Source: Pseudomonas sp. B6002 (GTDB lineage Bacteria; Pseudomonadota; Gammaproteobacteria; Pseudomonadales; Pseudomonadaceae). Taken from it: 64,000 nucleotides of DNA. Position 1 is the first letter of the stretch. Each line of letters begins with the position of its first letter. The notes beneath the pieces are model-generated. The model was not told the DNA's origin. It did not search any database and saw nothing but the letters and a program-made list of their open reading frames with translations. This document shows positions 1-64,000 of this stretch, piece by piece. Both the position numbers and the translations under genes were made by a program. The stretch is taken from the NCBI RefSeq assembly GCF_013385985.1, contig NZ_JACAOY010000035.1, forward strand, positions 27,449 to 91,448, read 5' to 3'.

Positions 1-834
1 CAAGCAGTGTTTATTTTCCTTGAAAATACCTCAGGCAACTTAACACTGCGCGATGGCACAGTCGTCAGCCCCTCTGAGTACACGGTGGGGTACACCTCAA
101 ATCCAATTCCGCAGAGTTTTCTCAACAGTCTTGAAGATGGAAGCACATTGACGATTAAGGGATACTTATCTTTAGATGGCACCCAAGATATTTCAGCGGC
201 AATTGCGTTGAAAGAAGTCACTTACATCGTCAGTGCGCCCGTATTTATCACGCCAAGCGTCACGAAAATAAACACACCCAAAAAAGCAATTTCGCTCTCT
301 GGATACACCTCTTGGACAAGTGTGACCGTGGTTATAGAGTCCGAACCTAACAAAGAAGTTGAGGTGCTCGATGGAGGCATTTTAAAAAGTAAAAAAATGG
401 CTGATGCCAATGGTATATCAACCCACCCTCTAAGCTCACTCAGCAGAACAAGTCATAGCATTACCGCACGAGGTGTATATGGAGATAATCCGGTGTCTGC
501 GCCCCATCAATTCACTATTACGCAACCCCTGGCTGCCGGAACAATTACAAGAGCCGTAAATGAAAACCTGGGTGGTGTTTATGTTCCTCCGGGAGGCAGC
601 GCAGTGAGGTACTCCGTCATCGCATTTGAAGGAACTTGCAGTGCATTCCCCGTAAGCAGAGCGGTTAGTTTAGGTTCTCCATCAGGAGGATTCCTTAACT
701 TTACAATCTACGCAAATCAAACTACATGGTCGGCCAAGTCGTCACAAGCCGTAATTATGTTTAAAGATTATTACCTAAACGAAGAGGAGGAGCCTTTCAC
801 CGCTTCGAATAACTACCCTATCAACTGGACTTAA
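1..834 (+). CDS. Repeat-type surface-like protein, 3' part (truncated by window edge)
   Basis: The reading frame is open to the first base, so the gene probably starts outside the window; a GTG at position 7 is the only start-like codon near the edge and has no room for a ribosome binding site. The visible 278 codons are rich in Thr, Ser, Val and Ile and look like two or three beta-sandwich modules, for example a segment ending in HQFTITQPL followed by a C-terminal module with VRYSVIAFEGTCSAFPVSR. I see no enzyme motif. Base composition is clearly more AT-rich than the genes to its right. It may be related to the two long module proteins at 3.4-7.7 kb, but I cannot show that without alignment. 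Function unknown. Confidence 0.6.
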   Translation, partial: QAVFIFLENTSGNLTLRDGTVVSPSEYTVGYTSNPIPQSFLNSLEDGSTLTIKGYLSLDGTQDISAAIALKEVTYIVSAPVFITPSVTKINTPKKAISLSGYTSWTSVTVVIESEPNKEVEVLDGGILKSKKMADANGISTHPLSSLSRTSHSITARGVYGDNPVSAPHQFTITQPLAAGTITRAVNENLGGVYVPPGGSAVRYSVIAFEGTCSAFPVSRAVSLGSPSGGFLNFTIYANQTTWSAKSSQAVIMFKDYYLNEEEEPFTASNNYPINWT

Positions 835-869
835 TGGTGACCTTAGCAAAAGCCTTTTTCACAGGCAAA

Positions 870-895
870 AAAACCGCATCTTAGGATGCGGTTTT
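870..895. terminator. Bidirectional rho-independent terminator
   Basis: An 11-bp perfect stem (870-880 with 885-895) has a 4-nt TTAG loop. A-run and T-run flanks make it work in both directions. It lies between the convergent ends of the truncated repeat protein and the autotransporter gene. Confidence 0.85.
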
Positions 896-909
896 GTTAA
901 CCAGCAACC

Positions 910-3168
910 TCAAAACTCCCAACGCACCCCCACATTAACCCCCAGCGGCTGCTTGATATTCTGCCCTACACTGCGCTCCAGATCCGCATGCAGCTTCAGG
1001 TTCTGCGACACCGACATCGCCACGCCCGCGCCCAGCTTCAAGCGTGAACCCGACAGGTCGTTATTGAACGCGTTGTCATTGACGAACACCTTGTTGCTCT
1101 GGTCGAACTCATGGGCCACTGCGGCCTTGAGGTACGGCTGCAACACACTGCCACTTTCCAGTTGGAAGTTGCGGCCAGCGGTCACGCCGACTTCACCGAT
1201 CACCGTGCTCGAACGATCGCCCTTAGCCTGCAGGCCGTTGTCCAGGGTGTAGCTCTGAGCCTGGGTGATCACTGCCGCGATTTGTCCATACGGCTCAACG
1301 AAATAGCCATCGTCCAACTTGATGTGACGGCCCACTTCTGCCGAAGCACCCACAGCGTTTTGCGTGTAGTTGCCCTTGGCTTTCTTGCCGTCGCTCATCG
1401 CCACGTCAGAATCGCTGTGCAAGCGGTTGAGCTTGAGCACGCCGTCGAAGTAGAAGCCGCTTTCGGCATCCAGCCAAGTGGCATAACCACCCACGTAGTA
1501 GCTTTTGATCTCAGCCTTGCTGCCACGGTTGAGGTCCAGGTCCGAAGTACTGTGGCCGGCCATCGCACCGATCAACCACTGGCCATCACCGGCTTGCAGC
1601 GGTGCATCGGCACCGATGGTGAAACCGCGTTGGGATTGGTTGTAACCCAGACCGGTCTTGTCGTTGGACACTTCATACTTGTTGCCGTAGGCACGGCTCC
1701 ACAACCCGGCGGATTTGCCATCGTTGAAGCGCAACTCACCCATGCGGGTACGCAGGGTGGTCATTTCGCCCAACAACACACTTGGTGCCGCGTTGAACAG
1801 CGCCAGTACCGAATTGGTGCTCGGGCTGATCACTTTGTTGTTCGGGTCCAGGTACCAGTCCTGGTCACGGTTATCGCTGACCAGGCCGTACGAATAGGTA
1901 CCCACATCAACACGATCACCGACCAGACTGAATGTGGCACCGCCGTCGGCGGTGTGGACCACATGCAAACGGTCATCGGACATCGGGTCGGCACCGGTGC
2001 TGGAGATCAGCAACTGGTGGGCGCCGGACGAAGTCCCTGTCACGTTGAGGAAGTCACCCGTCAAGGTGGAGAAATCCGCCTTCATGATAAAGGTGCCGCC
2101 CGTGCCATTGAGATTGGTCACGTCCAGTTGGTAGAACGCGCCCGAGTCGCCGAACTTGACGTTACCGCCATTCATCGACAGTTCCTTGAGTTCATCCTGG
2201 CCATCGACCAGCACCCAGGTGGCGTCGCTGTTGACCGACAACTTGTCGACGTTCTCCAGGCGGCCGGTGAGGATCGCGCCGTTGTTCAGGCCCACATTGG
2301 CAGTGCCGCCGTTGTTGATGATGTCGCCGGTCATCGAGGCGAAATCCAGGTTCAGGTCCAGCGCACTGCCGCTGCCGACCTGGATGTTGCCGACCAGGTT
2401 GCTGTTGTTGACCAGTACGTCAGCGGAGCCGCCGTTGATCAGTTCCAGCATGTTGCCGTTGCCACCTTCCAGTGTGGTGCCATTGCTGAGGGTAATCGGT
2501 GTAACTCCCGTCCCCGGCCCATCCACCACAATGGCGGCACCGGTTTGACCGACGACGCGGGTGCCATCAAGGTGAAAGCGGGTGGGTGCGGTTTCTCCAC
2601 CGCTGCGATAGACGTAAAGACCATTGGTGCCGCCGGTCAGACTGCCGCCTTGGGCGGCCAGGTTACCGTCGATCGCCAACACACCGAACTCTCCACCGAC
2701 GACATCGGTGTTCATCATCTGCAGCGTGCTTTCCCGCCCCAGGTTGACGCCATAGGTGGCCCCTTCAATCAGGCTGTTGGACACCACCGCGTGACTGCCC
2801 ACACCATCCTGCTCGCCCACGACCAGCCCCATGCCGCTTGCACTGGAAATGTGAGCGTCGCGAATGGCTGCCTGGCTGCCGAACAACCGAACGCCGTCTT
2901 CGGAGCCCGCAACCACTTGGCCGCCATTCATTTCAAAGATCGAATTCTGCGACAGCACGCTGAGAATCGAACCACCGTTGGAAGTCAGCTTGGCACCGTC
3001 TTTCAGGGTGTAGCGATCAAACGGGCTCTCGGCATCAATGACGAGTTGCTGACCTGCGCCCAGGTCTACGGCAGACACGTGAGTTGCCGCCAGTGAAAAA
3101 GGTGCAATCGCCAGGATTTTGATCGCGGTAGACAAGCGCGAGCGCTTGAAGAGTACTTGGGTATTCAT
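910..3168 (-). CDS. Pertactin-like autotransporter (type Va secretion)
   Basis: A 752-residue outer-membrane autotransporter. Residues 1-33 form a signal peptide with a basic start, a hydrophobic stretch and a likely cut after HVSA. Residues 34 to about 480 are Gly/Asn-rich imperfect repeats typical of a right-handed parallel beta-helix passenger. After a short linker, the last ~260 residues have the alternating aromatic pattern of an autotransporter barrel and end in WEF, the expected C-terminal aromatic for BAM insertion. No protease or lipase catalytic motif is visible, so adhesion or cell-cell interaction is the most likely role, by inference. The gene stands alone between two terminator-like hairpins. 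Very long reading frames on the opposite strand are codon-bias shadows. Confidence 0.9.
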   Translation of the reverse strand: MNTQVLFKRSRLSTAIKILAIAPFSLAATHVSAVDLGAGQQLVIDAESPFDRYTLKDGAKLTSNGGSILSVLSQNSIFEMNGGQVVAGSEDGVRLFGSQAAIRDAHISSASGMGLVVGEQDGVGSHAVVSNSLIEGATYGVNLGRESTLQMMNTDVVGGEFGVLAIDGNLAAQGGSLTGGTNGLYVYRSGGETAPTRFHLDGTRVVGQTGAAIVVDGPGTGVTPITLSNGTTLEGGNGNMLELINGGSADVLVNNSNLVGNIQVGSGSALDLNLDFASMTGDIINNGGTANVGLNNGAILTGRLENVDKLSVNSDATWVLVDGQDELKELSMNGGNVKFGDSGAFYQLDVTNLNGTGGTFIMKADFSTLTGDFLNVTGTSSGAHQLLISSTGADPMSDDRLHVVHTADGGATFSLVGDRVDVGTYSYGLVSDNRDQDWYLDPNNKVISPSTNSVLALFNAAPSVLLGEMTTLRTRMGELRFNDGKSAGLWSRAYGNKYEVSNDKTGLGYNQSQRGFTIGADAPLQAGDGQWLIGAMAGHSTSDLDLNRGSKAEIKSYYVGGYATWLDAESGFYFDGVLKLNRLHSDSDVAMSDGKKAKGNYTQNAVGASAEVGRHIKLDDGYFVEPYGQIAAVITQAQSYTLDNGLQAKGDRSSTVIGEVGVTAGRNFQLESGSVLQPYLKAAVAHEFDQSNKVFVNDNAFNNDLSGSRLKLGAGVAMSVSQNLKLHADLERSVGQNIKQPLGVNVGVRWEF

Positions 3169-3358
3169 AGGGTAGAACCTCTAGTCGGATGACTGAACAA
3201 GCCAATCGATTACAGGACTCATCGACTCAGGCTTTCAGAGGCGCCGAGGTTACGTACCCGAAGGGGAACTTCATGTAGGCCGAATCAACGACCCTGTAGG
3301 ACTTTCCTTAATGGTGAGTGGGCGAAATTTTGAGGTGAACCCTCAAGCCAGCATCGAT

Positions 3359-3385
3359 AACCCTTGGGGCTTGCCCCCAAGGGTT
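3359..3385 (-). terminator. GC-rich hairpin downstream of the module-protein gene
   Basis: An 11-bp perfect inverted repeat (AACCCTTGGGG with CCCCAAGGGTT) around a 5-nt loop lies 35 bases beyond the stop of the minus-strand gene at 3420. There is no U-run after it, so it is terminator-like rather than a textbook terminator. The rest of 3169-3419 must hold the autotransporter promoter; I see no convincing consensus boxes. Confidence 0.5.
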
Positions 3386-3419
3386 AATGGGCGTCACTCA
3401 ATGCATTTGAAACAGCGCT

Positions 3420-5408
3420 TTAACCGCAAACGCCTCCGCCCAGCTGATACCGACTGACGTACAAGGCACTAGGGTCGGACTCTCCCGGAGTCCCCCCCAG
3501 CGTGAGTACTTTGTAATAAGCCTCGACACGCCCCTGTGTGACGGGGGAGATGTAAGTGGCGTAGGGCACCGTGAATATTTCGCCAGGGTGTCCGGCAAAG
3601 TGATCCAACGTGACGGTCACCGGAGGGAACTCATGTTCGAGCACCACGACTGACGAGAAGAAGTCATCAGGCCCATAGATCACCCATACCAGGGTCACTT
3701 GATCGCCAGCTTTCAATTTGCCCGGGCTGATGATTTTGGTTTTGATGCCTGACGTAATGCCATCATCACAGTTAATGAAGAACGGATCGTCGTCAGCCCC
3801 AGTCCCCTGCGCATCTGGATATTGCAGCAGTTCCAAATCTCCAATCACGAACGCTTTTACATCGACTGGGGTTGGCAGGGAATCAATGAAATTGTTGTTG
3901 GTTCCATTGTTGAGGCTGTAATAAACATCGTGGACTCCGTTACCCACCAGGGCAATGACTGACGCAGGAACCGGGATACTGAATTGTGAAGCCGTCTCAT
4001 CCGCCAGCGTAACGGTGTAGGGTGGTAAAAGCGCCGGAGAGCCGTTCCAGTAAATCTGGATTCGGTCACCTGCCACAGCGCCGGTATAGACCGCAAAAGT
4101 GGCCGTGGCATTACCTGTATCGCCCGGGCCGATCTCGTTGGTCAAACCGCCAGCCGAGGTGATTGTGAGCAGCCCAAGATTAGGATTGACCGGACCGGGG
4201 CCACCCGGATCTGGTGTCAGGCCCGGAGCAGTCAGATCCACGGGAACGCTGATCGAGGTGGAAGTCGGGGAGGCAGTACCGTTTGCAATAATCGAGTAAA
4301 AGACGGTGGCAGAATAAGGGGCACCCTCACCTCCAGACGCCAAATCGGCCCACGGTATTGGAATGTCTTTAGGGAACGTTAAGTTGTTAACCGGTGCATA
4401 GATCATTCGCCCGTTAAAATTGACAACGATTTGTTGGCCAATTTCAACGTTGTCGTAGCCCGTGATTCGAACATAGGCGCGATTCAACTGAGCATCTTCC
4501 CGATCCAGCGGCGCTTCGGGCACGACAGGCGGTTGCAGGTTTGAAGGACTGGGTTCAAGTGTAAGCGTTATCTCCGTCAAATACGGGGGGAAGGTCGTTT
4601 CATTACCGGCGCGGTCGTAGTAGATATACGCCAGTTGGTAGACGTCTGATCCCATGGCCAATATGTCCGCCTTGTCCAAGGTAACGCTCACCGGTAAATT
4701 ATTGACGGGCAAACCGGTGACTGTGGCAATCGGCGTCGGATCCGTGTAATGCCAGAAAATACTGAGTCGGTCCCCTACCTGAGGATCAAACCGAGGGCTG
4801 CAGGTGACGGTGAAAATGTTGGTCGGAACGTTGAGCAACTCCACCGTCACTTTGCCATTGACCACCCAAGCCGGAAGCGTTGCTCTGGCCGGCCGGATCC
4901 TGGCGTGCGTGTCGTATCGGTCAACCGTAACGACCGCGGGCCCACTCGAACTATCAGACGTCGTACCATGAAACACTTCGTAGGTCAGGTTTTTGAGACC
5001 ATGATCACCCAATTGCGCTTGATTGAACGTGTAAGGACGAGGCCATACCAGCTCGGGGGCATTCAGGTTGGGGCCAAGGTCCTCACGGGGCCCCACGAGC
5101 GAATTATTGATCCTGATTTCCAGACCGTAGCTCGCAAACGGGCCGCCTCCCCCTGGGGACCATCTGGGGATCTCAATCATCAAACCCTCCAGATAAAGCG
5201 TCTCGATACTCATCAAACCAGGCTGGCCACCGGGCACATCTGGCAGTGCATTCACCACGTCTATGGGAACAAGTAAACCTGCACGGGGGGCTCTTCGCGT
5301 GGATCGAGGCTCTGTCAAAACCGAGCGACCGGAAGCTTTGGCTTTTTTCTTGGCTTTCTTGGGCGCTTTGGGTTCCTTGATATTTTTGGGTTTCTTTAAA
5401 CTTGCCAT
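3420..5408 (-). CDS. Multi-module beta-sandwich (Ig-like) protein with Lys-rich N-terminus
   Basis: 662 residues if translation starts at MASLKKPKN, which has a GGAG box 8-10 bases upstream; an in-frame extension to 5510 lacks one. Residues 2-40 are Lys/Ala/Pro-rich and strongly basic; no hydrophobic signal peptide follows. The remainder reads as about five modules of 100-130 residues, each with a core of the type VGDRLSIFWHYTD, AGDRIQIYWNGSP or AGDQVTLVWVIYG, that is GD followed by alternating hydrophobics and Trp. This resembles bacterial Ig-like folds. It is clearly paralogous to the next gene upstream (5692-7695), which has the same layout and motif. Function and location are unknown; the absence of a signal peptide argues against simple Sec export. 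Confidence 0.75.
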   Translation of the reverse strand: MASLKKPKNIKEPKAPKKAKKKAKASGRSVLTEPRSTRRAPRAGLLVPIDVVNALPDVPGGQPGLMSIETLYLEGLMIEIPRWSPGGGGPFASYGLEIRINNSLVGPREDLGPNLNAPELVWPRPYTFNQAQLGDHGLKNLTYEVFHGTTSDSSSGPAVVTVDRYDTHARIRPARATLPAWVVNGKVTVELLNVPTNIFTVTCSPRFDPQVGDRLSIFWHYTDPTPIATVTGLPVNNLPVSVTLDKADILAMGSDVYQLAYIYYDRAGNETTFPPYLTEITLTLEPSPSNLQPPVVPEAPLDREDAQLNRAYVRITGYDNVEIGQQIVVNFNGRMIYAPVNNLTFPKDIPIPWADLASGGEGAPYSATVFYSIIANGTASPTSTSISVPVDLTAPGLTPDPGGPGPVNPNLGLLTITSAGGLTNEIGPGDTGNATATFAVYTGAVAGDRIQIYWNGSPALLPPYTVTLADETASQFSIPVPASVIALVGNGVHDVYYSLNNGTNNNFIDSLPTPVDVKAFVIGDLELLQYPDAQGTGADDDPFFINCDDGITSGIKTKIISPGKLKAGDQVTLVWVIYGPDDFFSSVVVLEHEFPPVTVTLDHFAGHPGEIFTVPYATYISPVTQGRVEAYYKVLTLGGTPGESDPSALYVSRYQLGGGVCG

Positions 5409-5502
5409 CTTGGTTGACTCCGGAAGTTTAGATAACGTGCCCGCTTCAAAAACAGACAGGTAGCCACTTGTATTAAGCGCCCCAAAAAACATTCGCACAC
5501 CT

Positions 5503-5518
5503 GTCAACATTGACAGTT
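5503..5518. promoter_or_regulatory. Perfect palindrome upstream of module-protein gene
   Basis: CTGTCAA-CA-TTGACAG has 7-bp arms and a 2-nt centre. It lies about 95 bases before the start of the minus-strand gene at 5408, where an operator or a TTGACA-type -35 element could sit. No matching -10 box is obvious, so its role is a guess. Confidence 0.3.
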
Positions 5519-5644
5519 TTGCGTGTTATCCACTTCTGCGTCGTCGTTGTTTTATCGTCGCGCCCCTACGCACATCGCTGACGACAATAAGGACATGCAC
5601 GATTGATTTAATGTGATCAAACCCTGCCAGTGCCCGCTTGAATC

Positions 5645-5673
5645 AAAACAACAAGGGGGCCTAAGGCCCCCCC
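5645..5673 (-). terminator. Rho-independent terminator of second module-protein gene
   Basis: On the minus strand, GGGGGCC-TTA-GGCCCCC is followed by TTGTTGTTTT. It lies 20 bases past the stop codon at 5692 and separates the two paralogous genes, so they are probably transcribed separately. Confidence 0.75.
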
Positions 5674-5691
5674 TGACATTCAACCTGTTTT

Positions 5692-7695
5692 CTACTGGGT
5701 TTTTGCTTTGCCGGGTTTCGACGGCTTACCTGCAGGAGGCGCGAGGCATGTCGTTCCACCGGGCCGAATCAGATCAATCCGTGCGAAATTGGCAGCTGAC
5801 TTGCCGGTTGGGCCCGACATTTTGTAGAGACGGTAGTAAAACAACCCGGAACCATTGGTTGGAATCAGCCCAGGCACTGTGATCAACGGGTCGAAGGGTT
5901 CTATGTAGACCTCTGCCACTCCAGCAGTCCTGTGGGCGTCCGTCAGTTCCAGTTCAAACCAGACCTGAGACCCCGCAATAGGCGCCCCCCCTCCATTGGT
6001 CGTGCGGTGACTGCTCCAGAACAACCTGACCCTATCGCCGACTTCAAAGTGAGTCGTGCTCCAGGGAATCCCCAGGATGACCGCCTCATAGGGCTGAGGG
6101 ACGGTATCGCACGCGATCATTTTAGACGGGTGATTGTTCAGCAAGCTTGCCGCTGCCAGCCCCGTCAAGGTATCCAACTCAACACGAACCTGGGTGGCAC
6201 GGCTTCGTTGATAATTGACGCCGTTATAGGTCCAGTAATAAACCTCTACCAGCCCACCCCCCGCGACGATCAAGGCCCACGGCACATACAGCTGCACGGT
6301 CTGCCCGGCGACATCTCCGGGGTCGACCACTTTTATATCGGCAAATGTGGCGTCATTGCCCCAGAACAGACGCAGGTTTTCCCCCACCTGCGGATTGAAG
6401 AACAAAGGCACCTCAACCAAAACAGGGCCGGGTGAGTCTGCAGGAGTGACCACGTTATCCGCGGTGACCCCTTTGACCGTTACAATCGGCAACGCGGGGT
6501 TGATCGGATCGGGGCTGACCGGGGGATCACCTGCCACCGTAGCATCGACTTCAATGAAGGTGTCCGGTGAGTTCTTGGTGAGCGAACCCCGCGCAAACGC
6601 GTACCACACCCTTACCGGGTATCGAGCGTCAAACCCGCCAACCAGGAATATCGGCCACGTGACGTCCACGGAAATGGGCCAGATCTGCGTCGCACCTACG
6701 GTAATCGTCGCCAGAATATGGGTGTTCCAGCGCAGAGTCAGGGTATCGCCCTCCTCCGCCCCTATCACCTCCTGCAGGGAGACACTCACGCCTTGGCGGA
6801 TATCATCCAGGTCAATCAGGCCATCGGTTTCTGCCCGAGGCACCAAAGGCCGGAGCAAATCGGGCAAGGAAACCAGGTTGATATCGAGTTTGACCGGATC
6901 GGAAAAAGGTCCGATGTTGCCGACACGGTCCATCAACCGATAGGACGCCCACCTTTCACCACCACCACTGGTGCGAACAACTGCCTCGGGAATCAGGTAC
7001 AGCAGTGGGTCACCGTCTTCAATGTGACGCCGTTCAACCGTAAAACTGCCGACATAGTCGATATTGGGGATGGTCCCAAAGAACACCATGACCACGTCTT
7101 CGGTGCGCATGACCAGGTAACGTGGAACTTCACAGGGGATACCTGCGTCGGCGGTGAGCTCGGCATCACTCACGCCGTCAAGTGTGTCGGGGCCGAATAT
7201 AAGTTCGGCACCCGGGTTATCCTGGTTGGGGGCAAGATCGTCGACATCAATCAGCGTTCGCTCCGACTCGCCCGTCGGCAACAATACCCCACTGATCTTG
7301 TAATACATCTGGCTGACACCGGGCGTATCCAGCAACCATGCCGGCAGCGCTTTGGTGTACGGGAACAAGACGGCGGGATCATAGGGGCCGAGGATCTCCT
7401 CGGTCCACACGTGGTCGCCCTTCCAGAAGTATTCAATGTTGGTGCGCACGTTTGTGGCTGCGTTATTGGGCGTCCACACGCTTGGAATGGTGACTTTGAA
7501 AGGCTGGCCCCGAACTGACAGGGGGATTTTGTGTGCGGCTTCGTCCCATAACAGTGGAAGGCTGTCTTCCGGTAGTGGGCCCACCACCCCGGGCGATGGT
7601 GCGGCAGGCTCAACAGGAGAGCTCTTTTTTCTTTTGTTGGGACGGGCCTTTTGGGCGACGGTTTTTTTCTGTTGGCGCACCTTCGAGTCAGTCAT
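5692..7695 (-). CDS. Multi-module beta-sandwich (Ig-like) protein, paralogue
   Basis: 667 residues starting at MTDSKVRQQKK, chosen because a GGGAG box precedes it; a longer frame to 7713 has none. The first ~35 residues are basic (KKTVAQKARPNKRKK) and are not a signal peptide. The body holds repeated modules with the same core as its neighbour: EEGDTLTLRWNTH, VGENLRLFWGND and VGDRVRLFWSSH. The C-terminus is again Lys/Pro-rich (PPAGKPSKPGKAK). The two proteins share architecture and a Gly-Asp...Trp motif, pointing to tandem duplication. The opposite strand carries several long frames that are shadows. Function unknown; surface or appendage-associated roles are possible but not demonstrated. 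Confidence 0.75.
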   Translation of the reverse strand: MTDSKVRQQKKTVAQKARPNKRKKSSPVEPAAPSPGVVGPLPEDSLPLLWDEAAHKIPLSVRGQPFKVTIPSVWTPNNAATNVRTNIEYFWKGDHVWTEEILGPYDPAVLFPYTKALPAWLLDTPGVSQMYYKISGVLLPTGESERTLIDVDDLAPNQDNPGAELIFGPDTLDGVSDAELTADAGIPCEVPRYLVMRTEDVVMVFFGTIPNIDYVGSFTVERRHIEDGDPLLYLIPEAVVRTSGGGERWASYRLMDRVGNIGPFSDPVKLDINLVSLPDLLRPLVPRAETDGLIDLDDIRQGVSVSLQEVIGAEEGDTLTLRWNTHILATITVGATQIWPISVDVTWPIFLVGGFDARYPVRVWYAFARGSLTKNSPDTFIEVDATVAGDPPVSPDPINPALPIVTVKGVTADNVVTPADSPGPVLVEVPLFFNPQVGENLRLFWGNDATFADIKVVDPGDVAGQTVQLYVPWALIVAGGGLVEVYYWTYNGVNYQRSRATQVRVELDTLTGLAAASLLNNHPSKMIACDTVPQPYEAVILGIPWSTTHFEVGDRVRLFWSSHRTTNGGGAPIAGSQVWFELELTDAHRTAGVAEVYIEPFDPLITVPGLIPTNGSGLFYYRLYKMSGPTGKSAANFARIDLIRPGGTTCLAPPAGKPSKPGKAKTQ

Positions 7696-7830
7696 CTCAT
7701 TCTCCCAACGCAACCCATGATGTGGCGACCATGGGCTACTGCGCTGGTGCGAACCCTCCGCCTACGGTCAGGAGAACAGTTAAAACGTAAATCGACAGGT
7801 TGAATACTGTCAGAACTCACAGGTGCCTAC

Positions 7831-7856
7831 GGTGCAACGCTTGCTTGCGTTGTACC
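7831..7856 (-). terminator. Terminator-like hairpin after ung
   Basis: GGTGCAACGC and GCGTTGTACC pair with one mismatch around a 6-nt loop, 10 bases past the ung stop. No U-run follows. Confidence 0.35.
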
Positions 7857-7865
7857 CACGCGTGC

Positions 7866-8558
7866 TTAAAGCGGCGGCAAACACCACTCAATCGGCGTCT
7901 CGCCATTTTGCTCAAGAAACTTGTTGGTGCGGCTGAAATGCCCGCATCCCAGAAACCCGCGATACGCCGACAACGGCGACGGGTGCACCGAAGTCAGCAC
8001 CAGGTGCTTGGTGGCATCGACCAGTTTCTGCTTGCCCTGGGCATGGGCGCCCCACAGCAGGAACACCAGGTGGGGTTGGTGCTCGCTGACCACCTCGATA
8101 ATGCGATCGGTAAAGAACTGCCAGCCCTTGCCTGCGTGGGCATTGGCGTTGGCGCGCTCGACGGTCATGGTGGTGTTGAGCAACAGCACGCCCTGGTCAG
8201 CCCAGCTCTGCAGGCAACCGTGATTGGGGATGTCGATGTTCAGGTCGCGCTTGAGTTCTTTGTAGATGTTGACCAGTGACGGCGGCGTCGGCACGCCCGG
8301 TTGCACCGAGAAGCACAGGCCGTGGGCCTGGCCGGGGCCGTGGTACGGGTCCTGGCCGAGGATCACCACCTTGACCTTGTCCAGCGGCGTGGAATTGAGC
8401 GCATTGAAAATCAGCGGGCCCGGCGGGTAGATCTCTTTGCCGGCCGCGTGCTCCAGGCGCAGGAACTCGCGCAGCTCGGCCATGTAGGGCTTTTCGAACT
8501 CATCACGCAGGGCGTGCTTCCAGCTGGGTTCGAGTTTGATACGGTCGCCGTCGGTCAT
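7866..8558 (-). CDS. ung: Uracil-DNA glycosylase, family 1
   Basis: The enzyme removes uracil from DNA as the first step of base excision repair. The 230-residue protein carries the two family-1 signatures: GQDPYHG at about residues 69-75, with catalytic Asp70, and HPSPLSA at about 192-198, with His192. The [10 protein letters not shown] strand and Ung length (about 225-230) fit. It stands alone between the module-protein gene and a divergent crotonase-family gene. The Shine-Dalgarno region before the ATG is weak. Confidence 0.97.
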
Positions 8559-8691
8559 GTTTGAATGGTCTTGTAAAAAAGAATGAGGCGAACCCTAGGA
8601 AAGCCGCCCCCGCTTGTCAATTGATCTGACACACCTGCGGCACTTTCCTGGGATGCGAGCATACTGAACCTTCACTCCCCCGAATGAGGTC

Positions 8692-9807
8692 ATGATGAAC
8701 CTGCACTTCGAAGAGCTGAGCGGCAGCGACGGTGCCCGCCTGGGCATCGCCAGCCTGGACGCTGAAAAATCCCTGAATGCCTTGTCCCTGCCGATGATCC
8801 TGGCGCTGGGCGAACGCCTGGACGCCTGGGCCAAAGACCCCAACATTGTCTGTGTGCTGTTGCGCGGCAATGGCGCCAAGGCGTTTTGCGCCGGTGGCGA
8901 AGTGCGCAGCCTGGCCCTGGCCTGCCGTGAACAGCCTAGTGAAGTGCCGGCGTTGGCCGCACAGTTCTTTGCTGCGGAGTACCGCCTCGACTACCGCTTG
9001 CACACCTACCCCAAGCCCGTGATCTGCTGGGGCCACGGCTACGTGTTGGGCGGTGGCATGGGCTTGTTGCAGAGTGCGGCGGTGCGCATCGTCACGCCGA
9101 CCAGCCGCCTGGCGATGCCGGAGATCAGCATCGGCCTGTACCCGGACGTGGGCGCCAGCTGGTTTCTGTCACGCCTGCCCGGCAAGCTCGGTCTGTTCCT
9201 CGGCCTGACCGGCGCCCATATCAATGGCCGTGATGCCTTGGACCTGGGCCTGGCCGACCGCTTCCTGCGCGATGACCAGCAAGACGAACTGATCGAAGGC
9301 TTGCTGCAACTGAACTGGCAGGAACAGACCGCGATGCAGATCAACAGCCTGCTCAAGGCCCTGGCCCAGGAAGCGGTCGGCCAGCAACCCGAAGCCCAGT
9401 GGCTACCGCGCCGGGCACAGATCGACGAATGGCTGGACGTGGGCGATGTGCGCTGCGCTTGGCGAGCCTTGAGCCTGCTGCGAGATCACGCCGACCCACT
9501 GTTCAAGCGTGCCGGCACCACCTTGAGCGAGGGCTGCCCGCTGACCGCGCACCTGGTGTGGGAACAGATCCAGCGCGCCCGTCACCTGTCGTTATCCCAG
9601 GTGTTCCAGATGGAATACACCTTGAGCCTCAATTGCTGCCGCCATCCGGAATTCGCCGAGGGCGTGCGGGCACGCTTGATCGATAAAGACCAGAAACCTC
9701 ACTGGCATTGGCCGGACATCAACGCGATTCCCGACGCCGTGGTGCACGCGCACTTCCACAAAGCCTGGGAAGGCCGGCACCCACTGGCGGACTTGTCCGA
9801 CGTTTAG
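8692..9807 (+). CDS. Enoyl-CoA hydratase/isomerase family, 3-hydroxyisobutyryl-CoA hydrolase type
   Basis: A 371-residue crotonase-fold protein of the ECH_2 subgroup, whose best known members hydrolyse 3-hydroxyisobutyryl-CoA in valine breakdown. The oxyanion-hole segments are visible: AKAFCAGGEVRSLA near residue 64 and GHGYVLGGGMGLLQSA near residue 120, followed by PEISIGLYPDVGASWFL. The C-terminal third (ECH_2 extension, SLSQVFQMEYTLS...) distinguishes it from short enoyl-CoA hydratases. Two ATGs are adjacent; the GAGG box fits the second (8695) slightly better. It overlaps the convergent lipoprotein gene by four bases. No other valine-pathway gene is nearby, so the exact substrate is inferred from the family. 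Confidence 0.85.
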   Translation: MMNLHFEELSGSDGARLGIASLDAEKSLNALSLPMILALGERLDAWAKDPNIVCVLLRGNGAKAFCAGGEVRSLALACREQPSEVPALAAQFFAAEYRLDYRLHTYPKPVICWGHGYVLGGGMGLLQSAAVRIVTPTSRLAMPEISIGLYPDVGASWFLSRLPGKLGLFLGLTGAHINGRDALDLGLADRFLRDDQQDELIEGLLQLNWQEQTAMQINSLLKALAQEAVGQQPEAQWLPRRAQIDEWLDVGDVRCAWRALSLLRDHADPLFKRAGTTLSEGCPLTAHLVWEQIQRARHLSLSQVFQMEYTLSLNCCRHPEFAEGVRARLIDKDQKPHWHWPDINAIPDAVVHAHFHKAWEGRHPLADLSDV

Positions 9808-10166
9808 CGGCCTCCATGCCCGCCATGGCCGCCATGCCCACCGCCGCCGTTGTGACCACCGCCATTGCCCCAACGGTTGCCCCAGCCCTGGTTCGGGTAG
9901 GGTCGGTAATCGGGCCGAGGGTAATAGCGCGGTGCCGGTTGGTAGTAGCGCGGTGCCGAGTAATAGCGCGGTTGCGGCGCGTAGTAACGCGGCGCCGGGT
10001 AGTAACTGCGCCCGTATTGATACGCCGTGCCGCCGCCGTAGTAATACGCCGGCGCCGGTGCGGTGTAGACCTCGGAACGGTAATAGCTCTGCCCGCCCTC
10101 GTAATAGGGCACACAGGCAGAAAGGGTTAGACCGAGTAAAGCGCTGAGAAGCAATCGTCGATACAT
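9804..10166 (-). CDS. Small Tyr/Pro/Gly-rich lipoprotein
   Basis: 120 residues with a type II signal peptide (MYRRLLLSALLGLTLSAC), so Cys18 is likely lipidated. The mature part is low-complexity: repeated RYY-P-A/Q units (PAPRYYAPQPRYYSAPRYYQ) followed by a Gly/His tail (GGHNGGGGHGGHGGHGG). An AGGAGG box lies just before the ATG. No enzymatic domain; the composition suggests an envelope-anchored flexible or metal-binding tail, which is a guess from the His/Gly content. Its stop overlaps the stop of the convergent crotonase gene. Confidence 0.8.
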   Translation of the reverse strand: MYRRLLLSALLGLTLSACVPYYEGGQSYYRSEVYTAPAPAYYYGGGTAYQYGRSYYPAPRYYAPQPRYYSAPRYYQPAPRYYPRPDYRPYPNQGWGNRWGNGGGHNGGGGHGGHGGHGGR

Positions 10167-10285
10167 GGCGGCCTCCTGGACCGCGGAAGAGCACCTCCAG
10201 CGACGCTGGAGGGCGGCATTCGTCTTTCACTGAATGACGAAATATCTGACATCAAAAACCGAATCTGGTGCGCTTCAGACACAGG

Positions 10286-10302
10286 TTGAAACATCTGTTT
10301 CA
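10286..10302. promoter_or_regulatory. Inverted repeat TGAAAC-N4-GTTTCA
   Basis: Perfect 6-bp arms at 10287-10292 and 10297-10302, with an overlapping second inverted repeat GTTTC-AGAC-GAAAC at 10297-10310. It lies in the intergenic region between the divergent lipoprotein gene and the guanidine operon. Possible operator; the cognate regulator is unknown. Confidence 0.3.
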
Positions 10303-10415
10303 GACGAAACGGATGCTTCAACTCAGTGCGTCAGCGCACCAGCACAACGCACCAGCCTGCCCTGCCTGTTCTCGTGTATCGCGCAAACCCGCGATCTACA
10401 GGCGCGCCTGCCACT

Positions 10416-10430
10416 TGGCACGACTCTCGC
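10416..10430 (+). promoter_or_regulatory. Candidate sigma-54 promoter of the guanidine operon
   Basis: TGGCAC-N5-TCGC matches the -24/-12 consensus TGGCAC-N5-TTGC except for one base, with correct spacing. Transcription would start near 10441, giving a leader that begins about 48 bases before the riboswitch. Two direct GCACCA motifs (10336-10341 and 10349-10354), which match an NtrC half-site, lie about 90-105 bases upstream of that point. Nitrogen-controlled transcription would suit a guanidine-nitrogen operon, but this is inference from short motifs. Confidence 0.35.
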
Positions 10431-10488
10431 TTTGCCTCTGGCGTGCAGGATTGAAAACAGGTTCGCGGCACCACAATTTGCAATGGCC

Positions 10489-10582
10489 GACTAGGGTTCC
10501 GGCTCGCCAAAAGCGAGTGGCTGGTCCGAGAGTTGGCGACCTCCAGTTGAGGTTACACGGCGGGATAAAAGCCCGGGAGACA
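10489..10582 (+). ncRNA. Guanidine-I riboswitch (ykkC class, subtype 1)
   Basis: The conserved ykkC blocks are present in order: CTAGGGTTCCG at 10491, CTGGTCCGAGAG at 10521, then ACACGGCGGGATAAAAGCCC from 10555 running into GGGAGA. Between the second and third blocks is a variable hairpin with stem ACCTC/GAGGT (10539-10543 with 10549-10553). The class binds guanidinium and activates downstream genes. Here it precedes a guanidine-type ABC importer and carboxylase, as expected. No intrinsic terminator with a U-run lies between the aptamer and the start codon, so control of translation is more likely: CTCCAGTTGA at 10541-10550 inside the aptamer is the exact complement of TCAACTGGAG at 10625-10634, which contains the Shine-Dalgarno GGAG of the first gene. 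Confidence 0.93.
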
Positions 10583-10641
10583 AGTCACCGTTCACGGTGC
10601 CGCGTTGCTCCTGCTCGCCCTTGATCAACTGGAGAAGCCCC

Positions 10642-11709
10642 ATGCCCTCACTGCGTTTACCCGCCTTGCTCGCCGCCGCGTTTGCCGCCGTGCTGAGTGT
10701 CCAAACCCAAGCCGCCGCCAAAGACCACTTCAGCGTGTGCTGGACCATCTACGCCGGTTGGATGCCGTGGGAGTATGCCGGCAGCCAGGGCATCCTCGAC
10801 AAGTGGGCCAAGAAGTACGGCATCAAGATCGACATGGTGCAGCTCAATGACTATGTCGAGTCCATCAACCAGTACACCGCCGGCCAGTTCGACGGCTGCA
10901 CCATGACCAACATGGATGCGCTGACCATTCCCGCCGCAGGCGGTGTGGACAGCACCGCGCTGGTAGTCAGTGACTTTTCCAACGGCAACGATGGCGTGGT
11001 GATCAAGGGCACCGGCAAGACCGTGGCCGACCTCAAGGGCATGAACGTCAACCTGGTGGAGCTCTCCGTGTCCCACTACCTGCTGGCCCGCGCCCTGGAG
11101 TCGGCTGACCTCACGGAAAAAGACCTGAAGGTGGTCAACACCTCCGACGCCGACATTGCCGCCGCCTTCAATACCGATCAGGTGCAAGCCGTGACCACCT
11201 GGAACCCGATGCTCTCCGAGATCAAGGCCAAGCCCGGTGTCACCCAGGTGTTCGACTCCAGCAAAGTGCCTGGCGAAATCATGGACATGATGGTGGTCAA
11301 CACCCAGGTCCTGAAGGACAACCCGGCCCTGGGCAAGGCCCTCACCGGCGCCTGGTTTGAAACCGTCGCGCTGATGAACGCCAAGGGCGCCGCCAGCACC
11401 GAAGCCCTCGAACATATGGCCAAGGCCTCCGGCACCGACCTCAAAGGGTTCCAGGCACAACTGGACACCACCAAGCTGTTCGCCACGCCCAAGGAAGCCC
11501 TGGCGTTTGCCACCAGCGCGCAACTGCCGGCCACCATGCGCAAGGTCGCCGAGTTCTCGTTTGAGCACGGCCTGCTCGGCGAAGGCGCCAAGGACACCAG
11601 CGCCGTGGGCATGAGCTTTGCCAACGGCGTGACCAGCGGCGACACCGCCAACCTCAAGCTGCATTTCGACCCCCGCTACGTGCAGATGGCCGCCGACGGC
11701 ACGCTGTAA
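10642..11709 (+). CDS. ABC transporter substrate-binding protein, guanidine/urea-carboxylase-associated
   Basis: The 355-residue periplasmic receptor belongs to the NitT/TauT-like group that is annotated as a putative urea transporter beside urea carboxylase; in riboswitch-controlled operons guanidine is the likely ligand. A Sec signal peptide is visible (residues 1-26, ending TQAAA). The mature start DHFSVCWTIYAGWMPWEYA and the DGCTMTNMDAL segment are typical of this group. I chose the ATG at 10642 because GGAG lies 7 bases upstream and a signal peptide starts there; the frame extends further upstream through the leader. It is the first gene of a tightly spaced operon and the direct target of the riboswitch. 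Confidence 0.88.
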   Translation: MPSLRLPALLAAAFAAVLSVQTQAAAKDHFSVCWTIYAGWMPWEYAGSQGILDKWAKKYGIKIDMVQLNDYVESINQYTAGQFDGCTMTNMDALTIPAAGGVDSTALVVSDFSNGNDGVVIKGTGKTVADLKGMNVNLVELSVSHYLLARALESADLTEKDLKVVNTSDADIAAAFNTDQVQAVTTWNPMLSEIKAKPGVTQVFDSSKVPGEIMDMMVVNTQVLKDNPALGKALTGAWFETVALMNAKGAASTEALEHMAKASGTDLKGFQAQLDTTKLFATPKEALAFATSAQLPATMRKVAEFSFEHGLLGEGAKDTSAVGMSFANGVTSGDTANLKLHFDPRYVQMAADGTL

Positions 11710-11721
11710 GAGGACCCGGCC

Positions 11722-12537
11722 ATGCGCCTGATCAACCGTCACCCGGAACGCTCCAGCCGCCTGTTGTTGGTGCTGCTGCCGTTCGCCCTGCTGCTGTTCG
11801 CCTACTTCGTGGGCTCGGCCGAGCGACTGGCGGACAACCCCAACGACAAGCTGCTGCCCAGCGCCGTGCAAATGGGCGACGCCATAAAACGCCTGGCATT
11901 CAGTGCCGACGCGCGCACCGGTGAATACGTGCTGTGGCAAGACAGCGCGTCAAGCCTGCGCCGCCTGGGCATTGGCCTGGGCATCAGCGCCCTCGCTGGC
12001 CTGTGCCTGGGCATCGCGGCCGGCACCTTGCCGCTGTTCGGCGCGCCGCTGTCACCGTTGCTGACGGTGCTGTCGATGGTGCCGCCGCTGGCGATCCTGC
12101 CGATTCTATTCATCGTGTTCGGGCTGGGGGAGTTGTCCAAAGTGATGCTGATCGTGATCGGCATCACCCCGGCGCTGGCCCGCGACCTGGAACAACGTGC
12201 ACGGGAAATTCCCGTCGAGCTGCTGGTGAAAGCGCAGACACTCGGTGCCTCCACCTGGACCCTGATGCTGCGCGTGGTCTTGCCACAACTGCTGCCACGC
12301 CTGCTGATCTCGCTGCGGCTGATGCTGGGCTCGGCGTGGTTGTTCCTGATTGCGGCCGAGGCCATCGCTTCCACCGACGGTTTGGGCTACCGGATCTTCC
12401 TGGTGCGCCGCTACCTGGCGATGGACGTGATCTTGCCCTACGTGGTGTGGATCACCCTGCTCGCCTGGGTGATGGACTGGGGCCTCAAGGCCCTGACCCG
12501 ACGTGCGTTCCCCTGGTACGAAGGAGCGCGCTCATGA
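11722..12537 (+). CDS. ABC transporter permease, guanidine-type importer
   Basis: An inner-membrane permease of 271 residues. One N-terminal membrane segment (LLLVLLPFALLLFAYFVG) is followed by the BPD_transp_1 region with about five more segments. The EAA loop that contacts the ATPase is visible around LLVKAQTLGASTWTLMLRVVLPQLLPRLL. It starts 12 bases after the receptor gene behind a GAGGA box and overlaps the next gene by ATGA. Confidence 0.9.
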   Translation: MRLINRHPERSSRLLLVLLPFALLLFAYFVGSAERLADNPNDKLLPSAVQMGDAIKRLAFSADARTGEYVLWQDSASSLRRLGIGLGISALAGLCLGIAAGTLPLFGAPLSPLLTVLSMVPPLAILPILFIVFGLGELSKVMLIVIGITPALARDLEQRAREIPVELLVKAQTLGASTWTLMLRVVLPQLLPRLLISLRLMLGSAWLFLIAAEAIASTDGLGYRIFLVRRYLAMDVILPYVVWITLLAWVMDWGLKALTRRAFPWYEGARS

Positions 12538-13298
12538 GCTTTATCAGCGTCAACAATGTGTGGCAGCGCTATGGCGACCAGGTGGTGCTCGAAGGGCTCA
12601 ACCTGCACGTCAACGAAGGCGAGTTCTGCACCTTGGTCGGCACCTCCGGGTGTGGCAAGTCCACCTTCCTGCGCCTGCTGCTGGGCCAGGAAACCGCGAG
12701 CAAGGGCCAGATCCTGCTCGACGGCAACACCCTTGCCGCCGAACCGGACGCCAGCCGTGGCGTGGTGTTCCAGCGCTACTCGGTGTTCCCGCACTTGAGC
12801 GTACTCGACAACGTTGTCCTGGGCCTTGAACTGCCGCGCTCACGCGTCCTCGGGCGGCTATTGGGCAAGGCCAAGAAAGACGCCCGCGAACAGGCCGCCA
12901 TCCTGCTGCAAAAAGTCGGCCTCGGCCATGCGTTCGACAAGTACCCGGCGCAACTCTCCGGCGGCATGCAACAGCGCCTGGCAATCGCACAGGCACTGAT
13001 CATGAAACCCCGCGTCTTGCTGCTGGATGAACCCTTCGGCGCCCTCGACCCGGGCATTCGCAAAGACATGCACCAACTGCTGTTGGAACTGTGGCGCGAA
13101 ACCCGACTGACCGTGTTCATGGTCACCCACGACCTCAGCGAAGGTTTCAGCCTGGGCACCCGCCTGCTGGTATTCGACAAGGTCCGCGTCGACCCGCACG
13201 CCCCCGGCGCCTATGGCGCCCGCATCACCTACGACATCCCTTTGAACAGCGACCGCCGCAATGCGCTCGCCGCTGAACTTGGAGCGACTTCCAAATGA
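12534..13298 (+). CDS. ABC transporter ATP-binding protein, guanidine-type importer
   Basis: The 254-residue ATPase of the importer has Walker A GTSGCGKST near residue 38, the signature LSGGMQQRLAIAQAL, Walker B VLLLDEPFGALDPG and a switch His in FMVTHDLSEG. The start is the ATG in ATGA overlapping the permease stop with GGAG upstream; the frame stays open much further upstream only because of codon bias. It belongs to the nitrate/taurine-type ATPase family. Its stop also overlaps the following gene by ATGA, showing translational coupling along the operon. Confidence 0.93.
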   Translation: MSFISVNNVWQRYGDQVVLEGLNLHVNEGEFCTLVGTSGCGKSTFLRLLLGQETASKGQILLDGNTLAAEPDASRGVVFQRYSVFPHLSVLDNVVLGLELPRSRVLGRLLGKAKKDAREQAAILLQKVGLGHAFDKYPAQLSGGMQQRLAIAQALIMKPRVLLLDEPFGALDPGIRKDMHQLLLELWRETRLTVFMVTHDLSEGFSLGTRLLVFDKVRVDPHAPGAYGARITYDIPLNSDRRNALAAELGATSK

Positions 13299-14020
13299 CC
13301 GAATCCACCCACCTGTTCACCCCCTTCGCCGAGGAAATGCTCCCCGGTGGCGGCCACCGTTCCTTCGTGCTCAAGCGCGGCCAACTGTTGCGCCTTACCG
13401 ACCTGCGCGGTGGCGCCAACGTCAGCCTGACGTTGCTCAACGCCAACGAAAAAACCGAGCGCCTGAACCTGCCCGACAGCCTCAAATGCCAACACACCGC
13501 CAAGCTCACCGCGGGCCACTGCCTGTACTCGGACATGGGCCGCGTACTGGCTGCCATTACCGCCGACACCTGCGGCTGGAGTGACAGCATTGGCGGCGTG
13601 CTGTGCGCCGCCGAAGTCGCCGAAAAGTACGGCAAGGGCCGCTATCAGGAACTGCGCAACGGCTTCTTTCGCAACGGCACCGACAACCTGCTGGTGGAGC
13701 TGGGCAAATGGGGCCTGGGGCTGTCCGACCTGCTGATGACCCTCAACCTGTTCAGTCGCGTCAACGTGGACAGCGAGGGCGGTTTGCATTTCGTGCCGGG
13801 TAATTCCAAGGCCGGCGACTGCATCGAACTCTATGCGCCGATGGACACCCTGGTGGTGCTCACCGCCCTGCAACACCCGATGGACCCCAACCCCGACTAC
13901 GCGCCCCAACCGCTGAAACTCAGTTGGATGAACGCTGACCCCAGTGTCGCCGAACACTGCCGCACCTCGCGCCCGGAAAACGAGCGCGGCTTTATCAACA
14001 CCGACCGTCTGTTCGCCTGA
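13295..14020 (+). CDS. DUF1989 protein, carboxyguanidine deiminase subunit (urea carboxylase-associated)
   Basis: One of the two urea-carboxylase-associated DUF1989 proteins. Established work on guanidine catabolism assigns the pair (CgdA/CgdB) as a carboxyguanidine deiminase that turns the carboxylase product into allophanate. The 241-residue chain contains the family blocks ITADTCGWSDSIGG, NLFSRVNV and AGDCIELYAPMDTLVVL. It overlaps the ATPase gene by ATGA and precedes the second subunit by 9 bases. I do not assign A or B because the lettering cannot be settled from sequence alone. Confidence 0.87.
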   Translation: MTESTHLFTPFAEEMLPGGGHRSFVLKRGQLLRLTDLRGGANVSLTLLNANEKTERLNLPDSLKCQHTAKLTAGHCLYSDMGRVLAAITADTCGWSDSIGGVLCAAEVAEKYGKGRYQELRNGFFRNGTDNLLVELGKWGLGLSDLLMTLNLFSRVNVDSEGGLHFVPGNSKAGDCIELYAPMDTLVVLTALQHPMDPNPDYAPQPLKLSWMNADPSVAEHCRTSRPENERGFINTDRLFA

Positions 14021-14029
14021 GGAGCTGCC

Positions 14030-14665
14030 ATGTCTATCGCACTGAAACAACCGGATGCGGCCGTGTACCGCGCCACCATTCCCGCCGGTGAACCCTGGCT
14101 GATGGAGGTCAAGGCCGGGCAGACCCTGCGCATCCTCGACCTGGAAGGCAACCAGGCCGTCGACACGCTGTTCTACAGCGTCAAGAACCCGCGCGAACGC
14201 TACGACGTGCAACGCACGTTGCGTCGGCAGAACAGCGTGTACCTGGGCACCGGCAGCGTGCTGTATTCCAACCTCGGCCAGCCGATGCTGACCATCGTCG
14301 ACGACACCTGCGGGCGCCACGACACCCTCGGCGGCGCCTGCGCCCAGGAGAGCAACACCGTGCGCTACGCCCTGGAAAAACGCTACATGCACAGCTGCCG
14401 CGACAACTACCTGCGCGCCTGTGCCCACGACGGCCGGCTGGGTAAAGGCGACATCGGGCCGAACATCAATTTCTTCATGAATGTGCCGGTGACGGCCGAC
14501 GGCGGGCTGACCTTCGAAGACGGGATTTCCGCCCCCGGCAAGTACGTCGACCTGCGTGCGGAAATGGACGTGATCGTGCTGATCTCCAACTGCCCGCAAC
14601 TGAACAACCCGTGCAATGCGTACAACCCCACCCCTGCGGAGCTGCTGGTATGGAACAGAGATTAA
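14030..14665 (+). CDS. DUF1989 protein, second carboxyguanidine deiminase subunit
   Basis: 211 residues, paralogous to the gene before it and more strongly conserved in the presumed metal site: [25 protein letters not shown] and [18 protein letters not shown] supply the Cys and His residues typical of DUF1989. A GAGG box lies before the ATG. It should form a heteromeric deiminase with its neighbour. A 28-codon reading frame (14650-14736) overlaps its 3' end. Confidence 0.87.
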
Positions 14666-14736
14666 AGCAACTGCGCCAATGGCTGTTCACCCTGTGCCAG
14701 GCCCGCGCCGGGCAGTGCCTTAAAAAACACCGCTAA
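14650..14736 (+). CDS. Possible 28-aa basic small protein
   Basis: An ATG with GGAG about 9 bases upstream opens a 28-codon frame, [19 protein letters not shown]..., overlapping the last codons of the deiminase subunit in another frame and ending just before the REP pair. The peptide would be an amphipathic, basic helix. It could be a real coupled mini-gene or a chance frame; only conservation would tell. Confidence 0.25.
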
Positions 14737-14740
14737 CCCT

Positions 14741-14825
14741 TGTAGGAGCCCGGCTTGCCGGCGATGGCGGCCTCAAAGTCGCCGCCTGGTTCAAGGCCCT
14801 CATCGCCGGCAAGCCGGCTCCTACG
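14741..14825. repeat. REP pair (REPIN), GTAGGAGC type
   Basis: The left arm TGTAGGAGCCCGGCTTGCCG and right arm GCCGGCAAGCCGGCTCCTAC are inverted around about 40 bases. It lies between the deiminase and carboxylase genes of the guanidine operon, and could stabilise or shorten the transcript there. Confidence 0.85.
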
Positions 14826-14910
14826 GTGGATCGCGTTCATTCCAGAGATTTGCGCCACGGACGACCTTGGCGCTTGAACCATTTTGCGGGACGGCCCGCA
14901 GGGTTTTGCC

Positions 14911-17900
14911 ATGTTCGAAAAAGTCTTGATCGCCAACCGTGGCGCCATCGCCTGCCGCATCCTGCGCACCTTGCGCGAGCTGCACGTCACAGGCGTCGCC
15001 GTGTATGCCGAAGCCGACGCGGCCAGCCTGCATATCCAGCAGGCCGACGAAGCCTATAGCCTTGGTGAAGGCGCGGCGGCGAACACTTACCTGGCGGTGG
15101 AGAAAATCCTCGCCGCTGCCAAGGCCACGGGTGCCCGGGCAATTCATCCGGGCTACGGGTTTCTTTCGGAAAACGCGGCGTTCGCCGAAGCCTGCGAAAA
15201 CGCCGGCATTGCCTTCATCGGTCCAACACCGGAGCAACTGCGAGTGTTCGGCCTCAAGCACACGGCGCGGGCCTTGGCCAAGAGGCATCAGATCCCGCTG
15301 CTGGAAGGCACCGAACTGCTGGACAGCCTTGAAGCCGCCTTGCTGGCCGCCGACAACGTGGGCTACCCGGTGATGCTCAAGAGCACCGCCGGCGGTGGCG
15401 GGATTGGCATGCGCGTGTGCCGCAGTGCAATGGAATTGAGCGAGTCCTTCGAGGCGGTCAAGCGTCTGGGGCAGAACAACTTCAGCGATGCCGGTGTGTT
15501 TATCGAGAAGTACATCGAGCACGCACGCCACCTGGAAGTGCAGGTATTCGGCGATGGCGCCGGTGAGGTCATTGCCCTTGGCGTGCGCGACTGTTCGGTG
15601 CAGCGGCGCAACCAGAAAGTCCTCGAAGAAACCCCTGCACCGAACTTGCCTGACGGCATGGCAGACGCCTTGTGCGCGGCGGCTATCACCCTGGCAAAAG
15701 CCGTGAACTACCGCAGTGCCGGCACCGTGGAATTTATCTTCGACAGTGCCGACGGACGCTTCTATTTCCTCGAAGTGAACACGCGCCTGCAGGTGGAACA
15801 CGGCGTCACCGAACAGGTGTGGGGCGTGGACCTGGTGCGCTGGATGGTGCAACTGGCGGCGGGAGAAATGCCGCCGCTGAGTGAGTTGGAGTTAACGCCT
15901 CAGGGCCATGCCATTCAGGCGCGCCTGTACGCAGAAGACCCCGGCCGGGATTTCCAGCCCAGCCCTGGCTTGTTGACCCAGGTAGAGTTTCCGGTGGCCG
16001 AGTGTTTGCGAATCGACACTTGGGTCGAGGCCGGTTGCGAGATCCCGCCCTACTTCGATCCGATGATCGCCAAGCTCATCACCTGGGCGCCCACCCGCGA
16101 ACAGGCGCGCCTGGCCCTGCATCAGGCACTCAACGACAGCCAGCTGTACGGCGTGGAAACCAACCGCGACTACCTGCGCCAGATCCTGCTCGCGGCGCCC
16201 TTCGCCAGTGGCCGGCCATGGACACGTTGCCTGGAAGGTTTGGTCTACACCGCCGACACGTTCGAGGTACTCAGCGCCGGTACCCAGACCAGCGTGCAGG
16301 ACTACCCCGGTCGTCTCGGTTACTGGGCCGTGGGCGTGCCGCCATCGGGGCCGATGGACAGCCGTGCACTGCGCCTGGGCAACCGCCTGCTGGGCAACAG
16401 CGAAGGCGCCGCCGCCTTGGAAATTACCATGAGCGGGCCACTGCTGCGCTTCAACTGTGCGGCGGTGGTTGCCGTCACCGGGGCTGAAATCCCGCTGTTG
16501 CTGGATGATCAAGCGGTGCCGATGAACACCGCATTGCTGATCCCGGCCGGGTCGGTGTTGAGCCTCGGCACGATCGCCGGTGCCGGTGCGCGCAGCTACC
16601 TGTGCCTGCGCGGCGGGTTGCAGGTGCCGGACTACCTGGGCAGCAAGAGCACCTTCACCCTCGGGCAGTTTGGTGGGCACGGCGGACGGGCGTTGCGGGC
16701 CGGGGATGTGCTGCACCTGCTGCCGTTGCAGGACACCAGTGCCGGGCAACAGATTGTCCCAGAGCCCTTGCCAGACGTGCGCCGGATCCGGGTGATCTAC
16801 GGCCCACACGGCGCGCCGGAATACTTCCTGCCCGCGTACATCGACACCTTCTTCGCCACTCAATGGGAAGTGCATTTCAACTCCAGCCGCACCGGCGTGC
16901 GGTTGATTGGGCCCAAGCCATTGTGGGCACGCACGGATGGCGGTGAAGCCGGCCTGCACCCGTCGAATATCCATGACAACCCCTACGCCATCGGCGCGGT
17001 GGATTTCACCGGGGACATGCCGGTGATCCTCGGGCCGGATGGCCCAAGCCTGGGCGGCTTCGTGTGCCCGGTCACGGTGATCGAGGCCGACCTCTGGCAA
17101 TTGGGCCAGCTCAAGGCCGGCGATAAAATCCGCTTCGAGCCGGTCGATCTACCCACCGCCCGCCACTTCGCCTTGGAATGGACCACCTGTAGGAGCCGGC
17201 TTGCCGGCGATGACATTCTCAAGGGCGCCATCGCCGGCAAGCCGGGCTCCTACAGGTCTCCTGTGGTGCTCGATAGGGGTGAAGGCAGCACTCGCCTGGT
17301 CGCGCGCCTCGCCGGCGACACGCACCTGCTGCTGGAAATCGGCGCGCCCGAACTGGACCTGGTGCTGCGCTTCCGCGCCCACGCCTTGATGCAAGCGCTG
17401 GAAGCCCGTGCCCTGCATGGCGTGATCGACCTGACGCCCGGCATCCGCTCGCTGCAAATCCACTACCAACCCGAGCAACTGCCCCTGGCCGAGTTGCTCA
17501 CGCTAATCGCCAGCGAATGGACCGCCGTGTGCGCCACGCCAAACCTGCAAGTGCCATCGCGCATCGTGCACCTGCCACTGTCGTGGGACGACCCGGCGTG
17601 CCAGCTGGCCATCGAAAAATACATGACCACCGTGCGCAAGGACGCGCCGTGGTGCCCGAGCAACCTGGAGTTCATCCGCCGCATCAATGACCTGGCCACT
17701 CTCGATGAAGTGCGCCACACGGTGTTCGATGCCAGCTACCTGGTGATGGGCCTGGGCGACGTCTACCTTGGCGCCCCGGTGGCCACGCCGCTGGACCCGC
17801 GTCATCGCCTGGTGACCACCAAGTACAACCCGGCGCGCACCTGGACCGCGGAAAACTCGGTGGGCATCGGCGGCGCTTACTTGTGTGTGTATGGCATGGA

Positions 17901-18504
17901 AGGTCCGGGGGGGTATCAGTTTGTGGGGCGCACCTTGCAGATGTGGAACCGCTATCGCGAAGTGGCGGCGTTCGACGGCAAGCCGTGGTTGTTGCGCTTC
18001 TTTGACCAGATCCGGTTCCACCCGGTGAGTGCTGAGGAGTTGCTGCGTATTCGTCGCGACTTCCCGCTGGGGCGCTATGACCTGACTATCGAGCAGAGCC
18101 AGTTGAACCTGGCGGATTACCAGACCTTTTTGACGCGCGAAGCCTCGGGCATTGACGCGTTCCGCACGCAACAGCAGCAGGCGTTCAACGCCGAGCGCGA
18201 ACGCTGGATCGCCAGCGGCCAGGCGCATTTCGACAGCGAGGAACTGGCGGCACCGCAGGCTGCGGACACACCGTTGCAGGCCAACGAGCACAGCATCGAC
18301 AGCCCTATCGCGGGCAACCTCTGGCAGGTTCAGGTGGTGACAGGTGAACGCGTGTCGGCGGGGGATGTGCTGGTGATTCTGGAGTCGATGAAAATGGAGA
18401 TCCCGGTGCTGGCGCCGTTTGCCGGCGTGGTACGGGAAATCCCGGTGCAACCGGGCAGTGGCATCGGCGCCGGCCAACGGGTCGTGGTGCTGGAACGGGA
18501 CTGA
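14911..18504 (+). CDS. Biotin-dependent guanidine/urea carboxylase
   Basis: ATP- and bicarbonate-dependent carboxylation of guanidine (or urea) using a covalently bound biotin. The 1197 residues read, in order: biotin carboxylase ATP-grasp (residues 1 to ~450; KSTAGGGGIGM near 154, EVNTRLQVEHG near 288), a KipA/AHS2-type carboxyltransferase half (~455-745), a KipI/AHS1-type half (~785-1010), and a biotinyl domain (~1125-1197) with the biotin Lys1161 in ESMKME. The start MFEKVLIANRG is the standard biotin carboxylase start with AGGG upstream. A 72-bp REP pair (17186-17257) is translated in frame as residues ~759-783 at the junction between the AHS2 and AHS1 halves. The riboswitch and the DUF1989 partners favour guanidine as substrate. 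No allophanate hydrolase follows. Confidence 0.9.
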   Translation: MFEKVLIANRGAIACRILRTLRELHVTGVAVYAEADAASLHIQQADEAYSLGEGAAANTYLAVEKILAAAKATGARAIHPGYGFLSENAAFAEACENAGIAFIGPTPEQLRVFGLKHTARALAKRHQIPLLEGTELLDSLEAALLAADNVGYPVMLKSTAGGGGIGMRVCRSAMELSESFEAVKRLGQNNFSDAGVFIEKYIEHARHLEVQVFGDGAGEVIALGVRDCSVQRRNQKVLEETPAPNLPDGMADALCAAAITLAKAVNYRSAGTVEFIFDSADGRFYFLEVNTRLQVEHGVTEQVWGVDLVRWMVQLAAGEMPPLSELELTPQGHAIQARLYAEDPGRDFQPSPGLLTQVEFPVAECLRIDTWVEAGCEIPPYFDPMIAKLITWAPTREQARLALHQALNDSQLYGVETNRDYLRQILLAAPFASGRPWTRCLEGLVYTADTFEVLSAGTQTSVQDYPGRLGYWAVGVPPSGPMDSRALRLGNRLLGNSEGAAALEITMSGPLLRFNCAAVVAVTGAEIPLLLDDQAVPMNTALLIPAGSVLSLGTIAGAGARSYLCLRGGLQVPDYLGSKSTFTLGQFGGHGGRALRAGDVLHLLPLQDTSAGQQIVPEPLPDVRRIRVIYGPHGAPEYFLPAYIDTFFATQWEVHFNSSRTGVRLIGPKPLWARTDGGEAGLHPSNIHDNPYAIGAVDFTGDMPVILGPDGPSLGGFVCPVTVIEADLWQLGQLKAGDKIRFEPVDLPTARHFALEWTTCRSRLAGDDILKGAIAGKPGSYRSPVVLDRGEGSTRLVARLAGDTHLLLEIGAPELDLVLRFRAHALMQALEARALHGVIDLTPGIRSLQIHYQPEQLPLAELLTLIASEWTAVCATPNLQVPSRIVHLPLSWDDPACQLAIEKYMTTVRKDAPWCPSNLEFIRRINDLATLDEVRHTVFDASYLVMGLGDVYLGAPVATPLDPRHRLVTTKYNPARTWTAENSVGIGGAYLCVYGMEGPGGYQFVGRTLQMWNRYREVAAFDGKPWLLRFFDQIRFHPVSAEELLRIRRDFPLGRYDLTIEQSQLNLADYQTFLTREASGIDAFRTQQQQAFNAERERWIASGQAHFDSEELAAPQAADTPLQANEHSIDSPIAGNLWQVQVVTGERVSAGDVLVILESMKMEIPVLAPFAGVVREIPVQPGSGIGAGQRVVVLERD
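17186..17257. repeat. REP pair inside the carboxylase coding sequence, in frame
   Basis: The left arm ACCTGTAGGAGCCGGCTTGC and right arm GCAAGCCGGGCTCCTACAGG are inverted around a 30-base centre. Total 72 bases, exactly 24 codons with no stop, so the carboxylase frame is kept; the insert encodes roughly CRSRLAGDDILK...AGKPGSYRS. All other REP elements in the window are between genes. Confidence 0.9.
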
Positions 18505-18512
18505 CCGGCGCT

Positions 18513-18547
18513 GTATCGTGCAGGCTCTGAACCGTCCTGCACGATAC
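18513..18547 (+). terminator. 12-bp hairpin between carboxylase and CWC genes
   Basis: GTATCGTGCAGG (18513-18524) pairs perfectly with CCTGCACGATAC (18536-18547) around 11 bases. It starts 9 bases after the carboxylase stop and ends 4 bases before the next ATG. It lacks a U-run; it may end the operon partly or fold over the next gene's start region. Confidence 0.5.
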
Positions 18548-18551
18548 CCCC

Positions 18552-18764
18552 ATGACCACGCCAACCCTCTGCCCCGCCTGCGGCGCCCGCAACGATTGCA
18601 CCCTGGCCGACCCACGCACGGCCGACCAGGCGTGCTGGTGCTACAGCGTCACCATCGACCCTGCGGTGCTTGAAGCGTTGCCCGACGAACTGCGCAATAA
18701 AGCGTGCCTGTGCCCGCGCTGTGCCCAGGTGGACGCACAGTTACGTGGGGCCGAGCGTTCCTAA
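18552..18764 (+). CDS. Cysteine-rich CWC family protein
   Basis: 70 residues with eight cysteines: CPACGARNDC near the N-terminus, ACWCYSV in the middle and CLCPRCAQ near the C-terminus, as in the CWC family, which is thought to bind zinc. There is no recognisable Shine-Dalgarno before the ATG because a 12-bp hairpin occupies that position. Its stop overlaps the next start as TAATG, coupling it to the pseudouridine synthase gene. Its function is unknown; association with the rRNA-modification gene suggests RNA-related work. Confidence 0.85.
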   Translation: MTTPTLCPACGARNDCTLADPRTADQACWCYSVTIDPAVLEALPDELRNKACLCPRCAQVDAQLRGAERS

Positions 18765-19456
18765 TGCGCGTTGATCGGTTCCTCAGCAATCTGCCGCGTT
18801 TCAATCGCAAGCAAGTCCGCCTGCTGTTGGTGGAACGGCGGGTGACGGTGGATGGCGCAGTGGTCAGCGATCCTCACCATGAGGTGCGGGCATTCAGCCG
18901 GGTGTGCGTGGGCGATGAAGTGCTGCAGGCGGGTAAGCCAGCGCGGTATTTCATGCTGCACAAACCCCAGGGCTGTGTGAGCGCCACGTCGGACCCGCAA
19001 CACCCGACGGTGCTGGATTGGCTCGATGAGCCGGATAAGGATGAGCTGCACATTGCCGGTCGTCTGGATTTCAACACCACCGGTCTGATGGTCATCACCA
19101 ATGACGGCCAATGGTCGCGCCGCCTGACCCAGCCCCACACCAAGCTGCCCAAGGTCTACCTCGTCGAGACCGAACAGACCATCGGCGCCGAGTACGCTGA
19201 GACATTCGTCAAAGGCCTGTATTTCGCCTTCGAAGACCTCACCACCCAGCCCGCCGAGCTGGAGGTGCTGGGGCCGACCACAGCGCGGCTCAGCATTATC
19301 GAAGGCAGGTATCACCAGGTGAAGCGCATGTTCGGGCACTTTGATAACAAGGTGATCGGCCTGCACCGTGAGCGCATGGGGCCGCTGGAACTGGACGCCG
19401 CCCTGGCGCCAGGCGAGTACCGGGCACTGACCGACGACGAAATCCGACAGGTCTGA
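18764..19456 (+). CDS. RsuA-family 16S rRNA pseudouridine synthase
   Basis: A 230-residue RNA pseudouridine synthase with an N-terminal S4-like domain (MRVDRFLSNLPRFNRKQVR...) and the catalytic block AGRLDFNTTGLMVITNDG, whose Asp is the catalytic residue of RsuA/RluB/E/F enzymes. The ending segment EGRYHQVKRMFGHFDNKV is family-typical. RsuA itself makes pseudouridine 516 in 16S rRNA; RluE/F-type specificity cannot be excluded. The start is the ATG overlapping the CWC stop; the longer upstream frame is a shadow. Confidence 0.88.
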   Translation: MRVDRFLSNLPRFNRKQVRLLLVERRVTVDGAVVSDPHHEVRAFSRVCVGDEVLQAGKPARYFMLHKPQGCVSATSDPQHPTVLDWLDEPDKDELHIAGRLDFNTTGLMVITNDGQWSRRLTQPHTKLPKVYLVETEQTIGAEYAETFVKGLYFAFEDLTTQPAELEVLGPTTARLSIIEGRYHQVKRMFGHFDNKVIGLHRERMGPLELDAALAPGEYRALTDDEIRQV

Positions 19457-19760
19457 TGACCGTTCGGCCGGTGATGGCAAAAACCCATTTGTGTGACTTG
19501 CGACATCCCGGGTCTGCTGCTTGAATCAAACCGTCAGCCAAATGATGACTGGCGAGTCACCCATAACCTCCAAGAAACACCTTGCCCCGCCCGCGCTTGA
19601 TCTACGGGCCTCTCAGGCAAACAGCCCGCCATAACAACACCCGTCGGCCAGCCGTCATCGGATCGACATGGGCCCACCTTTTCCAGGCGTATGCCTACCT
19701 GTCACAAAGCTCGTGCAGAGTGATCTGCGCGCCCTACCCGCTTGCCAGGAGTCTTACGAC
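19457..19760 (+). other. Intergenic region upstream of phaG
   Basis: About 300 bases without a supported gene. Short frames here lack ribosome binding sites and family features. The phaG promoter must be within it; I see no clear sigma-70, AlgU or sigma-54 match. AGGAG at 19747-19751 is the phaG ribosome binding site. Confidence 0.5.
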
Positions 19761-20645
19761 ATGAGGCCAGAAATCGCTGTGTTGGATATACAGGGTCAGT
19801 ATCGGGTTTACACGGAGTTCTATCGCGCGGACGCTGCTGAAAAGACCATCATCCTGGTCAACGGCTCGATGGCCACCACGGCATCCTTCGCCCAAACCGT
19901 GAAAAGCCTGTACCCGCAGTTCAATGTGGTTTTGTACGATCAGCCCTACGCTGGCCGCTCCAAGATCCATAACCGTCATGAGCAGATGCTGACGAAGGAA
20001 GTCGAAGGCCAGATTTTGCTGGAACTCATCGACCACTTCGCCGCTGAACACGTACTGTCATTTTCCTGGGGGGGCGCCGCCACCCTGGTCGCCCTCGCCC
20101 ACCGGCCGCGCCGCGTCGAGAAGGCGGTGATCAGCTCGTTCTCCCCAGTGATCAACGCGCCCATGCGCGACTATCTGGAGCGTGGGGTCGACTACCTCGG
20201 CAACCTCGACCGCGACCGCGTCGGCCACCTGGTCAACAGCACCATCGGCAAACACTTGCCGTCGCTGTTCAAGCGGTTCAACTACAAACACGTGAGCAGC
20301 CTGGCCGAACATGAGTATGGGCAGATGCACTTTCACATCAGCCACGTGCTCAACAGCGATCGCCTGTGCTACCTCAGGGCGGCCAAGCAGATCGACATCC
20401 CGGTGCTGTTCCTGAACGGTGAATGGGACGAGTACACCAGCGCCCAGGACGCCAAGCTGTTTGGCCAGCATGTGGCCAACAGCAGCTTCAGCACCATCCA
20501 GGCCACCGGGCATTTCCTGGACATGGAGCACAAGGCGGCGTGCCGGGACAGCCGGGACGCAGTCGTCGGTTTCCTGAAACAGCAGCGCCCGGTCAGTCGC
20601 CTGCGCTACCACCAGGGCCAGACGCAGCATGCCTTTGCAATCTGA
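19761..20645 (+). CDS. phaG: (R)-3-hydroxydecanoyl-ACP:CoA transacylase / 3-hydroxyacyl-ACP thioesterase
   Basis: PhaG links de novo fatty acid synthesis to medium-chain-length polyhydroxyalkanoate by releasing or transferring the 3-hydroxyacyl group from ACP. The 294-residue alpha/beta-hydrolase fold protein begins MRPEIAVLDIQGQYRVYTEF and ends QHAFAI, both as remembered for P. putida PhaG. The nucleophile elbow is in VLSFSWGGAATL and a late His is in TGHFLDMEHK. RhlA is a close relative, but no rhamnolipid genes are nearby. AGGAG sits 9 bases before the ATG. It stands alone, followed by a decayed REP pair and a tRNA gene; phaC genes are not in the window, as is normal. Confidence 0.95.
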   Translation: MRPEIAVLDIQGQYRVYTEFYRADAAEKTIILVNGSMATTASFAQTVKSLYPQFNVVLYDQPYAGRSKIHNRHEQMLTKEVEGQILLELIDHFAAEHVLSFSWGGAATLVALAHRPRRVEKAVISSFSPVINAPMRDYLERGVDYLGNLDRDRVGHLVNSTIGKHLPSLFKRFNYKHVSSLAEHEYGQMHFHISHVLNSDRLCYLRAAKQIDIPVLFLNGEWDEYTSAQDAKLFGQHVANSSFSTIQATGHFLDMEHKAACRDSRDAVVGFLKQQRPVSRLRYHQGQTQHAFAI

Positions 20646-20690
20646 AATGCAGTATCGGAGAGTTACCTGGTTATGCAGGAACTGGGCTCA

Positions 20691-20780
20691 TGTGGGAGCT
20701 GGCTTGCCTGCGATAGCATCACCGAAGTGTGACTGACACACAGAAGTGCCGGTATCGCAGACAAGTCAGCCTCTGCACCT
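20691..20780. repeat. REP pair, TGTGGGAGC type, right arm decayed
   Basis: The left arm TGTGGGAGCTGGCTTGCCTG is intact. The right arm (TATCGCAGACAAGTCAGCCT...) has several substitutions from the family sequence. It lies between phaG and the tRNA gene. Confidence 0.75.
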
Positions 20781-20850
20781 GTAACCCACACATTTTTGAA
20801 GAAAAACTTCAAATCCAGGCAAACATCTGGTACAAAGTCAGCCGCTCTGA

Positions 20851-20924
20851 GCGGGTATAGTTTAATGGTAGAACAGTAGCTTCCCAAGCTTCCGACGAGG
20901 GTTCGATTCCCTCTACCCGCTCCA
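20851..20924 (+). tRNA. tRNA-Gly (anticodon CCC)
   Basis: A 74-nt cloverleaf with CCA encoded: acceptor GCGGGTA/TACCCGC, D-arm containing TTTAATGGTAGAAC, anticodon loop TTCCCAA, T-arm GAGGG-TTCGATT-CCCTC. It reads GGG codons, like E. coli glyU. One T-T mismatch lies in the anticodon stem. Confidence 0.97.
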
Positions 20925-20971
20925 CTCAGATTCTGCTCTCGCGCCAGGTTGGTTTTGGCGGGGGATGCATG

Positions 20972-21002
20972 AAAAAACCGGTCCTTGGTGGCCGGTTTTT
21001 TT
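20972..21002 (+). terminator. Rho-independent terminator after tRNA-Gly
   Basis: AAAAAACCGG and CCGGTTTTTT form a 10-bp arm pair around a short loop, ending in a T-run, 48 bases after the tRNA. Confidence 0.85.
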
Positions 21003-21153
21003 ATGCCTGAAATTTGAGACACCAACTTTCCCTACACACTTAACCGCCCTCCCCGACGTACGCTATCCGTGCGTACGGACAGACATACCCACTCTTAGCT
21101 CTGAAGATCAGCGGTCCCATCAACCGCTTTTTTATACATATAAAATATGCATA

Positions 21154-21435
21154 ATGAAAACCTTCAGAATCCAGTATGACGCCACAAAAAACACACTGAA
21201 CAAAATGAAGCATAGCGGTGTAAGCCTTGCAGACACAGAACCGGTGTTCTATGACGAAGCCGCGTTGGTATGGCAAACCCATGATCATGAAGAGCAACGC
21301 TGGTGCATCATCGGCAAAGACGCAACAGGAAGAATACTGTTGGTCGCCTATACCTACCGTGACCCGAATTTTGTAAGGCCCATCAGCGCAAGGCTCGCAT
21401 CCAAAAATGAACGAAGGAAGTATCTGGAGGCTTGA
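21154..21435 (+). CDS. brnT: BrnT-family ribonuclease toxin
   Basis: Toxin of a type II toxin-antitoxin pair; BrnT has an RNase fold and blocks translation. The 93 residues follow the family layout: FRIQYDATKNTLNKMKHSGVS, then VFYDEAALVW, RWCIIGKDATGRILLVAYTYRD and the C-terminal RPISARLASKNERRKYLE. I start at the ATG at 21154, where the conserved part begins; the frame runs upstream through the terminator region. The leader is AT-rich (TATACATATAAAATATGCATA) and includes the palindrome TATGCATA just before the start, a possible autoregulatory site. It is followed three bases later by brnA. Confidence 0.9.
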   Translation: MKTFRIQYDATKNTLNKMKHSGVSLADTEPVFYDEAALVWQTHDHEEQRWCIIGKDATGRILLVAYTYRDPNFVRPISARLASKNERRKYLEA

Positions 21436-21438
21436 ACC

Positions 21439-21807
21439 ATGAAAGACGAATACGACCTCGACAACGCCAAACGTGGCGCTGTGGCCAGTAGCAAAGGCAA
21501 AACCCGGATCACCATTATGCTCGATGACGCCGTGATCGAAGCCGCTCGGGAACGTGCCGAAAACGCGGGTACGGGCTACCAGACTGTTATCAACAATATC
21601 CTTCGTCAGGCGCTTATTTCTCAGGAAGTCCATGACCTGGCCCCTGCGCCTAAAAAGAAAGCAAAAACGCTTCAAGTCATTAATAACGGGATCAGTCATT
21701 CAGAAGTAGAGGCACTGGAACAGCAATTGATCGCCGTTGCCGGAGAGCTCAATCGTGTACTGGGAACACCCAAGCCGGGCAGACAAAAACCCAAGCCCAC
21801 GTTGTAA
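21439..21807 (+). CDS. brnA: BrnA-family antitoxin
   Basis: Antitoxin partner of BrnT, expected to bind DNA and repress the pair. The ribbon-helix-helix region is visible as KTRITIMLDDAVIEAARERAENAGTGYQTVINNILRQAL, preceded by the acidic N-terminal arm typical of BrnA. At 122 residues it is longer than many BrnA proteins, with an extra Lys-rich linker (APAPKKKAK) and a helical tail. GGAGG lies before its ATG. Confidence 0.88.
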   Translation: MKDEYDLDNAKRGAVASSKGKTRITIMLDDAVIEAARERAENAGTGYQTVINNILRQALISQEVHDLAPAPKKKAKTLQVINNGISHSEVEALEQQLIAVAGELNRVLGTPKPGRQKPKPTL

Positions 21808-21879
21808 TTTCTAACATTTTGCGCGCTTTATCCGCCACTGACTGAAGGGCAAAACTGAAAGACAAGGGGTCGCTCCAAC

Positions 21880-23061
21880 TCATGCGTTAGCACGCGACTC
21901 CTTCTCCACCCCCCACGCCAACGGCAATGTCACCGACAACACCCCCGCCAACACCATCACCGCCACCGGCACGCCCAGCGCATCCCCCACGCCACCAAAC
22001 ACCACCGGCGCCAGCGCTCCGCCGCCGATGGTGCCGGTGTAGAACAGCGCAAACGCCTGCTCCCGCTTACCCGCGCCGGCCAGGTCGGGCACGGCGCCGT
22101 ACAGCACCGAAGACGTGCCATTGAGCACCAGGCCGAGCAGCGGCAGCATCAGCATCAAGCCCTCCAGCGGCAGGTACACCGCCATAACGATCAGCGCGGC
22201 CGTGCTGGTTTCCGTCAGCCACACGGTCCTCATCATGCCGATGCGCGCGCCCAGGTAACCACAGAACAACTTGCCGAACGCACCGCCGATAAACAGCAGG
22301 GTCAGGGCCAGGCCGATGCCGGCGGTGCCAGCGCCTTTGGTTTGCAACAGGAACGGCAAGAACGTGAGGAAGCCCATGCGCACTGCGCTGTCGAGGGTGC
22401 CCAGGACAATCAAGGCCCGCAGGCCCGTAACAGAGCCGGTTCCAGCATGAAGCCTGGCGACCACCGGGGCCGTGGCGGTGCGCAACTGGCGGGGAATCAA
22501 CCACCACAGTAACCCGGCCGATGCGAGCCCCAGCACGCCCAGCAACGTGGCGCTGGCGCGCCAACTGATCACCGTCAGCAGCAGGCCAACCAGGCCGGGC
22601 ACCAAGGTCTTGCCGATATCACCGGAAAAATTGTACTGGGACAAGGCTTGCTTCACGCCCCCGCCATCTTCATAGGCGTCGGTGACCATCGAGGAAGCCA
22701 GTGGATGTTGGGTACTGGCGCCCAGGCCGCCCAACAGCAACGCCAGGAGCAGCATGACCAGTCCCGTAGCTTGCCCAACGAGCAAGTAGGCAACCCCGGC
22801 GAGCCCAGTCCCACCCACCAGCAATGGTACGCGGCCCCAGCGCCTGGCGGCTCGGCTCGCCATCAATTGGAACACCGCCATCATCCCGGAATAGGCGCCG
22901 CGTAATAGCCCGATCTGAGCGTAGGACAAGGCGAACTGCGCTTGCCAGATCGGCAGCAGCACGTAGATCACATCGGTAAGACCATCGTGCACGGCATGGG
23001 CGCCGCAGCCGGCGACCAGGTGGCGACGGCGGGTGATTGTTTCGCGGGCAGTCAGGGTCAT
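21880..23061 (-). CDS. MFS transporter (12-TM)
   Basis: 393 residues with about twelve hydrophobic segments in two halves and an MFS-type cytoplasmic loop (RAARRWGRVPLLVGG). The protein starts after the neighbour's stop with a 4-base overlap, so the two MFS genes are co-transcribed and coupled. Substrate unknown. The divergent LysR gene at 24317 is the likely regulator of both. Confidence 0.85.
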   Translation of the reverse strand: MTLTARETITRRRHLVAGCGAHAVHDGLTDVIYVLLPIWQAQFALSYAQIGLLRGAYSGMMAVFQLMASRAARRWGRVPLLVGGTGLAGVAYLLVGQATGLVMLLLALLLGGLGASTQHPLASSMVTDAYEDGGGVKQALSQYNFSGDIGKTLVPGLVGLLLTVISWRASATLLGVLGLASAGLLWWLIPRQLRTATAPVVARLHAGTGSVTGLRALIVLGTLDSAVRMGFLTFLPFLLQTKGAGTAGIGLALTLLFIGGAFGKLFCGYLGARIGMMRTVWLTETSTAALIVMAVYLPLEGLMLMLPLLGLVLNGTSSVLYGAVPDLAGAGKREQAFALFYTGTIGGGALAPVVFGGVGDALGVPVAVMVLAGVLSVTLPLAWGVEKESRANA

Positions 23062-24221
23062 GGTGTTGGAATCGGTTCAGGTTTGAGGGGCTTCCAGCCG
23101 GTCAGGGCGATCAGCAGGATCAACAGTTGAAAAGTGATGATCAGCACCACGCAGCCAACCCAACCCCAACGCTCCCAGATCAACGCCGGGACGATGGCGC
23201 CGCAACTGCCGCCCAGGTAATAGCAGGTCAGGTACACGCCCACCGCGCCGGCCTTGTTGTCGCGCGCAGTGGCGGTGGTAAAGGCATTCGCCGCCGCCTG
23301 CGCCAGGAACACACCGGTCGAACTGAGGGCCAGGCCCAACACGATGCACCACAAGGATGGCGCCAGGGTCAGGGCTGAGCCGACGACGCCCAGCACGGCG
23401 GCGATGCTCAGCAGTTCAGCATGGGGCCGGGCCTTGCTGAGACGGCCGGCGATGGGGATCACGATCAGCGCCAGCAAGAACACCATGTAAAGCGTGCCCA
23501 ATGCGGCAGGCCCCAGGTTGAACGGCGGTAGGCCAAGGTACAGACCTGCGTAGGTAAAGGCGGCAACTTGGGAGAACAGCACGCAAAAACCGACGGCATA
23601 GGCAGCCAGCAGCGGCCTGCGAAAAACACTCGAAACCGACGCGTTGACCTGCACAGGCCGAGAACGACTGGGCGGCAGCAGGAACTGAATGAACCCGCTC
23701 ACCATCAGGCTCAGCACTGCCAGCCATTCAAAAGCCTCGCGCCAGCCCACGTATTCAGTCATCACGCCGGTCACGAAACGCCCGGCAAACCCACCCAATA
23801 CGGTGCCCGCCACATACAGGCTGGTGACCTCCGTCACAGTGCCGCCGCTCCAGCGGTCGCCGATGTAAGCCACGCTGGTGGCAAACACCACTGGAATCAG
23901 CATGCCTTCGACAAATCGCCACACCAGCACCTCGGTAAAGCTGTCGGCCCTGGCGGTCATCAAGGCTGGCACCGCCAGTAGCAACGCCGCCACACTGATC
24001 ACCGTTCGCTGCTCGAAACGTCCGGTCAGGCGGCTGACAAAGGGCGCGGTGATTGCCACGGCCAAGGTGGTGACGGTGATGCTCCACCCCGCCGCCCTGG
24101 CGCCGATATCAAACTGTGCAGCAAACACTTGGAGGATGCTCTGGGTGGCATAGAGATTGAGAAACGCCGCGCAGCCACAGAGGAACAGGGCCAGACGGGC
24201 ACAATGCAGGCGCAGTTTCAT
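23058..24221 (-). CDS. MFS transporter, YnfM-like
   Basis: 387 residues, 12 predicted membrane segments. The N-terminal half (LNLYATQSILQVFAAQFDIG, VSRLTGRFEQRTVISVAALL, FVEGMLIPVVFATSVAYIGDRW) resembles the YnfM group of efflux proteins. First gene of a two-gene unit; its divergent neighbour is a LysR regulator with a 95-base shared promoter region containing the palindrome CCGAATTCGG at 24283. Confidence 0.85.
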   Translation of the reverse strand: MKLRLHCARLALFLCGCAAFLNLYATQSILQVFAAQFDIGARAAGWSITVTTLAVAITAPFVSRLTGRFEQRTVISVAALLLAVPALMTARADSFTEVLVWRFVEGMLIPVVFATSVAYIGDRWSGGTVTEVTSLYVAGTVLGGFAGRFVTGVMTEYVGWREAFEWLAVLSLMVSGFIQFLLPPSRSRPVQVNASVSSVFRRPLLAAYAVGFCVLFSQVAAFTYAGLYLGLPPFNLGPAALGTLYMVFLLALIVIPIAGRLSKARPHAELLSIAAVLGVVGSALTLAPSLWCIVLGLALSSTGVFLAQAAANAFTTATARDNKAGAVGVYLTCYYLGGSCGAIVPALIWERWGWVGCVVLIITFQLLILLIALTGWKPLKPEPIPTP

Positions 24222-24316
24222 GAAACCTCTCGTTTTATTTTGTGAGGTCTTTATAGAATGGCGGGCAGGTGCTGAACCAATACCGAATTCGGACCGATCA
24301 ATACCCTGGGGCCAGG

Positions 24317-25210
24317 ATGCTCGACCTACGCAAGCTGCGGTACTTTCTGACGGTCGCCGAAGAATTGCACTTCGGCCGCGCCGCCCTTCGCCTGCACCTC
24401 GCCCAGCCGCCGCTGACGCGACAGATTTCCGCGCTGGAAACCGAGCTGGGTTTCAAACTGTTTGATCGCACCAGCCGCACGGTGACCCTCACCGCGCAAG
24501 GCCGATCATTTCTGCCCTACGCGCGCGGTGTGCTGGAGCAAGTGGAGCTGGCGCAAGTGATCGCCGGCAAGCTCGCGGCAGGCACAGCCGGGCAGTTGGC
24601 GTTGGGCTATGTCAGCTCGATCGCCTTGTCGGACCTGTTCAGCCACGCCATCCAGGCGTTTGCCCAGCGCTTCCCGGACGTGCAACTGACCCTGGTGGAG
24701 TGCGCCTCCGGCAGCCTGGGTGCTCAGGTCGCAGATGGCCGATTGGACATTGGCTTGAGCCGCCTGCTGCCCCAGGGCGACGAGGTCCAGGCGTTGTCCC
24801 TGGGTGAGGAACGCCTGGTAGCGGCAGTGTCCAAGGACAGCCCGCTGGCCGATCTTGATGCAGTCAGCCTGGCGCAACTCAGTGCCTATCCCTTGATCCT
24901 GTTTCCTGCCGATTATGGCTCTGGGCTGAACCAGTCCATCGAACAGCTTTACCGCCATCACGGCCAGCCCCTGCACCCAGGGCCGACCGGGCGGCAGATC
25001 ACCTCGATCATTGCGCTGGTGGCGGCTGAGCAAGGCGTGGCACTGGTGCCGGCCTGTACGCAGAGCTTGATGAACAAGGGCGTGACATACAGGCCGTTGG
25101 TGGAGGTGGATGCGTGTGCGCAGTTGTTGGTGCTGACGCCTGCCAAGACTAAAAGTGTGTTAGTCGATGCGTTTCTCAACGTGATCACCGACGCCTTACA
25201 CATCCGCTAA
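24317..25210 (+). CDS. LysR-family regulator, divergent from the MFS pair
   Basis: 297 residues with an N-terminal winged helix-turn-helix (MLDLRKLRYFLTVAEELHFGRAALRLHLAQPPLTRQI) of the group that regulates catabolic or efflux genes, and a periplasmic-binding-like effector domain from about residue 90. The start at 24317 matches the usual LysR beginning; the frame runs 48 bases upstream without a good ribosome binding site. By position it should control the two MFS genes; effector unknown. Confidence 0.88.
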   Translation: MLDLRKLRYFLTVAEELHFGRAALRLHLAQPPLTRQISALETELGFKLFDRTSRTVTLTAQGRSFLPYARGVLEQVELAQVIAGKLAAGTAGQLALGYVSSIALSDLFSHAIQAFAQRFPDVQLTLVECASGSLGAQVADGRLDIGLSRLLPQGDEVQALSLGEERLVAAVSKDSPLADLDAVSLAQLSAYPLILFPADYGSGLNQSIEQLYRHHGQPLHPGPTGRQITSIIALVAAEQGVALVPACTQSLMNKGVTYRPLVEVDACAQLLVLTPAKTKSVLVDAFLNVITDALHIR

Positions 25211-25320
25211 TACCTTCGAAAAACCTCGCAATACCTCTTTCCGGCGCCATTCCTGCGCGCTCATACACTGCATTGACCCCCTACCGAAATACGGGCCATC
25301 GACCGCCGGTAGGTAGAGTG

Positions 25321-25348
25321 TTGATAAATTAATTTCAGTGGTTATAGT
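25321..25348 (+). promoter_or_regulatory. Sigma-70 promoter of hicAB
   Basis: TTGATA and TATAGT are separated by 16 bases and lie 30 bases before the hicA start. Both boxes are one base from consensus. Confidence 0.6.
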
Positions 25349-25378
25349 CACCACCAACACACACCACAAGGAGGTGTT

Positions 25379-25561
25379 GTGGATAGCCGATATTTGATAG
25401 GTCACATCGTTGCAGACGGCTGGTATTTGGTGCGCATACGAGGCAGTCATCACCACTTCAAGCACCCGACAAAACCGGGGCTGGTGACGATCCCTCATCC
25501 AAAGAAGGACCTGCTGGACAAGACCGCCAAGAGTATTTTGAAACAGGCGCTATTGAGTTGA
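25379..25561 (+). CDS. hicA: HicA-family mRNA interferase toxin
   Basis: A 60-residue toxin with the double-stranded RNA-binding-like HicA fold. The conserved core is visible: DGWYLVRIRGSHHHFKHP, with the catalytic His in GSHHHFKHP, then GLVTIPHPKKDLLDKTAKSILKQA. The start codon is GTG, 5 bases after AAGGAGG, and no ATG is available before the conserved region. It should cleave mRNA unless bound by HicB, encoded 22 bases downstream. Confidence 0.92.
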   Translation: MDSRYLIGHIVADGWYLVRIRGSHHHFKHPTKPGLVTIPHPKKDLLDKTAKSILKQALLS

Positions 25562-25583
25562 GCGTCCCTGGAGGACAACAGAC

Positions 25584-25994
25584 ATGCTTTACCCCATCGC
25601 AATTTCAACCGGCGACGACGACCACGCCTGGGGCGTGGAAGTACCGGACATCCCTGGCTGCTACTCGGCGGGTGACGACCTGGACGACGCCATGGCCATG
25701 GCTCGCGAAGCAATCGAAGGGCACTTCGAAATCCTTGCCGAAGATGGCGCACCGATTCCCACCGCGCAAAAAGTCACCTTGCATGCCGCCAACCCGCAAT
25801 ACGCGGGATGCACTTGGGCTGTCGTAGACATTGATGTCACCAAGTACCTGGGCAAGGCACAGAAGCTCAACATCACGCTGCCGGGTTATCTGCTCAACCG
25901 CATTGATGAATATGTACTGCACCACCCCGAAGAAAAAAGCCGCTCGGGCTTCCTCGCTTCGGCTGCGCTCAAGGTGCTCCAGCAGGCCAACTGA
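25584..25994 (+). CDS. hicB: HicB-family antitoxin
   Basis: A 136-residue antitoxin. The N-terminal degenerate RNase H-like domain is seen as WGVEVPDIPGCYSAGDDLDDAMAMAREAIEGH. The C-terminus (LNITLPGYLLNRIDEYVLHH...SRSGFLASAALKVL) is a ribbon-helix-helix DNA-binding domain that would autorepress the pair. GGAGG lies in front of the ATG. Confidence 0.92.
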   Translation: MLYPIAISTGDDDHAWGVEVPDIPGCYSAGDDLDDAMAMAREAIEGHFEILAEDGAPIPTAQKVTLHAANPQYAGCTWAVVDIDVTKYLGKAQKLNITLPGYLLNRIDEYVLHHPEEKSRSGFLASAALKVLQQAN

Positions 25995-26081
25995 CCGGGC
26001 CGAATTCAACCGCAAGAAACGTAGTTTGCCGATGTGCCCGTCGCCCTAGACTGCAACGACACCTCACCCAGGAGCCCGACC

Positions 26082-26582
26082 ATGCTATTCCACTACACGC
26101 TCATGCCCTCCCCCGTCGGCCAGCTCACCCTGGTGGCACGCGACGGCAAACTCAACGCCATCCTGTGGGAAAAAGACCGGCCCAACCGCGTTCGCCTGGG
26201 GGATTTGCACGAAGCCAATGACAGCCCGGTGCTGCTGGAAACCCAGCGTCAGTTGAAGGAGTACTTCGCCGGCACGCGCAACCATTTCGAACTCGAACTG
26301 GACTTCACCGGCACCGATTTTCAAAAGCAGGTCTGGCAGGCGTTGTTGACCATTCCCTTTGGCGAAACCCGCAGCTACAGCGACATCGCCCGGCAGATCG
26401 GCAACCCGAAGGCCGTGCGTGCGGTCGGCGCGGCCAATGGGCGCAACCCCATCTCGATCATCGCGCCCTGCCATCGGGTTATCGGTGCTTCAGGCGAACT
26501 CACCGGTTTTGCCGGAGGGCTGGAAGCCAAGCAATATCTACTCGCGCTGGAAGGTACAGGCCAGGCGCGGTGGGCGTTCTGA
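26082..26582 (+). CDS. ogt: Methylated-DNA--[protein]-cysteine S-methyltransferase
   Basis: A suicide enzyme that removes O6-alkyl groups from guanine (and O4-alkyl thymine) in DNA. The 166-residue protein has the acceptor motif PCHRVIG with Cys130 and the DNA-binding helix region FQKQVWQALLTIPFGETRSYSDIARQIGNPKAVRAVGAANGRNP. It lacks an Ada-type regulatory domain, so Ogt-type. An AGGAG box decides the ATG at 26082. Confidence 0.94.
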   Translation: MLFHYTLMPSPVGQLTLVARDGKLNAILWEKDRPNRVRLGDLHEANDSPVLLETQRQLKEYFAGTRNHFELELDFTGTDFQKQVWQALLTIPFGETRSYSDIARQIGNPKAVRAVGAANGRNPISIIAPCHRVIGASGELTGFAGGLEAKQYLLALEGTGQARWAF

Positions 26583-26671
26583 GAAACCCTCCGACCCAAA
26601 TGTAAAAAGAAATTTCAGAACGACCCTGCGGTCCATACTTTCATCACCCCCTTGTTCAAGGAATCACGGTC

Positions 26672-27097
26672 ATGAAATTCTCCGCAGTGTCGCAATCCCT
26701 GTCCCGCTGGGCAGGCAGCCCCCGCACGTTCTACGCGGCGGTGGTGTTGATTTTGGCGTGGAGCCTGAGCGGGCCGTATTTCCATTACAACGACACCTGG
26801 CAGTTGATCATCAACACCTCGACCACCATCATCACCTTCCTGATGGTGTTCCTGATCCAGAACACGCAGAACCGCGACAACGACATCCTGCACATCAAGA
26901 TCGACGAGCTGCTGCGGGTCTCCAAGGATGCACAGAATGCCGTGTTGAGCCTGGACGGCCTGGACCGCAAGGAGCTGGAAAAACTGCGCCAGGAATACCG
27001 CAGCATCGGCAACACCGGCACCGTGAACCTCAACAGCAGTTGCGGGCAGGCTGCCGATGATGCGGCGCCGAGCAAAACCGATTTGAACCAGGCGTAA
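26672..27097 (+). CDS. Low-affinity iron permease family protein
   Basis: 141 residues, two membrane segments (AAVVLILAWSLSGPYF and LIINTSTTIITFLMVFLIQNTQNRD) followed by a helical cytoplasmic tail, as in the bacterial low-affinity iron permease family (PF04120). The NTSTTIITFLMVFLIQNTQNRD stretch is the family hallmark. Transport activity of the small bacterial versions is not established. The gene is monocistronic and ends in a strong terminator. Confidence 0.85.
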   Translation: MKFSAVSQSLSRWAGSPRTFYAAVVLILAWSLSGPYFHYNDTWQLIINTSTTIITFLMVFLIQNTQNRDNDILHIKIDELLRVSKDAQNAVLSLDGLDRKELEKLRQEYRSIGNTGTVNLNSSCGQAADDAAPSKTDLNQA

Positions 27098-27100
27098 AAA

Positions 27101-27131
27101 AACGGCGGTTGGAGAAGCTCCAACCGCCGTT
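27101..27131 (+). terminator. Strong hairpin terminator
   Basis: A 14-bp perfect stem (27101-27114 with 27118-27131) has a 3-nt loop and a preceding A-run; it works on either strand between two convergent genes. Confidence 0.85.
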
Positions 27132-27151
27132 GTTCATTTCACGTGGCGTGA

Positions 27152-27679
27152 TCAACCGTCGCCCTGATGACCTTTGCCATAGGTCGACGCGAGGGCACGG
27201 GCCTTTTGCAGACGCTCTTCCAGCTTGGGCAGCGTCTCATCCACCAGTGCTTTTATTTCGGGTACATCCGACGCCGCGCCTTCCTGTTTGAACAGGGCAA
27301 TGGCGTCTTCGTTTTCCTTGACCTGCTGGGCGGTGTAGGCGGCATCGAAGGAATCACCGTCCTTGAGTTCAGGCATCAAAGTCTCGGCCTTGTCGACGAT
27401 CTTTTCCCGGGGCGCCACAGGCAAGTCGAGCTTCTTGGCGATCGCGGCCAAATGCTGGTTGGCCAGGGTGCGTTCGTTGATCACCTCGATGGTGTAGTCC
27501 TTGATTTCCTGGGACGAGGTTTTGGCGTGGGCCATGCGACTGGTTTCGATATCGGCCATACCTTTGGCCGAAGCCTGCTCGATGAATTCGGCAGGCGACT
27601 GGGCGAAAGCATTGCTGGCGCCGAGGCCCAGCAGCATCGCGAAACTGGCGGTGCGTAACCGGATAGCCATGCGGCTCAT
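27152..27679 (-). CDS. DUF4142 periplasmic protein
   Basis: 175 residues with a signal peptide ending in SNAFA. The mature part is mostly helical with the DUF4142 pattern FIEQASAKGMADIETSRMAHAKTSSQEIKDYT and a central VKENEDAIALFKQEG segment, reminiscent of ferritin-like DUF4142 proteins. Function unproven. The GGAGGAACCC box precedes the ATG. Confidence 0.87.
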   Translation of the reverse strand: MSRMAIRLRTASFAMLLGLGASNAFAQSPAEFIEQASAKGMADIETSRMAHAKTSSQEIKDYTIEVINERTLANQHLAAIAKKLDLPVAPREKIVDKAETLMPELKDGDSFDAAYTAQQVKENEDAIALFKQEGAASDVPEIKALVDETLPKLEERLQKARALASTYGKGHQGDG

Positions 27680-27723
27680 GATGGGTTCCTCCAGGGCAAA
27701 AATAGGTGCGGGGAGAATACGCC

Positions 27724-27751
27724 CCGCCCTGAATTCGAATTTTCAGGGCGG
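27724..27751. terminator. Hairpin between LysE-type and DUF4142 genes
   Basis: CCGCCCTGAA pairs with TTCAGGGCGG around TTCGAATT. No U-run in the minus direction, so termination strength is uncertain. Confidence 0.45.
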
Positions 27752-27799
27752 CAAAGGTTTAGAAAAAACTCGCCAGTGCGACGAACGGTCGTCGGTCTA

Positions 27800-28441
27800 T
27801 CAGGCCGGTTTACTGCCAAACAGGCCCGGCAACGCGTGTGCCAGGGCATTGATGGCGAAACCGATGAACATCACGCCGCAGAGCTTGGTGATCAGGATTT
27901 CATGACGCTGGTACACCGTGCGCACGCGCTGGGCACCGACTACGCCGATGAGGATGGCGTAGGCCAGCAGACCGCCGACAAAGCTCAGGAAGATCAGCGA
28001 AGGCAGCATCGCCCAGGTCAACAATTCGGCGCGGCTGGACAGCAATGCCGTGAAGGTTGCCACTGCCACCGGGTAAGCCTTGGGGTTGGTCAGGCCAAAC
28101 AGAATGCCGTGCCAGAACGGATGGCGGGCCGCCCCCTGGGGCGCATCGCTGCTGCGACGCTGGGTGCGGATCGCGCGCCAGCCGAGCCAGAACAGGTACA
28201 GGCCACTGAGTACGCCCAGCACATCAAACGCACTGCTGCCGACTTCCCGCGCGCCAACAATGGCGATCAGCGCCGTACTGCACCACACCACATCCCCCAG
28301 CAAGTGCCCGCACAGAAAACCCGCACCGGCACGACGGCCACGAGCGGCGCCAATACCGAATACGGCCAGTACTCCCGGGCCGGGTGTAATACCGTAGATA
28401 AAACCCGAAGCAAGGACGGCGAGCAGCAAGGATGGGGTCAT
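27800..28441 (-). CDS. LysE-family amino-acid/metabolite exporter
   Basis: 213 residues with six membrane segments. The signature GITPGPGVLAVFGIGAARGRRAG near the N-terminus and the helix pair GLTNPKAYPVAVATFTALL match the LysE/RhtB family, which exports amino acids, homoserine or similar solutes. The substrate cannot be read from sequence. A REP pair separates it from the LysR gene upstream. Confidence 0.9.
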   Translation of the reverse strand: MTPSLLLAVLASGFIYGITPGPGVLAVFGIGAARGRRAGAGFLCGHLLGDVVWCSTALIAIVGAREVGSSAFDVLGVLSGLYLFWLGWRAIRTQRRSSDAPQGAARHPFWHGILFGLTNPKAYPVAVATFTALLSSRAELLTWAMLPSLIFLSFVGGLLAYAILIGVVGAQRVRTVYQRHEILITKLCGVMFIGFAINALAHALPGLFGSKPA

Positions 28442-28527
28442 GGGCGCGACTCAAACAAACAGTTGGAAGGTGATGGGATTCTGCACGTTCTGCCGAGGAG
28501 CGCAATCCTGAAAAAAACCCTGCCCTC

Positions 28528-28619
28528 CTGTAGGAGCCGGCTTGCCGGCGATTGGGGACTGTCAGGCAATACGTGGGCAAGCTGACCCGGCGCAATCGCT
28601 GGCAAGCCAGCTCCTACAG
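28528..28619. repeat. REP pair, GTAGGAGC type
   Basis: The left arm CTGTAGGAGCCGGCTTGCCG and right arm GGCAAGCCAGCTCCTACAG are inverted. The right arm ends directly at the stop codon of the LysR gene. The arms differ (CCGGC versus CTGGC). Confidence 0.85.
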
Positions 28620-29525
28620 TTAGGGGGTGTAAGACAAGACGCCTTGCACCTGCTCGATCAACCACTGCAACCCCGAATCCCCGCCCCGCCGCGCATGCCA
28701 CGCCAGTTCAACGGCAAACGAAGGAATATGAAACGGCGGCGGCACGCTCACCAGCGCCGGGTGATCGATGCTGAGCAAGCCCCGGGACGACACCGTCAAG
28801 ATCAGGTCCGTGCCCTGGATCAGCTGGGGCGCCACACCCCAATGCGGCAGGCTGATTGCCACATGTCGCCGCTCACGAATGGCGCTCAGGGCGCGCTCGA
28901 TTTCCGGCGTGCCGCTGCCGCGCATTTCCAGCAGTACATGGGGCCGCGACAGGTAAGTGGCCAAGTCCAGCGAGCCATCCTCCGGCAAGCTGCTGCGGTC
29001 CACCAGGCAGGTGTAGTGCTCTTCGAACAAGGGCGTGGTGCGTAATTCGGCGGGCATGTCGGGGAACACCCCGGCGGCCAAATCAAGGTCGCCATTGAGC
29101 ACGCCATCGACCATGCCTTCACGGCTGGCCTGGACAATCTGCAAGTCGATACCCGGTGCTTCGCGGCGCAAGGTACGCACCAGGCCAGGCAGGAAAATCG
29201 CCGCGCTGTAGTCCGACATGGCCACCCGAAACCGGCGCTTGGCCGACGCCGGATCAAACCGGTTCGGCGCCAGCAGCGCCTGCACCTGCGCCAACGCCTC
29301 GGCCAGTGGGTTTGCCAGCTCCAAGGCACGGGCCGTGGGCACCAGGCTGCCGCCCTGGCGGACCAGCAGCGGGTCGCCCAGCAAGTCCCTCAAGCGCGCC
29401 AGCGCATGGCTCACGGCCGGCTGGCTCAGGTGTAAACGCTCGGCCGCGCGGGTGACATGTTGCTCAGTCAGCAACGCGTCGAGGATCACCAGCAGGTTGA
29501 GGTCGATGCGACGCAGATCATTCAT
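28620..29525 (-). CDS. LysR-family regulator (NodD/NahR-type layout)
   Basis: 301 residues from MNDLRRIDLNLLVILDALL; two more in-frame starts lie 9 and 18 bases upstream, but GGTGAG suits this one. The helix-turn-helix is LTEQHVTRAAERLHLSQPAVSHALARLRDLLGDPLLVR, typical of the NodD/PcpR/LeuO-like group. The effector domain follows. It is divergent from a YdcZ-type transporter gene, the likely target. Confidence 0.87.
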   Translation of the reverse strand: MNDLRRIDLNLLVILDALLTEQHVTRAAERLHLSQPAVSHALARLRDLLGDPLLVRQGGSLVPTARALELANPLAEALAQVQALLAPNRFDPASAKRRFRVAMSDYSAAIFLPGLVRTLRREAPGIDLQIVQASREGMVDGVLNGDLDLAAGVFPDMPAELRTTPLFEEHYTCLVDRSSLPEDGSLDLATYLSRPHVLLEMRGSGTPEIERALSAIRERRHVAISLPHWGVAPQLIQGTDLILTVSSRGLLSIDHPALVSVPPPFHIPSFAVELAWHARRGGDSGLQWLIEQVQGVLSYTP

Positions 29526-29611
29526 CAGCTGCATGCTCACCATAAGAACTTGGAATTTAAATGTGCGTGACGAATACCTTAGAGTCCAGCAAAACCTCTG
29601 GGAGATTCGAC

Positions 29612-30100
29612 ATGACGACGTTGCATTGGGTGGGTTTGCTGGTGCTGGCGGTGATCGCCGGCGCGGTGGTGCCGTTTCAGAGCGCGATCAACGCCAACCT
29701 CGGGCGCGGGCTTGGCCACCCGTTGTGGGCCACCCTGGCCTCGTTGCTGGTGAGCATCATCGTGCTGCTACCGGTGATCCTGGCGCTGCGCCTGCCGTTG
29801 CCAAGCCTGGCCTTTATCAGCAAAGCGCCGCTGTGGATGTGGGCCGGTGGTGCGTTTGGCGTGTGCTTCATTTCACTGGCGTTGATGCTGCTGCCCAAGC
29901 TGGGCGCATCGGGGTTTATCGCGCTGGCCATGGCCGGGCAGATTCTCGCCTCGCTGCTGCTCGATCACTTCGGCCTGTTCGGCCTGGTGGAGCGCCAACT
30001 GACAACGCCCCGCGTGTTGGGGGCGTTGTTGTTGATCGGCGGTGTGGCGTTGATTCAGTTCAGCGCCACACCGGCCCGGACCTTGGCAACGGCGGGCTGA
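29612..30100 (+). CDS. DMT family transporter, YdcZ type
   Basis: 162 residues, five membrane segments; AGAVVPFQSAINANLGRGLGHPLWATLASLLV is characteristic of the short DMT family (PF04657), whose members usually act as pairs or homo-oligomers. I use the ATG at 29612 with GGGAG upstream. Divergent from a LysR gene; convergent with an MFS gene, the two stops abutting at 30100/30101. Confidence 0.85.
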   Translation: MTTLHWVGLLVLAVIAGAVVPFQSAINANLGRGLGHPLWATLASLLVSIIVLLPVILALRLPLPSLAFISKAPLWMWAGGAFGVCFISLALMLLPKLGASGFIALAMAGQILASLLLDHFGLFGLVERQLTTPRVLGALLLIGGVALIQFSATPARTLATAG

Positions 30101-31432
30101 TCAGCCCTTGTCGAGGGTGCGCAATTTTTGCGGCAAGCCCCACAACAAGAGGGCCGCCGCCAACAGCGCACACACACCGATCACGTACAGCGCTGGTGTG
30201 GTACTGCCGGTCAGGTCCTTGATGCGCCCCACCATCACCGGGCTGACGATGCCGCCGAATTGCCCCAGCGTATTGATCACCGCGATGCCGCCCGCCGCAC
30301 CTGCTCCGGCACCGGCCAGCAGCTTGGGTGGCAAGGTCCAGAAGGTTGGGATCGAGGCGATGATGCCGGCTCCCAACATGCCCAGGGCGATGATCAGGAA
30401 GGTGGTGTGGTCGGCAAAGATGCCGGCGCTGAAAAAGCCCACGGCACCGAGCAACACCAGGCCGCTGACAAACTTGCGTCGCTCGCCGGTAGCGTCCGAC
30501 AAGCGCCCGATCACTACCATGCTGATCGCACCACATACATAGGGAATGGCCGTGAGCAAACCAATCATCACCGGGCTCTGGGTGCCGGCGCTGCGGATCA
30601 ACTGCGGTGCCCAGAAGTTGAGACCGTAGGACGCGACCTGGATCAGGAAGTAGATAAAACCAAGCATCAGGAAACCGGGAATACGGATCGCCGACAGCAG
30701 CGAACCGCCGTGCGAGTTCGGCTCATGCTTGGCGATACGGCTCGACAGCAAGGCCTTCTCCGCCGTTGTCAGCCAATGGGCGTCTTCGATGCGGTCCTTG
30801 AGCAGGGTCAACACCATCAAGCCCAGGCCGATGCACGGCAAGCCGCCAAGCAGGAACAACCAGTGCCAGCCACGCATTTGCAGCACGCCGTCGAGGTGCT
30901 CCAGCACCAGGCCGGAAAACGGTGCGCCTACCAGCCCGGCAAAGGCCGAGGCCAGGAACAGCATCGAGGTGATGCGTCCACGGAAGTGTTGGGGAAACCA
31001 CAGCGTCAGGTAATACAGCACGCCCGGCGCGAAACCCGCCTCCATGGCACCGATCAGAAAACGCAGCGCATAGAACTGCCACTCGGCAGTGACAAACACC
31101 ATGGCCGCCGTGGCCAGCCCCCAGGACATCATGATCCGCGCAATCCAGCGCCGGGCGCCGACCTTGTACAGCATCATGTTGCTGGGCACTTCGAAGATCA
31201 CATAGCCCACCACAAACAACCCGGCCCCCAGGCCGTAGGCGGTGTCGCTCAGGCTCAGGTCGGCCTGCAGCTGGAACTTGGCGAAGCTGATGTTGATCCG
31301 GTCAAAAAACGCGAACAGGTAGCACACCATGATCAGTGGCATCAGGCGCCAGGCGACCTTGCTGACCAGGGTTTTTTCCGCGTCAATCTCATCAGCCGTG
31401 CGCGCGCCGGCCTCTAACGTATTAGTGCTCAT
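30101..31432 (-). CDS. MFS transporter, anion:cation symporter family
   Basis: 443 residues, 12 membrane segments, with the ACS-family (phthalate/tartrate/hexuronate-type) features CYLFAFFDRINISFAKFQLQADLSLSDTAYGLGAGLFVVGYVIFEVPSN. The family takes up organic anions. It is the last gene of a unit with an HMG-CoA-lyase family gene and a CoA-transferase gene, so it probably imports the acid these enzymes degrade. Confidence 0.9.
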   Translation of the reverse strand: MSTNTLEAGARTADEIDAEKTLVSKVAWRLMPLIMVCYLFAFFDRINISFAKFQLQADLSLSDTAYGLGAGLFVVGYVIFEVPSNMMLYKVGARRWIARIMMSWGLATAAMVFVTAEWQFYALRFLIGAMEAGFAPGVLYYLTLWFPQHFRGRITSMLFLASAFAGLVGAPFSGLVLEHLDGVLQMRGWHWLFLLGGLPCIGLGLMVLTLLKDRIEDAHWLTTAEKALLSSRIAKHEPNSHGGSLLSAIRIPGFLMLGFIYFLIQVASYGLNFWAPQLIRSAGTQSPVMIGLLTAIPYVCGAISMVVIGRLSDATGERRKFVSGLVLLGAVGFFSAGIFADHTTFLIIALGMLGAGIIASIPTFWTLPPKLLAGAGAGAAGGIAVINTLGQFGGIVSPVMVGRIKDLTGSTTPALYVIGVCALLAAALLLWGLPQKLRTLDKG

Positions 31433-31491
31433 GGTTTCTCTCCAGCGGGCTGCTCACAGGCGCCCGATTGTTTTTGTTGTCTGGTGCGGCG

Positions 31492-32433
31492 TTACAACGT
31501 GGCGATGTACGCCGGTGGCGGATGCAGGTCGCAGTTGCGCCCGGCCTTGGCCACCTGGCCGGGTAATTCATGGCCCAGCAGGGCCGGCAAGCGGCGAGAC
31601 ATGTCCAGCAGGTGCGGCAGGTCGATGCCGGTGGGAATGCCGACTTCGTCGCAGAGGTTCACCAAGTCTTCGGTGCAGATATTGCCCGACGCACCCGGTG
31701 CAAACGGGCAGCCACCCAGGCCGCCAAGGGCCGCGTCAAAACGGCGGGCACCGGCTTCATAGGCGGCCAGCACATTGCATAGACCCAGGCCCCGGGTGTT
31801 ATGGAAATGCAGGGTCAGGTCGCTGGCGGGCACACGCTCCAGCACGCGTTTTACCAAGCGCGCTACCTGACGCGGGTTGGCCATGCCGGTGGTGTCAGCG
31901 AGGCTGATGCCCGGTATTCCCAACGCCAGGTAAGCGTCGACAATGTGCAGCACGCGGTCTTCATCAATCTTGCCTTCGAACGGGCAACCGAAGGTGGTGG
32001 CGATGCTGCCGTTGAGGCTCACCGGATGCTCGGCGGCAAAGCTGACAATGTCGCCAAACGCCGCCAACGACGCTTCGCAACGCATGCGCATGTTCGCCAG
32101 GTTGTGGGCCTGGCTGGCGGACATCACCAGGTTCAGTTCATCGGCGCGGGACTCGATGGCGCGCTGAGCGCCCTTGAGGTTGGGAATCAGCGCCACGTAG
32201 ATCACACCCGGCGTGCGCGTGATGCCCTGGAACACCTGCTCGCCATCGCGCAGCGCCGGGATGGCCTTGGGCGAAACGAACGAGCCGGCTTCGATCCGCG
32301 AAAATCCGGCCTGGGACAGCCCGTCGATCAGGGCGATCTTGTCAGCGGTTTCAACCCAGGTCGGTTCGATCTGCAGGCCGTCACGCGGGGACACTTCCTG
32401 CACGATCAGCGCGTCGGAATAATCAGTAATCAT
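31492..32433 (-). CDS. Hydroxymethylglutaryl-CoA lyase family protein
   Basis: 313 residues of a TIM-barrel lyase that cleaves 3-hydroxy-3-methylglutaryl-CoA, or a related citramalyl-type CoA ester, to acetyl-CoA plus a keto acid. The HMGL start VQEVSPRDGLQIEP holds the catalytic Arg-Asp; metal-binding HFHNTRG and the conserved GGLGGCPFAPGASGNICTED with the catalytic Cys are intact. It overlaps the CoA-transferase gene by ATGA. In leucine catabolism the enzyme sits with liuABCD; those genes are absent here, so a free-acid route (CoA-transfer then cleavage) is more likely. Confidence 0.9.
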   Translation of the reverse strand: MITDYSDALIVQEVSPRDGLQIEPTWVETADKIALIDGLSQAGFSRIEAGSFVSPKAIPALRDGEQVFQGITRTPGVIYVALIPNLKGAQRAIESRADELNLVMSASQAHNLANMRMRCEASLAAFGDIVSFAAEHPVSLNGSIATTFGCPFEGKIDEDRVLHIVDAYLALGIPGISLADTTGMANPRQVARLVKRVLERVPASDLTLHFHNTRGLGLCNVLAAYEAGARRFDAALGGLGGCPFAPGASGNICTEDLVNLCDEVGIPTGIDLPHLLDMSRRLPALLGHELPGQVAKAGRNCDLHPPPAYIATL

Positions 32434-33623
32434 TGCACCACTCCCGCGGTTTTCAGGCGTTGGATATCGGCGCCGGTCAGGCCCAGGCTGCCGAGGATAT
32501 CGTCGGTGTGCTGGCCCAGGGTCGGCCCTTGCCAGTTCACGCCACCCGGAGTTTCGGACAGCTTGGGCACGATGCCCGGCATTTTCACCGACACACCACC
32601 CGGCAGCTCGGCAGTGAGCAACATGTCGCGCGCCTGGTAGTGCGGGTCGCTGACGATATCAGCCACGGAGTAAATGCGCCCGGCCGGCACTTCGGCAGCT
32701 TCCAGGGCGCTGAGCACCTGGTCGATGGGCAAGCTGCTGGTCCAGTGGGTGATCGCCGCGTCGAGCAGACCGCTCTTGGCGGCGCGGCCATCGTTGTGGG
32801 CGAACTCGGGCGCGTCGGCCAGGTCGGCGCGGCCGATGGTGGTCATCAGGCGCTTGTAGATCGGGTCGCTGTTGCCGGCGATCACCACATAGGCGCCGTC
32901 GGCGGTGAGGTAGGTGTTGGACGGCGCAATGCCGGGCAACGCCCCGCCGCTGCGCTCACGCACATGGCCGAGCATGTCGTATTCGGGCACCAGGCTTTCC
33001 ATCAGGTTGAACACGCTTTCAGCCAGGGACACATCGACCACCTGCCCGTCGCCCTGCCCGGTCTTGACCCGCAGCAGCGACATCAGCGCGCCGATCACGC
33101 CGTGCAATGAAGCCAGGGAATCACCCAGGCTCACGCCAACCCGCGCAGGCGGTGAATCCGGGTTGCCGGTGGTGTAGCGAATGCCGCCCATGGCCTCGCC
33201 GATGGCGCCGAAGCCAGGACGGTCGCGGTAAGGGCCGGTCTGGCCGTAGCCGGAGATGCGCACCAGGGTCAGCTTGGGGTTGATGGCCTGCAGCACATCC
33301 CAGCCCAGGCCGAGCTTTTCCAGGCCACCGGGACGCAGGTTTTCAATCAGTACATCGGCGTCGCCGAGCAGTTGCTTGATCAGGTCCAGGCCTTCCGGGG
33401 ACTTGAGGTCCAGGGCCAGGGACTTCTTGTTGCGCGATTGCAGGTACCACCACAGCGACGTGCCTTCGTGCAGCTTTCGCCATTTGCGAAGCGGGTCGCC
33501 CTGGCCCATGGCTTCGATCTTGATCACCTCGGCGCCAAACTCGGCCATCAGCCGGGCGGCGAACGGCGCGGCAATCAGGGTGCCGATCTCGATCACCTTG
33601 ATACCGCTCAGGGGAGCCGTCAT
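32430..33623 (-). CDS. CaiB/BaiF family (type III) CoA-transferase
   Basis: 397 residues from MTAPLSGIKVIEIGTLIAAPFAARLM. The family moves CoA between carboxylic acids; the catalytic Asp lies in DLKSPEG...LIENLRPGGLEKLG-type segments, and the family block SGYGQTGPYRDRPGFGAIGEAMGG is intact. A GAGG box supports this start; the frame extends another 93 bases upstream. With the lyase next to it, it would activate a hydroxy-acid with CoA from succinyl-CoA or acetyl-CoA. Confidence 0.9.
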   Translation of the reverse strand: MTAPLSGIKVIEIGTLIAAPFAARLMAEFGAEVIKIEAMGQGDPLRKWRKLHEGTSLWWYLQSRNKKSLALDLKSPEGLDLIKQLLGDADVLIENLRPGGLEKLGLGWDVLQAINPKLTLVRISGYGQTGPYRDRPGFGAIGEAMGGIRYTTGNPDSPPARVGVSLGDSLASLHGVIGALMSLLRVKTGQGDGQVVDVSLAESVFNLMESLVPEYDMLGHVRERSGGALPGIAPSNTYLTADGAYVVIAGNSDPIYKRLMTTIGRADLADAPEFAHNDGRAAKSGLLDAAITHWTSSLPIDQVLSALEAAEVPAGRIYSVADIVSDPHYQARDMLLTAELPGGVSVKMPGIVPKLSETPGGVNWQGPTLGQHTDDILGSLGLTGADIQRLKTAGVVQ

Positions 33624-33740
33624 GGGGTGTACCTCTTGTTCTTGGAATGTGGGGCCAAGACTAGAGGGCAGTGCCAGGAGAAATCCAACCGTCAGTTGGC
33701 AACGAGCGTTCGCCAAACACGAACGATCAGGGAATCATCC

Positions 33741-33866
33741 GTAGGAGACGACTTACCGGCGATGGCAGCCTCAAGCTTTGCGCCGATTTCGAGGCCGCCA
33801 TCGCCGGCAAGCCGGGCTCCTACAGATGACCGCATTCCCCTGTGGGAGCCGGGCTTGCCCGCGATG
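33741..33866. repeat. REP pair plus a third REP arm
   Basis: The left arm GTAGGAGACGACTTACCGGC (partly decayed) pairs with GCCGGCAAGCCGGGCTCCTAC ending at 33823. A further single arm TGTGGGAGCCGGGCTTGCCC (33841) follows. It separates the LysR gene from the CoA-transferase gene and may terminate the former. Confidence 0.8.
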
Positions 33867-33884
33867 AGGCCGACAGGGTTTCAA

Positions 33885-34796
33885 TTACACCTGCGCGTTG
33901 CGCAGGTAGTCGAAGAGCAGGCGGCTCACCGGCGACAATTGCGCCTCATCGCGCACCACCAGGATCAGGCTGCGGTCCGACCAGGCATCCGTCAACGGCA
34001 CCGCGTGCAGGCCCAGCGCCCGGCCGAACAGCTCATAGGCTTTTTGCGGCAGGATACCGATACCCATGTTCGCCTGGACCATCCGGCACATCGCATCAAA
34101 CCCCGGCACATGAATGCGCAGGCGCAGCATCTTGCCTGCCTCGCGCGCGGCCGCGTGGGTGCGCATGTTGATCGAACTGGCGGCGTGCAAGCCGACGTAA
34201 TCGCTGTCCAGAGTCTCGTCGAACGCCAGGCTGTCGCGCGTGGCCAGCGGATGATCGGCGGGCATCAGCACCACCAGTTTGTCGAGACGGTAGGTCACGC
34301 CGGGTAAGCCTTTGGTGTCGGTGTCACTGGAGCAGATGCCCAAGTCGGCCACGCCATCAAGCACCCCTTGCACCACGCCGTTGCTGGGGCGCTCTTCCAG
34401 ATCGGTTTTCACTTCGGGGTGCAGTTGGGAAAAGTCCCGCAGGTCTTCGGGCAGAAACTGAATGATCGCCGACAAGTTGGCCAGCATCCGCACATAACCA
34501 CGTACGCCGTGGCTGTGCTCGCCCAGCTCCAGGCCCATTTTTTCGACGTTGAACAACATCTGCCGGGCGTGATGCAACAGGGTTTCCCCGGCGGCGGTCA
34601 GGTCCATGCCCTTGGCACGGCGCACGAACAGGCTCACGCCGAGCACTTGCTCCAACTCCATCAAGCGCTTGCTGGCCGCCGACACGGCAATGGCTTCGCG
34701 GTTGGCGGCACGGGTCAGCGTGCCTTCTTCATACACCGCGACGAACAATTGCAGCGTAATCAAATCAAGACGGCGCACCAGGCTCTTGTGCAACAT
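33885..34796 (-). CDS. LysR-family regulator
   Basis: 303 residues: helix-turn-helix LITLQLFVAVYEEGTLTRAANREAIAVSAASKRLMELEQVLG, then an effector domain with PADHPLATRD and GIGILPQKAYELF. It has the same orientation as the CoA-transferase/lyase/MFS unit and lies just upstream of it, so it may regulate that unit. Its start overlaps the stop of the upstream oxidoreductase gene by one base. Confidence 0.87.
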   Translation of the reverse strand: MLHKSLVRRLDLITLQLFVAVYEEGTLTRAANREAIAVSAASKRLMELEQVLGVSLFVRRAKGMDLTAAGETLLHHARQMLFNVEKMGLELGEHSHGVRGYVRMLANLSAIIQFLPEDLRDFSQLHPEVKTDLEERPSNGVVQGVLDGVADLGICSSDTDTKGLPGVTYRLDKLVVLMPADHPLATRDSLAFDETLDSDYVGLHAASSINMRTHAAAREAGKMLRLRIHVPGFDAMCRMVQANMGIGILPQKAYELFGRALGLHAVPLTDAWSDRSLILVVRDEAQLSPVSRLLFDYLRNAQV

Positions 34797-35473
34797 CAGT
34801 GACGCTCGTCAGCCAAGCGATTAATCCCGGCCTGTTCCACCACCGGCTGCGGCGCGCCCACGCTCGCCGCCTGCAACATCGCCCGGCCGACGGTCTCGGT
34901 GCTCACCACCCAATCCGGTTTGATCCGGCGAAAGAACGACAGCAACGGCCCGAGCACGGTATAGAACGACTGATACAACGGCGTCTTCGAACGCACGCCA
35001 TGCAACGGCTGGATCACCCCCGGCCGGAACAGGTATACCGCCTTGAACGGCAGGCGCAGCAAGGCGTTTTCAGTCTTGCCTTTGACCCGTGCCCACATCG
35101 ACTTGCCGGCTTCGGAACTGTCGGTGCCAGCGCCTGACACGTAGATAAACGTCATCTGCGGATTGAGCCGCGCCAGCGTGCTGGCCGCGACCAGCGTGAG
35201 GTCGTAGGTGAGGTGGGTGTACTTGATCTCGTTCATCCCGGCCGAAGAAACGCCGAGGCAGAAGAAGCAGGCGTCGAAGCCTTGCAGCAGGTTTTCCAGT
35301 GGCTGGAAATCCAGCATGTCGCTGTGCAACACCTGATGCAGCTTGCCGTGCTCCTGGGTCAACGGCGTGCGGCCGACGGCGACGACTTCCTGGACATCGG
35401 CAGCCAACAGGCACTCACGCAGCACGCCTTGGCCGACCATGCCGGTGGCGCCGAATAATAGAACTCTCATCAA
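34796..35473 (-). CDS. NAD(P)H-binding protein, atypical short-chain reductase type
   Basis: 225 residues with the Rossmann nucleotide motif LLFGATGMVGQGVLRECL at the N-terminus and a later YVSGAGTDSSEAG segment, as in NAD(P)-binding epimerase-like proteins such as YbjT or YraR relatives. No complete SDR Tyr-x3-Lys site is obvious. Two adjacent ATGs (35473 and 35470). Physiological substrate unknown. Confidence 0.8.
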   Translation of the reverse strand: MMRVLLFGATGMVGQGVLRECLLAADVQEVVAVGRTPLTQEHGKLHQVLHSDMLDFQPLENLLQGFDACFFCLGVSSAGMNEIKYTHLTYDLTLVAASTLARLNPQMTFIYVSGAGTDSSEAGKSMWARVKGKTENALLRLPFKAVYLFRPGVIQPLHGVRSKTPLYQSFYTVLGPLLSFFRRIKPDWVVSTETVGRAMLQAASVGAPQPVVEQAGINRLADERH

Positions 35474-35810
35474 GTACTTCCTTCATCCAGCCAGTTTTGA
35501 CTACCCAACAGTCAGATCTTTGAAGGCCATCATCACATTCGGCCATTCAGTTGACACCTTACTCAATCTGGTGCAGTTCGACCTCAGTAAATAGCGTGAC
35601 GCTTGCACTATTTATCCACAACACAGTCAGGTGCGTCCTTGCGTAAACCCCATCAAACAATATCAAAACAATACCCATTAGCCATCAGAAATGTAGGAAC
35701 CTACTCACGCCGAAACCATCATCCTGAGTAGTTTGCATGGGAAACGCCTGACTTATTTTATAAAAAATTCCCGCTACTGTTTTCCATCTCTCCCCAAGGA
35801 CGAATAAAAA
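35474..35810 (+). other. AT-rich intergenic region upstream of the oxoamine-synthase gene
   Basis: About 340 bases without a supported gene. An imperfect hairpin AAATAG...CTATTT spans 35589-35613 (11 pairs, including wobbles, with one mismatch). A weak promoter candidate is TTGCAT at 35733 with TTTTAT 17 bases later. AAGGAC before the ATG at 35811 is a moderate ribosome binding site. Base composition drops here relative to the left flank. Confidence 0.5.
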
Positions 35811-37037
35811 ATGGAAAACACCCGACAACTTAATAAATTTTCCAACTATAAAAAAATAATCGGCATCTCCGACAATGATTGGCATTCGGCTAAAACAGGT
35901 CGAATTAGCGAACTAAATGTCGTCGTAAAAAAATGCAACTACCTTACAGATCAATTTGGACGTGAACTCCATCACTTCTGCACCACTTCATACCTTGGCC
36001 TTGATTACCACCAAGACATATTGGAAGGCGCCATAAACGGATTAATAACAGCAAAGACACTTCGCATTGCCAATTCAAAAAATCGATGCAAGCTTCAAAT
36101 GCTTGAACAGTATGAAGTCGAACTATCGAGTCTTTTCAAATCGACCTGCCTAAGCACTTTATCCTGCAGCGCTGCTAGTTCAGGATTACTGCCTCTACTT
36201 GCCAGTGGAGCGCTGACCAATGACTGCCCACCTATTATGATATTCGACAAACACTCTCACTACTCAATGAACCATATCAAAGCTTCTTGCGCAGATGAAT
36301 CTGAGGTAGTAACAGCTCCTCACAACGACATCTCCTTCATTGAAGAAATTTGTAAAAAGCGCAAAAATGTCGCGTACATTGCGGACGGCCTCTACAGCAT
36401 GGGCGGTAAGGCAGATATTGATGGGCTGCTCCATCTCAAGTCTCGCTATGGGTTATTTCTTTACCTCGACGACTCACACGCGCTATCGGCATTCGGCGAG
36501 CAAGGAAGCGGGTTTATACGACCACAACTGAAAGAGCTAGATGATCGAACATTAATCGTAGCCTCTCTCGGAAAAGCATTTGGCGCAAGCGGTGGTTTGA
36601 TAATGTTCGGAAATGAAAAACAAAAAAACTTAATGTATCGATACGGCGGCCCCAGCAACTGGTCCCAAAGCCTAAATTCAGCAGCTATCGGCGCTGGCTT
36701 AGCGTCAATAAAAATCCATCGATCGGCAGAACTACCCGCACTCCAAGAAAAGCTCCTCGCCAACATCCAGTTATTTGACAGCCTCATACACACGGAGCAA
36801 CACAACACCAACACCGCAGTTCGCTTAATGAACTGCGGAACGGCTGAAAAAGCGAACGCGCTTGCCATACAACTCGCAGACAGCGGCTTTTTCACTTCGG
36901 CCGTATTTTTCCCTGTGGTTCCAAAAAACAAAGCTGCCATTCGAATAACGCTCCGAGCAGACATGGAATACGAAACGATATATTCATTTTGCTCAAAACT
37001 ATTGAGTCTGATAGAGGAAAACAAAATCACAAACTAG
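35811..37037 (+). CDS. PLP-dependent alpha-oxoamine synthase family protein, AT-rich
   Basis: 408 residues of the fold-type I subgroup that includes BioF, Kbl, HemA and CqsA; these condense an amino acid with an acyl-CoA (or cleave the product). The PLP Lys is Lys255 in IVASLGKAFGASGGL; D220 and H223 in YLDDSHALSAFGEQGSGF match the D-x-A-H site, and H150 in KHSHYSM matches the ring-stacking His. The gene is conspicuously AT-rich with codons (ATA, AAA, TTA) avoided by its neighbours. No biotin, heme or threonine-degradation genes are adjacent; an exporter gene follows. The product is unknown: a CqsA-like alpha-ketone signal or an amino-ketone natural product are possibilities only. Confidence 0.82.
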   Translation: MENTRQLNKFSNYKKIIGISDNDWHSAKTGRISELNVVVKKCNYLTDQFGRELHHFCTTSYLGLDYHQDILEGAINGLITAKTLRIANSKNRCKLQMLEQYEVELSSLFKSTCLSTLSCSAASSGLLPLLASGALTNDCPPIMIFDKHSHYSMNHIKASCADESEVVTAPHNDISFIEEICKKRKNVAYIADGLYSMGGKADIDGLLHLKSRYGLFLYLDDSHALSAFGEQGSGFIRPQLKELDDRTLIVASLGKAFGASGGLIMFGNEKQKNLMYRYGGPSNWSQSLNSAAIGAGLASIKIHRSAELPALQEKLLANIQLFDSLIHTEQHNTNTAVRLMNCGTAEKANALAIQLADSGFFTSAVFFPVVPKNKAAIRITLRADMEYETIYSFCSKLLSLIEENKITN

Positions 37038-37126
37038 CCTGAGGCTTTCACGCACTCAGAAAAATTACGTGCTCTATGGATTATCCGATAGTCTGGTTTA
37101 ATTTTATCCACTCAACATTTTCAGTG

Positions 37127-37144
37127 ATGGATGACTTTCGTTGA
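37127..37144 (+). other. Five-codon minicistron overlapping a TTG start
   Basis: ATG-GAT-GAC-TTT-CGT-TGA; its TGA overlaps the TTG start of the exporter gene (TTGA). This could couple translation, or be chance; there is no clear ribosome binding site in front. Confidence 0.2.
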
Positions 37145-38328
37145 AAAAAACCGCGATCCTCACCCTCGCCTGCTGCGCCGCCTTCCTCGGCCAAGTGGGC
37201 ATCAGTAGCTACTTGCCCGCAGTCCCGGCCATCGCCCATTCTCTGCCCGCTGCAGAGGATCAGGTGGCGCTCGCACTCGCGATCTATTTGGCGGGCATGG
37301 CATTGCCAATGCTGTTATGGGGAAGCCTGGGTGAACGATTTGGCAGGAAGCCCGTACTGCTCGCCGCACTGGCGCTGTATGCGTTGGCGAGTGTGGCGAT
37401 TCCATCGGCATTCAACATTGAGTCCTTTCTGTGTTTACGGCTGATCCAAGGCCTGGGCGCCGGGGGCGTTTCAGTGATGGCGCGCGTCCTGGTGCGGGAC
37501 AGTTTCAGCGGCGCCTTGCTGGCCAAGGGTTTGTCGTGGCTGGGGATGACGTTTGTGATCGCGCTGGGTATCGGCCAGTTCATGGGGTCGATATTGCAGC
37601 TGGCGTTTGGCTGGAAAGCGATCTTTTATGCGTTGACGACCGGGGCTTTGGCGTTGATGGTGGTGTTGCAGCGGGTCACGTTCCCGACCTTGGTGAAGGC
37701 TGACTCGCCAGAGTCTACGTGGCGCATCTATACCAAGATTGTGCAACATCCGCCCTTTCTGCACGCGGCGTTGGCCGGTGGGCTGGGTTATGGGGTGATC
37801 ATTGCGTTTAACACCTGCGCGCCGCTTATCTTGCAGGGGCATTTCGAATGGAGTGCGACGCAATATGGCTGGCTGGGGTGGCCGATCAGCGGGGCGTATT
37901 TGGCGGGGGCGTTGATGGTCAATCGTTTCGTTGCCCGCACGGGGCGGTCGACGATGATGAACTGGGGTGTGACGCTGGTGTTTCTGGGCACCGCGGTGAT
38001 GCTGCTGGGCAGTGTGTTTGCCAGCGGGCTCGCAGTATTGCTATGGCTGCCGTATTGCCTCGCCGTGCTGGGCCAGTCGATGAGTTACCCGATCAGTTTG
38101 TCACTGGCCAACGATGAGTCGCCGGTAGGTGGCTCTTATGCGATGGCACTCAGTGGTTTTATGCATCAAATGATGGCCGCGCTGATTGGTGGCCTGGCAA
38201 GCCTGCTGGTAACCGCGCAGGCCTGGCCGTTGGCGCTGATGTGCATGGCGCTGGCGGGCGGCGCATTCGCGTGCGCCGCCCGATGCAGGTCCGATCAGAA
38301 CGCGCTGCGAAAGATCTCCTCGATCTGA
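37141..38328 (+). CDS. MFS transporter, Bcr/CflA-type efflux
   Basis: 395 residues, 12 membrane segments, with the drug-efflux pattern [17 protein letters not shown], then [17 protein letters not shown] and [24 protein letters not shown], which identify the Bcr/CflA group. The start must be TTG: an in-frame TGA lies 9 bases upstream and the next Met is about 50 residues inside. Base composition is that of the host, unlike the AT-rich gene before it. It probably exports the product of that enzyme or confers resistance to it; this is inferred from position. Its 3' end overlaps the convergent dehydrogenase gene by 34 bases. Confidence 0.85.
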
Positions 38329-39443
38329 CGTTGATCCGCGCGCCGCGGGTTAGTCAGCCCACATGCGTCCTTCAAGGCATTGGTGGCCAGCAGGGGAATG
38401 TCCTGCAATTTGGCCCCCAGTTCCCGCAGGCCGGCCGGGATCTCGACGTCGTGGGACAAGCTGCGGATCGCGGCGATGGCGGCTTGCGCGCCCTCTTCCG
38501 GGGTACGGCCCTTGATGTCGGCGCCCAATGCGCGCGCCACGTCGCTCAGGCGTTTGGCGCTGACGCTGGCATTGAAGCTCTGCACATGGGGCAGCAACAC
38601 GGCGTTGCACACGCCGTGGGGCAGGTCATACAGGCCGCCGAGTTGGTGGGCCATGGCGTGCACGAAACCCAGGGACGCGTTGTTGAAGGCCATGCCGGCG
38701 AGGAATTGCGCGTAGGCCATGTTTTCCCGCGCGGCCTTGTCGCTGCCGTCGCGGACCGCCAGGCGCAGGTTGGCGCTGATCAGTTCGATGGCCTTGATCG
38801 CACAAGCATCGGTGATCGGCGTGGCGGCGGTGGACACGTAGGCTTCGATGGCGTGGGTCAGGGCGTCCATGCCGCTGGCGGCGGTGAGGCCTTTGGGCAT
38901 GCCGACCATCAGCGCCGGGTCGTTGACCGACAGCAGCGGCGTGACGTTGCGGTCGACAATGGCCATTTTCACGTGGCGGGTCTGGTCGGTGATGATGCAG
39001 AAGCGGGTCATCTCGCTGGCGGTGCCGGCCGTGGTGTTGATGGCCACCAGCGGCAGTTGCGGCTTACTCGATTGATCGACGCCCTCGTAGTCGCCGATGT
39101 GCCCGCCGTTGGTGGCACACAGGGCGATACCCTTGGCGCAGTCATGGGGCGAACCGCCGCCCAGGGACACCACGAAATCACAGGCGCTTTGCTGCAACAG
39201 CGCCAGGCCGTTCTCGACGTTCTCAACCGTGGGGTTGGGTTTGGCGCCGTCGTAGATCACCGAGTCGATGTCCTGCATGGCCAGTTTCTCGGCGATCATG
39301 GCCGCCACGCCGGCCTTGGCCAGGCCGGCGTCGGTGACGATCAGCGCCTTGCGAAAACCATAGTTGCGGATGGCGGTCATGGCTTCGTCGAGGCAGTCGA
39401 TGCCCATGATGTTCACGGCGGGGATGAAGAAGGTGCTGCTCAT
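38295..39443 (-). CDS. Iron-containing alcohol dehydrogenase
   Basis: 382 residues of the group III (Fe-ADH, YiaY/AdhB-like) family, oxidising alcohols with NAD+. Visible are the dinucleotide loop [18 protein letters not shown] and the metal-binding His residues in [41 protein letters not shown]. The start [11 protein letters not shown] has GAGG upstream. Specificity (threonine, ethanol, other) cannot be settled. Confidence 0.92.
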
Positions 39444-39566
39444 GGTCAATCCTCAGAGGCGTTATGCCAACAGAATCCACCTCTACCGCGCGGCGTATCT
39501 TGATCAGGATCAACGCCCGCTCGTGATAAAGTCACCGCCCAGCCGATTTCGAGTAGACCCGCCGCA

Positions 39567-40583
39567 ATGAAGGATTTCCAGGATAGTGACGCCCACCTAG
39601 AAGACTGGAATGCGCTGCGCAGCGCCGTCGACTTCAGCGCGATTTTGATCGGCAACGGTGCCAGCCGTACGATTTGGGAAGACTTCGCCTACGACTCGCT
39701 GTTCGAAAACGCGCGCACCGTCGAAGAAAAACCCCTGAGCCAGTCCGAGCTGAGTGTGTTCGACGCCCTGCAAACCCGCAGTTTCGAGCAGGCTTTGGGC
39801 GCGTTGAAAACCACCAGCCGGGTCAACAAGGCCCTGGCCGTCAGCTCGGCGGCGCCGCGTAATCGCTACTACGCGATCAAGGAAGCGCTGATCAACACCA
39901 TCCACAGCGTGCACATTCCCTGGCGCCTGGTGCAGCCGTCGACATTGGCGACGATCAACGCTGAACTGGCGCGCTACGCTACGGTATTCACCAGCAACTA
40001 CGACTTGCTCAACTACTGGGCGATCCTGCATACCCCGGGCATTGACGACCTGTTCCGCAGCGCCGACACCAGCTTCGACCTGCGCAATACCCGCACCGAA
40101 GCAACGCGCATCCTCTACCTGCACGGTGGCCTGCACCTGGTGCGCAACCTCGACGGCACCGCACGCAAATTGCCGTCCACCGACAGCACCCTGCTCAGCA
40201 GTTTTGCCATCAACAACACGCTCAAGACCCTGGACGATGTGCCGCTGTTTGTCAGCGAGGGCAAGGTTGAAGAGAAGCTCAAGACCATCCGCAGTTCGGA
40301 TTACCTGTCGTTCTGTTATGAGCAGTTGCTGACCCATGAGGGGGCGCTGTGCATTTTTGGCCATGAGCTGGGCGCGCAGGACAAGCACCTGGTGGACGCG
40401 ATTCGCCAGGCGAATGTATCGACCTTGGCGATCTCGGTGTCGGGGCGCAGTGACGGGTTTATTCGTCAGCAGAAGCGGCGGTATTCGGCGTTGTTCGAGG
40501 GTACGGGGGTGGAACTGAGGTTCTTTGCAGCACGCACCCATGCGCTGGGCAACCCTGCACTGTCCGTCCCTGTCGAACGCTGA
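39567..40583 (+). CDS. DUF4917 family protein with SIR2-like signatures
   Basis: 338 residues. Three blocks resemble SIR2-like NAD-binding domains: ILIGNGASRTIWEDFAYDSLFE (residues ~27-46), VFTSNYDLLNYWAIL (~140-154) with the T-x-NYD motif, and ILYLHGGLHL (~182-191) with two His, followed by a C-terminal ALCIFGHELGAQDKHLVDAI block of the kind that closes such domains. SIR2-like proteins of this sort often degrade NAD+ in antiphage defence, but no partner gene is adjacent and DUF4917 function is not established as far as I know. The gene stands alone and ends at a REP pair. Confidence 0.8.
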   Translation: MKDFQDSDAHLEDWNALRSAVDFSAILIGNGASRTIWEDFAYDSLFENARTVEEKPLSQSELSVFDALQTRSFEQALGALKTTSRVNKALAVSSAAPRNRYYAIKEALINTIHSVHIPWRLVQPSTLATINAELARYATVFTSNYDLLNYWAILHTPGIDDLFRSADTSFDLRNTRTEATRILYLHGGLHLVRNLDGTARKLPSTDSTLLSSFAINNTLKTLDDVPLFVSEGKVEEKLKTIRSSDYLSFCYEQLLTHEGALCIFGHELGAQDKHLVDAIRQANVSTLAISVSGRSDGFIRQQKRRYSALFEGTGVELRFFAARTHALGNPALSVPVER

Positions 40584-40605
40584 TCTCACGGGCGATTTCG
40601 CTCAA

Positions 40606-40697
40606 CTGTGGGAGCTGGCTTGCCTGCGATAGCGATCTGTCAGTTAACCATGTGCAAGCTGGCCCACCGCTATCGCAGGCAAGCCAGCTCCCACAGT
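40606..40697. repeat. REP pair, TGTGGGAGC type
   Basis: CTGTGGGAGCTGGCTTGCCT and its near-perfect inverse AGGCAAGCCAGCTCCCACAG flank a 50-base centre. It separates convergent genes. Confidence 0.88.
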
Positions 40698-40724
40698 GGA
40701 TTGCATTTCAGGTCATTGGCGTAG

Positions 40725-41252
40725 TCAGTCTTCCGAGCTGTGGACTACGACTAGCAGCTGCGCCTGAACATCGCCCACCGAACGCAGGCGATGAGGCTTC
40801 TGCGCATTGAAATGCAGCGCATCACCGCGTTCCAGAATCACCCGTTCGTTCATGAAGTCCACCTCCACCCGGCCTTCATGCACGAACAGAAACTCTTCCC
40901 CCACGTGCTCCTTGAAGGTCTTGTCGGTGAACTCCGCCGGCGGGTAGATGATGAACGGCAGCAGGCTGCGCTCGCTGACCTGGTGGGCGAGCACTGCGTA
41001 ACCCGGCGAGGTGTCGGGGCGTTCGTGGCTGCGCACCAGGCTGTAGCTGTCGAGGCTGACACTGTCTTCGCTGAACAGCTCCTCCACCTTCACGTTCAAG
41101 GCCTTGGCCAGCTTCAGCGCGGCGGCAATCGACGGCGTATTGAGCCCGCGTTCGACCTTGGACAGGTAACTCTTGGTCATCCCGGATTTTTCAGCCAGGG
41201 CTTCCAGGGTCACGCCAAGTTTTTTTCTCAATAGTTTCAAACGGATAGACAT
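40725..41252 (-). CDS. XRE-family regulator with C-terminal cupin
   Basis: 175 residues: helix-turn-helix (KLLRKKLGVTLEALAEKSGMTKSYLSKVERGLNTPSIAAALKLAKAL, residues ~5-52) and a cupin barrel (EEFLFVHEGRVEVDFMNERVILERGDALHFNAQKPHRLRSV) that would sense a small ligand. It is divergent from the aldolase/DapA-like pair and almost certainly regulates it through the shared region. Confidence 0.9.
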   Translation of the reverse strand: MSIRLKLLRKKLGVTLEALAEKSGMTKSYLSKVERGLNTPSIAAALKLAKALNVKVEELFSEDSVSLDSYSLVRSHERPDTSPGYAVLAHQVSERSLLPFIIYPPAEFTDKTFKEHVGEEFLFVHEGRVEVDFMNERVILERGDALHFNAQKPHRLRSVGDVQAQLLVVVHSSED

Positions 41253-41295
41253 GTGCTGCGGTTAATCCCTGCAGAAAGGCAAGAGCCATGCTTGC

Positions 41296-41334
41296 CAATG
41301 ATACAAAGTGTCATATAGCATCGTTAGTGTCATT
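41296..41334. promoter_or_regulatory. Repeated AGTGTCAT operator candidate
   Basis: AGTGTCAT occurs twice (41307-41314 and 41326-41333), 19 bases apart, and an inverted partner ATGATACA precedes the first copy. It lies between the divergent XRE-cupin and aldolase genes, where two helical turns between half-sites suit a dimeric or tetrameric repressor. Confidence 0.5.
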
Positions 41335-41357
41335 TGCAGCCACCGAGGGCACCCGAT

Positions 41358-42140
41358 ATGGCCAAGACATTAGCACTCCCCAAAGACCAACTGGTCAAGC
41401 AAGCACTGATCCAGATGCAAAACACCCTGGCGGATAATACGTGGACCGACCGGCAAAAGCTGGCGCTCACGTGTCGCATCCTGTTCGAGCACGGTCACGA
41501 TTCCGGCCTGGCCGGGCAGATCACTGCACGCGGGCCACAGCCTGGCACCTATTACACCCAGCAACTGGGCCTGGGGTTTGATGAGATCACGGCGAGCAAC
41601 CTGTTGCTGGTCAACGAAGACCTGGAAGTGCTGGAAGGCCATGGCATTCCCAACCCGGCCAACCGTTTTCACACCTGGGTGTACCGTGGACGGCCGGATG
41701 TGAATTGCATCATCCACACCCACCCTACCCATATCGCGGCGCTGTCGATGCTGGAAGTGCCGCTGCAGGTGTCCCACATGGACCTCTGCCCGCTGTACGA
41801 GGATTGCGCGTTCCTGGAAGCCTGGCCCGGCGTGCCGGTGGGCAATGAAGAGGGGGAAATCATCACGGCGGCACTGGGGGACAAACGCGCGATTCTGCTT
41901 TCGCACCACGGCCAGTTGTCCACCGGGGCGAGCATCGAGGAGGCCTGCGTGATCGCGCAGTTGATCGAACGCGCAGCCAGGTTGCAGTTGCTGGCGATGG
42001 CCGCGGGTACGATCAAGCCGATCCTGCCGGAACTCGGGCGCGAGGCCCATGACTGGATCTCCAAGCCCAAGCGCTTTGGCGCCGCGTTCAATTACTACGC
42101 CCGGCAGAACCTGCGCCAACACGCCGATTGCCTGAACTGA
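41358..42140 (+). CDS. Class II aldolase/adducin family protein
   Basis: 260 residues from MAKTLALPKDQLVK, with GAGGG upstream. The zinc-binding His pair appears in CIIHTHPTHIAALSML and a third His in AILLSHHGQLSTGAS, as in fuculose-phosphate aldolase-type proteins that cleave or decarboxylate hydroxy-acids. The N-terminal KLALTCRILFEHGHDSGLAGQITAR block is family-typical. It is 27 bases before a DapA-family gene, pointing to a two-step pathway on a hydroxy- or keto-acid. Confidence 0.87.
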   Translation: MAKTLALPKDQLVKQALIQMQNTLADNTWTDRQKLALTCRILFEHGHDSGLAGQITARGPQPGTYYTQQLGLGFDEITASNLLLVNEDLEVLEGHGIPNPANRFHTWVYRGRPDVNCIIHTHPTHIAALSMLEVPLQVSHMDLCPLYEDCAFLEAWPGVPVGNEEGEIITAALGDKRAILLSHHGQLSTGASIEEACVIAQLIERAARLQLLAMAAGTIKPILPELGREAHDWISKPKRFGAAFNYYARQNLRQHADCLN

Positions 42141-42167
42141 TTGCCCCTTTTTGACCGGAGACTGTTT

Positions 42168-43040
42168 ATGTCCAGCCCAACGATTCACGGCATCATCGGC
42201 TACACCATCACCCCGTTCAGCGCCGACGGCCAGCGCATCGACCTTGACGCCCTGGGCCGCTCCATCGACCGCTTGATCGACAGCGGCGTACACGCCATCG
42301 CGCCCCTGGGCAGCACCGGCGAAGGCGCCTACTTGAGCGACGCCGAGTGGGACGAAGTGAGCGCCTTCAGCCTGGCAAAGATTGCCCGGCGCGTGCCGAC
42401 CATCGTCAGCGTGTCCGACCTGACCACCGCCAAGGCCGTGCGCCGCGCCCGTTACGCCGAAGCCAACGGCGCCGACGTGGTGATGGTGTTGCCGGCGTCG
42501 TACTGGAAGCTCAGTGAAGCGGAAATCCTCGCCCACTACGCCGCCATTGGCGACAGCATCGGCGTGCCAATCATGCTCTACAATAACCCGGCCACCAGTG
42601 GTACGGACATGTCGGTGGCGCTGATCCTGCGCATCATCAAGCAGGTGGCCAACGTAACCATGGTCAAGGAAAGCACCGGGGATGTTCAGCGCATGCATCA
42701 GCTGCATCGCCAGACGGAGGTGCCGTTCTACAACGGCTGCAACCCGCTGGCGCTGGAAGCCTTCGCGGCAGGTGCAAAGGGCTGGTGCACGGCGGCGCCG
42801 AACCTCATTCCGCAACTCAATCTGGATTTGTATGAGGCGGTATTGGCCAATGACCTGGTCAAGGCGCGAGAGCTGTTTTATCGCCAGTTGCCGTTGCTGG
42901 AGTTCATCCTCAAAGGTGGGTTGCCGGCGACGATCAAGGCGGGGTTGCGGTTGACCGGGCTGGAAGCGGGTGATCCTCGATTGCCGGTTTTCCCGCTGGG
43001 TGAAGCGGCGATCGAACAGCTGAAAACATTGCTGCGCTAA
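42168..43040 (+). CDS. Dihydrodipicolinate synthase (DapA)/N-acetylneuraminate lyase family protein
   Basis: 290 residues of a (beta/alpha)8 class I aldolase. The family features are GITPFSADG-like start (YTITPFSADGQRIDLDALG), GSTGEGAYLSDAEW, LYNNPATSGTDMS with the active-site Tyr region, and the Schiff-base Lys in VTMVKESTGDVQRM. The context of an adjacent class II aldolase and an XRE-cupin regulator shows it is catabolic and not the lysine-pathway DapA. The start MSSPTIHG has GGAG upstream. Confidence 0.88.
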   Translation: MSSPTIHGIIGYTITPFSADGQRIDLDALGRSIDRLIDSGVHAIAPLGSTGEGAYLSDAEWDEVSAFSLAKIARRVPTIVSVSDLTTAKAVRRARYAEANGADVVMVLPASYWKLSEAEILAHYAAIGDSIGVPIMLYNNPATSGTDMSVALILRIIKQVANVTMVKESTGDVQRMHQLHRQTEVPFYNGCNPLALEAFAAGAKGWCTAAPNLIPQLNLDLYEAVLANDLVKARELFYRQLPLLEFILKGGLPATIKAGLRLTGLEAGDPRLPVFPLGEAAIEQLKTLLR

Positions 43041-43044
43041 CCCT

Positions 43045-43132
43045 TGTAGGCGCTGGCTTGCCGGCGATGGCATCACCTCGGTTAACGATTACACCGAGGT
43101 GTTTGCATCGCCGGCAAGCCGGCCCCTACAGG
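43045..43132. repeat. REP pair, GTAGG type
   Basis: TTGTAGGCGCTGGCTTGCCG and CGGCAAGCCGGCCCCTACAG are inverted around a central hairpin with ACCTCGGT/ACCGAGGT arms. It ends the aldolase operon. Confidence 0.85.
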
Positions 43133-43175
43133 GAACCCGTGCACAATTTTGGAAGGGGATATCCGATTCATAGAG

Positions 43176-43194
43176 ACAAATGACAATGGTTCTC
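43176..43194 (+). promoter_or_regulatory. Fur box before the sigma-factor operon
   Basis: ACAAATGACAATGGTTCTC agrees with the 19-bp Fur consensus at 12 positions by my count. It lies 50 bases before the ECF sigma gene, so iron repression is likely. Confidence 0.65.
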
Positions 43195-43243
43195 GATACC
43201 ATTCACGACTTTTCTACGTCGTGCTTCCTCAAGAAGGGTCTCC

Positions 43244-43783
43244 ATGTCTCGTCCCAAGCCCGACCCGTTGTCGGCCGATGCCTTTCGCGGGTTCTATACA
43301 GATATCCTGTATTTCCTGCGCAAACGCACGGACAACGCCAGCGACGCCGCGGACATGACCCAGGATGTCTTCACCCAATGGCTGGACTACCGCGACCGGG
43401 CCAAGGTCGAGCAGCCACGGGCGTTTCTGTTCCAGATGGCGCGCAACCTGCTGCGTGATCACTGGCGCAAGCAGAAGGTACGGCAGACCGTCCACTCAGA
43501 TCCGGCCGACATGGACGCCGAGCCGGTCACCGATGAGCAAAACGATCCCATGGCCGCCGCGCAGCGCTTGCAACGCCTGGAACAGTTGAAAGAAGTCCTC
43601 GCCGAACTCTCGCCCCGAAGGCGAGAAGCCCTTATGCTGCACCGCTTCGAAGGCTTGAGCCAGGCGCAGATCGCCGAGCGCATGGGCATTTCGACCAGCA
43701 TGGTGGAAAAGCACATCGCCTTTGCCCTGCTGCACTGCAAGCGACGCCTTCACAACGAACCCGGCACGGAGCAGCCAGAATGA
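43244..43783 (+). CDS. FecI/HxuI-type ECF sigma factor
   Basis: 179 residues with sigma region 2 (RGFYTDILYFLRKRTDNASDAADMTQDVFTQWLDY) and region 4 (LSPRRREALMLHRFEGLSQAQIAERMGISTSMVEKHIAFAL). It belongs to the iron-starvation ECF group. It is followed, with a 4-base overlap, by its membrane anti-sigma gene and then by a TonB receptor with a signalling domain, the standard cell-surface signalling set. A Fur box precedes it. Confidence 0.92.
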   Translation: MSRPKPDPLSADAFRGFYTDILYFLRKRTDNASDAADMTQDVFTQWLDYRDRAKVEQPRAFLFQMARNLLRDHWRKQKVRQTVHSDPADMDAEPVTDEQNDPMAAAQRLQRLEQLKEVLAELSPRRREALMLHRFEGLSQAQIAERMGISTSMVEKHIAFALLHCKRRLHNEPGTEQPE

Positions 43784-44748
43784 ACCGCCTGAGCGACATC
43801 GACGCCCTGGACATCGAGCAGAGCGACTCCATCGATGCCCAAGCCGCCAGCTGGTTTGCCCGCAACCGCAACGAGGCGGGGCGTGCCGACCGCAAAGCCT
43901 TTGCCGCCTGGCAAGCGGAGCCTGCCCATGCCCGCGCCTATGCCGAATTCGAACAACTGTGGGCCGACCTCGCCCAGTTGCAGCAACTGAACAAACCTGT
44001 GGCGCTGCCCAAGCGCAAACCGTCGGTGTGGCGCCCTGCCCTGGCCGTGGCTGCTGCCCTGGTCTGCGCCGTGATGGCCAGCGCTATCGACGCCCCACGT
44101 GCGCTCTACCACAGCCAGGTAGCCGCCCATGCCAAAGGCATGCGCACCTTGAACCTGCCCGATGGCAGCACCTTGTATGTGAATGCCAATACCCGCGTGC
44201 GAATCGACTTCACCGCGCACCAACGCATCGTTCATCTCGACAAAGGCCAGGTCTATATCGAAGTGGCCGCCGACAAGGAACGGCCCCTCTACGTGCAGGC
44301 GGGCGAGGCGAATGTGCGGGTGGTGGGCACCGGTTTCGATGTGCGCCGCAGCCAGCAGCAACTGGTGGTGAGCGTGGCCCACGGCCAGGTGGCCTTCGAG
44401 CCGGACCCCAAGAGCCCGGTAGCCCTGCTCGGCGCCCAGCAGCGCGCCACCTACAGCTATGCCAAGGGCACGTTGCAGCAGCAAAGCCTGAACGCCGAAG
44501 AAGTCGCCGACTGGCGGAGCGGGCACCTCACGTTTCGCAATCGCGAACTGGCCAGCCTGATCGACGAATTGAGCCTTTACCGCCCCCAGGCGCCGCTGCA
44601 GGTGAGCCGTGCGGTGGCGCAGTTGAAGGTGTCGGGCAACCTGGACGTGAATGACCCAGACGCCCTGCTCAACGCCCTGCCGGCCCTGCTTCCGGTGAAA
44701 ACCGTGCCGTCAGCGGATGGCATCGTGCGGATCGAACCGAGCAAATAA
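43780..44748 (+). CDS. FecR/HxuR-type anti-sigma factor
   Basis: 322 residues: an N-terminal DUF4880-type cytoplasmic part (QAASWFARNRNEAGRADRKAFAAWQAEPAHARAYAEFEQLW), one membrane segment near residue 90 (ALAVAAALVCAVMASAI), then a periplasmic FecR domain (MRTLNLPDGSTLYVNANTRVRIDF...VGTGFDVRRSQQQLVVSVAHGQV) and a C-terminal STN-like region. It relays receptor occupancy to the sigma factor encoded just before it. Confidence 0.9.
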   Translation: MNRLSDIDALDIEQSDSIDAQAASWFARNRNEAGRADRKAFAAWQAEPAHARAYAEFEQLWADLAQLQQLNKPVALPKRKPSVWRPALAVAAALVCAVMASAIDAPRALYHSQVAAHAKGMRTLNLPDGSTLYVNANTRVRIDFTAHQRIVHLDKGQVYIEVAADKERPLYVQAGEANVRVVGTGFDVRRSQQQLVVSVAHGQVAFEPDPKSPVALLGAQQRATYSYAKGTLQQQSLNAEEVADWRSGHLTFRNRELASLIDELSLYRPQAPLQVSRAVAQLKVSGNLDVNDPDALLNALPALLPVKTVPSADGIVRIEPSK

Positions 44749-44754
44749 CCCCGC

Positions 44755-44804
44755 AAAAAACCCACACTTGAGAATATTTTGCATTCGCATGTGTGGATTT
44801 TTTT
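44755..44804 (+). terminator. Terminator/attenuator before the TonB receptor gene
   Basis: CCACAC (44762) pairs with GTGTGG (44791) around an inner GAAT/ATTC pair, flanked by an A-run and a seven-T run. It should limit read-through into the receptor gene. Just after it, GGATTT (44795) and CGTC (44813) are spaced like a FecI-type ECF promoter, which is only a weak match. Confidence 0.6.
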
Positions 44805-44878
44805 GCCTGCCCCGTCTTCCCCCTGTCTGCGTTTGATACGCACGCCTTTTTGGCCGTTTGGCCACTCCGGGGGATTTC

Positions 44879-47437
44879 ATGTTTCGCGCGCCTTGCCACG
44901 TTTCGCACCTGTTTCTTCGACCGTCGATCATCGCCACCTGCCTGGCATTCAGCCTCAGCGCCCATGCCGAGTCGCTCACGCTGCAACTGCCCGCCCAGCC
45001 GCTGGCGACGTCCTTGAGCCAAGTGGCGCAACAGGCAAAAATCCAGTTGCTGTTCGATGAGACCCTGCTCAAGAACGTGCAGGCGCCGGCACTCAACGGT
45101 GACTTCACCCCGGAAGTGGCGATCCGCACCCTGCTGAAAAACGGCGAGTTCACCTTGATCAAAGTCGGCACCACCTACGTGGTACGCCCCGATGAAGGCA
45201 AAACCACCAACAGCGGTGCGATCCAGTTGGAAACCCTCAGCGTGATCGGCACCGGCACGGAAGTGAACTCCAGCACCGTCGGCCGTTCCACCCTGACCCA
45301 GGAAGACATCGACCGCTACCAGTCCAACAACATTCCCAGCCTGTTGCAGACCCTGCCCGGTGTCAGCCAGGGCGGCTCGCTCAAGCCCGGTGGCCAGACC
45401 ATCAACATCCGCGGTTTCGGCGATGCCGAAGACGTACCGCTGACCGTCGACGGCGCCACCAAGAGCGGCTTCGAGCGCTACCAGCAAGGCACGGTGTTTA
45501 TCGAGCCCGAGCTGATCAAGAGCATTGAAGTGGAGAAAGGCCCCAACTCGCCCTTCACCGGCAATGGCGGGTTTGGCGGCACGGTCAACATGACCACCAA
45601 GGACGCCCCCGACTTGCTCAAGGACGGCCGCAACAGTGGCGCCATGCTCAAATACGGTTACTCCAGCAACGACCACGAACAGGTCTACAGCGGCGCAGTG
45701 TATGGCCGTACCGACGACGGCCGTTTTGACGCCCTCGCCTACCTGACCCAACGCGACGGCGGCGACATGAAGGTGGCCGCCGAACTGCCCAACGAGAACA
45801 ACCAGTACCCGATCAACCCCAAGCGCCTGCCCAACACCGCCCAGGATGTGGACGGCAAGCTGTTCAAGGTCAACGCGCACCTCAGCGAGGAACACAGCGT
45901 CGGCCTTTCCTATTCACGCTCCCATAGCAACCGCTGGACGCCGTTCTCCGCCGCCAGCTACCCGACGCCGCCAACCCAGGCCAACATCGACCGCTACGGC
46001 TACGAAGGGGCGTTGAAGCGTTTTCTGGCCCATCGCGACACCGTCGACACCACGTGGTCGGGCAAGTATGAGTTCACCCCGGTGGACAACCCGCTGGTGG
46101 ACCTGACCGTCAAATATTCGCAGTCCAACACCGAGCAGACGGACGAGCGCGACGCCACCGCGTTTTTTCAGCTGGCCACCGGTGGGCGCAAGATGGACAC
46201 GTCCTACACCGACAAGAACCTCGATGTCCGTAACGTCAGCCTGTTCGACACCGGCCCGTTGCAACACGCCCTCACTGTCGGCGGGCAGATCCGCAAGCAC
46301 ATCCGCGAAACCGAGATGTGGATGCCCGGCGCCACCTACAACACCCCACGCTACAACTACGGGCACTTCCAGCCGGGCTTCATGCCCCACGGCAAGGTCG
46401 ATACCAACAGCTTCTTTATCCTGGACGCGGTGACTATCGGCGATGTGACCATCACACCGTCCCTGCGCTACGACCACGTGCGCAACCGTGGCGAAGGCAA
46501 CGACGCGCCGTACTACAACAACCCGGACCCGGCCGTCGGCCACGACTACAGCGACCGCACCTACACCGGCTGGTCGCCACGCCTGGCGCTGTTCTGGACC
46601 GTCAACCCGAACCTGGGGCTGTTCGCCAACTGGAGCCAGACCTGGCGCGCCCCGGTGATCGACGAGCAATACGAAGTGCAGGGCCTGGGCAGTCGCACCG
46701 CCACCAGCGTCGACCTCGACCCGAAACGCATCACCTCGATCAGCGTGGGCAGCGTCAGCAGCTTCGACAACCTGATCGCCCGGGACGACAACCTGCAAGT
46801 GCGCACCACCTTCTTCCACAACAAGGTCGAAGACGAAATCTTCAAAGCTACCGGCGTCGGCTGCCAAAACCAGGCCATCAACGGCGGCACCATCTCCAGC
46901 GCCTGCCCACCCGGCGCGATGTCCAACTACCGCAACATCGGCGGGCTGACGATCAAGGGCTTTGAGCTGGAAACGTTCTACAACTCCACCTACCTGTTCG
47001 GCTCCGCTTCGTTCGCCTATGCCAAGGGCGATCACGAAGGCGCCTACACCAACCCATGGGGGCCGGATGTGGCCGCGCGGGATATTCCTCCGACCAAATG
47101 GGTGCTGGTGCTCGGCACCAACATCCCGGCGCTGGACGCGCAGGTAGGCTGGATGGGCCAGTTCATCGGCGCCACCAAACGCCTGCCCAGCGACAGCTAT
47201 TCCGGTGGCCCGGGCAGCAGCGTCGGCGACCTGTTCTATGACCAGTACGGCAATAAGCGCTACAACACCCAAGGCTTGTTCGCCAAATGGAAACCGCAGC
47301 AGGCCTACCTCAAGGGCACCGAGGTGAACTTCACCGTGGACAACCTGTTCAACAACAACTTCCGCCCGGCCCTGAGCGGCGACCGCGCCTACACCAAGGG
47401 CCGCGATGCGAAGATCAGCGTCACGCGCTTCTTCTAA
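44879..47437 (+). CDS. TonB-dependent heme-type receptor with signalling domain (HxuA-like)
   Basis: 852 residues: signal peptide to about residue 30 (FSLSAHA), STN signalling domain ~33-85 (LQLPAQPLATSLSQVAQQAKIQLLF), TonB plug ~110-240 and a 22-strand barrel ending in Phe. In the plug, IEPELIKSIEVEKGPNSPFTGNGGFGGTVNM and KDAPDLL follow the heme/hemoglobin receptor pattern, and NPNLGLFANWSQTWRAP resembles the NPNL and FRAP boxes of heme receptors. Size and order match the HxuI-HxuR-HxuA set of P. aeruginosa. Heme is the best guess; a siderophore cannot be excluded. A long antisense frame is a shadow. Confidence 0.85.
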   Translation: MFRAPCHVSHLFLRPSIIATCLAFSLSAHAESLTLQLPAQPLATSLSQVAQQAKIQLLFDETLLKNVQAPALNGDFTPEVAIRTLLKNGEFTLIKVGTTYVVRPDEGKTTNSGAIQLETLSVIGTGTEVNSSTVGRSTLTQEDIDRYQSNNIPSLLQTLPGVSQGGSLKPGGQTINIRGFGDAEDVPLTVDGATKSGFERYQQGTVFIEPELIKSIEVEKGPNSPFTGNGGFGGTVNMTTKDAPDLLKDGRNSGAMLKYGYSSNDHEQVYSGAVYGRTDDGRFDALAYLTQRDGGDMKVAAELPNENNQYPINPKRLPNTAQDVDGKLFKVNAHLSEEHSVGLSYSRSHSNRWTPFSAASYPTPPTQANIDRYGYEGALKRFLAHRDTVDTTWSGKYEFTPVDNPLVDLTVKYSQSNTEQTDERDATAFFQLATGGRKMDTSYTDKNLDVRNVSLFDTGPLQHALTVGGQIRKHIRETEMWMPGATYNTPRYNYGHFQPGFMPHGKVDTNSFFILDAVTIGDVTITPSLRYDHVRNRGEGNDAPYYNNPDPAVGHDYSDRTYTGWSPRLALFWTVNPNLGLFANWSQTWRAPVIDEQYEVQGLGSRTATSVDLDPKRITSISVGSVSSFDNLIARDDNLQVRTTFFHNKVEDEIFKATGVGCQNQAINGGTISSACPPGAMSNYRNIGGLTIKGFELETFYNSTYLFGSASFAYAKGDHEGAYTNPWGPDVAARDIPPTKWVLVLGTNIPALDAQVGWMGQFIGATKRLPSDSYSGGPGSSVGDLFYDQYGNKRYNTQGLFAKWKPQQAYLKGTEVNFTVDNLFNNNFRPALSGDRAYTKGRDAKISVTRFF

Positions 47438-47446
47438 ACCCGCACA

Positions 47447-47536
47447 CCTGTAGGAGCTGGCTTGCCAGCGATGGCATCCCCTCGGTCCAATTGAAAACCG
47501 AGTTGCCTGCATCGCCGGCAAGCCGGCTCCTACAGT
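47447..47536. repeat. REP pair with unlike arms
   Basis: The left arm CCTGTAGGAGCTGGCTTGCC (with CAGCGATGG following) faces the right arm GCCGGCAAGCCGGCTCCTACAG. It follows the receptor gene. Confidence 0.85.
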
Positions 47537-47674
47537 GGATCTTTGTCGTTGCACACACCCAGCAGTTTTTGAAACTGTACGGATAAATCCGCACCCAGCT
47601 GTAGGCCCTGATTTGCCGGGGGTTGTGGCTAGATGGGCTTCCCTTGAAGCCCTCTTGATCCCGGTCCCCTCACC

Positions 47675-48574
47675 ATGAGTTCGCGCGAAAACACCGGCAT
47701 GGCCCTCGGCCTGCTGGGCGTCATCATCTTCAGCCTGACCCTGCCGTTCACGCGCATCGTCGTGCAGGAAATCCACCCGTTGCTCAACGGCCTGGGCCGT
47801 GCGCTGTTCGCGGCGGTCCCGGCGGCGGCGCTATTGCTGTGGCGCCGTGAACGCTGGCCGACCTGGCGCCAGGTGCGCGGGCTGTGCCTGGTGATTGCCG
47901 GTGTGATCCTGGGCTTTCCAGTGCTGTCGGCCTGGGCCATGCAAACCCTGCCGGCGTCCCATGGCGCGTTGGTCAACGGTCTGCAACCGCTGTGCGTGGC
48001 GCTGTATGCCGCCTGGCTGTCCCATGAGCGGCCGTCCAAAGCCTTTTGGGCCTGTGCCGCGCTCGGCAGTGCGTTGGTGCTCAGTTATGCGTTGATCACC
48101 GGCGCCGGCAGTATCCAGGCCGGCGACTTGCTGATGCTTGGCGCGATTGCCGTGGGTGGCCTGGGTTATGCCGAAGGCGGCCGATTGGCCAAGGAAATGG
48201 GTGGCTGGCAGGTGATCTGCTGGGCGCTGGTGCTCTCAACACCCGTGTTGATCGGCCCGGTGTGGTACCTGGCGGCGCAGCATCAAGGTGCAATCTCGAT
48301 GCGTGCCTGGTGGGCGTTCGGCTATGTGTCGTTGTTCTCGCAGTTCCTGGGGTTCTTCGCCTGGTACGCCGGGCTGGCCATGGGCGGCATTGCACGGGTC
48401 AGCCAGATCCAGCTGTTGCAGATCTTCTTCACCATCGCGTTTTCGGCGTTGTTCTTTGGTGAGCATATCGAGCCAATTACCTGGCTGTTTGCGTGTGGGG
48501 TGATCGTGACGGTGATGTTGGGGCGCAAAACCGCCGTACAACCCGCGCCAATTCCAAGGCCGAACACAATCTAA
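47675..48574 (+). CDS. EamA/DMT family transporter
   Basis: 299 residues, ten membrane segments in two EamA repeats (e.g. LTLPFTRIVVQEIHPLLNGLGRALFAAVPAAALLLWRRERWP and FGYVSLFSQFLGFFAWYAGLAMGGIARVSQIQLLQIFFTIAFSALFFGE). Substrate unknown; the family exports amino acids and other metabolites. Monocistronic, flanked by REP elements. Confidence 0.9.
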   Translation: MSSRENTGMALGLLGVIIFSLTLPFTRIVVQEIHPLLNGLGRALFAAVPAAALLLWRRERWPTWRQVRGLCLVIAGVILGFPVLSAWAMQTLPASHGALVNGLQPLCVALYAAWLSHERPSKAFWACAALGSALVLSYALITGAGSIQAGDLLMLGAIAVGGLGYAEGGRLAKEMGGWQVICWALVLSTPVLIGPVWYLAAQHQGAISMRAWWAFGYVSLFSQFLGFFAWYAGLAMGGIARVSQIQLLQIFFTIAFSALFFGEHIEPITWLFACGVIVTVMLGRKTAVQPAPIPRPNTI

Positions 48575-48648
48575 TGTGGGAGCTGGCTTGCCTGCGATAG
48601 CGGTGCTGACTGAACCACCGCCATCGCCGGCAAGCCGGCTCCTACAGG
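48575..48648. repeat. Chimeric REP pair
   Basis: The left arm is the TGTGGGAGCTGGCTTGCCTG type; the right arm is the other family (GCCGGCAAGCCGGCTCCTAC). The arms therefore pair imperfectly. Confidence 0.8.
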
Positions 48649-48656
48649 GGGTGTGT

Positions 48657-49859
48657 TCAGCTTAAGAAACCGTCGGCGCGCAGCAGGGTTTCCAGGCAGT
48701 GTTCGCTGATGTGGTAGAAGGCCTTCAGTTCCTGGATCTTCTCCAGCAACTGCGCGTTGTCCACAGGCTCCGCGCGTTTCACCGCCAGGATCATCTTGTT
48801 CTTGTTGGTGTGCTCCAGCGAGATGAACTCGAACACCTTGGTCTCATACCCACAGGCTTCCAAAAACAACGCGCGCAGGCTGTCGGTAACCATCTCGGCT
48901 TGCTGGCCCAGGTGCAAACCGTATTGCAGCATCGGCTTGAGCAGCACCGGGCTCTGGATCTGCAGGCGGATCTGTTTGTGGCAGCATGGCGAGCACATGA
49001 TGATCGACGCACCGGAACGAATGCCGGTATGGATCGCGTAGTCGGTGGCGATGTCACAGGCGTGCAGCGCGATCATCACGTCCAGCTCACTCGGCGCCAC
49101 GCTGCGCACATCACCACACTTGAACACCAGCCCCGGGTGCTCCAGGCGCGCAGCAGCGGTGTTGCACAGGGTCACCATGTCTTCGCGCAACTCCACACCG
49201 GTGACTTCGCCCTCGGCCTTGAGGGTGTTGCGCAGGTAATCGTGGATGGCAAACGTCAGGTAACCCTTGCCCGAACCAAAATCGGCCACGCGCACCGGCT
49301 GGTCCAGCTTCAACGGTGACGAGGTCAGCGCATGGCTGAACACTTCGATGAACTTGTTGATCTGCTTCCACTTGCGCGACATCGACGGGATCAGCGCCTG
49401 CTTGGCGTCGGTCACGCCCAGGTCGGCGAGAAACGGCCGGCTCAGGTCGAGGTAGCGGTTCTTCTCACGGTTGTGCTCTGCCGACGGCGCCTCGCGCAAC
49501 TGCTGCGGCTTGCTTTTGAACAGTGAGCTTTTGTTCTTCTTGCTGTATTCCAGCTGGGCTTCATCGGTCAGCGACAACAGGTGCGCGTTCTTGAACTGGG
49601 CCGGCAACAGCTCGGCAATCGCCGCCACGCCGTCGGCCAGGGGCAGGTTCTTGGTGATGTCGCGGGTCTTGTAGCGGTACACGAACGACAGGCAGGCCTG
49701 CTCCTTGACCACCACCTGCTTGATGATCAGCCGCTGCAATTCGGCTTCGGCACCGACGTACTTGGCCAGCACCAGCTTGATGAAAGCATTCTGCGCAAGG
49801 CTGTCGCTCAGCAGTGCGATGAACTGGGCGTGATGATCCGGTTGAACAGTGACAGACAT
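48657..49859 (-). CDS. SAM-dependent methyltransferase (Methyltransf_32 / RRNAD1-like)
   Basis: 400 residues. The SAM motif I is VADFGSGKGYLTFAIHDYL around residue 180; a Cys pair CSPCCHKQIR lies further on, with YAIHTGIRSGASIIM before it. This matches the methyltransferase group that also contains eukaryotic RRNAD1/METTL25 proteins. Target unknown; an RNA or protein substrate is possible. The ATG at 49859 is preferred over a TTG two codons upstream. Confidence 0.82.
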   Translation of the reverse strand: MSVTVQPDHHAQFIALLSDSLAQNAFIKLVLAKYVGAEAELQRLIIKQVVVKEQACLSFVYRYKTRDITKNLPLADGVAAIAELLPAQFKNAHLLSLTDEAQLEYSKKNKSSLFKSKPQQLREAPSAEHNREKNRYLDLSRPFLADLGVTDAKQALIPSMSRKWKQINKFIEVFSHALTSSPLKLDQPVRVADFGSGKGYLTFAIHDYLRNTLKAEGEVTGVELREDMVTLCNTAAARLEHPGLVFKCGDVRSVAPSELDVMIALHACDIATDYAIHTGIRSGASIIMCSPCCHKQIRLQIQSPVLLKPMLQYGLHLGQQAEMVTDSLRALFLEACGYETKVFEFISLEHTNKNKMILAVKRAEPVDNAQLLEKIQELKAFYHISEHCLETLLRADGFLS

Positions 49860-49966
49860 GAACAAAAACGCCTCGGGCAGGGAATGCCGGGCATTTTAGG
49901 GGGGATGGGGCTTGAGGGCACGGGGTTATTTGATCAACGGTCGATTAGCACACCTTGGAGCGGGCT

Positions 49967-50056
49967 TGTGTGGGAGCTGGCTTGCCTGCGATGGCATCAC
50001 CTCGGTTTAACTGACAGACCGAGTTGCCCGCATCGCAGGCAAGCCAGCTCCCACAG
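49967..50056. repeat. REP pair, TGTGGGAGC type
   Basis: TGTGTGGGAGCTGGCTTGCC and GGCAAGCCAGCTCCCACAG are inverted; it lies between two minus-strand genes. Confidence 0.87.
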
Positions 50057-50075
50057 AGAGATCAGTGTGTCAGGG

Positions 50076-50693
50076 TCACTCCAACACGATTAACCGGTTA
50101 GGCAACTCATTGCGCGTCTGCGTCAACGGCACATGCACCTTGAGCAACTCGCCACAGGCCTCGATGCACGCGATGAACCCGGCCAGCGTCTGCCCCTGCT
50201 TCACCTGCTGGGTAAACGCCTTGACGATCACCTCCCAGCGGCTGTCATCCAGGCGCTGGGAAATCCCGTCATCCACCAAAATCTCCACGTACCGCTCGGC
50301 CTCGCTGACGAAAATCAGCACCCCGGTGCTGCCCAGCGTGTGGTGCAGGTTCTGCTCCAGGAACTGGCGCCGCGCCAGGTTGGACGCGCGCCAGTGACGA
50401 ACCGAACGGGGGATCAACCGCGTGGTGACTTTTGGCAATCGGAACACCAGGCACAACACGATGAACGTCGCCCATTGCGCCAGCAGCAGGGTGTACATGG
50501 TCAAATAGCCGGACAGGTAATGCACCACGCCCGGCACCACCAGGGCGATCAGGCTGGCCCACAACAACGGAATGTAGGCGTAGTCGTCGGCACGCGCCGC
50601 CAGCACGGTCACCAGTTCGGCGTCGGTGGTTTTCTCGACGCGGGCGATCGCTTCGGCGACTTGGCGCTGCTCGTGTTCAGTCAGTAATGCCAT
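50076..50693 (-). CDS. TPM-domain membrane protein
   Basis: 205 residues: an N-terminal part of a TPM domain (LTEHEQRQVAEAIARVEKTTDAELVTVLAARADDYAYIPLLWASLIALVVPG), a hydrophobic hairpin of two segments, then the second TPM part (LHHTLGSTGVLIFVSEAERYVEILVDDGISQRLDDSRWEVIVKAFTQQVKQGQ). Last gene of the lemA-TPM-TPM-TPM unit. Function of such TPM proteins in Pseudomonas is unknown. Confidence 0.85.
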   Translation of the reverse strand: MALLTEHEQRQVAEAIARVEKTTDAELVTVLAARADDYAYIPLLWASLIALVVPGVVHYLSGYLTMYTLLLAQWATFIVLCLVFRLPKVTTRLIPRSVRHWRASNLARRQFLEQNLHHTLGSTGVLIFVSEAERYVEILVDDGISQRLDDSRWEVIVKAFTQQVKQGQTLAGFIACIEACGELLKVHVPLTQTRNELPNRLIVLE

Positions 50694-50724
50694 GGTTGTC
50701 GATGCTCTTTTTTAGTTATTGTCA

Positions 50725-51456
50725 TTACCACCCGCCTGAAGCCCCGCCGCCGCCAAAACCACCGCCGCCGCCCCGGAAGCCGCCACCGCCTCCCCCCCCA
50801 CTACCGCCACGCCCGCTGTTGCTGAGGATGGCCAGGAGAATGGCGCCCACTGGCAGGCCCATGCGATGGCACAACCACAAGACGCCGATCAGCAGAATGA
50901 ACAGGCCGATGGAAAACCCGGGATTATCCTTGGCAAAGTTCGCGTCGGCTACATGCGCCGGCACCGCCAACGGGTCACCGCCCACCACCTGCAGCATCGC
51001 CGCCACGCCGTCGCTGATGCCCTGGCTGTAGTTGCCGGCCTTGAACTTGGGCGCGATCACCTGGTTGATGATGACCCACGACTGCGCATCCGTCAGCACG
51101 CCTTCAAGGCCATAGCCGACTTCGATGCGCAACTTGCGCTCATCCCGGGCGACGATCAACAGCGCGCCGTTGTCCTTGCCCTTCTGGCCGATGCCCCACT
51201 GGCGGCCCAACTGGTAACCGAAGTCTTCAATGGGCACACCTTGCAGGTTGGGCACGGTGACCACCACGATCTGGTCGCCCGAGGCCTGCTCCAGCGCCTG
51301 CAACTGCTGGGTCAGTTGCTGGCGCGTGGCCGGGTTGATCATCTGGGCATCGTCCACCACCCGCCCGGTCAACGCCGGAAAGGTGAGCGCCGCCTGGGCC
51401 ATCATGGCGCCGAGCAACAGCAGCAGCGCCAGGCCCATTCGTACTATTCGCATCAT
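50725..51456 (-). CDS. TPM-domain protein with Gly-rich tail
   Basis: 243 residues with a signal peptide (LALLLLLGAMMAQA) and a periplasmic TPM domain (VVDDAQMINPATRQQLTQQLQALEQASGDQIVVVTVPNLQG...IEDFGYQLGRQWGIGQKGKDNGALLIVARDERKLRIEVGYGLEGVLTDA), one membrane segment (GLFILLIGVLWLCHRM) and a polyglycine C-terminus (GGFRGGGGGFGGGGASGGW). The start is the ATG ATG pair behind AAGGGGG; the frame upstream runs into the previous gene. Confidence 0.88.
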   Translation of the reverse strand: MMRIVRMGLALLLLLGAMMAQAALTFPALTGRVVDDAQMINPATRQQLTQQLQALEQASGDQIVVVTVPNLQGVPIEDFGYQLGRQWGIGQKGKDNGALLIVARDERKLRIEVGYGLEGVLTDAQSWVIINQVIAPKFKAGNYSQGISDGVAAMLQVVGGDPLAVPAHVADANFAKDNPGFSIGLFILLIGVLWLCHRMGLPVGAILLAILSNSGRGGSGGGGGGGFRGGGGGFGGGGASGGW

Positions 51457-51481
51457 GCCCCCTTGGCCTGTGAATGCCTGG

Positions 51482-52213
51482 CTACCAATTGCCGGTCGCC
51501 CCTGCGCCACCGAAGCTGCCGCCGCCACCGCCAGAATCGAAACGCTTGTCGCTGTCGCCTGGGCGCGGGGCGTCATCGTCATCGTCGGAGGGCGTGGTCC
51601 GGCGTCCGTACTTGATCACCACAAAACCGATCACCAGCACAAACAACGCCGCCAACCCGAAGATCCAACCCACCCAGCCCTTGTGCGAAGCCTTGGCGTG
51701 CACCGGCTTGCCGCCCAGCACCTGGACCATGGCGTTCACGCCCGCCGTGATCCCCTGGGCAAAGCGGTTCTGCTTGAACGAGGGAATGATCACCTGATTG
51801 ATGATCACTGAACTCTGGGCATCGGTCAGGCGATCTTCCAGGCCATAACCCACTTCGATCCGCACTTGATGTGCCTTGGGCACCACGATCAACAACGCGC
51901 CGCTGTTCTTGCCCTTTTCGCCCACGCCCCAGTGACGCCCCAGCTGATAGCCGAAGTCTTCCAGGGTGTTGCCGTGCAGGCTGTCCAGGGTGACCACCAC
52001 AATCTGCTCGCCGGTCTGCTGCTCGTGGCTATCCAGCGTGCGCTTGAGCGCCGCCGTACTGGCGGCGTCGAGCAGGCCGGCGCGGTCGACGATGCGACCG
52101 TCCAGCTGGGCAAACTGCTCGGCGATCAAGGCCTCGACCGACACCGGGGTGTCAGCCGCCATCACCTGACCGCACAGCAGCACGGCGGCGAACAACCAGC
52201 CCCGTGCGCCCAT
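51482..52213 (-). CDS. TPM-domain protein with Gly-rich tail, paralogue
   Basis: 243 residues, the same plan as the next gene: signal peptide (LFAAVLLCGQVMA), TPM domain (LDGRIVDRAGLLDAAS...QIVVVTLDSLHGNTLEDFGYQLGRHWGVGEKGKNSGALLIVVPK), a membrane segment (WIFGLAALFVLVIGFVVIKYG), an Asp-rich stretch and a Gly-rich end (GGGGGSFGGAGATGNW). Its ATG overlaps the lemA stop by one base, and it is clearly a tandem duplicate of 50725-51456. Confidence 0.88.
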   Translation of the reverse strand: MGARGWLFAAVLLCGQVMAADTPVSVEALIAEQFAQLDGRIVDRAGLLDAASTAALKRTLDSHEQQTGEQIVVVTLDSLHGNTLEDFGYQLGRHWGVGEKGKNSGALLIVVPKAHQVRIEVGYGLEDRLTDAQSSVIINQVIIPSFKQNRFAQGITAGVNAMVQVLGGKPVHAKASHKGWVGWIFGLAALFVLVIGFVVIKYGRRTTPSDDDDDAPRPGDSDKRFDSGGGGGSFGGAGATGNW

Positions 52214-52821
52214 CAGAACTTCACTTGCGGTGCTTTATCAGCATCGGCGCTGGTGGCTTCGAAGTTGGCGCGGATCGGCAAGTCGCTGTACATCACGCTG
52301 TGCCACAGGCGGCCCGGGAAGGTGCGGATTTCAGTGTTGTAGGCCTGCACCGCCTGGATAAAGTCGCGACGGGCCACGGCAATCCGGTTTTCGGTGCCTT
52401 CAAGCTGCGATTGCAAGGCGAGGAAGTTCTGGTTGGCCTTGAGGTCCGGGTAGCGCTCGGACACCACCATCAACCGGTTGAGTGCACCGCTCAGGCCATC
52501 CTGGGCTTGCTGGAACTGCTTGAGTTTCTCGGGGTTGTCCAGGGTGCCAGCGTCCACCTGGATCGACGTGGCCTTGGCCCGCGCCTCGATCACAGCGGTG
52601 AGGGTGTCCTGTTCATGGGCCGCGTAGCCCTTCACCACTTCCACCAGGTTGGGAATCAGGTCGGCACGCCGTTGGTACTGGTTCTGCACCTGGGCCCAGG
52701 CCGCCTTGGCCTGTTCGTCGAGTGTGGGGATCTTGTTGATGCCGCAACCGCTCAACACCGCACCGATCAGCAGCATCGCCGCCGCCTTGAAGCCCCAGCG
52801 ATATCCTTGAATAACTGACAT
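52213..52821 (-). CDS. lemA: LemA family lipoprotein
   Basis: 202 residues with a lipobox (IGAVLSGC), placing it on a membrane by lipidation, then the LemA helical bundle (QNQYQRRADLIPNLVEVVKGYAAHEQDTLTAVIEARAKA ... RLMVVSERYPDLKANQNFLALQSQLEGTENRIAVARRDFIQAVQAYN). LemA and TPM genes are commonly adjacent. GGAGAG fixes the start at 52821; the frame upstream is non-coding. First gene of its operon. Confidence 0.92.
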   Translation of the reverse strand: MSVIQGYRWGFKAAAMLLIGAVLSGCGINKIPTLDEQAKAAWAQVQNQYQRRADLIPNLVEVVKGYAAHEQDTLTAVIEARAKATSIQVDAGTLDNPEKLKQFQQAQDGLSGALNRLMVVSERYPDLKANQNFLALQSQLEGTENRIAVARRDFIQAVQAYNTEIRTFPGRLWHSVMYSDLPIRANFEATSADADKAPQVKF

Positions 52822-53065
52822 AAGTCTCTCCGCAACCATTGCTGTGAAATTTGATAACCCTGTACATCGTGCGCCTGGGGCATAATCCGCCACCACGACT
52901 GGCATGCATCGACCCAATCAGCTAAAAAGATGCCCTGCGCGAATCAGAGTTCAGATGTGTGCTGCATTCGTCTGACATAACACTCGAACAACAACATATG
53001 TTCCAAACACTTTGGCCGAGCAGCGTTCCTTTTGTCGCTGCGCAGTACGCCACGAAAGGATATTC

Positions 53066-55357
53066 ATGAAGAAGCTGTGTTTGCTCGGCCTTGTGGCCAC
53101 GTTGGCCTGCCACCCCGCCTGGGCCGAAACAGGGTCCGCCGCGCCAAAGGACAAGGACGCGTTCGTCAACGACCTGCTCAAGCAGATGACCCTCGATGAA
53201 AAGATAGGCCAATTACGCCTGATCAGCATCGGCCCCGAGATGCCCCGCGAGATGATCCGCAAGGAAATCGCCGCCGGTCGCATCGGCGGCACGTTCAACT
53301 CTATCACTCGCCCGGAAAACCGTCCGATGCAGGACGCGGCCATGCGCAGCCGGTTGAAGATCCCGATGTTCTTCGCCTACGACGTGATCCACGGCCACCG
53401 CACCATTTTCCCGATCAGCCTGGCGCTCGCCTCCAGTTGGGACATGGACGCCATCGGCCGCTCCGGGCGCATTGCTGCCCAGGAAGCCGCCGCCGACAGC
53501 CTCGACATCACCTTTGCGCCGATGGTCGATATCTCCCGCGACCCGCGCTGGGGCCGCACCTCCGAAGGCTTTGGTGAAGACACCTACCTCGTTTCACGCA
53601 TTGCCGAAGTGATGGTCAAGGCCTTCCAGGGTGTCAGCCCGGCCAACGCCGACAGCATCATGGCCAGCGTCAAGCACTTCGCCCTGTACGGCGCGGTGGA
53701 GGGCGGTCGCGACTACAACGTGGTCGACATGAGCCCGGTCAAGATGTACCAGGACTACCTGCCGCCGTACCACGCGGCAATCAAGGCCGGCTCGGGCGGC
53801 GTAATGGTGGCGTTGAACTCGATCAACGGCGTGCCCGCCACCGCCAACACCTGGCTGATGAATGACCTGCTGCGCAAGGACTGGGGCTTCAAGGGCCTGG
53901 CCGTAAGCGACCACGGTGCAATCGTCGAGCTGATCAAGCACGGCGTGGCCAAGGACGGGCGTGAAGCGGCGAAGCTGGCAATCAAGGCCGGCATCGACAT
54001 GAGCATGAACGACTCGCTGTACGGCAAGGAATTGCCAGGCTTGCTCAAATCCGGCGAAATCGAACAGAGCGACATCGACAACGCCGTGCGTGAGGTGCTC
54101 GCTGCCAAGTACGACATGGGCCTGTTCAAGGACCCGTACCTGCGCATCGGCAAGGCCGAGGATGACCCGGCCGATACCTATTCCGAAGACCGACTGCACC
54201 GCGCCGATGCCCGTGATATCGCGCGCCGCAGCCTGGTGTTGCTGAAAAACCAGAACGACGCCCTGCCGCTGAAGAAGTCCGCGACCGTCGCGCTGGTCGG
54301 CCCACTGGCCGATGCCCCGATCGACATCATGGGCAGTTGGGCCGCCGCCGGTCGCCCTGCACAATCGGTGACCCTGCTCAAAGGCATGACCGACGCCCTC
54401 GCCGGCAAAGGCAAGCTGGTGTACGCACGCGGTGCCAACATTACCAATGACAAGGCGGTGGTCGACTACCTCAACTTCCTCAACTTCGACACCCCGGAAG
54501 TGGTGGATGACCCTCGCTCGCCGCAAGCGTTGATCGACGAAGCGGTCAAGGCGGCCAAAAACGCCGACGTGGTCGTGGCGGCCGTGGGTGAGTCCCGTGG
54601 CATGTCCCACGAGTCGTCCAGCCGCACCGACCTGAACATCCCGCAAAGCCAGCGCGACCTGATCAAGGCCCTGAAGGCCACCGGCAAGCCATTGGTGCTG
54701 GTGCTGATGAACGGCCGTCCGCTGTCGATCCTGGAAGAAAACCAACAGGCCGACGCGATCCTGGAAACCTGGTTCGCCGGCACCGAAGGCGGCAACGCCA
54801 TCGCCGACGTGCTGTTCGGTGACTACAACCCGTCGGGCAAGCTGCCGATCACCTTCCCACGTTCGGTGGGGCAGATTCCGACCTACTACAACCACCTGAC
54901 CATCGGCCGCCCGTTCACCCCTGGCAAGCCGGGCAACTACACCTCGCAGTACTTCGATGACATCACCGGGCCGCTGTTTCCGTTCGGTTATGGCCTGAGC
55001 TACACCCGCTTCAGCCTGTCGGACATGGCGCTGTCGTCCACCACCCTGAACAAGACCGGCAAGCTCGACGCCAGCGTCACCGTCAAGAACACCGGCAAGG
55101 TGGATGGCGAAACCGTGGTGCAGTTGTACATCCAGGACGTGGCGGGCTCGATGATCCGCCCGATCAAGGAGTTGAAGAACTTCCAGAAAGTCATGCTCAA
55201 GGCCGGTGAAGAACGCACGTTGCACTTCACCATCACCGAGGACGACTTGAAGTTCTACAACACCCAGCTCAAGTACGCGGCAGAGCCGGGCGAGTTCAAT
55301 GTGCAGATCGGGCTGGATTCCCAGGATGTGCAGCAGCAGACCTTTGAACTGCTGTAA
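53066..55357 (+). CDS. bglX: Periplasmic beta-glucosidase, GH3 family
   Basis: 763 residues, a GH3 glycoside hydrolase that releases glucose from beta-glucosides. A signal peptide ends at HPAWA (residue ~20). The nucleophile Asp282 is in GLAVSDHGAI, and KHFALYGAVEGGRDYN lies earlier in the catalytic barrel. The C-terminal GH3 sandwich (PLADAPIDIMGSWA..., GESRGMSHES) and a Fn3-like domain (VTVKNTGKVDGETVVQLYI) follow. Length and layout match BglX. AAAGGA supports the start. It is divergent from the lemA operon and ends at a REP pair. Confidence 0.95.
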   Translation: MKKLCLLGLVATLACHPAWAETGSAAPKDKDAFVNDLLKQMTLDEKIGQLRLISIGPEMPREMIRKEIAAGRIGGTFNSITRPENRPMQDAAMRSRLKIPMFFAYDVIHGHRTIFPISLALASSWDMDAIGRSGRIAAQEAAADSLDITFAPMVDISRDPRWGRTSEGFGEDTYLVSRIAEVMVKAFQGVSPANADSIMASVKHFALYGAVEGGRDYNVVDMSPVKMYQDYLPPYHAAIKAGSGGVMVALNSINGVPATANTWLMNDLLRKDWGFKGLAVSDHGAIVELIKHGVAKDGREAAKLAIKAGIDMSMNDSLYGKELPGLLKSGEIEQSDIDNAVREVLAAKYDMGLFKDPYLRIGKAEDDPADTYSEDRLHRADARDIARRSLVLLKNQNDALPLKKSATVALVGPLADAPIDIMGSWAAAGRPAQSVTLLKGMTDALAGKGKLVYARGANITNDKAVVDYLNFLNFDTPEVVDDPRSPQALIDEAVKAAKNADVVVAAVGESRGMSHESSSRTDLNIPQSQRDLIKALKATGKPLVLVLMNGRPLSILEENQQADAILETWFAGTEGGNAIADVLFGDYNPSGKLPITFPRSVGQIPTYYNHLTIGRPFTPGKPGNYTSQYFDDITGPLFPFGYGLSYTRFSLSDMALSSTTLNKTGKLDASVTVKNTGKVDGETVVQLYIQDVAGSMIRPIKELKNFQKVMLKAGEERTLHFTITEDDLKFYNTQLKYAAEPGEFNVQIGLDSQDVQQQTFELL

Positions 55358-55380
55358 CCCAAGGCTGTAAATCCGGCTTG

Positions 55381-55484
55381 TGTGGGAGCTGGCTTGCCTG
55401 CGATGGCATCACCTCGGTATGACTGACACACTGAGGTGCCTGCATCGCGGGCAAGCCCGGCTCCCACAAAAGCCCGCTCCCACA
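55381..55484. repeat. REP pair with unlike arms plus a partial arm
   Basis: The left arm TGTGGGAGCTGGCTTGCCTG faces GCGGGCAAGCCCGGCTCCCAC; a further fragment AGCCCGCTCCCACA follows directly. Confidence 0.85.
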
Positions 55485-55504
55485 TTTGTTTTGCGGTGTG
55501 CTTC

Positions 55505-56662
55505 TTAGCCGCGTCGGTCGAGCAAATTGACCACCAACCGGTCAATCCACCCCCACACCCGCTGCTTCACCCGCCGCCATAACGGTCGCGCCTTCCACGC
55601 CTCCAGGCTCACCGCCTGGCTCTGCTCGAAATCCCGCTCGAAACTGCCCGCCACGGCCAGCGTCAATTCCGGGTCCAGCGCTTCCAGGTTGGCATCCAGG
55701 TTAAAACGCAGGTTCCAGTGATCGAAGTTGCACGAGCCCACGCTGACCCAATCGTCCACTAGCACCATCTTCAGGTGCAGGAAGCACGGCTGGTATTCAA
55801 AGATCTGCACGCCCGAGCGCAGCAGGCGCGGGTAATAGCGATGCCCGGCGTAGCGCACGGACGGGTGATCGGTGCGCGGGCCGGTGAGCAACAAACGCAC
55901 ATCCACCCCGCGCCCGGCCGCACGGCGCAGGGCCCGGCGCACGCTCCAGGTGGGCAGGAAATACGGCGTGGCCAGCCAGATACGGATCTGGCTGCTGTTC
56001 AGGGCGCGAATCAGCGACTGCAAAATGTCGCGATGCTGACGGGCGTCGGCATAGGCGACACGGCCCAGACCCGGACCGGTCGCCGGCAGCTTGGGCAACC
56101 GTGGCAAACCAAAATGGGTGGCAGGTTTCCACTCACGGCGGGCCGCGTTGGCATGCCATTGACGGTCGAACAACGCCTGCCAATCCATCACCAGCGGGCC
56201 GCTGATCTGCACCATCACTTCATGCCAGTCGGCGGGATCTTGCCCCGGTGTCCAGAACTCATCGGTGACGCCAGTGCCACCGACAAACGTGACGTCCTGA
56301 TCGATCAGCAACACCTTGCGATGGTCGCGGTACAGGTTGCGCATCCAGCGACGCCAGCTCAGGCGGTTGTAAAAGCGCAGCTCCACACCGGCGTCGGTCA
56401 GGCGTTTTCGCAAGCCGAGGGTAAAGGCCAGACTGCCGTAATCATCAAACAGGCAACGCACGCGCACACCGCGTTCAGCGGCCTGCACCAGGGCGCTGAC
56501 CATGGCGTCGGCGCAGGCGCCGGCTTCCACCAGGTACAACTCCAGATCGACTTGGCGCTCGGCCCGGGCAATGCCCACCAGCATCTGCGGAAAGAACTGT
56601 GGCCCGTCGATCAACAACTCGAAACGGTTGGCGCTGCGCCAGGGGAACACTGCGCCGCTCAT
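55505..56662 (-). CDS. Phospholipase D/cardiolipin synthase family protein (ClsB-like)
   Basis: 385 residues with two HKD motifs: DHRKVLLID (H114, K116, D121) and HLKMVLVDD (H296, K298, D303), both followed by the usual GGTGV and GSCNFD segments. ClsB-type enzymes make cardiolipin from phosphatidylglycerol and other phospholipids on the inner membrane. No N-terminal membrane helices are visible, as in ClsB. It starts 1 base after the stop of the upstream YceI gene, so the two are co-transcribed. Confidence 0.9.
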   Translation of the reverse strand: MSGAVFPWRSANRFELLIDGPQFFPQMLVGIARAERQVDLELYLVEAGACADAMVSALVQAAERGVRVRCLFDDYGSLAFTLGLRKRLTDAGVELRFYNRLSWRRWMRNLYRDHRKVLLIDQDVTFVGGTGVTDEFWTPGQDPADWHEVMVQISGPLVMDWQALFDRQWHANAARREWKPATHFGLPRLPKLPATGPGLGRVAYADARQHRDILQSLIRALNSSQIRIWLATPYFLPTWSVRRALRRAAGRGVDVRLLLTGPRTDHPSVRYAGHRYYPRLLRSGVQIFEYQPCFLHLKMVLVDDWVSVGSCNFDHWNLRFNLDANLEALDPELTLAVAGSFERDFEQSQAVSLEAWKARPLWRRVKQRVWGWIDRLVVNLLDRRG

Positions 56663-56663
56663 G

Positions 56664-57242
56664 TCAGCGCGCCGTGAAAATCAGTACCGCACCCACCGGC
56701 ACCGACAGGCTGATCGATTCGAGCCCAGCGGCCTGGCGCAACGCCGCCACGCCTGGCACCAGGTCGAAGTCCTCGGCGTGCACCACCAGCGGTTCCAGGG
56801 TCACCACCTGGAAACGTCGGTCATCCAGGCGCGTGGCCAGCAGCTCGGCGTTGTAGGTCTGGGTCTTGCCGTGCAGGGTCACGGCCAACGGCAGGCGCAA
56901 CTCCAGTTGCGCGCCGGGCGCCAAATCATTGATCGGCTGCAGGTTGATCTGCGCGTTGATCAGCGCGTCGGGGAATGTCTTGATCTCGAACAGTTGATTG
57001 CGCATGCGCTCGTCGCGCAAGGGAACGCCGCTGTTGACCGACTCCAGCTCGACTTCCAACTGCGCAGCACCTTTGCTGTCGACCTTGCCGTGCAACACCA
57101 GGAAGCGCTGCACTTCGGCGATTTCGGTGTTCTTGGTGGTGACGAACGACAGGCGTGACGATTCGTTATCCAGGTACCAGTCGGCCTGGGCAGGCGCCGC
57201 AGCGGCGGCCAGCAGGGCGAAGGCCAGGGGTTTGATGGACAT
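56664..57242 (-). CDS. YceI family periplasmic protein
   Basis: 192 residues with a signal peptide (PLAFALLAAAAAPAQA) and a lipocalin-like YceI barrel that binds isoprenoid-type lipids (WYLDNESSRLSFVTTKNTEIAEVQRFLVLHGKVDSKGAAQLEVELESV). First gene of a two-gene unit with the phospholipase-D family gene. Confidence 0.9.
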   Translation of the reverse strand: MSIKPLAFALLAAAAAPAQADWYLDNESSRLSFVTTKNTEIAEVQRFLVLHGKVDSKGAAQLEVELESVNSGVPLRDERMRNQLFEIKTFPDALINAQINLQPINDLAPGAQLELRLPLAVTLHGKTQTYNAELLATRLDDRRFQVVTLEPLVVHAEDFDLVPGVAALRQAAGLESISLSVPVGAVLIFTAR

Positions 57243-57308
57243 TGAAGACTCGTGGGACGAAAAACCTGAACGAACCTTAAGCGCATGTCACAAGCGACGC
57301 AAACCCAA

Positions 57309-57397
57309 TGTGGGAGCTGGCTTGCCTGCGATGGCATCGACTGGGTATCACTGACAGACCGAGTTGCCTGCATCGCGGGCAAGCCCGGCTCCCACAT
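57309..57397. repeat. REP pair with unlike arms
   Basis: TGTGGGAGCTGGCTTGCCTG faces GCGGGCAAGCCCGGCTCCCAC, the same arm combination as the copy at 55381. Confidence 0.85.
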
Positions 57398-57432
57398 AAA
57401 CCACCATTCCTTCAGTGAGGAGGCGGTGACTG

Positions 57433-58191
57433 TCAGGCCAACGCCCGCTGCACTTCCCGCACGGTCTGCTCCAGGCTGGCCATGTGCAGGTTCAACACCC
57501 GCTCCACCGGCGCCTGGTGCATCGGCCAATGCAGCGCCATGCTGCCTACCAGGCGGCCGTTGGCCTGTACCGGCAAGGCCACGGCGCGGATCAGGAACGG
57601 CAGGCGCACCGGGTATTCCCAGTAGCCTTCGGTACGCTGGCCAAACCCCTGGTGCTGGGTTCTCTCGCAGGCATCGTACTGTTCGTGCGCCGCCACATGG
57701 TCACGGCCCGCCAGGCGCTGCACTTCCTCGGCCGGCAATTGCGTGAGGCATGCCTTTCCCATGGCCGAATGAAACAGGCTGGCGTGCTGGCCGACGATTT
57801 GGCAGTTGTTGGGATACAGCTTGCGCAGCACACCGGGAATCGCGCTTTCCATGACTTCGAGGCGCTCACCATCAAAGCATGACAGGTCCACCACCAACCC
57901 GGTGCGTTCGCTGAGTTCCAGCAGCCACGGCGCAGCGCTTTCCACCACCCGGCGCTTGAAGCGCTGCTGGCTGTCACCGAACAGCCGCTGGGCCCGCAGG
58001 CGGTAGCGCCGGTCGCTCAAGCCGCGGTAGACCCAGCCCTGGTCCTGCAAGGTCAGCAACATGCGCGACACCGTGGCCTTGGGCAGGCGCGTGAGGTAGT
58101 GCAATTCCTCCAGCCCCAGAGCCTGGTGTTCGCCCAGCAGCTCGACGATTGCCAGTGCGCGTTCAACCGAGCGTACCGTGCCTGTCTCCAT
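57433..58191 (-). CDS. IclR-family regulator
   Basis: 252 residues from METGTVRSVERALAIVELLG, with GGGAG upstream; the longer frame overlaps the amidase gene. The winged helix (LEELHYLTRLPKATVSRMLLTLQDQGWVYR) and the IclR effector domain (FDGERLEVMESAIPG...ALPVQANGRLVGSMALHWP) are present. Last gene of a minus-strand cluster with an amidase, a transporter and an M20 amidohydrolase, which it probably regulates. Confidence 0.9.
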   Translation of the reverse strand: METGTVRSVERALAIVELLGEHQALGLEELHYLTRLPKATVSRMLLTLQDQGWVYRGLSDRRYRLRAQRLFGDSQQRFKRRVVESAAPWLLELSERTGLVVDLSCFDGERLEVMESAIPGVLRKLYPNNCQIVGQHASLFHSAMGKACLTQLPAEEVQRLAGRDHVAAHEQYDACERTQHQGFGQRTEGYWEYPVRLPFLIRAVALPVQANGRLVGSMALHWPMHQAPVERVLNLHMASLEQTVREVQRALA

Positions 58192-58255
58192 GTTCGATCT
58201 CCCTGATGCCGGTGGATGATCATTGTTCACAGCAAGATACAGGCCCGGTCGTGCC

Positions 58256-59698
58256 TCAACGCGTCGATTCAAGGCAGGTCGGCGGGCGACGCTGCACCCA
58301 TTGCGTCAGTTGCTCATGGGCGTAGGCCAACTGCAACACTGCCCGGTCCGCCTGGGCCGGGCCGATGATCTGCAGGCCCATGGGCAAGCCTTGTGGGTTG
58401 AAGCCCACCGGCACGCTCATGCTGGGCAAACCGGCCAGGGTGGGGCCGATCACCACTTCCATCCAGCGATGGTAGGTGTCCATTTCGCGCCCACCGACGA
58501 GGCGCGGCCAGGGTTGTTGTGCATCGAAAGGGAACACTTGGGCGGTGGGCAACAGCAGGAAATCGTAACGCTCGAACAGTTTGGCCAGGGCGCGATACCA
58601 CTCGCTACGGTCCACCGACGCCTGGTACACCTGCTGGGCACTCAAGCCCTGGCCGCCCTCCACTTCCCACTGCGCCTCGGGTTTGAGCAGCGCGCGTTTT
58701 TGCGGGTTGGCGTAGGCCGCGCCGAGGTTGCCGTGCACCAGCCAGTGACGATGCACCAACCAGCAGCGCCACAGGCGCGCCAGGGAGAAATCCGGTTGGC
58801 AGCTTTCAACTTCACAGCCCAGCGCGGTGAAGTCGCCGAGGGCCGATTCGCACAGGCTCATCACGCCGTCATCCATCGGCAGGTAGCCGTTGTAATCCCC
58901 CAGCCAGCCCAGGCGCGCACCCTTGAAGTCACGCTGCAACGGCTGGCCCAGCACAGTGGCGTCGTCCCTGGAGGACAGCGGCACCCGAGGGTCGTAACCC
59001 GCCTGGATGCTCAGCAGCCGCGCCACATCCGTCACGCTGCGCCCCATCGGGCCTTCGGTGCCCAGTTGCTGCACGAACAGTTCCGGCATCGGCCCGTGGG
59101 GCACGCGCCCTTGGGACGGGCGCAGGCCGAACACGTTGTTGAATGCAGCGGGATTGCGCAACGAGCCCATCATGTCGCTGCCATCGGCCACCGGCAGCAT
59201 GCGCAACGCCAACGCGACCGCCGCCCCGCCGCTGCTGCCACCGGCGCTCAAGCGCGGATCATAGGCGTTGCCGGTGGTGCCAAACAGGCTGTTGTAGGTG
59301 TGCGAGCCCAGGCCGAATTCCGGCACGTTGGTCTTGCCGATGATGATGGCGCCACTGGCCCGCACCCGCGCCACGCTGATGGCGTCTTCGCTCGGCACCT
59401 GCTCGGCGAACAGCGGCGAGCCCAAGGTGGTGCGCAAACCTCGGGTGGCCGCCAGGTCCTTGATCGCCTGGGGCATGCCGTGCATCCAGCCGCGTGACTG
59501 GCCCTGATCCAACTCAAGGTCACAGGCCCGGGCTTCGGCCAGTACCTCATCGGCATCGCGTAGCGACACCAGTGCATTCACGCCGGGGTTGAAGCGTTGG
59601 ATCTGTGCCAGATACGCCTGCATCACCTCTTCACACGACACCTGCCGCGCGTGGATCGCCTGCGACAGTTGCGTGGCATCCCAATCGACAATACTCAA
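58256..59698 (-). CDS. Amidase signature family hydrolase
   Basis: 480 residues with the Ser-cisSer-Lys triad region: Lys80 in AIKDLAATRG, the GGSSGG block (Ser155/156) and the nucleophile Ser179 in SDMMGSLRNPA, where the usual GG before the Ser is MG. It hydrolyses amide bonds; the substrate is unknown. It is not an allophanate hydrolase: that enzyme has a longer C-terminal domain. It overlaps the transporter gene by 4 bases (ATGA). Confidence 0.9.
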   Translation of the reverse strand: MSIVDWDATQLSQAIHARQVSCEEVMQAYLAQIQRFNPGVNALVSLRDADEVLAEARACDLELDQGQSRGWMHGMPQAIKDLAATRGLRTTLGSPLFAEQVPSEDAISVARVRASGAIIIGKTNVPEFGLGSHTYNSLFGTTGNAYDPRLSAGGSSGGAAVALALRMLPVADGSDMMGSLRNPAAFNNVFGLRPSQGRVPHGPMPELFVQQLGTEGPMGRSVTDVARLLSIQAGYDPRVPLSSRDDATVLGQPLQRDFKGARLGWLGDYNGYLPMDDGVMSLCESALGDFTALGCEVESCQPDFSLARLWRCWLVHRHWLVHGNLGAAYANPQKRALLKPEAQWEVEGGQGLSAQQVYQASVDRSEWYRALAKLFERYDFLLLPTAQVFPFDAQQPWPRLVGGREMDTYHRWMEVVIGPTLAGLPSMSVPVGFNPQGLPMGLQIIGPAQADRAVLQLAYAHEQLTQWVQRRPPTCLESTR

Positions 59699-61005
59699 GG
59701 CTTCACCTCTTTCGAAAACGGCTGCGGCTGCTTGGCTCGCGGTGCTTCATGCATGCAGTAAGTGCCCAGCAGCGTGAGCACACACGCGAACAACACATAG
59801 AAGGCTGGCGCCACCGGTGTGCCCAGCACCTTGCTCAACCAGGTGACGATCAGCGGTGCAAACCCGCCAAACACCATGACCGCCACGTTATAGGCCACCG
59901 ACACGCCCGTCGAGCGCACTTCGATGGGGAACTGCTCGGCCAGCGCGGTCGGCGCCGGGCCGAAGAACCCGCCAATGGCCGTGCACAGCAGCACCTGCAT
60001 CACCAGCAAGCGCTCGATGGATGGCGCGGCGGCCACCCACACATACAGCGGGTAGACCATCACAAAAAACGCCAGGGTGAACGCCATCAACACCGGCCGC
60101 CGTCCAAAGCGATCGGACGCCAGGCCCGACAGCGGGATCACCACGGTCATCAGCGCCACCGCGAACATCTGCACCATCAATACCTGGTCCAGCGGCAGGC
60201 CGAGGTTCTTGTGGGCGAAGGTCGGCATGTTCACCAGCACTACGTAGAACGACACCGTTGCGCCACAGGCCAGGCCCATCGATACGAGAATGCTGCGCCG
60301 GTGTTCGCGCACCACCTGCATGAGGCTCGGCGCGGGGCCGGTGGCTTGCTTGCGGGCTTCGATGAATGCCTCCGGGTCTTCCATGTGCCGGCGAATCCAC
60401 AGCCCCACCGGGCCGATCAGCAAGCCGAACACGAACGGTAGGCGCCAGCCCCACAGGTCAAGCGTTGCCGGCGAGAAGAAGTGCGTAACCGCTGCCACCA
60501 TGGCCGCGCCGCCAAACACCGCCAGGCACTGCCCCACCAATTGCCAGGAGCCATACAAGCCCTTGCGATGGGCCGGTGCACTTTCCACCAGAAACGCTGT
60601 GGCGCTGGCGTACTCACCGCCGGTGGCAAAGCCTTGCAGCATGCGCGCCACCACGATCAACAGCGGCGCGCCCATGCCGATGGCCGCGTAGTTAGGTGCA
60701 AAGGCGATCAACGCGATGGACACCGTCATCAGCCGGATAATCAACTGCATCGCGGCCTTGCGGCCTTTGCGGTCGGCGTAGATGCCCAGCAGGATGCCGC
60801 CCACCGGGCGCATGAAAAAGCCCACGCCAAAGGTGGCCAGGGCCATCAACAGCGACGCGTACTCATCGTCCGAGGGGAAAAACTGCCGGGCGATGATGCT
60901 GGCCAGAAAGCCATAAACGATGAAGTCATACCATTCCAGCGCATTGCCGATCACGGCCGCCACGACCTGGCGGGTGCGGGAGACGCCTGTGTGTGAAGTC
61001 TGCAT
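59695..61005 (-). CDS. MFS transporter, metabolite:H+ symporter (MHS/ShiA) type
   Basis: 436 residues, 12 membrane segments. The motif VIGNALEWYDFIVYGFLASIIARQFFP and the loop RPVGGILLGIYADRKGRKAAM identify the MHS family, which imports organic acids and betaines with protons. Co-transcribed with an amidase and an M20 hydrolase, so it likely brings in their amide or N-acyl substrate. The start is the ATG behind GGAGTG. Confidence 0.9.
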   Translation of the reverse strand: MQTSHTGVSRTRQVVAAVIGNALEWYDFIVYGFLASIIARQFFPSDDEYASLLMALATFGVGFFMRPVGGILLGIYADRKGRKAAMQLIIRLMTVSIALIAFAPNYAAIGMGAPLLIVVARMLQGFATGGEYASATAFLVESAPAHRKGLYGSWQLVGQCLAVFGGAAMVAAVTHFFSPATLDLWGWRLPFVFGLLIGPVGLWIRRHMEDPEAFIEARKQATGPAPSLMQVVREHRRSILVSMGLACGATVSFYVVLVNMPTFAHKNLGLPLDQVLMVQMFAVALMTVVIPLSGLASDRFGRRPVLMAFTLAFFVMVYPLYVWVAAAPSIERLLVMQVLLCTAIGGFFGPAPTALAEQFPIEVRSTGVSVAYNVAVMVFGGFAPLIVTWLSKVLGTPVAPAFYVLFACVLTLLGTYCMHEAPRAKQPQPFSKEVKP

Positions 61006-61067
61006 GAGGAACACTCCATTCAACCGAACGTGGGAAAGGGTCCAGCGGCAGAAAAAAGTGAGGGACG

Positions 61068-62243
61068 TCAGGCAGGCTTGAGCCAGCTCTCGGCCAGCGC
61101 GCCCCAGTAGGCGGCGCCGGTCAGCAGGATGTCGTCGTTGAAGTCATAGGCGGGGTTATGCACCATCGGCCGCGACACGCCGTTGCCGATAAACAGGTAA
61201 CTGCCGGGGCAGCGTTGCAGCATCCAGGCAAAGTCTTCACTGCCCATCAGCGTGCGGGTGTGGCCGTCCACCGCGTCGGCGCCGAGCAAAGCCACGCCGA
61301 CCTGGCGCGCGAACTCGGTTTCTTCGGGGTGGTTGACCAGCACCGGGTAGGCCGGGCGATGCTCGATCTGCACGGTGCAGCCGAAGCTGGCGGCCTGGGT
61401 GTGGATGATGGCGAACACGCGCTCCAGCATCTGCTCGCGGATCGTCGGGTTGAGTGCGCGCAGGCTCAAACGCAACAGCGCTTGCTGCGGAATCACGTTG
61501 GCCGCCTGGCCCGCCTGCAGGGCGCCGACGGTCACCACAGCAGCTTCCTGGGTGTCGATATTGCGCGCCACCACCGTCTGCAACGCCATGACCATGCTCG
61601 CGGCCGCCACCAGCGGGTCCACCGTGAGGTGCGGCATGGAACCGTGGCCGCCGACGCCTTCAAGGGTCACGGTGAGCAAATCCTGGGACGCCATCATCGG
61701 CCCCACTCGCAGGCCCAGATGCCCCGCCGGCAAGCCCGGCATGTTGTGCATGCCGAACAGCCCGTCACAGGGGAAGCGCTCCAGCAAGCCGTCGGCGAGC
61801 ATGGCTTCGGCACCGCCCTGGCCTTCTTCGGCGGGCTGGAAGATCAGGTTCAACGTGCCGTCGAACTGCCGCGTGGCGGCCAGGTAACGGGCGGCACCGA
61901 GCAGCATGGTGGTGTGGCCGTCGTGGCCGCAGGCGTGCATGCAACCGGCGTGCTGGCTGGTGTAGGCCGCGCCGGTGTTTTCGATGATGGGCAAGGCGTC
62001 CATGTCGGCGCGAATGCCCAGGGTACGAGGGCTGCTGCCGTTACGCAGCACACCGACCACACCGGTCTTGCCGATGCCGGTGTGCACTTCGTAGCCCCAT
62101 TCCTTTAAGGATCGGGCGACCAGTGCGCTGGTGCGATTCTCTTCGAAGCCGAGTTCAGGATGGGCGTGGATGTCGTGGCGCACGGCGTGCAAGTCGCCGG
62201 CAACGTCGCTGAGCCAATCCAGGATGTGCTGGTGTGGGCGCAT
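61068..62243 (-). CDS. M20 family amidohydrolase (hippurate hydrolase-type)
   Basis: 391 residues with the metal-binding motifs of M20D peptidases: IRADMDALPI, CMHACGHDGHTTML, FQPAEEGQGGAEAML and a late GSEDFAWML. It releases amino acids from N-acyl or N-benzoyl conjugates. First gene of the cluster; GAGGAG precedes the ATG at 62243. By inference it works in the same pathway as the amidase and MHS transporter. Confidence 0.92.
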   Translation of the reverse strand: MRPHQHILDWLSDVAGDLHAVRHDIHAHPELGFEENRTSALVARSLKEWGYEVHTGIGKTGVVGVLRNGSSPRTLGIRADMDALPIIENTGAAYTSQHAGCMHACGHDGHTTMLLGAARYLAATRQFDGTLNLIFQPAEEGQGGAEAMLADGLLERFPCDGLFGMHNMPGLPAGHLGLRVGPMMASQDLLTVTLEGVGGHGSMPHLTVDPLVAAASMVMALQTVVARNIDTQEAAVVTVGALQAGQAANVIPQQALLRLSLRALNPTIREQMLERVFAIIHTQAASFGCTVQIEHRPAYPVLVNHPEETEFARQVGVALLGADAVDGHTRTLMGSEDFAWMLQRCPGSYLFIGNGVSRPMVHNPAYDFNDDILLTGAAYWGALAESWLKPA

Positions 62244-62379
62244 GGTGATTCTCCTCACAGGCGGGTATTCCCGTTCTTGTTTGCTGCACACCGCCAGCTA
62301 ACCGCGATGTGCGCAGGAGGACAATCAAAGGTGGTTCCACCCTGTGGAACCTCAGTGTTTTACTGTGGGTCACTGAACC

Positions 62380-62471
62380 CTGTGGGAGCGGGCTTGCCCG
62401 CGATGGCGGTGGGTCAGTCACCGCATGCAGCGTCTGAACTGGCCTCATCGCGGGCAAGCCCGCTCCCACAG
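62380..62471. repeat. REP pair, TGTGGGAGCGGG type
   Basis: TGTGGGAGCGGGCTTGCCCG and CGGGCAAGCCCGCTCCCACA are perfect inverse arms around a 50-base centre. It separates the M20 gene from the small membrane protein gene. Confidence 0.88.
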
Positions 62472-62481
62472 GAAAGTGGGG

Positions 62482-62796
62482 TCAGGGGGTCAGGCGGCAG
62501 CCGTGGCGGTCGCCGAGCCAGCGGGCGGTGTGGGTGCGGCCCAGTCCGCTGGCGGTGACTTCGCTGCGCTCGGGGTTGTCGCTGAACGCGCTGGTGGGCA
62601 CGTATTGCTTCACGTAGCCCCGGCAATAGTCAGCCGGGTTGTTCTCGACGTAGCGGCACGAGCAGTACTCCTTGGCCGTGTACGCCGCGATGATGTCCGG
62701 GAAGGCTTGCAGGTTGACGCGCTCGTGCCAGATCCAGCCCAGCAAAGCGAGCACCAGCAACAGAAACACGCTGGTAAACGGCCGGCGACGGATCAT
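62482..62796 (-). CDS. Small membrane-anchored protein, unknown
   Basis: 104 residues: a basic start and one hydrophobic segment (VFLLLVLALLGWIW), then a Cys-containing periplasmic region (EYCSCRYVENNPADYCRGYVKQYVP). The Cys-x-Cys...Cys pattern may bind a metal or form a disulfide. It overlaps the serine hydrolase gene by ATGA, so the two are coupled. Confidence 0.75.
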   Translation of the reverse strand: MIRRRPFTSVFLLLVLALLGWIWHERVNLQAFPDIIAAYTAKEYCSCRYVENNPADYCRGYVKQYVPTSAFSDNPERSEVTASGLGRTHTARWLGDRHGCRLTP

Positions 62797-63872
62797 GGTT
62801 GCACCGCCGCGAGCACGTGCTTGAGCAGGTCGTTGTGGCGGTAGCTGCCGTCGCGGTCATCGCCGTAGCGCACGATCACCAAGTGTTCGGCGGGCATCAC
62901 GTATAACGCCTGTCCCCAGTGGCCGAGGGCGGCGAGCGTGTCACCGGGAGCATCCGGCCAAGGCCGCGGCGCACCTTTATTGAGCCACCAATGGCCACCC
63001 GGCACGGCCTCATCCTGGCCCGCCCGGTAATTGGTGAAGGGTTGGCGATTGAAGGCGACCCAGTCCTTGGGCAGCAATTGCTGCTCGCCCCAGCGACCAT
63101 CGCGCGCCATCAGCAGGCCGACGCGGGCCAGGTCGCGGGCGGTGAGGTAGGCGTAGGACGAGGCCACGAACGTCTCGTCGGCATCGGTTTCCCAGGTGGC
63201 GCTACGAATGCCCAATGGTTTGAACAGCGCGTCCCACGGGTAGCTCATATACGCCTTGTGGCCGAGCATGCCTTTAAGCGTGGCGGACAGGATGTTGGTG
63301 TCACCGCTGGAATAGCGGAACACCTGGCCGGGCGCGCTGGCGGCGTCCGTATCGGCGGCGAAGTCGGCCATGTCGGCGCGGCCGCGGGTGTAAAGCATCG
63401 CCACCACCGAGGATTTCAGCGGGGCGAATTCATAGTCTTCCTGCCAGTCCAGGCCCGACGCCCAGTGCAGCAAGTCGGCCATGGTGACTTTGGGATGCTG
63501 CTTCATCGGCGGGTAAAAGCGTGCGGCGGGGTCGGTCAGTTTGAAGCGATTTTCGCCGTAGGCCACGCCCAATACAGTCGCCATCAGGCTCTTGCTGACG
63601 GACCAGGTCAGGTGCGGCGTGCTGACGGTGGTGGGCGCGGCGTAGCGTTCGTAGATGACTTCGCCGTCGCGGATCACCAACAGCGCGTCGGTGCGGATGC
63701 CCTGGCGGGTGGTGTCGTCACGAGGGGGAAAAGCGTAGGCATTCAGGGCGTCGACAGCGGGGCCTGCGAGCGGCGTGCCCTTGGCCCAGTCCTTGTCTGG
63801 CCAGGTTTCGGCGTGGGCGGTAACGGTGACGGTGACTAGCAGGAGGGCGACGGATAGCAGGCCTCTGAACAT
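62793..63872 (-). CDS. Serine hydrolase, class C beta-lactamase/penicillin-binding fold
   Basis: 359 residues with a signal peptide ending in TAHA. The nucleophile is Ser91 in TWSVSKSLMATVLG (S-x-x-K), followed by a YSSGDTN-type block and HWGQALYVMPAEHLVIVRYG near the C-terminus. The fold covers beta-lactamases, esterases and D-alanyl-D-alanine peptidases; here an esterase or peptidase is as likely as a lactamase. Upstream 63873-64000 shows nothing recognisable. Confidence 0.88.
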   Translation of the reverse strand: MFRGLLSVALLLVTVTVTAHAETWPDKDWAKGTPLAGPAVDALNAYAFPPRDDTTRQGIRTDALLVIRDGEVIYERYAAPTTVSTPHLTWSVSKSLMATVLGVAYGENRFKLTDPAARFYPPMKQHPKVTMADLLHWASGLDWQEDYEFAPLKSSVVAMLYTRGRADMADFAADTDAASAPGQVFRYSSGDTNILSATLKGMLGHKAYMSYPWDALFKPLGIRSATWETDADETFVASSYAYLTARDLARVGLLMARDGRWGEQQLLPKDWVAFNRQPFTNYRAGQDEAVPGGHWWLNKGAPRPWPDAPGDTLAALGHWGQALYVMPAEHLVIVRYGDDRDGSYRHNDLLKHVLAAVQP

Positions 63873-64000
63873 GGATACGGACTCACGGGGGGCATTCGTG
63901 GTCGCGAGGCTAGATGAGGGGGATGACGGTTTTGTGACCGGGGGTTGGGGGCATATCCGTTATTTGGGTGATGGCTGGTATTGGTTCCGCTCTTACAGCG

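Follow-up and report, generated by a model that had tools for sequence, protein, structure and literature searches.

Guanidine-I riboswitches usually act as transcriptional ON switches, according to the accessible part of PMC12186494, and for the Gd-I element of V. boliviensis an intrinsic terminator is presumed in the available portion of PMC12508155. The former source, to the same extent, also reports operons of enterobacteria in which Guanidine-I sits at the importer gene and Guanidine-II at that of the carboxylase, which is the arrangement of the locus described here. Pseudomonadota favour translational platforms in general, as stated in the available section of PMC12452182. No Guanidine-I riboswitch that masks a Shine-Dalgarno (SD) sequence is described in the portions available of PMC12186494, PMC12508155, PMC12452182 and PMC10907184; the founding papers (Nelson 2017, Reiss 2017, Battaglia 2017, Barrick 2004) were outside the search and may mention it.

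The locus lies in a 64,000-nucleotide stretch of DNA from Pseudomonas sp. B6002, the whole of which is termed the window. We think it likely, with good confidence, that its Guanidine-I riboswitch has a translational expression platform and is an ON switch, probably a kinetic (co-transcriptional) one, in which the SD strand invades the P2 hairpin. The features concerned are as follows.

10480..10581, + strand: full-length Guanidine-I riboswitch aptamer (RF00442; 98.6 bits by cmscan against a gathering score of 63, covering model positions 1-107 of 107)
10538..10554, + strand: P2 hairpin (ON state), stem 10538-10543/10549-10554 and loop CAGTT 10544-10548 (Rfam structure projected on the window)
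10541..10550, + strand: putative anti-SD strand CTCCAGTTGA (OFF state; exact complement, fold, covariation at two loop positions)
10559..10564, + strand: P3 5' strand and neighbours, OFF-fold partner 10614-10619 (minimum-free-energy, MFE, fold)
10562..10574, + strand: P3 stem 10562-10564/10572-10574 (Rfam structure)
10575..10579, + strand: aptamer 3' tail GGGAG, OFF-fold partner CTCCT 10608-10612 (MFE fold)
10586..10599, + strand: short hairpin CACCG/CGGTG in the leader, between the aptamer and the SD (MFE folds of the full RNA and of the leader alone)
10625..10634, + strand: SD strand TCAACTGGAG with SD core GGAG 10631-10634 (complement, fold)
10642..11709, + strand: substrate-binding protein of an ABC importer, first gene (570.8 bits to TIGR03427 'putative urea ABC transporter', cut-off 333.9)
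11722..12537, + strand: ABC permease of the same operon (ORF; related to TauC/SsuC permeases, below their cut-offs)
12534..13298, + strand: ABC ATP-binding protein (profile match 12552-13295; start read from the ORF)
13295..14665, + strand: UAAP1 13295-14020 (TIGR03425, 324.8 bits) and UAAP2 14030-14665 (TIGR03424, 340.7 bits), both over cut-off
14853..14899, + strand: Guanidine-II riboswitch (RF01068), within this operon (38.8 bits against a gathering score of 32)
14911..18504, + strand: urea/guanidine carboxylase (TIGR02712, 1870.9 bits)

The aptamer is 5' of genes for guanidine transport and metabolism (TIGR03427, UAAP1, UAAP2 and urea/guanidine carboxylase), and the substrate of the TIGR03427 importer, whose binding protein belongs to the urea-carboxylase-associated type, is here probably guanidine. 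UAAP1 and UAAP2 form a carboxyguanidine-deaminase-like pair, a role given in the accessible part of PMC12186494. The Guanidine-II element lies directly before the carboxylase gene, and a second one is found on another contig of the genome. Between UAAP2 and Guanidine-II, at 14742-14825 of the window, an inverted repeat of the GTAGGAGCCGGCTTGCCGGC type was read by eye, which we take to be REP-like. The operon lacks a gene for allophanate hydrolase, the enzyme with which the pathway should be completed; the only match over cut-off is on contig C48 of genome G000 (583297-584970, 815 bits).

An earlier note on this DNA had called the element a Guanidine-I riboswitch, an identification secured by the full-length 98.6-bit match, and had proposed a perfect 10-nucleotide anti-SD within its variable hairpin. 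The two strands, CTCCAGTTGA and TCAACTGGAG, are indeed exact reverse complements, and neither 10-mer has a second copy on the + strand of the window. The Rfam alignment places the anti-SD strand in P2, as three nucleotides of the 5' arm, all five of the loop and two of the 3' arm; the loop nucleotides are without a partner in the Rfam aptamer secondary structure. The note's spacing is also correct, since 7 nt separate GGAG 10631-10634 from the importer ATG at 10642-10644, which comes 60 nt after the aptamer end. Among 5000 dinucleotide shuffles of the 60-nt leader, 0.76% contained a perfect complement to the aptamer of 10 nt or longer, a figure computed before requiring the complement to fall on the SD. 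An intrinsic terminator between aptamer and gene, the mark of the transcriptional form, is lacking as the note had said, with 0 terminator-like sites in the leader region scanned (10230-10720). By comparison, the marks of a translational riboswitch are a predicted alternative fold in which the SD pairs with an aptamer strand, which is found here, and conservation of that pairing, which is found in orthologues.

In the unconstrained MFE fold of 10480-10643, helix A (10541-10550/10625-10634) is formed perfectly and the SD is masked. Nested inside it, 10559-10564 pairs with 10614-10619 and 10574-10579 with 10608-10613, and P1 is present in both this and the Rfam aptamer fold. Because of helix A and the nested pairings, the second half of the leader nearly complements, in the modelled fold, the aptamer half that contains P2 and P3. 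The predicted probability that the SD is unpaired is 0.003 in the full RNA, 0.23 when the leader is folded by itself and 0.32 when the aptamer is shuffled, with corresponding medians of 0.003, 0.26 and 0.29 over 128 pseudomonad loci and 0.21, 0.30 and 0.30 over 93 other loci (21 of 242 loci were dropped as having no near start). The probability of SD pairing with the aptamer is above 0.5 at 114 of the 128 pseudomonad and 67 of the 93 other loci, and below 0.15 in L002, L003, L005, L025, L103, L104, L106 and L110. That the SD is only partly open in the leader alone counts against the switch model, and a strict pattern (below 0.25 in the full RNA, above 0.5 in the leader alone) is seen at only 1/128 pseudomonad and 5/93 other loci.

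The full RNA has an ensemble energy of -72.8 kcal/mol, with -38.9 for the aptamer and -18.4 for the leader folded apart. By nearest-neighbour energies the OFF fold of the window lies ∼15.6 kcal/mol below the ON fold, and the median gap is 17.3 over the 128 pseudomonad loci and 13.2 over the 93 others. A gap of ∼15.6 kcal/mol is more than ligand binding is expected to close at equilibrium. An equilibrium thermodynamic two-state switch is thus ruled out in the model, and kinetic control, decided during transcription, must be assumed. In folds of the growing RNA, P2 has a probability of ∼0.9 or more until 10630 has been made and is absent from 10635, whereas P3 stands at 0.79 at 10615 and is lost (0.01) at 10620, having also dipped at 10590-10595 (0.40, 0.06) and returned at 10600. 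These simulated prefixes suggest that guanidine could lock the aptamer during some 35-40 nt of transcription after its completion. The two-state, SD-covering switch of the earlier note is supported: the SD is covered in the unconstrained fold, and folds, conservation and the swap tests given below support the pairing. It is refined in two points, in that further leader segments also break P3 and in that the choice between states would be made during transcription.

We propose the following sequence of events. In the absence of guanidine, the emerging leader would undergo strand exchange with the aptamer; 10608-10619 would pair initially with the aptamer tail and the P3 5' strand, breaking the ligand-binding half, and the SD strand 10625-10634 would then enter through the P2 loop and displace the P2 hairpin. 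The SD strand would end buried in a 10-bp helix, with the importer gene off and the rest of the operon probably also off, through translational coupling or Rho. If guanidine were bound early, P1, P2 and P3 would be locked, the SD strand would be left without a partner and translation could start. We infer the dependence on ligand, the ON sign, the kinetic nature and the effect on downstream genes, and the folds indicate that in this pseudomonad locus the ribosome-binding site is probably masked when guanidine is lacking.

The pairing, its predicted folds, its conservation and its covariation come directly from computation. Of 200 genomes from the genus, 111 have RF00442 matches, at 134 places in all, and all 134 were retrieved for leader comparison. 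Alignment A1 comprises 86 of 118 distinct pseudomonad leaders, the 32 outside being mostly paralogues with other P2 types; A1 also omits five CTCCTTCG-type leaders (L098, L113, L116, L117 and L122) while four others of the type are kept. L144 is a second copy of the L082 locus, and genomes G054, G063, G078, G166, G177 and G194, all pseudomonad, carry three Guanidine-I copies each, those of G177 within ∼6 kb.

The earlier note had named a pairing that failed to be conserved or to covary as grounds for abandoning its reading, and the leaders compared here do not refute it in this way. In A1, 92.3% of 847 cells of helix A are paired, versus 22-43% after the strands are shifted by one to three columns. 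Both sides are changed in 17 cells versus 3.6 in shuffled alignments, exceeding all 500 shuffles, and 0/500 shuffles reached the covariation score. Compensatory changes fall at two P2 loop positions (U-A to A-U in 16 rows, G-C to A-U in L018). Since 15 of the 16 A-U rows belong to one clade, with L034 elsewhere in the tree, the independent compensatory events are few. Neither the number of helix A pairs with a double change (107/500) nor further pair types (487/500) is above shuffles. Complementarity is lost in L042 and has one mismatch in L081, and other P2 types maintain pairing in different ways, such as CTCC-TTCGAG with CTCGAACTGGAG plus a two-base bulge. Perfect stretches of at least 8 nt between the P2 5' arm/loop and the SD region are present in 14 of 29 non-redundant pseudomonad leaders (0.1 expected). 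When SD partners were swapped among 23 distinct P2 segments in Pseudomonas (7 of 130 rows dropped beforehand), 6/20,000 permutations were as good as the native mean, although within the window's own P2 class own SDs are no better than swapped ones (-14.9 versus -15.2).

The second OFF helix, between the aptamer tail/P3 strand and the leader, is moderately supported. In A1, the P3 5' strand helix (10559-10564/10614-10619) has 95.3% of cells paired, with mostly one-sided G-C/G-U variation, and the tail helix 97.3%. The grading is no higher because complement lengths in Pseudomonas are not clearly above chance, at 5 nt or more being found in 8 of 29 leaders for the tail (10.3 expected) and in 15 of 29 for the P3 5' strand (9.8 expected).

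Wider leaders came from the order (244 genomes, 70 of them with matches), leaving out three rows below the family cut-off, and from the class (369 genomes, 29 of them with matches); the wider non-redundant set reduces 274 loci to 142. For the swap test outside the genus, 93 leaders, of which 6 were unparsed, were reduced by removal of redundancy to 67, where native P2/SD pairs average -12.4 versus -10.6 for swapped pairs (0/20,000 permutations), with a median rank of the native partner of only 0.28. Perfect stretches of at least 7 nt between the P2 5' arm/loop and the SD region occur in 9/82 other gammaproteobacterial (1.1 expected) and 2/13 betaproteobacterial leaders (0.2 expected), and in 0/9 of Alphaproteobacteria and 0/9 of Bacillota. 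A second element, often GTGTAACC, complements the P2 3' arm and J2/3 (GGTTACAC); with at least 7 perfect nt it is found in 13/67 leaders outside the genus versus 0.8 expected. In Pseudomonas it is not enriched at 5 nt (16/128 versus 25.7) or 6 nt (4 versus 5.5), and at 7 nt it occurs in 4/128 versus 1.0. The final base of the aptamer tail co-varies with the leader across proteobacteria, GGAGA occurring with TCTC in 18 rows and with CCTC in 4, and GGAGG with TCTC in 4 and with CCTC in 19 (Fisher p 2e-5, calculated without regard to relatedness from the 45 rows out of 124 that enter the table).

A pattern scan of named genomes gave at least 118 stretches, 80 with titles, and 67 of 78 named sites were analysed. 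Among the matches listed, the closest named leader is that of Pseudomonas veronii (L353). Terminators were flagged, among these matches, in Bacillota 9/9, Alphaproteobacteria 4/11, Betaproteobacteria 2/15, Pseudomonas 0/8, other Gammaproteobacteria 1/11, Cyanobacteria 1/8, Actinomycetota 1/3 and others 0/2. The probability of SD pairing with the aptamer exceeds 0.5, again among the matches listed, in Bacillota 0/9, Alphaproteobacteria 0/11, Betaproteobacteria 13/15, Pseudomonas 6/8, other Gammaproteobacteria 7/11, Cyanobacteria 3/8, Actinomycetota 3/3 and others 2/2. Extension of SD masking to Alphaproteobacteria was rejected on this count of 0/11, and extension to Vreelandella was likewise rejected, the compared loci including no named Vreelandella.

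We lean, by a modest degree, towards a general reading in which beta- and gammaproteobacterial Guanidine-I riboswitches are mainly translational, the SD region mirroring the P2-J2/3 half of the aptamer in registers that differ by lineage, and the terminator form is the rule in Bacillota only. The registers would be the P2 5' arm and loop in Pseudomonas, the P2 arm together with GTGTAACC opposite GGTTACAC in other gammaproteobacteria, the P2 3' arm/J2-3 in several Burkholderiales and the aptamer 5' flank in two Halomonadaceae.

Individual loci add further observations. In L247, L307, L351 and other Burkholderiales, the SD TGGAGCC apparently complements GGCTCCA of the aptamer (P2 3' arm and J2/3), and in the Halomonadaceae L246 and L349 the SD CCATTGGAG stands opposite the aptamer 5' flank TCCAATGG, a different SD-masking register. 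The Rhizobiales leaders L250, L292, L296 and L322 contain GGGATTGGC...GCCGATCCC followed by T-runs and also an SD complement, CCCTTTTT with AAAAGGGG; judged from these motifs, their hairpin is perhaps both a terminator and a local SD mask. At loci without the importer binding-protein gene, the riboswitch-controlled SD and ATG start an ORF of 18-32 aa before the permease or UAAP. In 13 of them (L013, L072, L073, L078, L142, L168, L202, L222, L224, L225, L315, L328 and L332) the P2/SD duplexes range from -13.8 to -21.1 kcal/mol; L231, L329 and L335 have similar short ORFs but weak duplexes (-5.8 to -8.0). The short-ORF stop overlaps the next start in L202/L315 and L222/L224/L225, which suggests translational coupling to the next gene there.

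Could the complementarity be a by-product, the P2 5' arm being CCTCC-like for aptamer reasons and pairing with any SD to no regulatory end? GACCTC of P2 is invariant across the A1 leaders, SDs are purine-rich everywhere, and the window's P2 class does no better than swaps. However, nucleotides of the loop, which the aptamer secondary structure leaves unpaired, covary with those flanking the SD, the swap tests favour native pairs both in Pseudomonas and outside the genus, and the folds are without such pairing in Bacillota (0/9) and Alphaproteobacteria (0/11) among the matches listed. We regard the by-product explanation as very improbable. Rho-dependent control, in which the masked SD or an exposed C-rich leader would let Rho stop transcription, with translation and termination coupled, could draw on the C-rich leader at 10603-10624 and on the coupling of Rho to translational riboswitches noted in the accessible parts of PMC7266159 and PMC12508155. 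It would need the same SD switch upstream, adding to the translational platform rather than replacing it, and as an alternative we hold it to be improbable.

Transcription attenuation, in which the P3-tail/leader hairpin would terminate transcription intrinsically in the manner of Bacillus and the SD pairing would be secondary, would agree with what PMC12186494 and PMC12508155, as far as available, respectively report as usual for Guanidine-I and presume in Vreelandella. U-runs follow a GGCGG/CCGCC stem in the alignment of the pseudomonad TAG clade, and a hairpin-plus-T-run heuristic flags 7/135 Pseudomonas and 11/107 other loci. The window leader, however, has no terminator-like site, the sequence after the stem being CCCTTGATC and not a U-run, and 128/135 Pseudomonas loci are unflagged versus 9/9 flagged among the analysed Bacillota in the matches listed. 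We consider attenuation an unlikely account of this locus; from its leader sequences, the pseudomonad TAG-loop clade may combine both modes, with possible weak terminators. The pairing conserved in relatives instead suggests that translation is the controlled step, and not the transcription stop usual in accounts of Guanidine-I.

Our preferred reading, a translational ON switch working by invasion of P2, shares with transcriptional Guanidine-I riboswitches (ykkC subtype 1, RF00442, B. subtilis type) the aptamer, by covariance model, the ON logic and the downstream genes for guanidine transport or degradation. It differs in its output: the B. subtilis-type form lets RNA polymerase escape an intrinsic terminator, whereas the window locus has no terminator and its SD pairs with P2. 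Guanidine-II (mini-ykkC, RF01068) has the ligand in common and is a translational ON switch that unmasks an SD (PMC12186494 and PMC9561414, available portions), but its aptamer consists of two hairpins unrelated to Guanidine-I. In the P. aeruginosa Guanidine-II riboswitch a flanking P0 helix is believed, in the text available, to mask the SD, whereas in the Guanidine-I of the window it would be masked by an inner aptamer hairpin. Strand-exchange translational riboswitches (group 3 in the accessible part of PMC10907184) likewise have an aptamer and an expression strand in competition, probably co-transcriptionally; at the window locus, invasion would begin in the loop of a hairpin inside the aptamer rather than at the closing P1 helix.

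Against the literature to the extent available, SD-masking strand exchange is apparently new for Guanidine-I, translational platforms in Pseudomonadota being already known. The surprise is moderate because riboswitches of Pseudomonadota are known to favour such platforms (PMC12452182, available section), and it concerns a class that a 2025 review and a 2025 study, in their accessible text, describe as (presumably) transcriptional. If the proposal is true, many proteobacterial guanidine-assimilation operons would be under two translational switches, with Gd-I acting on the importer and Gd-II on the carboxylase, and not one of each kind. Two phyla would then have coupled a single aptamer to different outputs, terminators in the one and the SD in the other, a clean comparative system for which natural compensatory P2/SD variants exist to compare the wiring.
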